Source: a virus
IMG/VR virus record: IMGVR_UViG_3300007735_000614
Location: 1 to 32,174 of that record
DNA length: 32,174 bases
Strand: one strand, 5' to 3'
Each line of letters opens with the position of its first letter. The stretch's first letter is position 1. The notes beneath the pieces are model-generated. The model was not told the DNA's origin. It worked only from the letters and a program-made list of their open reading frames with translations, and made no database searches. The position numbers were made by a program, and so were the translations under genes. Positions 1-32,174 of the stretch are shown piece after piece.

Positions 1-58
1 CCAGGAGGAACGCGGCCCCGATATTTTGCCCAAAACGGCCATCGGCGAGGAGTTCAGC
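1..58 (+). other. Terminase leader, probable right half of the cos region
   Basis: Non-coding leader before the small terminase gene. It holds a nested dyad: TTTTG (24-28), two bases, CAAAA (31-35), flanked by CCGAT (18-22) and ATCGG (41-45). Dyads and AT-rich patches just before a P27-type small terminase gene are typical of terminase binding or cos DNA. The ribosome binding site GGCGAGGAG at 44-52 serves the terminase start. If the genome is circular, this continues directly from the last 67 bases of the window. The role is inferred. Confidence 0.45.
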
Positions 59-529
59 ATGGGTCGTAACCCGAAGCCGGCGGCGGCGCTCAAGTTGTCG
101 GGCTCATGGCGCGCATCGAGTCGAGCGAAGGGCGAGCCACCTCGCGAGGAGGCGCTCCCGGAGTGCCCCGCGTGGCTCGACGATGTGGCGCGTGCGGCGT
201 GGCATGACTGGATGCCTCGCATCGCTGCGATGAAGGTGATGAGCGCGGCCGACCGTGACGCGCTGGCGATCATGTGCGACACCTGGTCGCGCTATCTCGT
301 GGCTCGCGCTCGACTGCTCGAGGAGGGCGAGGTGATCCGCGTCGAGGGCGGCGATCGAGTGACCGTCAAGCGCAATCCGTGGAGCGCGGTGCTCGCGGAG
401 CATGGCGACCGACTGCGGCGCATGATGAGCGAGTTCGGCATGACCCCGGTCGGTCGTGCGAGAGTCGGTGCGGCGAAGGAGGCCGCGAAGGATGCCAAGG
501 TCGAAGACATCTTCACCCGCCGAGCGTAA
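59..529 (+). CDS. terS: Terminase small subunit, P27 family
   Basis: 156 residues. The small subunit recognises the packaging site on phage DNA and hands it to the large subunit. The N-terminus MGRNPKPAAALKLSGS is the basic opening typical of P27-type subunits, followed by helical segments with the PAWLDDVARAAWHDW region usual for the family. ATG at 59 is preferred to an upstream TTG at 26 because GAGGAG lies 7 bases before it and family members start here. It is first in the head operon and overlaps terL by 38 bases. Length is normal. Family call is confident; the DNA site it binds is inferred to be next to it. Confidence 0.88.
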   Translation: MGRNPKPAAALKLSGSWRASSRAKGEPPREEALPECPAWLDDVARAAWHDWMPRIAAMKVMSAADRDALAIMCDTWSRYLVARARLLEEGEVIRVEGGDRVTVKRNPWSAVLAEHGDRLRRMMSEFGMTPVGRARVGAAKEAAKDAKVEDIFTRRA

Positions 530-2159
530 GCCTCGCGCCAAGAAGGCGACCGAGCATCCGGCCGCCAAGTGGAACACGATCCCCGGCTATGACGCGATCG
601 CCACGGCCGGCAACTGCACCTTCGACGAGAAGGCCGCGCTACATGTGATCCGGTTCATCGAGAGCGCGTGCAAGTTGACCACGAGCACCTGGGCTGGGCA
701 GCCGTTCGTGCTGCTGCCGTGGCAGAAGGCCGTGATCGCGAACGCTTACGGTTGGATGCGCCCGGACGGGACGAGGCGCTATCGGCGCGTGCACATCCTG
801 ATCCCGCGCAAGTGCGGCAAGACCGAGATGGGCGCTGCGCTCGCGCTGTATCACCTTCTCGCCGACGATGAGCCCACGCCCGAAGTGATCTCGATCGCGA
901 ACGATCGCGCGCAGGCGGGCCGATGCCTCGAGGCCGCGAAGCGCATGGTGAGGGCCGAGCCGATGCTCGAGGGGCGCACCGAGGTCTACCAGCATCGGAT
1001 CATCGTTCCGACCACGGCCGGGGTGTACAAGGTGATGTCAAGCGAAGCGCCGAGCGCGCACGGCCTGAACACGAGCGCCGCGATCTTCGACGAAGTGCAC
1101 GCGATGGAGAACCGACGCGAGCTCTGGGAGGCGATCGAGACCAGCGTCGGCGCGAGGCGGCAGCCGATGCTCGTGACGATCACGACGGCCGGCACGCTGC
1201 GCGAGAGCCTCGAGTACGAGATGTACGACTATTCGCGGAAGGTCTGCGACCGCGTGATCGACAACCCGTACTTCTTGCCCGTGATCTACTCGGCCGACGA
1301 TGGCGATGACTGGACGAGCCCGGAGACCTGGCGCAAGTGCGCGCCGAGCCTCGGGCACACGGTGCACGAGGGCTACTACGCGGAGCGATGCCGTGAGGCG
1401 CAGGACCAGCCCTCGATGGAGACTCCGTTTCGGACCTACTACCTTTGCCAACACGTGAGCGCGTCGAACCGATGGCTGCGCATGGCCGACTGGGATGCGT
1501 GCAAGCAGGAGTTCGATCTCTCCAGGCTGGCCGGACTGCCGTGCTACCTCGGGATCGACTTGGGCGAGACGAGCGACTTGACGGCCCTCACGGCGGTCTG
1601 GGTGGATCGGGATGAGTGCTGGGTGCGCTCGTGGGCCTACGCGCCCGAGGAGGGAGCGCAGCGCCGGCAAAAGCGCGACAAGGTGCCATACCTCGACTGG
1701 TCGAGGCAGGGGCATCTCGTGCTTACGCCGGGCGATGCGACCGATTACGAGTTTGTGCGCAAGGAGGTGCTTCGGCTGGTCGGCGAGAACAAGGTGCAGG
1801 CGATCGGCTACGACCCGTACAACGCGAGCGGCCTCGCGCAGCAACTCGAGAACGACGGGCTCAAGCTGAAGCGCGTCCCGCAGTCGTTCTACTACATGGC
1901 CGAGCCCACGAAGCGATGGGAGGCGATGGTCACGAACCGCCGGCTGCGGCATGACGGGAATCCGATTCTCACCTGGGCGATGTCGAACTGCGTCGTGGAA
2001 CTCGACGCGAACTCGAACCCGAGGCCCAGCAAGCGCCGCAGCACCGAGAAGATCGACCCCGTCGTGGCCGGAATCGTGGCCCTAGCGGTGGCACTCGACG
2101 CGGCCCCGGCGGTACAACAGTCGAGCGCATATGCCGACCGAGGGATCCTATGGCTCTGA
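492..2159 (+). CDS. terL: Terminase large subunit
   Basis: 555 residues. ATPase motor and nuclease that cuts concatemers and pumps DNA into the prohead. The N-terminal ATPase has the Walker A-like stretch PRKCGKTE at about residues 105-112 and Walker B AAIFDEVHAM at about 196-205. The C-terminal RNase H-like nuclease starts with GIDLGETSD at about 354-362 and continues with an aspartate in GYDPYNAS. ATG at 492 is chosen because AAGGAGG lies about 10 bases upstream; an in-frame GTG at 456 has no better site. It overlaps terS by 38 bases and the portal gene by 10, which implies translational coupling. Confidence 0.95.
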   Translation: MPRSKTSSPAERKPRAKKATEHPAAKWNTIPGYDAIATAGNCTFDEKAALHVIRFIESACKLTTSTWAGQPFVLLPWQKAVIANAYGWMRPDGTRRYRRVHILIPRKCGKTEMGAALALYHLLADDEPTPEVISIANDRAQAGRCLEAAKRMVRAEPMLEGRTEVYQHRIIVPTTAGVYKVMSSEAPSAHGLNTSAAIFDEVHAMENRRELWEAIETSVGARRQPMLVTITTAGTLRESLEYEMYDYSRKVCDRVIDNPYFLPVIYSADDGDDWTSPETWRKCAPSLGHTVHEGYYAERCREAQDQPSMETPFRTYYLCQHVSASNRWLRMADWDACKQEFDLSRLAGLPCYLGIDLGETSDLTALTAVWVDRDECWVRSWAYAPEEGAQRRQKRDKVPYLDWSRQGHLVLTPGDATDYEFVRKEVLRLVGENKVQAIGYDPYNASGLAQQLENDGLKLKRVPQSFYYMAEPTKRWEAMVTNRRLRHDGNPILTWAMSNCVVELDANSNPRPSKRRSTEKIDPVVAGIVALAVALDAAPAVQQSSAYADRGILWL

Positions 2160-3640
2160 CTGACTGGTTTCGCCGACAGCCGCAGCCCGCAGCCGCTCCC
2201 GTGATGGAGGAGCGCGCTGTCGTTGACCGCACGCCGATCGGGCAGCCGCCGGGCGGAGCGCAGGCGTACATCTCGTCCTATGCCGACACGGGCCGCTCGA
2301 TCACGCCGGAGGCCGCGAGGGAGGCTCCGACGGTCTATGCGTGCACGCGGCTCATCTCGCAGTCGGTGGCGCGCATGGAGTGGCGCGTCATGCGTCGCGA
2401 GGGCGGGATCCCGGTGCCGGCGCGGGAGCACCCGCTCTATCGGCTCCTGAATGTCGAGCCCAACGACTACATGGGCGCGCTCGTCTGGCGCGAGTCGATG
2501 CTGCTCGACTGCCTGCTCTACGGGAACGCTTATAGCGTGATCGAGCGCGACGCTTCCGGCCGCGTGGTCGGCCTGCACAAGTTGCGCGCCGATAGCGTTG
2601 AGGTCTCGCGTGGCGCAGACGGGATGCCCGTCTACACCTACAACTCGGCGCGCTGGGATCGGCGCACCTCGGGCGAGGTGTACCAGGGGTACGACATCTT
2701 CCACCTCCGCGCGCCTAGCCTCGACGGTCTCCTCGGCGAGACCCCGATCTATCTCGTGCGGAACATCATCGGCGTGGAACTCGAGGCCGAGAAGTTCGTC
2801 GCTTCGTTCTTCCGCAACGGCGCACGGCCGGCGGGGATCATCAAGGTCGCGGGCACGATCACCGAGGAGGCGCTAAAGCGTCTGCGGCAGTCGTGGCAGG
2901 CGATCACGGGCGGCGCGGAGAACGCCGGCCGCGTGGCGATCCTCGAGAGCGGCTACCAATGGGAGAGCGTGAGCGTGAATCCCGAGGAGGCGAAACTCGT
3001 CGAGTTGCGCTCCTTCTGTCGCTCGCAGATCGCGGCCGCGTTCAACGTCCCGGTGCACATGGTCGGCGACGCGACGAAGACCTCATACGCGAGCGCCGAG
3101 CAGGCCGATGCCGAGTTTGTGAAGCATTGCCTCTCAAACTGGGCGAGCCGCTTCGAGGAGGAGTGCGCGCGCAAGCTCGTGCGCTCTGGCGAGCCGATCG
3201 AGACGCATATCTCGTTCGACGCGCTCCTGCGTGGCGATCTCTCGTCGCGATTCGCGGCGTACTCGACGGCGCTCAACAATGGTTTCCTCACGATCAACGA
3301 AGTGCGCGAGCGCGAGAATTACGCGCCGATCGATGGCGGCGATGTGGCTCGCGCGCCCGTGAATCTGGCGATCGTCGATCCGAACGTCGTGAAGTCTGGC
3401 GATGTCTCGCCGATCACCGCACCGCCTCCGGCCGTGCCGGCGGTGGCTCCCGCGACTGCGCCGACCGCTCGAGATTCCAAGGGGCGTTTCGCGCGCAAGG
3501 CCGAGCGGTACGCGGATCTCGACGAGGCGACCCAGAAGTGCGTCGAGACGAAGATCCCGAAACTGCTCGATGAGGGCTACCCGCAGGAGCAGGCCGTGGC
3601 GATCGCGATCGCGATGTGCAAGGAGGGCTCGGGTGGCTGA
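2150..3640 (+). CDS. Portal protein, HK97 type, with extra C-terminal module
   Basis: 496 residues. Forms the ring at the unique head vertex through which DNA passes. Family signatures include the N-terminal stretch APTVYACTRLISQSVA, YGNAYSVIERD, the stem/wing region, and FNVPVHMVGDATKTSYASAEQ before the crown. After an Ala/Pro-rich linker (about 415-440) it carries a separate ~40-residue tail with KCVETKIPKLLDEGYPQEQA and AIAMCKEG; similar Cys-bounded segments occur in many phage structural proteins, with no function known to me. ATG at 2150 lies inside the end of terL. The core assignment is secure. Confidence 0.93.
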   Translation: MALTDWFRRQPQPAAAPVMEERAVVDRTPIGQPPGGAQAYISSYADTGRSITPEAAREAPTVYACTRLISQSVARMEWRVMRREGGIPVPAREHPLYRLLNVEPNDYMGALVWRESMLLDCLLYGNAYSVIERDASGRVVGLHKLRADSVEVSRGADGMPVYTYNSARWDRRTSGEVYQGYDIFHLRAPSLDGLLGETPIYLVRNIIGVELEAEKFVASFFRNGARPAGIIKVAGTITEEALKRLRQSWQAITGGAENAGRVAILESGYQWESVSVNPEEAKLVELRSFCRSQIAAAFNVPVHMVGDATKTSYASAEQADAEFVKHCLSNWASRFEEECARKLVRSGEPIETHISFDALLRGDLSSRFAAYSTALNNGFLTINEVRERENYAPIDGGDVARAPVNLAIVDPNVVKSGDVSPITAPPPAVPAVAPATAPTARDSKGRFARKAERYADLDEATQKCVETKIPKLLDEGYPQEQAVAIAIAMCKEGSGG

Positions 3641-4526
3641 CTCCTACGAGCCCACGAAGGCGATGCGCGACGAGGCCGAGCGAGGGCTCGCCTGGCGGCG
3701 TGAGCATGGCCGTGGCGGCACAGAGGTCGGGGTCGCTCGAGCGCGTGACATCGCGAACGGGCGGGCGCTCTCCGAGGACACGGTGCGCCGCATGGCGAGT
3801 TACTTCGCTCGGCACGAGGTGGACAAGCAGGGGCAGGGGTGGGGGCCGGGCGAGCCGGGATTCCCTTCTGCCGGCAGGATCGCGTGGGCGCTCTGGGGTG
3901 GAGACCCCGGTCGCTCGTTCGCCGAGAGCATTCTCGAGCGCCTCGATAGGGCGCAGGAGGTCACGATGGAGCGTCGATATGGCGAGCGTCTGGAAGCACG
4001 GGCCGAGGTCGAGGCGGGGCGCGAGGTGCTGCGCGGCTACGCGAGCGTGACCGAGACAGCGTATCCGATCGGCTACGGCCAAGAGATCATCGCTCGGGGC
4101 GCGTTCGAGCGGACCCTGCGCGAGAAGCCCGACGTGGTCGCGCTCTGGAACCACGACGCGAGCCTCCCAATCGGCCGCACGACGGCCGGCAGTCTGCGGC
4201 TCATCGAGGACGAGCGCGGGCTGCTCGTCGAGCTCGAGCCGATCGACACTCAGGCGGGCCGCGACGCGCGTATCGCGGTGCGCTCGGGCGTGGTCTCGGC
4301 GATGTCGTTCGGCTTCATCGTCAAGGGCGATCGCTTCGAGGAGCGCGACGGGAAGGTGCACCGGATCATCGAGGACGTGGAACTGCACGAGGTGTCGGCG
4401 GTGACGTTCCCGGCTAACCCGGCGACGGATCTCGTGGTCGATCGGCGGTCGTTCGACATCTGGAGCGGGGAGCACCAGTCGCCTCGGATCGTCCGGCGGC
4501 GCTTCTGGCTTGGCCCGAAGCGTTGA
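3633..4526 (+). CDS. Prohead protease (HK97/U35-like) with N-terminal accessory module
   Basis: 297 residues from GTG 3633, with AGGAGGG five bases upstream and overlap with the portal stop. Residues 1-111 form a module seen in other phage head clusters (RGLAWRREHGRGGTEVGVAR, SAGRIAWALWGGDPGRSF), function unknown. Residues 112-297 are a caudovirus prohead protease: the probable catalytic His lies in LWNHDASLPIGRT (about residue 174) and Ser in SAMSFGF (about 225). It should cleave the scaffold-like N-terminus of capsid protein 2 during maturation. A second strong ribosome binding site (CAGGAGG) precedes in-frame ATG 3966, so a stand-alone protease may also be made. Confidence 0.88.
   Translation: MADSYEPTKAMRDEAERGLAWRREHGRGGTEVGVARARDIANGRALSEDTVRRMASYFARHEVDKQGQGWGPGEPGFPSAGRIAWALWGGDPGRSFAESILERLDRAQEVTMERRYGERLEARAEVEAGREVLRGYASVTETAYPIGYGQEIIARGAFERTLREKPDVVALWNHDASLPIGRTTAGSLRLIEDERGLLVELEPIDTQAGRDARIAVRSGVVSAMSFGFIVKGDRFEERDGKVHRIIEDVELHEVSAVTFPANPATDLVVDRRSFDIWSGEHQSPRIVRRRFWLGPKR
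3954..3968 (+). promoter_or_regulatory. Internal ribosome binding site and start of the short protease form
   Basis: CAGGAGG at 3954-3960 and a five-base spacer precede ATG 3966, in frame with the long gene. It falls exactly at the boundary between the accessory module and the protease fold, so a 186-residue protease could be translated on its own. Whether both forms are made cannot be told from sequence. Confidence 0.55.
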
Positions 4527-4559
4527 CCAGTAGGGGCCAAAACGGAGAGGATTCAATAC

Positions 4560-5642
4560 ATGGAACAGAAGAGCAGTCGGGCGGCTTTCCTTCGATACCT
4601 CGCGCGTGGCGCGAGCGCGATCTCATCGTCGGACGCGCAGGCGATCTACGAGGCGCGTGGGGTCACGGGCACATCGTCCGGGATCGCGCCGAGCAACTGG
4701 GCCTCTTTCTTCACCGACTCGATGGAGACATCGTGGCTGCTTTCGCGCGTCCGCAAGGTCGAGGTGAACTCAAACAAGTTGACGGTGAGCCACTACAACG
4801 AAGCATTCGAGACTGGCGACCGTATGTCCTCGGATGAAGAGGGCACTCGCGTTGACATCACGGGATCCTTCAGTCTTCCGCATTGGCGAACTACGGGAGC
4901 CGCGCCGTCAAACTATGACATGAACTACGAGCATCGGCCGATCACGCTCCACGATGTCGGAGTGAATCTGATCGTGTCGAAGGAACTCATCGAGGAGTCG
5001 ATCGGCAGCGAAAGCGCCGAGGCGGTGCTTCGCGACTTTCTCGTGCGCAAGTTGCAGACCGAGATCGAGCGACAGATTCTCGTCGGCGATCCCGCTCTGA
5101 ACTCGAACAGCAAGAAGGAATGTCAGGGCATCTGGAACTTCCCGCTCTTCAAGAGCCCGACGAGCGTCTACGGCTCAAACAATCAAGTCGTGGACGATGC
5201 GAACGGTGTCGCCGGCGGCGCGATCTCTGGTCTGTCACGCATCGAGATCATGAGCCGAATCATCCGGCCATCGTCCTTCGGCAACTCGGTATGGGTGATC
5301 GCTCGCGCTGCTTCTATCGCGGAAGTCTTCATTACCGAGAGCGTCAACAGCAACCACACGATGGGCTCGAGCGTGCCTGATTCTTTCGGCTCGATCTTCA
5401 ATCGTCCCATCTACGGGATGCCATACGTCAACTATCAGGGCGAAGCGGATGCGACAGGCGAGCGTCTCCTGCTCCTGGTCGATCTGTCGAAGTACGTCCT
5501 CGCGATTCACTCGAGCGGCTTCCAAGTGGAGCGGCTCAACGAAGTGCGCGCAGGAACCGGCCAAGTCATCCTTCGGGCATCCGTCCGCGTGGGCGGGAAC
5601 ATGATCGACCCCAAGTCGCTCATCTGTCTGAAGGCCAACTGA
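4560..5642 (+). CDS. Major capsid protein 1 (HK97 fold, no scaffold domain)
   Basis: 360 residues. It has the HK97 capsid order: an N-arm and beta region (GIAPSNWASFFTDSMETSWLL), the spine-helix region with IVSKELIEES and TEIERQILVGDPALN, and the A-domain and C-terminus (FNRPIYGMPYV, LLLLVDLSKYVLAIHSSGFQVERLNEVRAG). These align in order with the neighbouring capsid protein 2, but the long N-terminal coiled-coil delta domain is missing. Ribosome binding site GGAGAGGA precedes ATG 4560. Third codon positions look less GC-rich than in the flanking genes, hinting at separate origin. It could be a second shell subunit, a vertex variant or a paralogue in decay, though the frame is intact. Confidence 0.8.
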   Translation: MEQKSSRAAFLRYLARGASAISSSDAQAIYEARGVTGTSSGIAPSNWASFFTDSMETSWLLSRVRKVEVNSNKLTVSHYNEAFETGDRMSSDEEGTRVDITGSFSLPHWRTTGAAPSNYDMNYEHRPITLHDVGVNLIVSKELIEESIGSESAEAVLRDFLVRKLQTEIERQILVGDPALNSNSKKECQGIWNFPLFKSPTSVYGSNNQVVDDANGVAGGAISGLSRIEIMSRIIRPSSFGNSVWVIARAASIAEVFITESVNSNHTMGSSVPDSFGSIFNRPIYGMPYVNYQGEADATGERLLLLVDLSKYVLAIHSSGFQVERLNEVRAGTGQVILRASVRVGGNMIDPKSLICLKAN

Positions 5643-5669
5643 TCCACACTTTCCACAAGGAGGAAACAC

Positions 5670-6935
5670 ATGGTGGACGCATACAAGGAACTCGTCGAAA
5701 AGATGGGCGAGCTCTACGCAGAGATGAGCACGATGATCGAGGCTATGGCCTCGGCTGAAGGCGAAGAACTCGCTTCGATGGAGAAGCAGATCGAAGAGAA
5801 GAAGTCGAAGTACGACGCTCTCGCCAAGCGCCGCGACATGATGGCTGATCTCAACGCGCGCGCCGCCAAGGGCTCGCACGGCGTGGTCGTGGTCGAGCGC
5901 GATGCGCCCGCCGTTGCGACCGTGCAGAAGCGCGGTGGCATGGTGACCGACGGCAAGTATGCCGATGCGTTCGCGGACTACCTGAAGCGCGGCTACTCGC
6001 CGACCTTCGACACGCGCGCTCTGTCGGCTGGCTCGGGTGCGGACGGCGGATTCCTGCCCAGCGAGGGCTTCTACGCGCAGTTGCAGAAGTCGATTCAGCA
6101 GGAGACCACGATCATGAACCTCTGCCGCCGGATCCCCGTCGGCACGTTCACGACGAACCTCACGCTCGAGGTGGACTTCACCTCGACCGACTTCGACTCG
6201 GCGAGCACCACCGAGGGCTGGGCCGGCGAAGGCGGCGCGGTGGGCGAATACTCGCCGACCTACGCCAACGTGACCTTCACGGGCAACGCGCTGCGCCGCG
6301 TGGTCAAGGTCTCGAAGGAACTCGTCGCGGACGCTCCGTCGCGCGGCGGAGACTTCTCGATCGAGTCGATCGTCGCGAATCGCCTCGGCCAACTCTTCGC
6401 GCACTCGATCGAGTACGCGCTGTGGCAGGGCAGCGGCACGAACCGCCCGACCGGGATCACCCAGTCGAGCCTCACCGCAGGTGACACGCTCGGGACCGCC
6501 GGCACGCTGACCGCCGACGAACTGATCGACTTCGTCTACGCGCTGCCGCAGAAGTACCGCGTCTCGCCGACGTGCGCGATCGTGGCCCACGACTCGTTCT
6601 TCAAGGCTGTCCGCAAGCTGAAGCAGGCCGTGACCACGAGCGGCTCGATCCCCTACCTCTGGGAAGAGTCCTTCCAGGCAGGCGAGCCCGCTCGTCTGCT
6701 CGGAATCCCGGTCTACGCGAGCCCCTACGCCACGACCTTCGGCTCGACGGCCGCGGCAACCCTCGCGGTGGTCGGTGACTTCCAGCACTTCGTCATGGCC
6801 GAGCGTTCGGGCATGGAGGTGCAGGTGCTCCGCGAACTCTACGCGGGCAACGGCCAGATCGGCTACATGGGCGAGATGCGCCTCGATGCGAAGATCGCTC
6901 GCACCGATGCCTTCCGCACGCTCGTGAACCCGTGA
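5670..6935 (+). CDS. Major capsid protein 2 (HK97 family, with N-terminal delta domain)
   Basis: 421 residues. Classic HK97-family capsid protein. Residues 1-60 are a charged coiled coil (EKQIEEKKSKYDALAKRRD) acting as built-in scaffold, then a linker up to about residue 110 where the protease should cut. The mature part has SGSGADGGFLPSEGF, TEGWAGEGGAVGE, HSIEYALWQGSGTNRPTGI, LLGIPVYASPY and FVMAERSGMEVQVLRE. The ribosome binding site AAGGAGGA is close to ideal, as expected for an abundant protein. It sits 27 bases after capsid protein 1 and is followed by a hairpin terminator. This is the more canonical of the two shell proteins. Confidence 0.93.
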   Translation: MVDAYKELVEKMGELYAEMSTMIEAMASAEGEELASMEKQIEEKKSKYDALAKRRDMMADLNARAAKGSHGVVVVERDAPAVATVQKRGGMVTDGKYADAFADYLKRGYSPTFDTRALSAGSGADGGFLPSEGFYAQLQKSIQQETTIMNLCRRIPVGTFTTNLTLEVDFTSTDFDSASTTEGWAGEGGAVGEYSPTYANVTFTGNALRRVVKVSKELVADAPSRGGDFSIESIVANRLGQLFAHSIEYALWQGSGTNRPTGITQSSLTAGDTLGTAGTLTADELIDFVYALPQKYRVSPTCAIVAHDSFFKAVRKLKQAVTTSGSIPYLWEESFQAGEPARLLGIPVYASPYATTFGSTAAATLAVVGDFQHFVMAERSGMEVQVLRELYAGNGQIGYMGEMRLDAKIARTDAFRTLVNP

Positions 6936-6957
6936 AGCAAGGGCTGATCTGATGGGC

Positions 6958-6989
6958 AAGGAGGGCGGGCCGCAAGGCTCGCCCTCTTT
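6958..6989 (+). terminator. Hairpin terminator after the capsid genes
   Basis: Stem GAGGGCGGGCC (6961-6971), GCAA loop (6972-6975) and GGCTCGCCCTC (6976-6986), followed by TTT. It gives 11 pairs with one G-U and can be lengthened by AAG/TTT. The GNRA-type tetraloop makes it very stable. The T tract is short, so it may be a partial terminator or a 3' end protector for capsid mRNA. It lies 15 bases before the next start codon. Confidence 0.7.
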
Positions 6990-7004
6990 CACTAGGAGGA
7001 CACT

Positions 7005-7208
7005 ATGCGCGTGCACATTCTGAAGGCATTTGCGAACATCGGCGGCTCATGGCCGGCCGGGATGCGATGCGAGATTCCCGACGCGGATGCAGAGCGGTAC
7101 ATTCGTGCAGGGCTGGTCGAGCGCGACGAGCCCGTGATCGAGACACCCGAGCGCGGCCGCGTGCGGCTCCGCAAGGCAACAAGGGAGGATCCCGATGCTG
7201 GCAGTTGA
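7005..7208 (+). CDS. Small head-completion region protein, unknown
   Basis: 67 residues (MRVHILKAFANIGGSWPAGM...). ATG follows TAGGAGGA with ideal spacing. The first half looks like a small beta-rich domain (IGGSWPAGMRCEIPDADAERYI), the second half is charged. Small proteins with this opening often sit between the capsid gene and the gp6-like connector in HK97-like phages. It overlaps the next gene by 14 bases. No enzymatic motif is visible; a structural or assembly role is inferred from position only. Confidence 0.7.
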   Translation: MRVHILKAFANIGGSWPAGMRCEIPDADAERYIRAGLVERDEPVIETPERGRVRLRKATREDPDAGS

Positions 7209-7815
7209 CGGTGCGACCTATCTCTCGAACGCCGAGGCCACGAGCCCGGCCGTCGAGCCCGTCACGATCACCGAGGCGAAGGCACACTTGCGGATCACGC
7301 ACACCGACGAGGACTCGCTCATCACGAGCCTCATCGTGGCGGCGAGGAACTATGTCGAGGGGCTTGCGAATCGGCCGCTCGTGCAACGCACCTACACGCT
7401 CAAGCTCGATCGCTTCCCGGCGCACTACGAGATCATCCTGCCCGCCGGCAAGGTCTCGGCGGTCTCCTCGATCACCTATGTGGACACGGGCGGCACGACG
7501 CAGACGCTCTCGGCGAGCGCGTACACCGTCGAGACGCAGCGGCTACCCGGCTCGATCGTCATCGCCCCGGCGACGATCTCGGCGTGGCCCGCGACCCGGT
7601 TCTACGCGGGGCTCGCGAGCGTGACGATCGGCTACACGGCCGGCTACGGCGCGACGGCGGCTAGCGTGCCCCAGGCGCTCCGACAGGCCGTGCTCATGGC
7701 CGTCGGCTACTGGTACGACATCGCGCGCGAGACTGGATCCGAGGTGAATCTCTCGGAAGTGCCGCACGGTGTCGAGGCGCTGGCTCGGATGTACTCCGTC
7801 CCGAGGATGGCATGA
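7195..7815 (+). CDS. Head-tail connector, gp6-like / phiE125 gp8 family
   Basis: 206 residues. Family signatures: VEPVTITEAKAHLRITHTDEDSLI near the N-terminus, then AARNYVEGLANRPLVQRTYTLKLDRFP, a beta-rich middle, and a C-terminal helix (VPQALRQAVLMAVGYWYDIARE). Such proteins form a ring under the portal and prepare the head for tail joining. It overlaps both neighbours (14 bases upstream, 4 downstream). Length is normal. The family is clear; ring position is from known relatives. Confidence 0.88.
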   Translation: MLAVDGATYLSNAEATSPAVEPVTITEAKAHLRITHTDEDSLITSLIVAARNYVEGLANRPLVQRTYTLKLDRFPAHYEIILPAGKVSAVSSITYVDTGGTTQTLSASAYTVETQRLPGSIVIAPATISAWPATRFYAGLASVTIGYTAGYGATAASVPQALRQAVLMAVGYWYDIARETGSEVNLSEVPHGVEALARMYSVPRMA

Positions 7816-8147
7816 GGCGCGTCCGTTCCGGTCTCATGCGCACGCCGTTCTTGGTGCTCAATCGCTCCACGACTCTCGATGAGTTCGGCCAGAACGTGCC
7901 GACGTTCCTCACGACGGGGAGCACGATTTGGGGCTACCTCAAGGGCACCAACGCGACCGAGACCGTCGAGCGCGAGCGCGTAACGCACGCACGGACCTAC
8001 GAGGTGATGATCCGCGCGAAGGAGCGCACGCTCTTCTCGAACACGAGCCGACTCGAAAGCCTCGGCCGCACGTTCGAGATCGAGGGCGAGATGGAGTTCG
8101 ACGATCGGCAGCAGACGATCACGCTCCGCGTGCGGGAGGTGCTATGA
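7812..8147 (+). CDS. Head closure / head-tail adaptor protein
   Basis: 111 residues, mostly predicted beta strands, with DEFGQNVPTF, TIWGYLKG and the C-terminal FDDRQQTITLRVREV typical of the SPP1 gp16-like head-closure family. It would plug or extend the connector below the gp6-like ring. ATG 7812 forms a four-base overlap with the previous stop, and the gene overlaps the next one by four. Family call rests on short motifs plus order. Confidence 0.78.
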   Translation: MRRVRSGLMRTPFLVLNRSTTLDEFGQNVPTFLTTGSTIWGYLKGTNATETVERERVTHARTYEVMIRAKERTLFSNTSRLESLGRTFEIEGEMEFDDRQQTITLRVREVL

Positions 8148-8722
8148 GCGATCAGTTTCTCTCGCAAGTGAAAGTCGAGGGCGGCGATGCCGTCGTGCGG
8201 GCGTTCAAGAAGTTGACCGCCGACGTGCAGAAGGAACTCATCGAGACGCTCGCCGATCGTCAACTCGGGCAGATCGCGCAAGCGATGCGCTCCGAAGTTC
8301 TGTCGCTGCGCACTCGCACCGACGAGGCATACACGCGCAAGGGCAGCGGCCGGCGTTGGCCGTACCTCAAGCGCGGGGTGGAGGTGTCTCCAGGCACCGC
8401 CCGCCAGAAGGTCGCGTCGAGCATCGCCGTGATCCCGCTCGGATCGAAGCAGCGCCGCCTCTTCGTCGGGAAGCGCGTGGGCGTGACCGGGAGTAGTGGA
8501 TCGTTCTACGGCCGGCTGATCGAGAAGGGATTCAAGCTCAAGCGCGCCGGCGGATGGGTGAAGTCGGATCGCGTGATCCCGGGCAAGTGGCCCTTCTATC
8601 GACTCTTCAAGCGGCTCAAGCCGGGGGTCGAGGCCGAGGTCGTGCGCGAGTTCACCGACTTCATCGAGAGTTGGACCAACCCCGCTAGCAGCCGCAAGCA
8701 GAACAAGGGAGACCTGTCCTAA
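8144..8722 (+). CDS. HK97 gp10-like neck/tail protein
   Basis: 192 residues. Opens MSDQFLSQVKVEGGDAVVRAFKKLTADVQKEL, as HK97 gp10-family proteins do, with basic, aromatic stretches later (GRRWPYLKRG, FYGRLIEKGFKLKRAGGW, KWPFYRLFKRLKPG). The family lies between head closure and tail terminator genes and acts at the head-tail junction. ATG 8144 has GGGAGG upstream and overlaps the previous stop. It ends in a TAATG junction with the next gene. Somewhat longer than many gp10 proteins. Confidence 0.82.
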   Translation: MSDQFLSQVKVEGGDAVVRAFKKLTADVQKELIETLADRQLGQIAQAMRSEVLSLRTRTDEAYTRKGSGRRWPYLKRGVEVSPGTARQKVASSIAVIPLGSKQRRLFVGKRVGVTGSSGSFYGRLIEKGFKLKRAGGWVKSDRVIPGKWPFYRLFKRLKPGVEAEVVREFTDFIESWTNPASSRKQNKGDLS

Positions 8723-9171
8723 TGGCCCCTCCTGCCCAGACCGTTTGGAACATCGAGACGGCTGTCAAGTCGAGAATCTCGGCGACCGCCGCGATTACCT
8801 CGATCATCGGAACGAATCCGGTGCGGGTCTATCCCGAGATCCGATTCGACGGGCAGGCGCTCCCGGCGATCGTCTACGAGTTGAACACGACGAGCCCTTT
8901 CCAGACGCTCGTCGGGGCGCACACGCTGGCCCGCTCGAGCGTCGGCGTGCATTGCCTCTCGGATGACAAGCGGACCAGCATCGACCTCGCCCAGAAGGTG
9001 CAGGCCGCCTTCGATGACTGGTCGCAAGACTTCACGTCCGGGGCGATCCTGAAGTTGCGCGTCTGGAACACCCGCGTCTCTGGCATCGTCACGGACTACC
9101 AAGTACCCGGAGACGGTGCGACCTACGGTTTGTTCATCGCGACCGTGGAGCTAACCTGTCTGCACACCTGA
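8722..9171 (+). CDS. Tail terminator / tail completion protein (DUF3168-like)
   Basis: 149 residues. DUF3168-like features: N-terminal helix with VKSRISATAAITSIIG, RVYPEIRFDGQALPAIVYEL, and a central VGVHCLSDDKRTSIDLAQKVQAAFDD helix. Family members cap the tail tube and join it to the neck. The start codon overlaps the previous stop by one base (TAATG), implying coupled translation. Position directly before the tube genes fits well. Confidence 0.85.
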   Translation: MAPPAQTVWNIETAVKSRISATAAITSIIGTNPVRVYPEIRFDGQALPAIVYELNTTSPFQTLVGAHTLARSSVGVHCLSDDKRTSIDLAQKVQAAFDDWSQDFTSGAILKLRVWNTRVSGIVTDYQVPGDGATYGLFIATVELTCLHT

Positions 9172-9187
9172 CGAGGAGCAAGAAACA

Positions 9188-9577
9188 ATGGCACTCTCTT
9201 CTTACAACACGACTATCTCGATCGGCGGTACGAGTCTCGGAGAGGTGACCAACATCTCGGTCGGCGGATCTTCGCTGACCGAGATCGACATCACGAACCT
9301 GTCATCGACGGACAAGGCATACGTCATGGGCGCGCTCGAGGCTGGCACGCTCACGATCGACTTTTTCGCTCCTGCGAACTTCGCGGACTTCTCCGCTTCC
9401 CTCATTCCTGTGAGCGGAGATGCGACGGCCACGGCGTTCGTCATCGACTTTTCCGGCGGGGTTCTCGAGGCTAGTTTTTCGGGCATCTGCACGAATCTCT
9501 CGATCTCCGCAGAGCAGGATGGCGCGGTGACCGCGTCTGCTTCTGTCAAGCTCACGACCGCGATCACCTGGGCCTAA
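9188..9577 (+). CDS. Tail tube protein paralogue A
   Basis: 129 residues. Beta-rich protein of the siphophage tail-tube class, the building block of the hollow tube. Motifs GEVTNISVGGSSLTEIDITNL, MGALEAGTLTIDFFAPANF and NLSISAEQDGAVTASASVKL recur almost unchanged in the next gene. The ribosome binding site is GAGGAG. No extra immunoglobulin-like domain is present; length is short for a lone tube protein. First of three tandem paralogues. Confidence 0.82.
   Translation: MALSSYNTTISIGGTSLGEVTNISVGGSSLTEIDITNLSSTDKAYVMGALEAGTLTIDFFAPANFADFSASLIPVSGDATATAFVIDFSGGVLEASFSGICTNLSISAEQDGAVTASASVKLTTAITWA
9239..9382 (+). repeat. Direct repeat, copy in tube gene A
   Basis: A 144-base stretch starting 51 bases into tube gene A matches the stretch at the same offset in tube gene B, including a near-identical run from GGAGAGGTGACCAACATCTC onward. 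DNA-level similarity implies duplication of the gene within the phage lineage rather than distant paralogy. Confidence 0.75.
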
Positions 9578-9581
9578 TCTC

Positions 9582-9971
9582 ATGGCACTTTCCGCATACG
9601 CAACAGAGTTCTATGCGGCCGGGATTCTCATCGGAGAGGTGACCAACATCTCGGTGGGCGGGTCTTCGCTGACTGAGATCGACATCACCAGCCTGACGAG
9701 CACCGACAAGTCGTACATCATGGGCGCGCTCGATACCGGAACGATCACGATCGACTTCTTCGCCCCTGCGAACTTCTCCGGTTTCTCCCCGGTCATGCAG
9801 CCCTTGAGCGGGGATGATTCGGCCAGCGTGTTTCAAGTCATTTTCGCAGGCGGTGCTTTGAGCGCCTCCATTCTCGGCATCTGTACCAACCTGTCCATCT
9901 CGGCAGAGCAGGACGGCGCGGTGACTGCTTCTTCCACAATCAAGGCCACTTCGGCAATCACTTGGAGTTGA
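9582..9971 (+). CDS. Tail tube protein paralogue B
   Basis: 129 residues, exactly the length of paralogue A and nearly identical over residues 18-65 and 103-118; the N-terminus and the 66-100 region differ (FSPVMQPLSGDDSASVF). The gene starts five bases after paralogue A stops and has no clear ribosome binding site, so it probably depends on reinitiation, which would couple its level to A. It could form a mixed tube, a second tube type or one end of the tail. Confidence 0.8.
   Translation: MALSAYATEFYAAGILIGEVTNISVGGSSLTEIDITSLTSTDKSYIMGALDTGTITIDFFAPANFSGFSPVMQPLSGDDSASVFQVIFAGGALSASILGICTNLSISAEQDGAVTASSTIKATSAITWS
9633..9776 (+). repeat. Direct repeat, copy in tube gene B
   Basis: Partner of the repeat at 9239-9382: same length, same offset within the gene, most changes at third codon positions. 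This pattern indicates that both copies are under selection for protein sequence. Confidence 0.75.
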
Positions 9972-9975
9972 ACTC

Positions 9976-10431
9976 ATGGCAATCGTCGCACCAGGATCGC
10001 TTTTCAAGTACGCACCGACCGTCGGAGCCGGGGGCACCGTGAGCGTCACCGTGGCCGAGATCAAGTCGATTTCCGTCGATGGGATCTCGATCGCGGAGAT
10101 CGACACCTCGGCTCTTTCATCTTCCATCAAGTCGTTCATCGGCGGCACCAAGGACTCGGGAACGATCTCGATCTCCCTTTTCGCTCCGGCCTACAGCGCA
10201 GCCCTGCTCGGTACTACATCGAACAATGGCGCGCTGAATCCTGCGACCTATGCAAACGGTGCCGACTTCCGCAAGTTCGCAATCCAGTTTGGCCCCAATA
10301 CCGGGGCGGGTGGATTCGAGTTGGCGTTCTCCGGCTATGTCACATCGTTCAATGTTTCGGCCGCTGTCGATGGCGCAGTTGAAGCCGACCTGTCGATCCG
10401 CGTCACCGGAGCGTTCACTTCCTCGACCTGA
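9976..10431 (+). CDS. Tail tube protein paralogue C (diverged)
   Basis: 151 residues. It keeps the paralogue pattern at a distance: VAEIKSISVDGISIAEIDTSALSSSIKSFIGGTKDSGTISISLFAPAY matches the conserved part of A and B position by position, and SFNVSAAVDGAVEADLSIRVTGAF matches their C-terminal strands. Its middle has an insertion of about 15-20 residues. GGAG lies eight bases before the ATG. Being the longest, it may be the main tube subunit, with A and B as variants, or all may share the tube. Confidence 0.8.
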   Translation: MAIVAPGSLFKYAPTVGAGGTVSVTVAEIKSISVDGISIAEIDTSALSSSIKSFIGGTKDSGTISISLFAPAYSAALLGTTSNNGALNPATYANGADFRKFAIQFGPNTGAGGFELAFSGYVTSFNVSAAVDGAVEADLSIRVTGAFTSST

Positions 10432-10463
10432 TTCTCGCCTCGCACAACTAGGAGCACCACACC

Positions 10464-10823
10464 ATGACCGCCAACAAGGACTTCGTGCTTTCACTCGCCG
10501 CCTCCATTCCCGTGGAGGCGGTTTCCATTCCCGGCGTGGCCGAGCCGATCTCGGTGCGCGGGCTTACCGCCGGCGAGCGCGATGCCTTTGAGGCCGCGTG
10601 CTTCGTCGGCAAGGGCGCTAATCGGGAGATGAACTTCGTGAATCTGCGTGCGCGCCTGCTCGTGCGCTGCATCTGCGACGCGAGCGGCAAGCGCCTCTTC
10701 GCCGATGGCGACGTGGAGCAAGTCGCTGGCCTACCTGCGAAGGTCGTGGACCCGCTCTTCGAGGTCGCGCAGCGGCTCTCGGGAATGGGCGCCAAGGACG
10801 TGGAAGCCCTCTCGGGAAACTGA
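10464..10823 (+). CDS. Tail assembly chaperone G
   Basis: 119 residues. Acidic-helical protein in the position of lambda gpG, between the tube and tape-measure genes. It assists tape-measure folding and tube assembly and is not part of the virion in known systems. Starts ATG with TAGGAGC upstream. Its last codons contain the slippery heptamer GGGAAAC right before TGA; most ribosomes would stop here, some shift to the -1 frame to make the GT fusion. Confidence 0.85.
   Translation: MTANKDFVLSLAASIPVEAVSIPGVAEPISVRGLTAGERDAFEAACFVGKGANREMNFVNLRARLLVRCICDASGKRLFADGDVEQVAGLPAKVVDPLFEVAQRLSGMGAKDVEALSGN
10814..10820 (+). promoter_or_regulatory. -1 ribosomal frameshift site GGGAAAC
   Basis: In the zero frame the heptamer reads G GGA AAC followed at once by TGA, the X XXY YYZ pattern. 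A -1 slip re-pairs as GGG AAA and continues with CTG ACA GAG into an open frame ending at 11149. Lambda uses GGGAAAG at the same place in G/T. A stop codon directly after the site is also common. Efficiency and any downstream pseudoknot are not determinable here. Confidence 0.85.
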
Positions 10824-11149
10824 CAGAGCGCGCCACCCGTCGGTTCATCTTCCGCCTGGCGCTCGCGCTGGGAATGACGGTCGCTGAACTCGAGCAGCGG
10901 ATGAGCGCGCACGAACTCTCCGAGTGGATCGCCTACGACTCGCTCGAGCCGATCGGTGCATTCCGCACCGACTACGGCTTCGCGATGCTCGCCGCGCTGT
11001 ACGTCAACGCACACCGATCCAAGGGCAGCACGAGCGCGAAGGTGTCCGAGTTCATGCCGTGGCTGCCGAAGGCTGCGACGAAGGCTAACGACTCCGAGAA
11101 GTGGATCGCTATGCTCAAGGCGCTCGGAGGAGGCAAACCTAGTGGCTAA
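10820..11149 (+). CDS. T-frame extension of chaperone G (made as GT fusion)
   Basis: Open -1 frame adding 109 residues (LTERATRRFIFRLALALGMTVAELEQRM...PSG) to G, for a GT protein of about 228 residues. A separate ATG at 10874 exists but has no ribosome binding site, and coding-like sequence runs upstream of it to the slip site (RRFIFRLALALGMTVAELEQ is the typical T-domain opening). The T domain contacts the tape measure in known phages. It overlaps the tape-measure start by eight bases. Confidence 0.82.
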   Translation: MTERATRRFIFRLALALGMTVAELEQRMSAHELSEWIAYDSLEPIGAFRTDYGFAMLAALYVNAHRSKGSTSAKVSEFMPWLPKAATKANDSEKWIAMLKALGGGKPSG

Positions 11150-13253
11150 CGTCGGCGACCTCTTCGTGAACTTCAAGGTGAACACCGACGGCCTGAACGC
11201 CGGCTCGGGTGCTCTCGCTTCGTTCGTCAGCAAGGGCAAGCGCGACATCGGCGCGATGAACGGCGGCGTGGACGCTCTGTCGCAGTCGCTCTCCAAACTC
11301 GGCCTCGATCCGTCCTTCGTGATCCAGTTCCGCGACTTTGTCCAACTCGGCACGAAGCAACTCCCCAAGATGGTCGAGGGGCTTACTGCTCTGGCCCGCC
11401 AGGCGGCAACGCTGTCGGCGACCAAGGTCGCGACGAGCCTCCCGAGTGCGAGCGACTTCATCGGGCCGATGCCGTTCATCGGTCCCATGCCGGCAGCGAA
11501 AGCCCCGGAGATCGAGTTGGCCCCGCTCGAGGCGGCGCGCGCGGCGATCATCGACACGCGCTCGGAGATGCAGCGGCTCGTCGATGCCGGGAAGACTCGT
11601 TTCCCGCAGGGCGGGGTGATTTCCTACGGCGACGAGATCGAGCGAGCGATGCGTCGTGCACGCGAATCTGCGGCGAGCGGATCGGCGGCAGTCGCCGACG
11701 CGATCCAACTCGGCGCGGCCGGCGTGACGGAGAGCACGAAGAAGATCGAAACTTCCGTGGCATCCGCTGGCGTGGCGACAACCCAGGCGTTCACGAAGTC
11801 GGCATCGAGCGCGACTACCTTCGGATCGATGATCAGCACGACGGCTACTCGCGTGGTGTCTGCGGCTCGAGCGATCGGAGCGGCGATCTATGCGACGATC
11901 GGGCCGATCGGTCTGGCGGTAGCGGCCATCGCAGCGATCGGCGTGGCCTTCTACAAGGTCGCATCTGATCAGGCAGCCGCAGCCGAGGAGGCGTTCCAGC
12001 GCACGCTCACGATGGTGAAAGATCGAGCCGATGCTGCGGCGAAGGCTCTCGCCGAGATGGGCTCGATGCTCGCCAAGTCTCGCGAAGGACTCGAGAGCAT
12101 TGGCGATAAGGTTCGCGTGCAGTCAGCGGTGCTCGGCGCTGCACCCGGTCAGGAAGATCAAGCGGCCAAGCAGGCGGAACGTCTGAATCAGCAGCTCGCG
12201 GCATCGAATGCGATCATCGAAGCCGAGAAGAAGCGAGACGAACTTCAACGCCAAGCAGCAGCAGCATCCGCCGATCTAGCGCGCACGCAGCAGGCATACG
12301 ACGATGCACTCGCCGATGGCAACGACGATTTCGCCGAGCGAACTCGTCAGATCCTCGAAGCGAAGCAGCAGGAGACCAAGGCTATTTCCGAGGCCGCCGA
12401 CAAGGCGCGCCTCAACGCGGACGCGACGACCGACCAACTGCTTCTCCTGCAACAATCGCTCGACCTCGAGGACAAGATCGCAGCCAAGAAGGCGCAGCAG
12501 GAATCGATCGAGAAGGCCCGACTAGATCGGGAGGCGAGCATCTCCGCATTCATGGCCGAGGAACTGTCGCTCGAAGACGAGCGGCTCCGGCTCATGGAAG
12601 GCGAAGAGGCGCTCCAGACTGCGCTCTATCAGCGACGGCTCGAGGCGGCTGGACTCGAGGAGCAGATGATCTCCTACCTCATGGCCCAGCGCGCCGAGGT
12701 CGAGGCGTTGTCGAAGACTCGCGAAGAGGCCGACCGCAAGGAGCAGGAGCGCAAGGCAACGATCGAGGCCATCGCAGGCGATCTAGCGCGTCGCGAAGCC
12801 GACCTCGCCAGGACGAGCCTAGAACTTACGATCGGCAAGGCGGCCGCCGAAGCGCAACTCCTCGAGACCAAGATGCGATCGCTCGGCGTGAGCGAGGACG
12901 AGATAAGAGCCACGATGGAACGGCTCTCCGTGATCCAAGATCAGGAGAAGGCGATCAAGGACGCGCAGAAGGCCGAGGAAGAGCGGCAGAAGATGGTCGA
13001 GCGAGCGGCGCAGATGGAGAAGGACATCGCAGCGGCGACCGAGTCGGCTCGCGCGAAGGCGATGGAAGAAGACCTCAAGCGGCAGCAGATCACCGAGACG
13101 CTGTCCACGGCCATCGGCGGGATCACCGTGGCCGGCGCGTCGGATGCGATCGACATCGACAAGCGCGTCTATGACGAGACGAAGAAGCAGACGGACGAGC
13201 TGAAGAAGATCAACGAAGCACTACGCTCGAGTGGCGTGGCGGTACTGACATGA
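11142..13253 (+). CDS. Tape measure protein
   Basis: 703 residues from GTG 11142 (GGAGGAGG upstream). It sets tail length and is threaded inside the tube. The N-terminus VANVGDLFVNFKVNTDGLNAG is typical. A hydrophobic stretch lies at about residues 240-270 (AIYATIGPIGLAVAAIAAIGVAFYK is the core), and the rest is mainly long charged, Ala/Glu/Gln-rich coiled coil. No peptidase or lysozyme domain was seen. Using the usual ~0.15 nm per residue, a tail of about 100 nm is expected (inference). Confidence 0.92.
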   Translation: MANVGDLFVNFKVNTDGLNAGSGALASFVSKGKRDIGAMNGGVDALSQSLSKLGLDPSFVIQFRDFVQLGTKQLPKMVEGLTALARQAATLSATKVATSLPSASDFIGPMPFIGPMPAAKAPEIELAPLEAARAAIIDTRSEMQRLVDAGKTRFPQGGVISYGDEIERAMRRARESAASGSAAVADAIQLGAAGVTESTKKIETSVASAGVATTQAFTKSASSATTFGSMISTTATRVVSAARAIGAAIYATIGPIGLAVAAIAAIGVAFYKVASDQAAAAEEAFQRTLTMVKDRADAAAKALAEMGSMLAKSREGLESIGDKVRVQSAVLGAAPGQEDQAAKQAERLNQQLAASNAIIEAEKKRDELQRQAAAASADLARTQQAYDDALADGNDDFAERTRQILEAKQQETKAISEAADKARLNADATTDQLLLLQQSLDLEDKIAAKKAQQESIEKARLDREASISAFMAEELSLEDERLRLMEGEEALQTALYQRRLEAAGLEEQMISYLMAQRAEVEALSKTREEADRKEQERKATIEAIAGDLARREADLARTSLELTIGKAAAEAQLLETKMRSLGVSEDEIRATMERLSVIQDQEKAIKDAQKAEEERQKMVERAAQMEKDIAAATESARAKAMEEDLKRQQITETLSTAIGGITVAGASDAIDIDKRVYDETKKQTDELKKINEALRSSGVAVLT

Positions 13254-13263
13254 GGACTACCCG

Positions 13264-14031
13264 ATGGCCGTGATCGTCAAGGGCATCGACGAGACCGAGA
13301 GCAACGACTCGAAGAGCGCGCGCGTTTCGCTGCTCGTGACGGCTGTCTCGGCTGGGACGGCGGCCGGGTGCCGATCGCAACTCACGAGCGCGGGATACAC
13401 GCTCGGAGCGTCATACTCGGGCGGCGTTGCGTCTGGCGCGAAGTTGTCGAGCCTGAACTACGCGCCCGTGGAAGACTCGGGCGGCCAGACGTGGACCGCG
13501 ACGGCGACCTACTCGGACGATGCTTCAAGCGAGACGGCCGCGAACTTCGTCAAGATCGAATCGAGTACTCGCGTCGAGGCCGTCGACATCTGGCGCACCG
13601 GAGCGACTCTTCCGGGATATCCGCAGACTCCAGGACTCACGACTGACATCGGCGGAACAAGCGTGGACGCAGCCGGCGTTCCGGTCTCTGGTCTCGTGAC
13701 TCAACAAGAACTCACCTACACGGTGCGGATGAACTTCACGAGCAGCGATCAGGCGACCGTGAACTCCATGATCGGAACGAGGAACTCGAGCACCTTCCTC
13801 GGAGGCAACGCTGGCTTCGTTCTCTTCACGGGCGTGCGTCGGAGCCGAGTCGCTGTCGATCTCTACGAGGTCACCTATGCGTTCGTCTGGGATGCTGCGG
13901 CACACCTTCGCCAAGTGCCCAAGCGCACGGCTGATGGCGATCCTGAACTCTCGAACGGCTACGCGAGCGCGGTCTACGCTCGGCAACCGTTCCCCGGTGT
14001 CTCGAACTTCAACGGCCTACCGGGGATCTGA
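13264..14031 (+). CDS. Unrecognised distal tail protein
   Basis: 255 residues, beta-rich by appearance, Ser/Thr/Gly-rich, no signal peptide or catalytic motif. It lies directly after the tape measure where Dit-like or baseplate hub proteins are encoded. Features include a repeated strand pattern (WTATATYSDDASSETAANFVKI; LTYTVRMNFTSSDQATVNSMIG) suggesting two similar beta domains. AGGA precedes the ATG. A distal-tail or hub role is inferred from position only. Confidence 0.7.
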   Translation: MAVIVKGIDETESNDSKSARVSLLVTAVSAGTAAGCRSQLTSAGYTLGASYSGGVASGAKLSSLNYAPVEDSGGQTWTATATYSDDASSETAANFVKIESSTRVEAVDIWRTGATLPGYPQTPGLTTDIGGTSVDAAGVPVSGLVTQQELTYTVRMNFTSSDQATVNSMIGTRNSSTFLGGNAGFVLFTGVRRSRVAVDLYEVTYAFVWDAAAHLRQVPKRTADGDPELSNGYASAVYARQPFPGVSNFNGLPGI

Positions 14032-14033
14032 CG

Positions 14034-14558
14034 ATGAAGCCGACCATCAGCAAGGGACTCGGCGCGCTGACCCCGGAGACGTGGGGCGAGATCTATAAGG
14101 CCGTGCAGCAGACGAACGAGCCCGACCGCACGGGCGACTATTCGCAGCGCGAGAAGCGATTCGTCGGGCGAATCACGGGGAACCAGATCATCTCGGCCGG
14201 GCGCGCGCGCTGGTACTACGCGTGGGAAGAGGTGCGCCGATCCACGGTGGCGATTACGGTCGTGCAACCCGACAACCCTCGCAGCGGCACGACGAGCACC
14301 GACTACGCGATCAACCTCCTTGAGATCGGAAACACCGCGAGCAGCGCGTATGGTCTCGCGGTGACGAGTCTCGAGCTTGACGATGCGCCTGGCTACTCGA
14401 TCGCACCGCTGCCGAACGGAACGGTGGTCGAGATCATCATGCGCCGAGCCGTCAACGGCGCGCTCTGCTACGAGTTCATCGCACCGAATCCCATTGTGGG
14501 TGCGTGCGAGGCTCTCCTCGCAAGCGTGCTCGATGGCGGGACGTACGGGGAATCCTGA
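14034..14558 (+). CDS. Unrecognised distal tail / baseplate protein
   Basis: 174 residues. Starts two bases after the previous stop and overlaps the fibre start by one base. The central part (GRITGNQIISAGRARWYYAWEEVRR, TDYAINLLEIGNT) resembles small phage proteins found before fibre genes; it looks like an OB-type or beta-barrel adaptor, but I cannot name the family. A link between tail tip and fibre is inferred. Confidence 0.68.
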   Translation: MKPTISKGLGALTPETWGEIYKAVQQTNEPDRTGDYSQREKRFVGRITGNQIISAGRARWYYAWEEVRRSTVAITVVQPDNPRSGTTSTDYAINLLEIGNTASSAYGLAVTSLELDDAPGYSIAPLPNGTVVEIIMRRAVNGALCYEFIAPNPIVGACEALLASVLDGGTYGES

Positions 14559-15526
14559 TGAGCGACATCATAAAGCACAAGCGAAGCGGCACTACTGGGG
14601 TCGAGCCTCTCACGGGTGAACTCGTGCAGGGCGAACTCGCGATCAACTACTACGACGGCGCGCTCTTCGTGGAGACGGATCAGGGTGGCACGCTCGGCAT
14701 CGCGCGCATCGACGGCCGCAAGGTGAAGGTGGACTCGTTCACCTCGAGCGGAACTTGGACGAAGCCCGCCGGCGCGCGCATGGTCTACGCGATCATGGTC
14801 GGCGGTGGCGGCGGTGGCGGCTCTGGCCGTCGTGGTGCGGCATCGACTGCCCGAGGCGGAGGCGGCGGCGGTGCGGGGGCGGCCGTAACCGAAGTCACAT
14901 GGGACGCGGCCGACCTTCCCGCGACGATCAGCGTGACGATCGGAGCGGGCGGTACTGGCGGCGCATCGCGAACGACTAACGACACAAGCGGAGCGAATGG
15001 CACAGGAGGTGGAGTTACTCGACTCGGTGACGCTCCGGGCGTGTACGGTCGCGCAGTCGGCGGCACCTTCGGGCAGGGCGGCAACACGGCCGGCGGCACC
15101 GCCGGCACGGCGCAGACTGGCGGTCTCTTTGACGGCGGCGCAGGCGGCGCAGGCGGCACGCGCAACGGCGTATCGTCTCCGGTGTACGCGAAGGGCTGCG
15201 GCGGTGGCGGCGGCGGAGGTGGCATCTCTGGTTCAAATCTGTACGGTTTCGGCGGCGACGGTTCGGGCACGGCGCGCGTCGGCTCGACTGCACTCGGCGG
15301 GAACACGGACGACCCAGAACTTCCGCTCGTCGGATACTCGAACGGCATCGTCGCGACGGGCGGCGGTGGCGGCGGATCTGGGCTCCTGCAAGCCGGGCAG
15401 GCGGGCGCAGCCGGCGGCAACTACGGCGGGGGCGGTGGAGGCGGGGCGGCGAGCGAGAACGGCTACGCGAGCGGTGCAGGCGGCGCAGGCGGCGGCGGCC
15501 GAGTTGTCTTCGTGACCTACTTCTAG
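14558..15526 (+). CDS. Glycine-rich tail fibre / receptor-binding protein
   Basis: 322 residues. Residues 1-60 (HKRSGTTGVEPLTGELVQGELAINYYDGALFVETDQGGTL) are a common phage fibre N-terminal attachment segment. From about residue 65 (FTSSGTWTKPAGARMVYAIMVGG) it is a glycine-rich domain with many runs of four to eight Gly, spaced by short loops, as in fibre tips that form polyglycine-II bundles. The loops between Gly runs are the likely receptor-contact sites. It starts in a TGATG overlap with the preceding gene. Last large tail gene of the module. Confidence 0.82.
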   Translation: MSDIIKHKRSGTTGVEPLTGELVQGELAINYYDGALFVETDQGGTLGIARIDGRKVKVDSFTSSGTWTKPAGARMVYAIMVGGGGGGGSGRRGAASTARGGGGGGAGAAVTEVTWDAADLPATISVTIGAGGTGGASRTTNDTSGANGTGGGVTRLGDAPGVYGRAVGGTFGQGGNTAGGTAGTAQTGGLFDGGAGGAGGTRNGVSSPVYAKGCGGGGGGGGISGSNLYGFGGDGSGTARVGSTALGGNTDDPELPLVGYSNGIVATGGGGGGSGLLQAGQAGAAGGNYGGGGGGGAASENGYASGAGGAGGGGRVVFVTYF

Positions 15527-15536
15527 GAGGCGCGTC

Positions 15537-15707
15537 ATGCGATGGGCGATCGTGGTCGATGGAGTGGTGGAGAACATCGTGCTCTGGGATGGCTCCTCGG
15601 CTTGGTCGCTCGAGAAGCAAGCGCAAGCCGTCCAACTCGCCGAGGGCCAAGCGTGCGGCATCGGTTGGACGTTCGACGGGACTACGTTCGCGGAGCCGGC
15701 GGAATGA
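15537..15707 (+). CDS. Small fibre-adjacent protein
   Basis: 56 residues: opens MRWAIVVDGVVENIVLWDG, ends TFDGTTFAEPAE. Small proteins of this pattern (a start like xYAIVxxGxVxNVVLWDG and a C-terminal GWxxxGxxF) commonly follow phage fibre genes and are thought to be fibre tips or assembly helpers. AGGAGG lies 10 bases ahead, within the fibre stop region. It overlaps the following gene by four bases. Confidence 0.75.
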   Translation: MRWAIVVDGVVENIVLWDGSSAWSLEKQAQAVQLAEGQACGIGWTFDGTTFAEPAE

Positions 15708-16264
15708 AGTGGCTCGCTCTGATCGTGATGCTCGCCGGATGCTCGACCGCGACCGAGAAGATCGCCTCGAGCACGAACGAGATCCACGGACTCGCTCGCT
15801 CGAGCGGCCGTCGCTTCGAGACGATCCACGCCGAGACGGGGAAGCCCGACCCATCGATCCCGGAGATCCGCACCCAGGCCGAGGGCGGCATCCAAGAACA
15901 GGAGCAGATCATGGGACTGGTCGATGCCGTGCAGGTCTATCTCACGAACACGACGAACATTACGCCGTGGTGGGCCTCGCTCCTGACCTACGGCCTGATC
16001 TTCGGCTCGATCGCGTGCGTGGCGTTCATCATCTGGCACCTGGGCCTCGGTAAGTTCATCCGAGGCTGGCTCGGTCTCGTGACCCCGGCCGAGCAGAAGC
16101 AGGCCAAGCTTGCCGCGCAACTCATCGACATCGGCGGCGAGGATGCGCGCGATGCGGTGTGGAAACTGCGCGACGAGGATAGGATCTTCGATCAAGCGTT
16201 CCGTCGGTACGCTCCTGCGCGGAAGGCATCCGCGAAACCCAAGAAGAGGACTAGGAAACCATGA
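15704..16264 (+). CDS. Lipoprotein with internal membrane helix, candidate unimolecular spanin
   Basis: 186 residues. The first 12 residues are a lipoprotein signal ending in lipobox LAGC (Cys13). A helical periplasmic stretch follows (14-88), then a membrane helix at about 90-115 (LLTYGLIFGSIACVAFIIW core), then a basic C-terminal tail of about 70 residues ending KPKKRTRKP. A lipid-anchored N-terminus plus a downstream inner-membrane helix is the shape of u-spanins (T1 gp11 type) that fuse outer and inner membranes at lysis. The long cytoplasmic tail is unusual, so another envelope role is possible. Confidence 0.6.
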   Translation: MKWLALIVMLAGCSTATEKIASSTNEIHGLARSSGRRFETIHAETGKPDPSIPEIRTQAEGGIQEQEQIMGLVDAVQVYLTNTTNITPWWASLLTYGLIFGSIACVAFIIWHLGLGKFIRGWLGLVTPAEQKQAKLAAQLIDIGGEDARDAVWKLRDEDRIFDQAFRRYAPARKASAKPKKRTRKP

Positions 16265-16377
16265 TTCTCGCTTCATTCTCTGCGTGGCTCGGTTCGGTGT
16301 GGTTCGCGGCTCTCTGCGCTGCGGCTGGCTTCATCGTCGGACACTTCGGCCTCCTGTCGAAGTGGCTCAAGAAGTGA
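16261..16377 (+). CDS. Small membrane protein, possible holin
   Basis: 38 residues with one hydrophobic helix (ASFSAWLGSVWFAALCAAAG, FIVGHFGLL) and a basic end KWLKK. ATGA overlap with the lipoprotein gene and GTGA overlap with the next gene show it is translated as part of the operon. Single-helix proteins this small beside a spanin-like gene can be pinholins or lysis accessories; there is no direct proof. Confidence 0.6.
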   Translation: MILASFSAWLGSVWFAALCAAAGFIVGHFGLLSKWLKK

Positions 16378-17591
16378 ACCCGAGCCGGGCGTGCTGCTGC
16401 ACGGCGAGCCCGTGCGACTGCGCGCCGAGCAACGCGACACCGATCTCCTACGCCGGCACGCTCGGGGACTTCACCTATACGGTGGACTTCCCCGGCAGCA
16501 GCGGCGGTCCATTCGTGCAGCAGCGCGTGAATCAAGTCACGACGATCTTGCGCAACCACGGCCCGTATGGGCCAGACCTTGATCTGTGCGCGGCTGGTAT
16601 GTATTGCGATCCGCCGTCCGGATCGTCGTGCACGGCTCCGCTCGCTGCTATTCCGAATGCGGTCATCCTCGACGAGGACGTGGAGATCGAGACGCGCTCG
16701 TGCGGATTTGCGCTCACGAACAATGTCGGCGTGATCGTCGGCTATCAATGGTTCCCGATCCCGGGATACTGCGAGTCGGTCGGGTGCTCTGGTGCCACGC
16801 TGCTCGCCGAGCAATGGGGGAACGGGCCTTACCCGAGGACGATCGGCGGGATCCAAGTCGCGCCGAAGTGGCTGCTCGGCGACATCTACTCGTCGGCCGC
16901 GACGATTCGCTTTCGGCGTAACTCCACGACGGGCTTCGCGTGCGACCTCACGTCGAGCACGCTCGACTACTTCGGCTCGCCGACCGTGACAGCGGCGGAC
17001 TGCAAGTATCTGCACCGTGTGCCGAGTGGATGGCCTCCATGCCCAGGCGCATCGCTCTCGAACTCATGCGGACAGAACTCGGGGTATGGCGGGGGCGGCT
17101 TGACCTACTCGCTGCCGTGTGTCGCGAGTACCTGCTGCTGCCGAAGCGAGCTGCGCGTTCGCTTCACCGTGGCGCAACGCATCGACGAGCGGTACTGGGC
17201 AACGACGAGCCCGTATCCGATCACCGTCAAGCCGGCCACGAGCACGCAGGCATCCATGACGATCACGGCCTACTACTACGGGTGCGTCGATGCTCGGCTC
17301 TACAGCGCGTCGAGCACGCAGGCCGCGCTACGCTCGTTCACGCTCGATCGCGCGAGCGTGACGTATGCGAGCGGTATCGACTCGGTAAGTCGATACGGCC
17401 TCGGGGACGTGCCGTTTAGCCCGCTCCCGTACGTCCAGGTCTCCGACTGCGGAGCGATCGGATCACCGAGCACGTCTACGGTCGTGACCGATGACGGGTG
17501 CACATTCTGCTCCGGCTCGATCCTGACCGCCGAGAGCGCGATAGCGATGGGAGTTCCGGGCGCGGTCTCTGTCACGAGGACTACCCCATGA
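16374..17591 (+). CDS. Cys-rich protein, unknown
   Basis: 405 residues from GTG 16374, overlapping the previous stop. About 23 cysteines, many in clusters (ACCCTASPCDC at the N-terminus, STCCCRSE in the middle, CTFCSG near the end), in an otherwise beta-rich, Ser/Thr/Tyr/Gly-rich protein with no signal peptide. Paired cysteines suggest metal sites or disulfides formed outside the cell. It lies between lysis-type genes and another Cys-rich gene and is coupled to the latter by ATGA. It could be a virion surface or host-binding protein. I do not recognise the family. Confidence 0.72.
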   Translation: MNPSRACCCTASPCDCAPSNATPISYAGTLGDFTYTVDFPGSSGGPFVQQRVNQVTTILRNHGPYGPDLDLCAAGMYCDPPSGSSCTAPLAAIPNAVILDEDVEIETRSCGFALTNNVGVIVGYQWFPIPGYCESVGCSGATLLAEQWGNGPYPRTIGGIQVAPKWLLGDIYSSAATIRFRRNSTTGFACDLTSSTLDYFGSPTVTAADCKYLHRVPSGWPPCPGASLSNSCGQNSGYGGGGLTYSLPCVASTCCCRSELRVRFTVAQRIDERYWATTSPYPITVKPATSTQASMTITAYYYGCVDARLYSASSTQAALRSFTLDRASVTYASGIDSVSRYGLGDVPFSPLPYVQVSDCGAIGSPSTSTVVTDDGCTFCSGSILTAESAIAMGVPGAVSVTRTTP

Positions 17592-17935
17592 GCGAGCCGA
17601 CGATCCATCGATGGAGGCGCGAGGACGGCGACCAGAGCCCGAGCGTCGGTGATCTCGTGCGTGGAGCGGTTGGCGTGGCGAAGGCCGCGCTCGGCGTGCA
17701 GGCGGCCTCTGACGAGGTCGTGCGCGCGCGCTGGGCCGCGTGCATGGCGTGCGAGTCGCACGACTGCGGGCGCTGCACGGCGTGCGGCTGCTTCACGGGC
17801 GCCAAGGTGCGCGTGGCGGGCGAGTCGTGCCCCCGAGCGATCTGGGCGGCCGTGACCGTCGGCGCGAGCGAAACGAACGAAACGCGGCGCGGGTGCTGCG
17901 GCCGGCGGAAGGCCGACGCGCAGGGTGGCCAATAA
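17588..17935 (+). CDS. Small zinc-finger-like protein (DUF6171-like)
   Basis: 115 residues. The core RWAACMACESHDCGRCTACG, CFTGAKVRVAGESCP, IW has CxxC...CxxCxC...C spacing suited to zinc, and resembles short phage Cys proteins found near tail genes (RxxxCxxC...CxxCGCF...K.....CP..W). An N-terminal helix precedes it and a basic CCGRRK end follows. Last gene of the late block; 173 non-coding bases follow. Function unknown. Confidence 0.72.
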   Translation: MSEPTIHRWRREDGDQSPSVGDLVRGAVGVAKAALGVQAASDEVVRARWAACMACESHDCGRCTACGCFTGAKVRVAGESCPRAIWAAVTVGASETNETRRGCCGRRKADAQGGQ

Positions 17936-18108
17936 CTCCGAAGTGGAAGTTCTTCCACGGCTCGAATGGGTGACACGGCGTAACCCTAGAACGCGCCGCC
18001 AGTTATGACAATCTGCGGGAATCTGTAGGGTTTCCTATTGCGCGAGGGCGGAAATGGGCGATGATGTGTGCGTCGGGAATGATTCCCGACCCAACGAAAG
18101 GAACCGTT
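17936..18108 (+). promoter_or_regulatory. Intergenic control region between late and early blocks
   Basis: 173 bases without a gene. It holds an inverted repeat GTGGAAG-TT-CTTCCAC (17943-17958), a lone CGGGAAT half-site at 18016-18022, a weak -35/-10-like pair TTGCGC (18038-18043) and ATGATG (18061-18066) 17 bases apart, and a perfect dyad at 18072-18090. It is the longest break before the small-gene block and the natural place for a promoter. The promoter match is poor and the reading is inferred. Confidence 0.45.
18072..18090 (+). promoter_or_regulatory. Perfect 19-base dyad, candidate operator
   Basis: GTCGGGAAT-G-ATTCCCGAC, nine-base arms around one base. Odd-centred perfect dyads of this size are typical binding sites for dimeric HTH repressors. 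It sits 19 bases before the GTG of the first small gene. The phage encodes a small HTH protein at 22179, but linkage is only a guess. Confidence 0.5.
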
Positions 18109-18312
18109 GTGACCGACATCCGCAAGATCCGTGACCAAGTTCGCCGCGACCTCAAGTCGCTCTTCGACAATCTTTCGCAGCCCATGATCTGCGAGACCTC
18201 CTTCAAGCACCCCGACGGGCGTACCGAAGTCGTGTGGTTCGATGGCCGTCGGTTTGAGCATGATCTCGCGGGCTATCGCTTCACCGCGATGATGATCGGA
18301 GGCCGCGCGTGA
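18109..18312 (+). CDS. Small protein, unknown
   Basis: 67 residues (VTDIRKIRDQVRRDLKSLFD...). GTG 18109 is preferred over ATG 18061 because AAAGGAA lies eight bases ahead and the upstream DNA is the dyad region. N-terminal charged helix, then a short beta stretch (GRTEVVWFDGRRFEHDLAGY). First gene after the control region. No family recognised. Confidence 0.62.
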   Translation: MTDIRKIRDQVRRDLKSLFDNLSQPMICETSFKHPDGRTEVVWFDGRRFEHDLAGYRFTAMMIGGRA

Positions 18313-18518
18313 GTCTCTCAATCGACGATCAGATCGGATATCTGAACTCGCTCATCGCACGCGAACTCCGCCACGGCCGCCTCGAAACCGTGCGCGGGCG
18401 CAAGATTCGCGCCTGCAATGTCCCCGGCACGCGCGAAGCAGGAAAGATCGCGATGTGGCGGCACAATGTCGCGCGACTCGAGGCAGAGGCTCGCAATCGA
18501 GCAGGAGGCCACTCGTGA
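18309..18518 (+). CDS. Small helical protein, unknown
   Basis: 69 residues from GTG 18309 in a GTGA overlap. Largely helical and basic (DDQIGYLNSLIARELRHGRLE; MWRHNVARLEAEARNRAG). Overlaps the lysozyme-like gene by four bases. No function assigned. Confidence 0.6.
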   Translation: MSLSIDDQIGYLNSLIARELRHGRLETVRGRKIRACNVPGTREAGKIAMWRHNVARLEAEARNRAGGHS

Positions 18519-18928
18519 TCGCCGCCCTCCTCGCTGCCGCCCTCACCGTCCCGCCGCCCGCCGACACGGATGTGCGCCGCATCCTCGACACGCTTCAGGC
18601 TGTCGAAACGGGCGGAGAGCGCGACCCTGATCGCGCAGTCGGTGACGGCGGCAAGGCGCTCGGCGCTTTTCAGGTGTGGCGCATCTACTGGGCCGATGCG
18701 TGCGAGTACGACCCGACCCTGCGCGAGCGCGGCTATGAGGCCGTGACCGACCGCGAGTACGCCGAGCGCGTCGTGATCGCGTACCTCTCGCGCTACTGCA
18801 AGACTTGGACGATTGACGAGTGCGCACGCATTCACAACGGCGGCCCCGCTGGCGCGACGAAGCGGAGGAAGGCGACTGACGGCTACGCAGCCAAGGCGAG
18901 GAAGGAGTGGCAGCGATGCGATACTTGA
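18515..18928 (+). CDS. Exported endolysin, i-type-lysozyme-like
   Basis: 137 residues from GTG 18515 (CAGGAGG upstream, GTGA overlap). Residues 1-12 are a short hydrophobic signal or anchor, then PPP. The domain carries LQAVETGGERDPDRAVGDGG (Glu31 and Asp44 are candidate catalytic residues), LGAFQVWRIYWADAC, AERVVIAYLSRYC and CARIHNGGPAG, the last being the hallmark of invertebrate-type lysozymes and bacterial relatives. Four cysteines suit an exported, disulfide-bonded enzyme. It would cut peptidoglycan from the periplasm. It lies apart from the spanin-like gene, across the control region. Confidence 0.75.
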   Translation: MIAALLAAALTVPPPADTDVRRILDTLQAVETGGERDPDRAVGDGGKALGAFQVWRIYWADACEYDPTLRERGYEAVTDREYAERVVIAYLSRYCKTWTIDECARIHNGGPAGATKRRKATDGYAAKARKEWQRCDT

Positions 18929-20214
18929 GCGTGTGCAGCGGCATCGAGGCCGCAAGCGTGGCCTGGCATCACCTCGGATGGAAGCCCGTCGGATTCAGCG
19001 AGATCGAGCCGTTCCCTAGCGCCGTCCTCGCGCATCGTTTCCCAAACGTCCCCAACTTCGGAGATATGACTCGTCATGCAGAATGGAACCTCGGACCCGG
19101 ATCAGTTGACCTTCTGGTCGGCGGAACTCCCTGCCAAAGCTTCAGCGTCGCAGGACTCCGCAAAGGTCTGTCCGACCCCAGAGGCGGACTCATGCTCACC
19201 TATCTTGAGATCGCTCAACGTCTGCGGCCTCGATGGGTTGTCTGGGAGAATGTCCCCGGTGTCCTGTCATCAGGATCAGGAAGGGATCTTGGTGCCTTCC
19301 TCGGGGCGTTGGGGGAACTGGGGTATGGGTGGGCCTACCGGGTGCTGGACGCTCAATGGGTGCGAACACAACGGCACCCACGCGCCGTCCCGCAGCGCAG
19401 GCGACGTATCTTCGTTGTCGGATGTCTTGGAGACCCAACCGCTGCCGCCCAGGTTCTCCTTGAGCGCGAGAGCGTGTGCCGGGATTCTGCGCCGCGCCGA
19501 GCGGCGAGGGAAGGCGTTGCCGCCGATGCTGAAGCAGGCGTTGGAGCAGGCTGCTACTGGGACGGGAGCGACTGCGCCGGGACGCTGACGAAGCAGAATG
19601 CGAACGGAGCGCAGCGGATGCCCGATAAGGACAACTTCGGCGCGGTGTTGCAGCCTGTCGGCTACCGCTGGCAGAACGATCGCGAAGGGCTAGTTGAGGA
19701 TGGCACGGCCCCGGCGTGTCGGGCATCGACTGGTAGCAGCGGTTTTCACGAGATGAACCACCCGGTGATCGCGCAGCCCGTCGCCTTCCGCAAGTCCCGC
19801 CGAGCGAAGAGCGTCAACGATCACGAGACCTGGGTCGCAGCTGAACAGGCGAACACGCTGAACCAGTTCGATACTGGCGAGCGCGACACGCATGCGGTGG
19901 CGTTTCATCCCACGCAAGATCCGATTAGCAGCAGCGAATCTATGCACGCGCTCGGTACTGGAAACAGGTCCGGATGTGCGACCGCAGCCGTGCTGCAAGC
20001 GATGACGGTGCGCCGCCTCACGCCACGCGAGTGCGAGCGTCTTCAAGGATTCCCCGATGACTGGACGATGATCCCGTGGCGCAAGAAGCCCGCCGAGGAC
20101 TGCCCAGACGGGCCGCGCTACAAGGCGCTCGGCAACAGCATGGCCGTCAACGTGATGGCTTGGATCGGAGAGCGCATCGCCGGGGTCGAAGCCCAGAGCG
20201 CAGGAAACCCCTAA
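18916..20214 (+). CDS. DNA cytosine-5 methyltransferase
   Basis: 432 residues. Transfers methyl from SAM to C5 of cytosine. Motif I is VCSGIEAASVAW at 6-17; motif IV GGTPCQSFS at 69-77 with catalytic Cys73; motif VI ENV at 111-113; motif VIII QRRRR at 160-164; motif X GNSMAVNV near 405. The long middle (about 170-370) is the target-recognition region. ATG 18916 is chosen over GTG 18907 for its GGAG at 18904. It overlaps the endolysin by 13 bases and has no endonuclease partner, so self-protection against restriction is likely. A second reading frame inside it also looks coding. Confidence 0.93.
   Translation: MRYLSVCSGIEAASVAWHHLGWKPVGFSEIEPFPSAVLAHRFPNVPNFGDMTRHAEWNLGPGSVDLLVGGTPCQSFSVAGLRKGLSDPRGGLMLTYLEIAQRLRPRWVVWENVPGVLSSGSGRDLGAFLGALGELGYGWAYRVLDAQWVRTQRHPRAVPQRRRRIFVVGCLGDPTAAAQVLLERESVCRDSAPRRAAREGVAADAEAGVGAGCYWDGSDCAGTLTKQNANGAQRMPDKDNFGAVLQPVGYRWQNDREGLVEDGTAPACRASTGSSGFHEMNHPVIAQPVAFRKSRRAKSVNDHETWVAAEQANTLNQFDTGERDTHAVAFHPTQDPISSSESMHALGTGNRSGCATAAVLQAMTVRRLTPRECERLQGFPDDWTMIPWRKKPAEDCPDGPRYKALGNSMAVNVMAWIGERIAGVEAQSAGNP
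19076..19588 (+). CDS. Probable overprinted gene inside the methyltransferase
   Basis: 170 residues in another frame of the methyltransferase gene. The protein is not random-looking: QLTFWSAELPA near the N-terminus, CSPILRSLNVCGLDGLSG, DGILVPSSGRWGNWGMG, and a C-terminal segment SLSDVLETQPLPPRFSLSA, CAGILRRAERRGKALPPMLK. From memory, phage proteins with these motifs are encoded beside or within cytosine methyltransferase genes. GGAG lies 12 bases before ATG 19076, longer than usual. It may be real, or a conserved by-product of the methyltransferase codons. Function unknown. Confidence 0.58.
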   Translation: MQNGTSDPDQLTFWSAELPAKASASQDSAKVCPTPEADSCSPILRSLNVCGLDGLSGRMSPVSCHQDQEGILVPSSGRWGNWGMGGPTGCWTLNGCEHNGTHAPSRSAGDVSSLSDVLETQPLPPRFSLSARACAGILRRAERRGKALPPMLKQALEQAATGTGATAPGR

Positions 20215-20233
20215 TCCCAGGAGCACGACATGG
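20207..20233 (+). repeat. Duplicated leader, copy 1
   Basis: 27 bases covering ACCCCTAA, the ribosome binding site CAGGAG and the start codon of the 20230 gene. It matches 20639-20665 at 25 of 27 positions. Together the copies flank one gene. Confidence 0.75.
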
Positions 20234-20646
20234 TCACCGAATCACGTCTCGAAGGTCTCCAAGGTCATCGCGCCATGAGCGCATGGGATCCGACTTGGAA
20301 GTCTCGACATATGCCAGACTGGGCACGACGAACGATACGAGCTCATATGCGCGACCTCGACGTGACGCATATCGAGCCGGGAGACTGGATCGGGTCATCT
20401 ATGCGAGATGGTGGTGCTATTCGCATCGATGGGATCTGGTACGAGCATGGCCCTAGTGGGATCTTCGATCATTGGGGATCTATCCAAGAAGGGCCAAACC
20501 ACAAGCGAGAACTAGTCATGTGCCCATATGAGCGAGACGATCATGCTGCCGAGATTTTGGCCAAGAGGATCGGAGCATCCGGTTGGATGGTCGCTCCGCG
20601 CGGCCCGTGGCACCCGTCAACTTTCCTCTACATCTTTCACCCCTAA
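20230..20646 (+). CDS. Unknown protein, possible inserted cassette
   Basis: 138 residues, Trp- and His-rich (AWDPTWKSRHMPDWARR, GDWIGSSMRDGG, GIWYEHGPSGIFDHWG). Codon use is less GC-rich than the neighbours, and the gene lies exactly between two near-identical 27-base leaders, so it looks like a separately acquired cassette. No catalytic motif or family was recognised. Confidence 0.68.
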   Translation: MVTESRLEGLQGHRAMSAWDPTWKSRHMPDWARRTIRAHMRDLDVTHIEPGDWIGSSMRDGGAIRIDGIWYEHGPSGIFDHWGSIQEGPNHKRELVMCPYERDDHAAEILAKRIGASGWMVAPRGPWHPSTFLYIFHP

Positions 20647-20665
20647 CCCCAGGAGCACGAAATGG
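20639..20665 (+). repeat. Duplicated leader, copy 2
   Basis: Second copy of the 27-base leader, providing ribosome binding site and start for the SSB-like gene at 20662. Homology between the copies could have allowed gain, or could allow loss, of the gene between them. Confidence 0.75.
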
Positions 20666-20907
20666 CATACGAACTACGAGACGGCAGCGGAAGCCTCTTC
20701 CGCAACGAGAAGAAGCAGGAGGGCGAGCGCACGCCCGACTATCGCGGCGACGCGATGGTGAACGGGAAGCGCGTCGAGATCGCGGCATGGGTGAAGGAGG
20801 CCGCGAGCGGGAAGAAGTTCCTCTCGCTCAAGTTCTCCGAGCCGCGCGAGCGTGACCAGACCGCCAAGCCCGCAGCCCCGGCACTTGAGGCCGACTTCCC
20901 ATTCTGA
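20662..20907 (+). CDS. SSB-like small protein with acidic PF tail
   Basis: 81 residues. MAYELRDGSGSLFRNEKKQEGE, then a short beta barrel-like stretch (GDAMVNGKRVEIAAWVKEAA, KKFLSLKFSEP) and a disordered Pro/Ala linker ending EADFPF. This pattern is frequent in phage genomes. The acidic end closed by Pro-Phe resembles the protein-docking tail of bacterial SSB, so single-strand DNA binding or recruitment of host repair proteins is plausible near YqaJ and ERF. Not proven. Confidence 0.68.
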   Translation: MAYELRDGSGSLFRNEKKQEGERTPDYRGDAMVNGKRVEIAAWVKEAASGKKFLSLKFSEPRERDQTAKPAAPALEADFPF

Positions 20908-20912
20908 CCACC

Positions 20913-21161
20913 ATGAGCACGATCACCACCACCGAATCGCTCGTTCGGCTGCTGCGCGCCGGCGTGACCTACCTCAACGACGCGACCGTGAACGCGGCCG
21001 CCGATCGCCTCTTCGCGCAGTCGATGCGGATACAAGGGCTGATCGCCGCGATGAGCCAGGAGCGGCAGGACTGGGCGATCGAGCGCAAGCGGCTCACCGA
21101 TCGCATCGTCTTCCTCGAGTCGCGCGAGATCGCGCAGGAGGTCTACCGTGGAGAAGGCTGA
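20913..21161 (+). CDS. Small coiled-coil protein, unknown
   Basis: 82 residues, helical, with a C-terminal heptad-like stretch (IAAMSQERQDWAIERKRLTDRIVFLE). Starts five bases after the previous stop without a clear ribosome binding site, so reinitiation is likely. Overlaps the next gene by 14 bases. Confidence 0.62.
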   Translation: MSTITTTESLVRLLRAGVTYLNDATVNAAADRLFAQSMRIQGLIAAMSQERQDWAIERKRLTDRIVFLESREIAQEVYRGEG

Positions 21162-21555
21162 ACCGACCCCGCCTCGAGCGGCCATGCTCCGGCAGGCCGC
21201 CGACATCGTCGAGGAGCGCGGCCGATCCTACGGCCCGCCGGCGCGGCACTTCGCGCGCACGGTCGGCGCGATCAACGCTGTGCTCGGGCACAAGTTGGCC
21301 GTGCCTCTGACTCCGGCCGACTGGGCCACGATGATGATCCTCGACAAGCTCGCGCGAGAGCAGCACTCGTCGAAGCCCGACAACGCGCTCGACGTGGCCG
21401 GCTACGCGGCGTGTCTGCACGAGTGCAAGATGGACGGGGAGCCGACACCGGGCGAGGTCGGCGAGGAGTGGACCGAGCGCGCCTACTCGCTGCTCGGGGC
21501 GATGGAGGCGATCGCGCGCAAGATGCGCGGGGAGGTGTGCGATGGCAGGAGATGA
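21148..21555 (+). CDS. DUF6378-like phage protein
   Basis: 135 residues from GTG 21148 (AGGAGG six bases ahead). The core ADIVEERGRSYGPPARHFAR, LTPADWATMMILDKLARE and DNALDVAGYAACLHE is the DUF6378 pattern, a common helical phage domain. Conserved His/Asp/Glu positions resemble those of all-alpha NTP pyrophosphatase-like folds, but catalysis is not shown. It overlaps the next gene by 14 bases. Confidence 0.75.
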   Translation: MEKAEPTPPRAAMLRQAADIVEERGRSYGPPARHFARTVGAINAVLGHKLAVPLTPADWATMMILDKLAREQHSSKPDNALDVAGYAACLHECKMDGEPTPGEVGEEWTERAYSLLGAMEAIARKMRGEVCDGRR

Positions 21556-21844
21556 CATCGTGGCTCGGCTGCGCGGACATATCGCCATCACTACGCGCAT
21601 TCATTACGCGAAGGATGGATACCACGAACTTGTGTATGTCCACGGCCCAAGCCCTATCTGCCAAGAGGCCGCCGACGAGATCGAACGGCTGCGCGCCGAG
21701 CGTGACGAGGCGAGGCGGATGCTGTGTGAAGAGTGGGCAAAGCAGGATGGTCTGCCGTTGGATTGGCAAGGCAGGCGTGGTGCAGAGGGAATGGCAGAGT
21801 TTGTCAAGTGGGACTGCTTCAAGGAGGCAAGCGATGAGCGATGA
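21542..21844 (+). CDS. Small protein with coiled coil, unknown
   Basis: 100 residues. MAGDDIVARLRGH opening and the ICQEAADEIERLRAERDEAR coiled coil are typical of small phage accessory proteins; the C-terminus ends FVKWDCFKEASDER. GGGAGG precedes the ATG. Codon use is mixed. No function assigned. Confidence 0.65.
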   Translation: MAGDDIVARLRGHIAITTRIHYAKDGYHELVYVHGPSPICQEAADEIERLRAERDEARRMLCEEWAKQDGLPLDWQGRRGAEGMAEFVKWDCFKEASDER

Positions 21845-22016
21845 CCTTCTCGATCGGCTCCGTTCGGTGCAGGAATCGCAGTACGGGCTCGGTGTGAGCC
21901 TGACCCAGATGCGACGGTTGGCGCAGCAGGCCGCCGATCGCATCGAGAAGCTCGAGCAGCGCGAGCGCGCCGTCAAGGCCGCTATCGAAGCGATCAAGGA
22001 GGAACCCCGTGAGTGA
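21834..22016 (+). CDS. Small coiled-coil protein, unknown
   Basis: 60 residues (MSDDLLDRLRSVQESQYG...EEPRE), helical with ADRIEKLEQRERAVKAAIEA. AAGGAGG lies six bases before ATG 21834, inside the preceding gene. Resembles the N-terminal and coiled-coil parts of the gene just before it, so the two may be relatives. Function unknown. Confidence 0.62.
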   Translation: MSDDLLDRLRSVQESQYGLGVSLTQMRRLAQQAADRIEKLEQRERAVKAAIEAIKEEPRE

Positions 22017-22182
22017 CGATCCCGCATCCATCGACTCCTGGAAAGACCTCGAGAGCAAGTGCGTGCGCGTGACCTGCCCGACCTGTGACCATGTCGAACT
22101 CGTGCCCGGCAAGCCCGGCGAGGTCGAGAACCATGTCGAGTGCTGGCATTGCCTTCGCGACCGAATGGCGGACGAGCCATGA
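22009..22182 (+). CDS. Zinc-ribbon mini-protein
   Basis: 57 residues from GTG 22009 (AAGGAGG about seven bases ahead). CPTC...CWHC with about 23 residues between makes a likely zinc ribbon. It lies two genes before the Mom-like enzyme. In phage Mu the small zinc protein Com sits before mom and switches on its translation, so a Com-like role is an attractive guess, but sequence similarity to Com beyond the Cys pairs is not evident. Confidence 0.6.
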   Translation: MSDDPASIDSWKDLESKCVRVTCPTCDHVELVPGKPGEVENHVECWHCLRDRMADEP

Positions 22183-22358
22183 TGAGCACGAAGCAGGTCG
22201 CCGATGCCGTCGGCGTGAGCGCCCAACGCATCCTCCAGATGGCACGCGCTCGAGGCATCGAGCCGGCGGCGCGCATCGGGCCCGCGTACGTCTGGCACGA
22301 GGCCGACCTACCGCGATTCGACCGACGGCGGGCCGGCAGGCCGAGGAGTCACGGATGA
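22179..22358 (+). CDS. Small HTH DNA-binding protein (MerR/excisionase-like)
   Basis: 59 residues. STKQVADAVGVSAQRILQMARARGI is a helix-turn-helix of the HTH_17/MerR type, followed by a wing (AARIGPAYVWHEADLPRFDRRR) and a basic tail. Starts in an ATGA overlap and ends in an overlap with the Mom-like gene. Likely a transcription factor or DNA-bending protein; its site is unknown. With no integrase in view, a regulator is more likely than an excisionase. Confidence 0.7.
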   Translation: MMSTKQVADAVGVSAQRILQMARARGIEPAARIGPAYVWHEADLPRFDRRRAGRPRSHG

Positions 22359-22927
22359 AACCAGACGGGCCAGTATTCGATTCGGTATGGCGGAAGTCTT
22401 GTCATATCGAGCGCGTCGGGATCGCTGATGTGGATCAGTTCATCCAGGCGCACTATCTGAAGAAGCGTCCCGCGATCGTGCTGCTCGCTCTGGCGATGGT
22501 ATGCAACGGCGAAAAGGTCGGATGCATTATCTACTCCGCTCCACCGATGCAGACCGAGAAGCGTCTAGGCGGAAAGACTTGGGAACTAGCAAGGCTGTAT
22601 CTAATCGATCGAATGCCAAAAAACTCGGAGACATGGCTCATCGGGCAGAGCATCAAGTACATCAAGCGCGAGCGTCGAGATGTCCTATTCTTGGTGAGTT
22701 ACGCCGACCCGACAGTAGGTCACGATGGAACGATCTATCGTGCAGCTAACTGGCAGGATGAAGGGCTTACAGATTCCGAACGTAAGACCCCACGATGCGA
22801 CTACTACGACGGCCGTACAGGAAAGAAGTACGGGCGTAAGGGCAATATGCCGTCAGACGCCGTAATCGTTCGCCATCCTCGCACACCCAAGCATCGATTC
22901 GTGTATGCGATGAGGAGTCACACATGA
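22355..22927 (+). CDS. Mom-like adenine modification enzyme
   Basis: 190 residues. Matches the Mom family pattern: a His-Tyr motif at 33-34 (QAHYLKKRP), KVGCIIYSAPP at 54-64, ELARLYLIDRMPKNSETWLIGQ at about 77-98, VSYADPTVGHDGTIYRAANW at 114-133, then RKTPR and KHRFVYAM near the end. Mu Mom has a GNAT-type fold and turns adenine into a carbamoylmethyl derivative that blocks many restriction enzymes. Codons are clearly less GC-rich than in neighbours (AAAAAACTC at 22618), indicating transfer. It overlaps the HTH and CsrA-like genes by four bases each. Confidence 0.82.
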   Translation: MKPDGPVFDSVWRKSCHIERVGIADVDQFIQAHYLKKRPAIVLLALAMVCNGEKVGCIIYSAPPMQTEKRLGGKTWELARLYLIDRMPKNSETWLIGQSIKYIKRERRDVLFLVSYADPTVGHDGTIYRAANWQDEGLTDSERKTPRCDYYDGRTGKKYGRKGNMPSDAVIVRHPRTPKHRFVYAMRSHT

Positions 22928-23139
22928 GCCTCCGCATCGTTAGGCGCGACGGGGAGGGGCTCCGCATCACCTGCGGCACCGAAGAGATCTACATCGTGGT
23001 CGCGAAGACCACCGAGGCCAAGTGCGTGCTCGACTGCATCGGGCCTCGATCTATGAGAGTCGAGCGAATCGAGAATGGAGACCGTAATGATTACGGACAA
23101 GCAGCGAGAGGCCCGCACGCGCGGCCTCGGATCAAGTGA
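22924..23139 (+). CDS. CsrA-like small protein
   Basis: 71 residues. RIVRRDGEGLRI at the N-terminus and CVLDCIGPRSMRVERIE further on follow the CsrA layout (L-x-RRxGExLxI... then xxAPKEVxVHREEI), including the Arg pair in strand 1 and the Arg in strand 5 that bind GGA in mRNA. The last ~20 residues are an added tail that overlaps the YqaJ gene by 53 bases. CsrA proteins repress or stabilise mRNAs by covering GGA in ribosome binding sites. Similarity is short, so an unrelated small beta protein is possible. Confidence 0.58.
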   Translation: MSLRIVRRDGEGLRITCGTEEIYIVVAKTTEAKCVLDCIGPRSMRVERIENGDRNDYGQAARGPHARPRIK

Positions 23140-23992
23140 TATGGCGGCGATCTTCGGCGTGAGCCGATGGAAGACCCCGGTCGATGTGTGGGCCGAGAAG
23201 ACTGGCCGCGTCGCGACGCAGCAGGACTACCCGAGCGAGGCCGCGAAGATCGGCTCGGCGGTCGAGCCTGCGCTCCTCGCGATGGCGAGCGAGCGTCTGG
23301 GGCGAAAGGTGTGCGCGCCGAGCAGCACCTTCGTGCGCGGCTTCCTGCGCGCGAATGTGGACGGGATGCTCGATCGCTTCGAGCGAGGGGCCGACATCGT
23401 GGAGGCCAAGTGTCACGGGCAGCCCGTCGGCTACGGGGCCGATGGATCGTCGGCGGTGCCCGAGGCCGTGATGCTCCAGGTGCAGCACCAAATGCTTTGC
23501 GCCGACTCGCAGAAGGCGTATGTCGCGGTCCTCGACGGGCAGCGGCTCGGCTTCGCGCTCTACGAGGTGCCGCGCGACGAGGGCTACTGCCTCGAGATCG
23601 AGGCCAGGGCGACGGAATGGTGGGAGAAGCACATCCTCGCCGATGTGCAGCCCGAGGGCTCGTTCACGCTCGACACCGCGTCGCGCGTGCACCGTGCTCC
23701 CGACACCATGACGCACATCCCGAGCGAGATCGTCGAGCGGTACGCGCTGGCGCGGGAGGCGGCTACGGCTGCGGATCGTGATCTCGACGCTGCGAAGGCT
23801 GCGCTCCTGACGGCGCTCGGGCAGGCCGAGGTCGGCGTGGGCGGCGGATGGCGCGTGAGCTACAAGCAGCGCACGCGCGCCGGCGTGGACACGAAACGAC
23901 TCCTCGCGGCGCATCCCGAACTCGGCGAGCAGTACCAGACCGTGAGCCAGTTCCGAGTGCTCGACGCTCGGCCGGAAGGGGGCAAGGCGTGA
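23087..23992 (+). CDS. YqaJ-type exonuclease (lambda Exo-like)
   Basis: 301 residues. RGLGSSDMAAIFGVSRWKTPVDVWAEKTG opens the YqaJ domain; LRANVDGM (Asp92) and DIVEAKC (Glu106, Lys108) form the metal-binding D...ExK nuclease core, followed by VMLQVQHQML. It degrades one strand of duplex ends to give 3' tails for the annealing protein. The C-terminal third is a helical extension. ATG 23087 is preferred to ATG 23075 because GGAG lies six bases before it. Two genes later comes ERF, its expected partner. Confidence 0.9.
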   Translation: MITDKQREARTRGLGSSDMAAIFGVSRWKTPVDVWAEKTGRVATQQDYPSEAAKIGSAVEPALLAMASERLGRKVCAPSSTFVRGFLRANVDGMLDRFERGADIVEAKCHGQPVGYGADGSSAVPEAVMLQVQHQMLCADSQKAYVAVLDGQRLGFALYEVPRDEGYCLEIEARATEWWEKHILADVQPEGSFTLDTASRVHRAPDTMTHIPSEIVERYALAREAATAADRDLDAAKAALLTALGQAEVGVGGGWRVSYKQRTRAGVDTKRLLAAHPELGEQYQTVSQFRVLDARPEGGKA

Positions 23993-24645
23993 ACCTGGTA
24001 GCACTCATCTACTGCGAGGTGATGACCGGAAGCCGTGAGTGGATCAAGATCGACGGAGTGCGCGACTGGCTGTTCGCTTATCACAAAGATCCGCGTGCTG
24101 ATTTTCGGCAGCTTATGGCGGACTTGGTTAGCAAGTTCAATCGCGACAAGGGCCACGGATGGGTCGAGGTCGGTCCCGACCTCATGCCGCGACATCCGCT
24201 CACCGAACACATCGCCGTATGTGATCTCTTCGGCGAGGGAAGTCTGCCACGGATTCAACTCTCGGACAAGGACGATCGGTCGCCTCTGGGGCTCTCGTTC
24301 GAGGAGCGGGAAGGATCCGAGACGAGATCTAGGATCATCTTCGACATCATCTACGGCTCGGGAGAGGCTCGTGGATTCCCGGATGTTGTGCGGCCGCATC
24401 TCGAGAAGGCTCGCGAGCTTGCCGACCGTTGGGACGAGGAAGAGATCGCGTGGTCGATGCTGCGATGGACCGAGGACTGGCTGCGCTTCGGCGCATGGTT
24501 CCGCAAGACCTACCCCGACCACGAGCCGCCTCCACGGTCGGCATCCGTCGATGAGATCATCGAGGTGCTCGACGCGCCCAGGCTCGAGATCTGGAGCCGC
24601 CACGACCTCGGACAGCACTTCAAGAAGAAGGCGGTGCAGCCATGA
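23989..24645 (+). CDS. Unknown protein between exonuclease and annealing protein
   Basis: 218 residues from GTG 23989 in a GTGA overlap. Mixed alpha/beta, acidic, with DGVRDWLFAYHKDPRADFRQ, LEKARELADRWDEEEIAWSM and LRWTEDWLRFGAWFRKTYPD. No motif recognised. Placement inside the exonuclease/ERF pair, coupled on both sides, suggests a recombination or replication accessory. Codon use is somewhat less GC-rich. Confidence 0.68.
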   Translation: MNLVALIYCEVMTGSREWIKIDGVRDWLFAYHKDPRADFRQLMADLVSKFNRDKGHGWVEVGPDLMPRHPLTEHIAVCDLFGEGSLPRIQLSDKDDRSPLGLSFEEREGSETRSRIIFDIIYGSGEARGFPDVVRPHLEKARELADRWDEEEIAWSMLRWTEDWLRFGAWFRKTYPDHEPPPRSASVDEIIEVLDAPRLEIWSRHDLGQHFKKKAVQP

Positions 24646-25265
24646 CGAAGCCCAAGACTGACACGACCGCCAAGACCGTCCGGGCCGCGCTCGTGGCCGC
24701 CCAGCGCGACCTTCGGCAAGTGGGCAAGGGCAGCGAGAACAAGTTCCACGGCTACCGCTATGCCTCGGCCGAGGACATGATGGCCGCGTGCCGAGCGGCG
24801 CTGCACGCGCAGGGGCTCTCGGCCCGTCGCACGCGCTGGTCGATCGAGGGCGACGAGACGCACCGATGGCTCGTCTCCTCCTACGAGGTGGCCCACGAGG
24901 ACGGCGATGTGGAGTCGTACCCGATGGCGACGAAGTGGCCCTTCGCCGAGGAGAAGGGGCGACCGCTCGACAAGGCGCTCGCCGGCGCGCTGACCTCCTC
25001 GCTCGGCTACTGGCTGCGCGACCTCCTGCTCGTGCCTCGAGACGATGAGGAGATGGACAAGCGCGATACGCGAGAGCACGACCCCGAGGTGCTCGGGATC
25101 TCACGGGCTGGCAGGTTGCGCGCGAGCGCGAAGGCCGCCGGCCTGACGATCGAGACGCTCCGCGAGAAGTTGCGCGGTGCAGGCTTGACTTTGCCAGAAG
25201 ATCCGGCACAATGGCCCACCTCGGCGACCTCACGGATCGCCGACGCGCTCAAGACGAGCGCGTGA
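24642..25265 (+). CDS. ERF-family single-strand annealing protein
   Basis: 207 residues. ALVAAQRDLRQVGKGSENKF, GYRYASAEDMMAACRAALHAQGL and KALAGALTSSLGYWLRDLLL, VPRDDEEMD follow the ERF core of P22-type annealing proteins. The C-terminal part (DPEVLGISRAGRLRASAKAAG...) is a small helical domain. It binds single strands and pairs complementary ends produced by the YqaJ enzyme. Starts in an ATGA overlap. Last gene before the hairpin-rich region. Confidence 0.88.
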   Translation: MTKPKTDTTAKTVRAALVAAQRDLRQVGKGSENKFHGYRYASAEDMMAACRAALHAQGLSARRTRWSIEGDETHRWLVSSYEVAHEDGDVESYPMATKWPFAEEKGRPLDKALAGALTSSLGYWLRDLLLVPRDDEEMDKRDTREHDPEVLGISRAGRLRASAKAAGLTIETLREKLRGAGLTLPEDPAQWPTSATSRIADALKTSA

Positions 25266-25764
25266 CTTCGGTTCCCATTCTCGGCCGGGATGTGCGCGAG
25301 AGCGCACTCTCGGTCTTCAAAACCAAGCCCGCGCGGATGGGCCCGCCTCTACCCGAGGCATCCGCAACGCAGTAAGGGGCGGCGCTGTAGACCCCAGGAG
25401 ACACACCACGGATCGCCTGTCGCACGGACGCGAGGCAGCCCGGCCGACACAGCACGGCCGGGTCGAGAAGCGATCTGGTGGCCCTCTCGTCTGACCGACG
25501 AGGGGCCGTGCGCCTCGAGCGCATGGGGAGATGCCCGCTACCCGCGCCGACTGTCCCGGCCAAAAAGGTGAACGGGCACGCGAAAGCGACGGCGCGACGG
25601 CGACGAATAGTCCCAACGCACGCGCGGCTCGGCTCTACGGCTGGGTCGCGTGCTCGGGACGCTCCGGCTCTGAATAGCAAGGGTGAGCAGTAGTAGAGAG
25701 CAGACGGTAGAGTGACCGATGAAGCGGGGACGGATCCCCGCGTACCTTCGAGAATGGAGACACC
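25266..25764 (+). other. Non-coding, hairpin-rich region; candidate structured RNA or control region
   Basis: About 500 bases with no credible gene; open frames are Arg/Pro-rich and lack ribosome binding sites. Tandem hairpins: GTGCGC-GAGA-GCGCAC at 25292-25307, competing with CGAGAG-CGCA-CTCTCG at 25297-25312; GCGGATG/CATCCGC at 25333-25365 enclosing CCTC/GAGG; CCCGGCCG/CGGCCGGG at 25439-25462; GGCCC-CTCGTC/GACGAG-GGGCC with one bulged T at 25480-25507; GCACGCG/CGCGTGC at 25618-25653; and a dyad at 25724-25741. Could be an RNA, an origin, or a leader with alternative folds. Confidence 0.4.
25724..25741 (+). promoter_or_regulatory. Dyad before the ParB-like gene, candidate operator or partition-like site
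   Basis: GCGGGGA-CGGA-TCCCCGC, seven-base arms, ending 23 bases before the ATG of the ParB-like gene. ParB-type and HTH proteins often control their own gene through such a dyad. A hairpin in the mRNA leader is an equal alternative. Confidence 0.45.
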
Positions 25765-26613
25765 ATGACAACCGAGATCGTGACCCTAGATCGAATCGTG
25801 CTCGACGCAGGAACCCAGATGCGCGAGCAAGTGAACGAGGCCGTGATCGCCGACTACATCGAGGCGCTCGACGCGCTCCCGCCGATCCGCGTGATGCGCG
25901 TCGGCAAGTCGCGCCTGGTGCTCGTCGATGGCTTCCATCGCTTCTACGCGCACAAGCGCGCCGGCCGTGACTCGATCGCCGTCGAGGTGATCGGGCAGGG
26001 CACGATCGAGGACGCGCAGTACGAGGCCGCGAGGAGCAACGCGAAGCACGGGCTGCGGCGCTCGAACGCCGACAAGCGCCTCGCCGTGCTCGCCGTGCTG
26101 GGCCTGAAGCCGCATCTCTCCGATCGCGAGATCGCGACCCATGTCGGTGTGAGTCACCCGCTCGTCGGAACCGTGCGCCGGGAGATCGCCGACGATGTGC
26201 CTGAGCGCGACGGCGTGCCGGATGATCTCGAGGCGCACGAGGTCGAGGGCGACGTGCCCGACTTCGACCCGTTCGGTGATGCTCCGACCCGCCGGGATGA
26301 GCCCGAGGAGCCGAGCGACGAGCCGACAATCGACGATCGGCAGCAGGCCGCGAAGGATCGGCTAGGCGTGCTCGTGAAGGGGCTCGATCGATGGAAGGCC
26401 GAGCTCGAGCGCGTCATGGCCGAGGAGGCCGGGGCGTGGATTCACGCGCAGTCGATCGAGGCCTACTTCCGCGATCTTCGGATCGCCGTCGATCGCGCCA
26501 AGCCGGCGGGGCTCTGCCCTCGCTGCAAGGGCGGGGGATGCCGTGAGTGCAAGGATCTCGGGTGGATCTCGCGCATGAAGGCGACGGTTCTGAAGCAACT
26601 CACGAAGGAGTGA
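25765..26613 (+). CDS. ParB-like protein with HTH and zinc finger
   Basis: 282 residues. N-terminal ParB/Srx-like domain with QMREQVNEAVIADYIEAL and VLVDGFHRFYAHKRAGR (the GxHR box), then NAKHGLRRSNADKRLAVL and an HTH (LSDREIATHVGVSHPLVGTV), an acidic linker at about 150-190, a helical part, and a C-terminal CPRCKGGGCRECKDLGW zinc finger. ParB-like domains bind DNA and can hydrolyse CTP. With no ParA beside it, a role in replication or gene control is more likely than partition. GGAGA precedes the ATG. Confidence 0.85.
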   Translation: MTTEIVTLDRIVLDAGTQMREQVNEAVIADYIEALDALPPIRVMRVGKSRLVLVDGFHRFYAHKRAGRDSIAVEVIGQGTIEDAQYEAARSNAKHGLRRSNADKRLAVLAVLGLKPHLSDREIATHVGVSHPLVGTVRREIADDVPERDGVPDDLEAHEVEGDVPDFDPFGDAPTRRDEPEEPSDEPTIDDRQQAAKDRLGVLVKGLDRWKAELERVMAEEAGAWIHAQSIEAYFRDLRIAVDRAKPAGLCPRCKGGGCRECKDLGWISRMKATVLKQLTKE

Positions 26614-26616
26614 TAC

Positions 26617-28257
26617 ATGGAACTCCGACCCTACCAGCGCGAGGCGATCGCGTCGGCGATGGCCGCATGGAAGCAGTACCGCTCGGTGCTGATGGTGATG
26701 GCGACCGGGCTCGGCAAGACCGTGACCTTCGCGAACATCGCGAAGGTGGCCGTGGAGCGGCAGCGCAGGGTGCTCGTCGTGGCGCACACCCAGGAACTCG
26801 TGAAGCAGGCGGCCCGCGCTCTCGAGCGCGTGATCGGCTGCGAGGTGGCGATCGAGATGGCCGAGGAGGCGAGCGACGAGGGGACGCTGCTCTCGGGCAA
26901 GCCGATGATCGTGGTGGGCACGGTGCAGACGCTTGCGGCGAAGCGAGGCTCTGGGCTGCGGTGCCACAAGTTCCGGCCCGATGACTTCGGGCTCGTGATA
27001 TTCGACGAGGCGCACCACAGCGTCGCCGCGTCGTGGCGCAAGGTCGCCGACTGGTTCGACCAGAGCGAGCGCACCAAGCGGCTCGGCGTGACGGCTACCC
27101 CGGATCGCTCGGACGGGGCCGCTCTGGGCGCGCTCTACGAGTCGTGCGTCTTCGACTACGGGATCCGCGACGGCGTGCTCGATGGCTGGCTCTGCCCCGT
27201 GAAGCAGTCGATCGTCTATGTCGATGAACTCGACCTATCGACGATCCGCACGACGGCGGGCGACCTGAATCAAGGCGACCTCGCGGCCGTGCTCGAGCGC
27301 GAGGCGGTGCTGCACGGCATGGTCTCGGCGACCGTGCAGGTCGCGAGGGGGAGGAGGACGCTCGCCTTCTGCGCGACCGTGGAGACGGCGCGCCATGCTG
27401 CCGAGATCCTGAACCGCCACGAGCCCGACTCGGCGGCGATGGTCTCGGGAGCGACCCCGGCCGACCAGCGGCGCGAGATCCTCGACTCGTTCAAGCAGGG
27501 CCGCTACCGCTACCTCTGCAACTGCGCGGTGCTCACGGAGGGATTCGACGATCCGGGCATCGAGGTGATCTCGATGATGAGGCCCACGAAGTCGCGCTCG
27601 CTCTACACGCAGATCGTGGGCCGTGGCACGCGCACGCTTCCGGGAGTGATCGATGGGCTAGACGATGCGGCGCATCGCCGACGGGCGATAGCAGGGAGCG
27701 CGAAGCCGTCCATGCTCGTGCTCGACTTCTGCGGCAACGCAGGCCGCCACAAGCTCGTCCACGCGGGCGATGTGCTCGGCGGCGACGAGGAATCGACGAT
27801 CGACCGTCTGCACGCGATCTCCGACTGGCAGAAGCAGGGCGAGAAGCGCGCTCGCGCCGGCGACATCGAGGAGCGCGATGTCATGGCCGAGATCGACAAG
27901 GCCGAGGGCGAGATCATTGAGCGGCGCGAGGAGCAGAAGCGCAAGGCGCTCCGTGCCGTCGCGAAGTTCACGCTCGCCGAGGAGGATCCATACGGCTACG
28001 GCTCGGGAGCGATCGCGACCCAGCGCAGCGCGGTGACGGTGGCCGACCCGCCGAGCCCGAAGCAGATCGGCTTCGCGGCCAAGTTGGGCATTAAGCACGC
28101 CGACCGATACTCGCGTCGGCAACTATGCGCGATCATCGACAAGACGAGGGTGCCCGACTGGCTGCGGCGGCGCGTCGGGCAGGACGGGATCGTGCTCGCC
28201 GGCGACGCGACGATGCGCGACCTGGCGACGGCGAAGCGACGAGCGGGGCTCCGATGA
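26617..28257 (+). CDS. SF2 DEAH-box helicase
   Basis: 546 residues. Starts MELRPYQREAI (Q-tip); motif I ATGLGKT at 29-35; motif II DEAH at 130-133; motif III TATP; motif VI QIVGRGTRTLP. The fold is the type III restriction/UvsW/RecG-like SF2 class. A C-terminal extension of ~180 residues has a charged helix and a PSPKQIGFAAKLGI motif seen in other phage helicases. It should unwind or remodel DNA in replication and recombination. AAGGAG precedes the ATG, three bases after the ParB-like gene. Confidence 0.93.
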   Translation: MELRPYQREAIASAMAAWKQYRSVLMVMATGLGKTVTFANIAKVAVERQRRVLVVAHTQELVKQAARALERVIGCEVAIEMAEEASDEGTLLSGKPMIVVGTVQTLAAKRGSGLRCHKFRPDDFGLVIFDEAHHSVAASWRKVADWFDQSERTKRLGVTATPDRSDGAALGALYESCVFDYGIRDGVLDGWLCPVKQSIVYVDELDLSTIRTTAGDLNQGDLAAVLEREAVLHGMVSATVQVARGRRTLAFCATVETARHAAEILNRHEPDSAAMVSGATPADQRREILDSFKQGRYRYLCNCAVLTEGFDDPGIEVISMMRPTKSRSLYTQIVGRGTRTLPGVIDGLDDAAHRRRAIAGSAKPSMLVLDFCGNAGRHKLVHAGDVLGGDEESTIDRLHAISDWQKQGEKRARAGDIEERDVMAEIDKAEGEIIERREEQKRKALRAVAKFTLAEEDPYGYGSGAIATQRSAVTVADPPSPKQIGFAAKLGIKHADRYSRRQLCAIIDKTRVPDWLRRRVGQDGIVLAGDATMRDLATAKRRAGLR

Positions 28258-28299
28258 TGCGTTCGGGTGCGACTGGTGTGGCACCCGTCGTAGCATCGG
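28251..28299 (+). promoter_or_regulatory. Hairpin across the helicase stop codon
   Basis: CGGGTGC (28264-28270) pairs with GCACCCG (28281-28287) around a 10-base loop; outside an internal loop CCGATG (28251-28256) pairs with CATCGG (28294-28299). Thirteen pairs in all span the helicase stop and the start of the next small frame. It may limit translation or stabilise mRNA. Confidence 0.45.
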
Positions 28300-28385
28300 A
28301 TCCGGTGTCGTGCTCGGGGCGGTGGCGGGGGCAGTACCCGCCGCCGACCTCGGGCGGCATCGGAGGCGGGATGTGGCAGGCATGA
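28254..28385 (+). CDS. Possible 43-residue protein
   Basis: MMRSGATGVAPVVASDPVSC then a Gly/Pro-rich stretch to MWQA. It is joined by ATGA overlaps to both neighbours, which argues for it, but it has no recognisable family, low complexity, no clear ribosome binding site, and lies over a hairpin. It may be only a spacer. Confidence 0.35.
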   Translation: MMRSGATGVAPVVASDPVSCSGRWRGQYPPPTSGGIGGGMWQA

Positions 28386-28657
28386 GCGAGCGAGGCAGAC
28401 TCAAGATCCGCGCAGCCGCCGAGCAGGAGGAGGCCCGTTTCCACGCCGACCTCGAGCGGCTCGGCACCGAGCGCGTCGGCTCGATGATCGCCGGCCTCCG
28501 AGCGTCGATCGCGATCGAGCCTGACCCGCTGAAGCGAGGGATCCTGCGCGGCGCGTACCTTGCCAGTCTGCGCTATGTGTCCGAGTTCTGGGTTCCGGAA
28601 GGCACGGGAGGCGATCATGGACCGAGCGACGAGGCTTCGACTGGTGGCCGACCTTGA
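28382..28657 (+). CDS. Small helical protein, unknown
   Basis: 91 residues (MSERGRLKIRAAAEQEEARF...STGGRP), helical and charged: FHADLERLGTERVGSMIAGL, KRGILRGAYLASLRYVSEFW. ATG in an ATGA overlap. It overlaps the next gene by 41 bases. Function unknown. Confidence 0.6.
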   Translation: MSERGRLKIRAAAEQEEARFHADLERLGTERVGSMIAGLRASIAIEPDPLKRGILRGAYLASLRYVSEFWVPEGTGGDHGPSDEASTGGRP

Positions 28658-28919
28658 CCAGCGCCGAGCCGAACTCCGGGACTACTGGGACTACCTGCTC
28701 GCGCAGCCACGAGGCGCGAAGATTCTCTCAAGGGTAAGCGACACGATCGACGATATGATCGCCGACGAGACACGGAGCGCCGAGGCCCGACTGACCGCGC
28801 TCTTGGCCGATTGTGGCCTGATAGCGTTCATGCTGCGAAGAAGGGACACGGATGAGCCCAGAACCGATCCGCCAGACGGCGGTGGACAAGCCGGCAGCGC
28901 GGGCACCGAAGGTCGGTGA
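28617..28919 (+). CDS. Small helical protein, unknown
   Basis: 100 residues from ATG 28617 with GGGAGG six bases ahead. LRLVADLDQRRAELRDYWDYLL and a second helix (DTIDDMIADETRSAEARLTALL), then a disordered Pro/Gly-rich tail. It overlaps the next gene by 68 bases, so its tail may be selected weakly. Function unknown. Confidence 0.6.
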   Translation: MDRATRLRLVADLDQRRAELRDYWDYLLAQPRGAKILSRVSDTIDDMIADETRSAEARLTALLADCGLIAFMLRRRDTDEPRTDPPDGGGQAGSAGTEGR

Positions 28920-29151
28920 TCTCGTCTATATCCGTGCGCGTATCCAAGCGCGCGTCGTGGACGTGCATCGCGTCGAGTACCTGAACGAGCACCTCGAGCC
29001 GCACGAGTGCAAGGTCGAACTGCCGACGTACTACATCGAGACTTGCGATCGGCAGGGCATGGTGACTCGCTCGAGCGACTTCCTCGCCGTACGCGGCGAC
29101 CACATGGTGACGCTCGACGAGATGAAGCGCGCCACGAGGACCGAAACGTGA
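28852..29151 (+). CDS. Small beta-rich protein, unknown
   Basis: 99 residues. The core PKVGDLVYIRARIQARVVDV, ELPTYYIET, VRGDHMVTLDEM has the look of an SH3/KOW-like small barrel. GAAGGGA precedes the ATG. No named family recognised. Confidence 0.62.
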   Translation: MSPEPIRQTAVDKPAARAPKVGDLVYIRARIQARVVDVHRVEYLNEHLEPHECKVELPTYYIETCDRQGMVTRSSDFLAVRGDHMVTLDEMKRATRTET

Positions 29152-29414
29152 AGCGGACGGCGTGCGAGAAGGAACTGGATCGCCTCCGCGAGCAGTTGGC
29201 CGACCTCGACGCAAAACTCCAACAGGCGCAACGGCAGCGCGATCTCGCCGAGACCAGGGGGCACCGATGGGTGGATCATGCGATCAAGTGCGACGATGCG
29301 ATCCTCTCGATGATCGAGCACGTCGAGAGCGAGATCAAGCTCGGACGGGGCAACGCGCTGCACCGCCGAGTGCTCGATCGGCTCTCCGAACTCCACGAGG
29401 CATTTCCGACATGA
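29148..29414 (+). CDS. Coiled-coil protein, unknown
   Basis: 88 residues from GTG 29148, overlapping the previous stop. ACEKELDRLREQLADLDAKL followed by QQAQRQRDLAETRGHRW is a strong coiled coil. It overlaps the RusA gene by four bases. Position suggests a replication accessory; no proof. Confidence 0.6.
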   Translation: MKRTACEKELDRLREQLADLDAKLQQAQRQRDLAETRGHRWVDHAIKCDDAILSMIEHVESEIKLGRGNALHRRVLDRLSELHEAFPT

Positions 29415-29857
29415 GCGACGGCATCTACACGTTCTTCGTGCCGGGCAAGCCCATGACGGCGGGCTCCAAGCGCGCCTTCGCGCATCGCCATACGGGCCGC
29501 ATCGTTGTGGTCGATGATTGCAAGGGCGGGAAGGCGTGGCGCAAGGCCGTCGCGTACTACGCCGGCACGGCGTGCAAGCACGCGCTCATCGGTCCTCTGG
29601 TTCTCGAGGTCGATTTCGTGCTGCCTCGACCGCTCTCGCATCGACGCAAGGACGGCTCGACGGCTCCCGGCGCTCCGATGTACCCGATCACGAAGCCCGA
29701 CGCGACCAAGATGCTCCGAGCCGTCGAGGATGCCATGACTGGCATCGCGTGGCTCGACGATGCCCAGATCGTTCGGCAGGTCGTGACCAAGCGATACGCC
29801 GAGGGTGCCTTGAAGCCCGGCGCGATGGTGACGGTCTACACGGAGAGCATGGAATGA
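29411..29857 (+). CDS. rusA: RusA-type Holliday junction resolvase
   Basis: 148 residues. Cuts four-way junctions so that branched DNA can be packaged. YTFFVPGKPMTAGSKR opening, LVLEVDFVLPRP, then ITKPDATKMLRAVEDAM and GIAWLDDAQIV carry the metal-binding Asp residues (D97, D107, D116 or D117), the RusA signature. C-terminus has the usual VTVYTE strand. ATGA overlaps at both ends. Fits the YqaJ/ERF recombination set. Confidence 0.9.
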   Translation: MSDGIYTFFVPGKPMTAGSKRAFAHRHTGRIVVVDDCKGGKAWRKAVAYYAGTACKHALIGPLVLEVDFVLPRPLSHRRKDGSTAPGAPMYPITKPDATKMLRAVEDAMTGIAWLDDAQIVRQVVTKRYAEGALKPGAMVTVYTESME

Positions 29858-30789
29858 TCGAGCCGAAGTTCAACGTTGTGGAACATTCTCGCAATATCCA
29901 CCAGGTCGAGATCGAGGTCGATGGCGATCCCGAGGCGTGGGAGCATTGGGTGCTGCTCGCGAGCGACCGTCACCACGACAACCCGAAAGCCGACTGGGAT
30001 CTCGAGCGGAAGCACCTCGAGCAAGTCGCGAAGCGCGGCGGCTCATGGATCGATGTCGGCGATGTGCTCGACCTCATGGGCGGCAAGTGGGATCCGAGGC
30101 ACTCGAAGGGCGAGGTGCGCGAGGAGTACGCGATGGCACCGGACTACCTCGATTCCGTCGTGCGCGGTGCGGCCGAGTTCTACGCGCCGTACACCCGGCA
30201 CCTAGTCGTAATGGGCCGAGGTAATCACGAGCAGTCGATCCTCAAGCGGCACGAGACGGACTGCATCGAGCGACTATGCGCGCACATGAGCCAGTCGAGC
30301 GGACACCGGGCGCACGCCGGCGGCTACGGCGGATTCGTTCGGTACAGCGTCAAGTTCCACGGCACAGAGAAGAGCGCGCTCACGCTCCGCTACTTTCACG
30401 GTGCGGGTGGCGGCGGCATGATGAGCCACGGCACGCTTGCGACGCGGCGCATGGCATCGTGGACGGATGCTGATGTGATCGTGTGCGGGCACACTCACGA
30501 CCACTGGGCGCTGCGGCTCCAGCGCGAAGAACTCTGCTCATCGAAGGGCCGATGGTGGATCCGTCTACGGGATCAATGGCACATCCGCACGCCGACCTAC
30601 AAGCAGGAATGGAACGACGGCTATGGCGGGTGGCACGTCGAGACGGGCAAGCCTCCGAAGCCCGTCGGCGCTACATGGATGCGGCTCTCGCTTGTGCAGG
30701 ACAATCAAGCGCCGTACAAGATCACGCCGGAGAAGATCGTCACGCGGAAGCGGTGGCGGCTCACGGCGCAGTTCATGGAGGCGATGTGA
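29854..30789 (+). CDS. Calcineurin-like metallophosphoesterase
   Basis: 311 residues. Two-metal phosphoesterase motifs: ASDRHHDNP (36-44), DVGDVLD (67-73), GNHE (123-126), RYFHG (179-183) and GHTHDH (212-217). The first motif reads SDRHHD where DxH is usual. Such phage enzymes may act on nucleotides, DNA ends or RNA; the substrate cannot be told. It lies between rusA and a HExxH gene with overlaps, so a DNA-processing job is plausible. Confidence 0.85.
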   Translation: MIEPKFNVVEHSRNIHQVEIEVDGDPEAWEHWVLLASDRHHDNPKADWDLERKHLEQVAKRGGSWIDVGDVLDLMGGKWDPRHSKGEVREEYAMAPDYLDSVVRGAAEFYAPYTRHLVVMGRGNHEQSILKRHETDCIERLCAHMSQSSGHRAHAGGYGGFVRYSVKFHGTEKSALTLRYFHGAGGGGMMSHGTLATRRMASWTDADVIVCGHTHDHWALRLQREELCSSKGRWWIRLRDQWHIRTPTYKQEWNDGYGGWHVETGKPPKPVGATWMRLSLVQDNQAPYKITPEKIVTRKRWRLTAQFMEAM

Positions 30790-31079
30790 GGCCGTTCGCG
30801 TCGTTCTGGGCGTTCCTCGGCGGGCTGCGCTATCGCTTCCGGTTCGTGCGATCGAGCGAGATCCCGTTCGATCGCTGGGCCGACTGCTCGCCGCCGAGTG
30901 ACCCCAAGCGCGAGATCAGGGTGCGTCAGGTGCTACGCGGCCGTGCTCGCATGGAGACCGTGATCCACGAGGCGCTGCACGCGCAGACTTGGAGCCGATC
31001 CGAGGAGGATGTCCGACGGTCGGCGCGCGAGCTCGCGGCGCTGCTTTGGAAACTCGGCTACCGTGAGGTGCAGCCATGA
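30786..31079 (+). CDS. Small HExxH metallopeptidase-like protein
   Basis: 97 residues from GTG 30786 (GGAGG five bases ahead). VIHEALHAQTW holds HEALH at 61-65, a zincin motif, followed by a helix with Glu residues (EEDVRRSARELAALLWKLGYREVQ). Similar tiny HExxH proteins occur in other phage genomes. It is short for a full SprT-like or M-family peptidase, so activity is uncertain. Confidence 0.68.
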   Translation: MRPFASFWAFLGGLRYRFRFVRSSEIPFDRWADCSPPSDPKREIRVRQVLRGRARMETVIHEALHAQTWSRSEEDVRRSARELAALLWKLGYREVQP

Positions 31080-31198
31080 CGCAGATCATCCTCGGCGCGC
31101 TCGTCGGCGGCATCGTCACGGTGATCGTGTCTTGTGCGTTCATCGTGTTTGACATCGAGGCCGACCGTGCGCGGAAGTGGTGGAGGCGCAAGCCATGA
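31076..31198 (+). CDS. Small membrane protein
   Basis: 40 residues: one hydrophobic helix (IILGALVGGIVTVIVSCAFI) then a basic end (RARKWWRRKP), so N-out/C-in by the positive-inside rule. GAGGTG precedes the ATG; ATGA overlaps join both neighbours. Possibly a holin or superinfection protein; unproven. Confidence 0.62.
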   Translation: MTQIILGALVGGIVTVIVSCAFIVFDIEADRARKWWRRKP

Positions 31199-31392
31199 GC
31201 ATCCCCAGCGAAGAGGCTCACGCGATCGACGCGGCCCGTCGTTTCCTATTCGACCTCCTGAACCCGAAGGCCACTCCGCGCGTCCCGAAGGCCGTGCGCC
31301 AGCGCGCCTATCGCGTGGTGAAGCACTACCCGTACAGCGTGCCGCTCTTCGTGCAGCGCCAGGTCGCCGAAGGAGCAGCCCGTGCCAAGTAA
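31195..31392 (+). CDS. BPSL0761-like small protein
   Basis: 65 residues. AIDAARRFLFDLLNPKATPR and VPKAVRQRAYRVVKHYPYSV match the short BPSL0761-like pattern (FLxxLLxPxxTPRVPxxVRxxARxxLxHYP) common in phages and prophages. GGAGG precedes ATG 31195. Function unknown. Overlaps the HNH gene by 11 bases. Confidence 0.72.
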   Translation: MSIPSEEAHAIDAARRFLFDLLNPKATPRVPKAVRQRAYRVVKHYPYSVPLFVQRQVAEGAARAK

Positions 31393-32107
31393 GCCGCCGA
31401 GCATCGGCAAGAAGCACGGCGCTACGGCGTGGCGCGCCCAGAGCGAAGTCGTGCGCGAGCGCGAGCCGCTTTGCCGGATGTGCAAGGCGCTCGGCCGGCT
31501 GACCGAGGCGGTGTGCGTCGATCACAAGGTGCCGCTCTCCGAGGGCGGATCGATGCACGACCCGGAGAACTTGCAGCCATTGTGCGCGGCGTGCCATCTT
31601 CGCAAGTCGGCAATCGAGGGGCGCGTGCGCATGGCTGACCGTGGGCGATGGCCGAGCGAGGGCACGATCCTGCTCGGCGCGCCGGGATCGGGCAAGACCG
31701 CGATGGCGCGACTACGAGCGACAGATCGGGACTACGTTTGGGACCAGGACGCGGTGCTCGCATCGCTGAAGCCTGGAAGCGATCGAGGCAGCACGACCTA
31801 TGACGTGCAGGCGCTCGGGCTCATGCGCCGGCTGCGGCTCAGCGTGCTAGAGTCGTGGCGCGAGGGGTGGATGCCGGGCCGGCTATGGTGGATCACGACG
31901 AGCCCAGACGAGGCGCGCGAGATCATGGCCGCGCATCCTGAAATCGGTCTGGTGATCGTGCGCGCGAGCCTTGACGAGATCGCGCAGCGCATCGATGCCA
32001 GGTCGTGGCTCACGGCGGCGCAGCGCGCTGATCTCCTCGGCGCAGCGCGGAATCTGGTCGCGTCGATCGAGTCGAGCGGGCTGCGAGAACGCGAGGCGCA
32101 GCGATGA
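31382..32107 (+). CDS. HNH endonuclease fused to P-loop kinase-like domain
   Basis: 241 residues from GTG 31382 (AAGGAG upstream). Residues 31-76 are an HNH nuclease: CRMC, VDHKVPLSEGG, NLQPLCAACH with two zinc CxxC pairs. Residues 95-241 are a P-loop domain with Walker A GAPGSGKT (99-106) and YVWDQDAVLASL as the probable acceptor/lid region, resembling AAA_33/zeta-like kinases. HNH proteins beside cos help terminase cut in HK97-like phages. The kinase half could act on DNA ends, but that is inference. Confidence 0.85.
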   Translation: MPSKPPSIGKKHGATAWRAQSEVVREREPLCRMCKALGRLTEAVCVDHKVPLSEGGSMHDPENLQPLCAACHLRKSAIEGRVRMADRGRWPSEGTILLGAPGSGKTAMARLRATDRDYVWDQDAVLASLKPGSDRGSTTYDVQALGLMRRLRLSVLESWREGWMPGRLWWITTSPDEAREIMAAHPEIGLVIVRASLDEIAQRIDARSWLTAAQRADLLGAARNLVASIESSGLREREAQR

Positions 32108-32174
32108 TGCGCGGTTGTCGTGCAAATTGTTCAAGGGGTAGGGGGTTTGAAAGTTTGGGCGTTGTTAGTGCGAT
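32108..32174 (+). other. Probable left half of the cos region
   Basis: The last 67 bases hold no gene and are less GC-rich than the rest: GTGCAAATTGTTCAAGGGG, then TAGGGGGTTTGAAAGTTTGG. A GGGTAGGGGG-type motif between an HNH gene and a P27-type small terminase gene recurs in HK97-like phages and marks their cos/packaging DNA (from memory). The window start would follow directly if the genome is circular. Confidence 0.5.

Follow-up and report, generated by a model that had tools for sequence, protein, structure and literature searches.

The closest described precedent for a head built from two HK97-fold proteins is bacteriophage T4, in which gp24, ~20% identical to gp23 and carrying a propeptide of 10 residues as opposed to 65, fills eleven of the vertices (PMC9958956). 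In a 2025 paper, T4 is named as the only virus in which two HK97-fold proteins are known to have separate roles (PMC12407261). Elsewhere, Ccm occupies the pentamers of SaPIbov5 procapsids (PMC8569155), and two HK97 proteins mix irregularly in an encapsulin of Streptomyces lydicus (PMC12407261). When the open-access literature was searched for further phages with HK97 capsid genes in tandem, it gave the T4, SaPIbov5 and encapsulin precedents only.

Here we analyze a further pair, capA and capB, in a virus record of 32,174 bases (IMG/VR IMGVR_UViG_3300007735_000614), the whole of which is referred to as the window. The head genes run in the order terL, portal, S78 protease, capA, capB, connector, head completion, neck, tail completion and tail tube, such that capA-capB is surrounded by terL, portal, protease, connector and tail genes in an arrangement resembling that of small siphophages. 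A sequence-only reading of the window had proposed two intact HK97-fold capsid genes, and its coordinates, frames and start codons proved correct. The locus comprises the following features:

3993..4526, plus strand: S78 prohead protease domain and gene end, directly 5' of capA (PF04586, E 8.4e-38)
4544..4550, plus strand: capA ribosome-binding site of medium strength, GGAGAGG (-6.6 kcal/mol against the 16S tail)
4560..5642, plus strand: capA, HK97-fold capsid protein without a delta domain, 360 aa; vertex role proposed (PF05065, AlphaFold2)
4560..4661, plus strand: CapA short leader, residues 1-34; possible short propeptide (profile alignment to CapB)
5657..5663, plus strand: capB ribosome-binding site AAGGAGG, perfect (-11.4 kcal/mol)
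5670..6935, plus strand: capB, HK97-fold major capsid protein with a delta domain, 421 aa; hexamer role proposed (PF05065, RcGTA match)
5670..5951, plus strand: CapB residues 1-94, the delta (scaffold) domain with its two long helices (AlphaFold2; no CapA counterpart)
5952..6032, plus strand: CapB linker, residues 95-121 (KYADAF..DTRALSAG), presumed cleavage region (low-confidence model linker, aligned to the CapA leader)

The PF04586 match covers residues 198-351 of the protease ORF (3402-4526), and the N-terminal part of this frame (PHROG 2859) overlaps the end of the portal gene. Some relatives carry added sequence at the portal-protease junction (L062:3025-5914 and L002:2355-4060), where the portal or protease match falls into pieces. 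Further downstream in the window, three paralogous genes for the tail tube (major tail protein) stand in tandem at 9188-9577, 9582-9971 and 9976-10431 (PF16460 and phrog_158), with a GC3 as low as that of capA; relatives have two or three copies, which possibly form a mixed tail tube. A Mom-family protein (22085-22927; PF25680, E 2.6e-24) and a C5 cytosine methylase (18907-20214; PF00145) suggest that the phage DNA is modified.

Both proteins exceed the 24.2-bit gathering cut-off of PF05065 (Phage_capsid), CapA with 45.1 bits (E 1.1e-11, residues 49-358) and CapB with 157 bits (E 7.6e-46), and the same family is matched at E below 0.01 by all 31 CapA proteins in the alignment. The AlphaFold2 model of CapA (pTM 0.71, mean pLDDT 67) has the full-length HK97 topology, including the spine helix and the C-terminal sheet, and among solved structures it matches the capsid protein of RcGTA with Z 15.9, that of HK97 prohead I with 13.9 and T4 gp24 with 13.0. 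The CapB model (pTM 0.57, mean pLDDT 70), whose score is pulled down by the delta domain, matches RcGTA with Z 21.2 and HK97 with ~17.8. Structure prediction thus finds CapA to be HK97-like, a point on which the sequence-only reading depended. In sequence searches, the nearest solved relative of CapB is RcGTA Rcc01687 (E 2.6e-60), and HMM comparison of CapA with the PDB gave RcGTA at E 1.3e-6 and T4 gp24 at E 0.07-0.12. A kinase-domain protein, the first PDB match of CapA by phmmer (E 0.0034), was taken as chance. No specific kinship of CapA with gp24 was found by sequence, the hhalign probability being 5% to gp24 and 1.5% to gp23.

CapA and CapB match one another by profile-profile comparison over 303 columns (probability 99.8, E 2.1e-29), at an identity of about 19%. 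In this alignment CapA residue 4 faces CapB residue 95, and the delta helices modeled at CapB residues 2-28 and 32-68 therefore have no counterpart in CapA; the delta domain is confined to the second protein, as originally claimed. CapB accordingly bears the N-terminal helical delta domain that characterizes HK97-type self-scaffolding. The CapA leader is homologous to the CapB segment right behind the delta coiled coil. A candidate cleavage site lies near CapB residue 117, and CapA is perhaps cleaved near residue 34.

To catalogue the pair in related viruses, IMG/VR was scanned with CapA, CapB and portal as queries, and the loci found contained the pair in the same order. Beyond the window, 37 distinct sequences contain capA-capB in full length and fall into 21 clusters, the gene order being kept; 29 belong to a close clade and 8 to a distant clade, the latter at 38-42% identity in CapB and 23-30% in CapA. 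Within the close clade, the leader residues R7, A9, F10, R12, Y13, L14, R16 and G17 of CapA are invariant, and the distant clade has the same contrast between a short CapA leader and a CapB delta domain. Across 100 loci spanning the protease and CapB, some of them overlapping, CapA is missing in L158 alone, an outgroup locus with a capsid protein 30% identical to CapB. No clade locus lacking CapA between protease and CapB was found among the loci examined; pairing is obligate in this sample. Outgroup phages, e.g. Streptococcus phage Javan630 and Vibrio phage PhiPS02, have a single capsid gene at that place. The rarity that the sequence-only reading had ascribed to two-capsid arrangements is supported. 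That reading had also proposed a search of related genomes for the same pair, which is now found in two diverged clades. The pair is real, conserved and unusual.

Searched by tblastn against 50,697 GenBank phages, the window CapA and a distant CapA (L134) gave no match, and a third CapA (L132) gave one capsid gene, annotated as a major head protein (E 7e-5); no cultured relative was found. A genome scan revealed a single fragment of CapA, which lies at the end of a contig of 4.1 kb from a Rhodobacteraceae MAG. Besides that fragment, 395 Rhodobacteraceae genomes contained weak matches only, in mostly longer frames, and these look like ordinary capsid genes.

Phylogenetic analysis resolves CapA as one clade and CapB as another, with the outgroup major capsid proteins siding with CapB, although long branches meet in the tree. 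The grouping of the outgroups' single capsid protein with CapB implies that CapB corresponds to the usual capsid protein and that CapA is the additional one; owing to the long branches, the tree does not separate a duplication within this lineage from the gain of an old paralog as the origin of CapA. Purifying selection acts on capA and capB alike, with median dN/dS of 0.44 and 0.30, respectively, and values below 1 in all usable pairs for both genes.

The capsid locus is also subject to exchange. Divergent alleles occur in near-identical backgrounds: in L028, terL and portal are 99% identical, yet CapA is 64% and CapB 65% identical; in L028, L014 and others, compared with the window, the capsid genes form islands of divergence (45-65% in places) between terL and portal genes at 98-99%, a sign of allele exchange. 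Moreover, CapA and CapB are exchanged independently, as separate modules, judging by the identities of individual pairs: L022 and L048 share 97% in CapA as opposed to 68% in CapB, and L006 and L044 share 95% in CapB as opposed to 63% in CapA. The distances of the two proteins are weakly correlated (Spearman 0.18, Mantel p 0.049). Independent swapping implies that the contact surface must be generic and, if both proteins serve, that one CapA must suit CapB proteins of differing types.

The two genes differ in their expression signals. GC3 is 0.77 in capA and 0.89 in capB, and the share of C-ending codons is higher in CapB in 27 of 27 pairs (related pairs, such that the counts are not independent), which upholds the differing codon use reported for the first gene. 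The low GC of capA hints at a recent import, a possibility rejected in view of the codon offset repeating in all pairs. Both ribosome-binding sites had been described as strong; this holds for the perfect site of capB, and that of capA is medium. The Shine-Dalgarno sequence of CapB is the stronger in 21 of 27 pairs (again related and not independent), and the six exceptions include L061, measured from a wrong start. Together, these indirect codon and Shine-Dalgarno signals suggest that CapB is made in larger amount than CapA, a reading to be set beside the tail tube genes, presumably high-copy too, which share the lower GC3 of capA.

In the HK97 fold, axial domains meet their own kind at the capsomer center and peripheral domains touch neighboring capsomers; it is frequently this axial domain that varies among HK97 proteins, as it does in many phages. 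The two CapA types are 64% identical across the spine region and 74% across the C-terminal region, but 23% across the axial domain, compared with 56% for the axial domain of CapB (domain limits are approximate, carried over by eye from HK97). The combination of free axial and fixed peripheral parts is suggestive of CapA homo-capsomers set among CapB hexamers.

We propose, with a probability of roughly 0.55, that one head is built from two HK97-fold paralogs, with CapB forming the hexamers and CapA the vertex pentamers. CapB, presumably the more abundant, would be the ordinary major capsid protein and would assemble the procapsid through its delta domain scaffold. CapA, at a lower dose and devoid of the delta coiled coil, would co-assemble via its conserved peripheral contacts. 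Its homo-capsomers would most likely be the pentamers of the eleven vertices not taken by the portal, in the manner of gp24 beside gp23. The adjoining S78 protease would then clear the delta domains, and the shell would expand. With CapB filling the hexamers, a T=7 shell, the T number being our assumption, would comprise ~55 CapA to 360 CapB. Counting against a vertex role, capsids made of a single protein show that a head can do without a dedicated vertex protein. The sequence-only reading had offered one shell of two subunits, hexamers versus vertices, as one of two options; it stands as the best reading, now supported indirectly by the expression signals, the conservation pattern and the module swapping.

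Several other arrangements are conceivable. CapA and CapB might both occur within hexamers and pentamers, in a random or fixed pattern as in Family 2B encapsulins: the products of the tandem HK97-fold genes of Streptomyces lydicus co-assemble with irregular tiling (PMC12407261), and the independent exchange of CapA and CapB shows that pairing is permissive. Those encapsulin partners are, however, 79% identical, as opposed to about 19% here, and shared capsomers should tie the axial domains of both proteins, which stand at 23% for CapA and 56% for CapB; random tiling should probably also be costly under DNA pressure. We therefore regard mixed capsomers as rather unlikely. It is likewise unlikely that CapA controls head size or shape, its dose or presence switching the head from one size to another or from isometric to prolate. 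The SaPIbov5 CP homolog Ccm acts on size by taking the pentamers (PMC8569155), and a lower dose of CapA is expected here, but CapA is encoded in the head operon of the phage itself, every clade member retains it, and no alternative genome size is known.

More improbable still is a role for CapA as a minor head protein elsewhere, for instance at the portal vertex or as a partner on the inner or outer side of the shell, for which it would have borrowed the HK97 fold. Its fast evolution and its distance in sequence from any solved capsid protein would suit such a role; its full-length HK97 topology and conserved peripheral regions better fit contacts within the lattice. The sequence-only reading had also suggested that one gene replaces the other, and a related possibility is that the two are redundant, one being a recent import and just one being used. 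The GC of capA is below that of its neighbors, and the capA alleles of relatives are 41-87% identical, as might be expected of replaceable genes. Both genes are nevertheless kept in all loci of the two clades, the codon offset recurs in 27/27 pairs and both genes have dN/dS values under 1, so replacement is unlikely and outright redundancy very improbable. Returning to the proposed hexamers of CapB and vertices of CapA, this arrangement can be placed against the known systems.

CapB is a protein of the same kind as HK97 gp5 and RcGTA Rcc01687, with a delta domain and the same fold; the difference is that in those systems one protein fills pentamers and hexamers alike. The Family 2B encapsulin of Streptomyces lydicus resembles the present locus in its two tandem HK97-fold shell genes with co-assembling products, but is non-viral, lacks terminase and portal, and forms a randomly tiled T=1 shell, which has no hexamers. 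Assignment of the pair as a two-component Family 2B encapsulin operon was dismissed, since it is flanked by terL, portal, protease, connector and tail genes. SaPIbov5 Ccm is likewise an HK97-fold capsid homolog acting beside another capsid protein, and pentamer filling has been shown for it. Ccm is, however, satellite-encoded, redirects the capsid of its helper and carries a delta domain of its own at the N terminus (residues 1-87), whereas CapA has no delta domain and belongs to the phage's own operon. CapA was also considered as a satellite capsid redirector and rejected; in every clade locus its gene is flanked by the protease and major capsid genes of the phage itself.

The closest likeness is to T4. 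Both systems have two HK97-fold paralogs, ~20% identical in T4, within one head gene cluster, one partner with a long propeptide and the other with a very short leader, and the CapA model matches gp24 (Z 13.0); CapA may thus work like gp24. The systems differ in that the minor-looking gene comes first here, the scaffold is the CapB delta domain instead of a separate core, the gene order is that of a small siphophage, and the position of CapA in the head is a prediction. These data probably represent a second phage lineage, its capsid unrelated to that of T4 by the sequence tests used here, with a shell of two HK97 paralogs of which one is scaffolded and which are swapped separately, the outcome being either a freely exchanged vertex piece or a variable mixed capsid. 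If true, this would provide a second, independent and compact two-HK97 case in small siphophage-like genomes, and would allow one to ask when a dedicated corner protein benefits a phage, how a scaffold-less subunit enters the shell, and how separately swapped capsid genes still fit. The principle is known from T4; what is new is the lineage and the build, a scaffolded and a scaffold-less partner swapped as separate modules.
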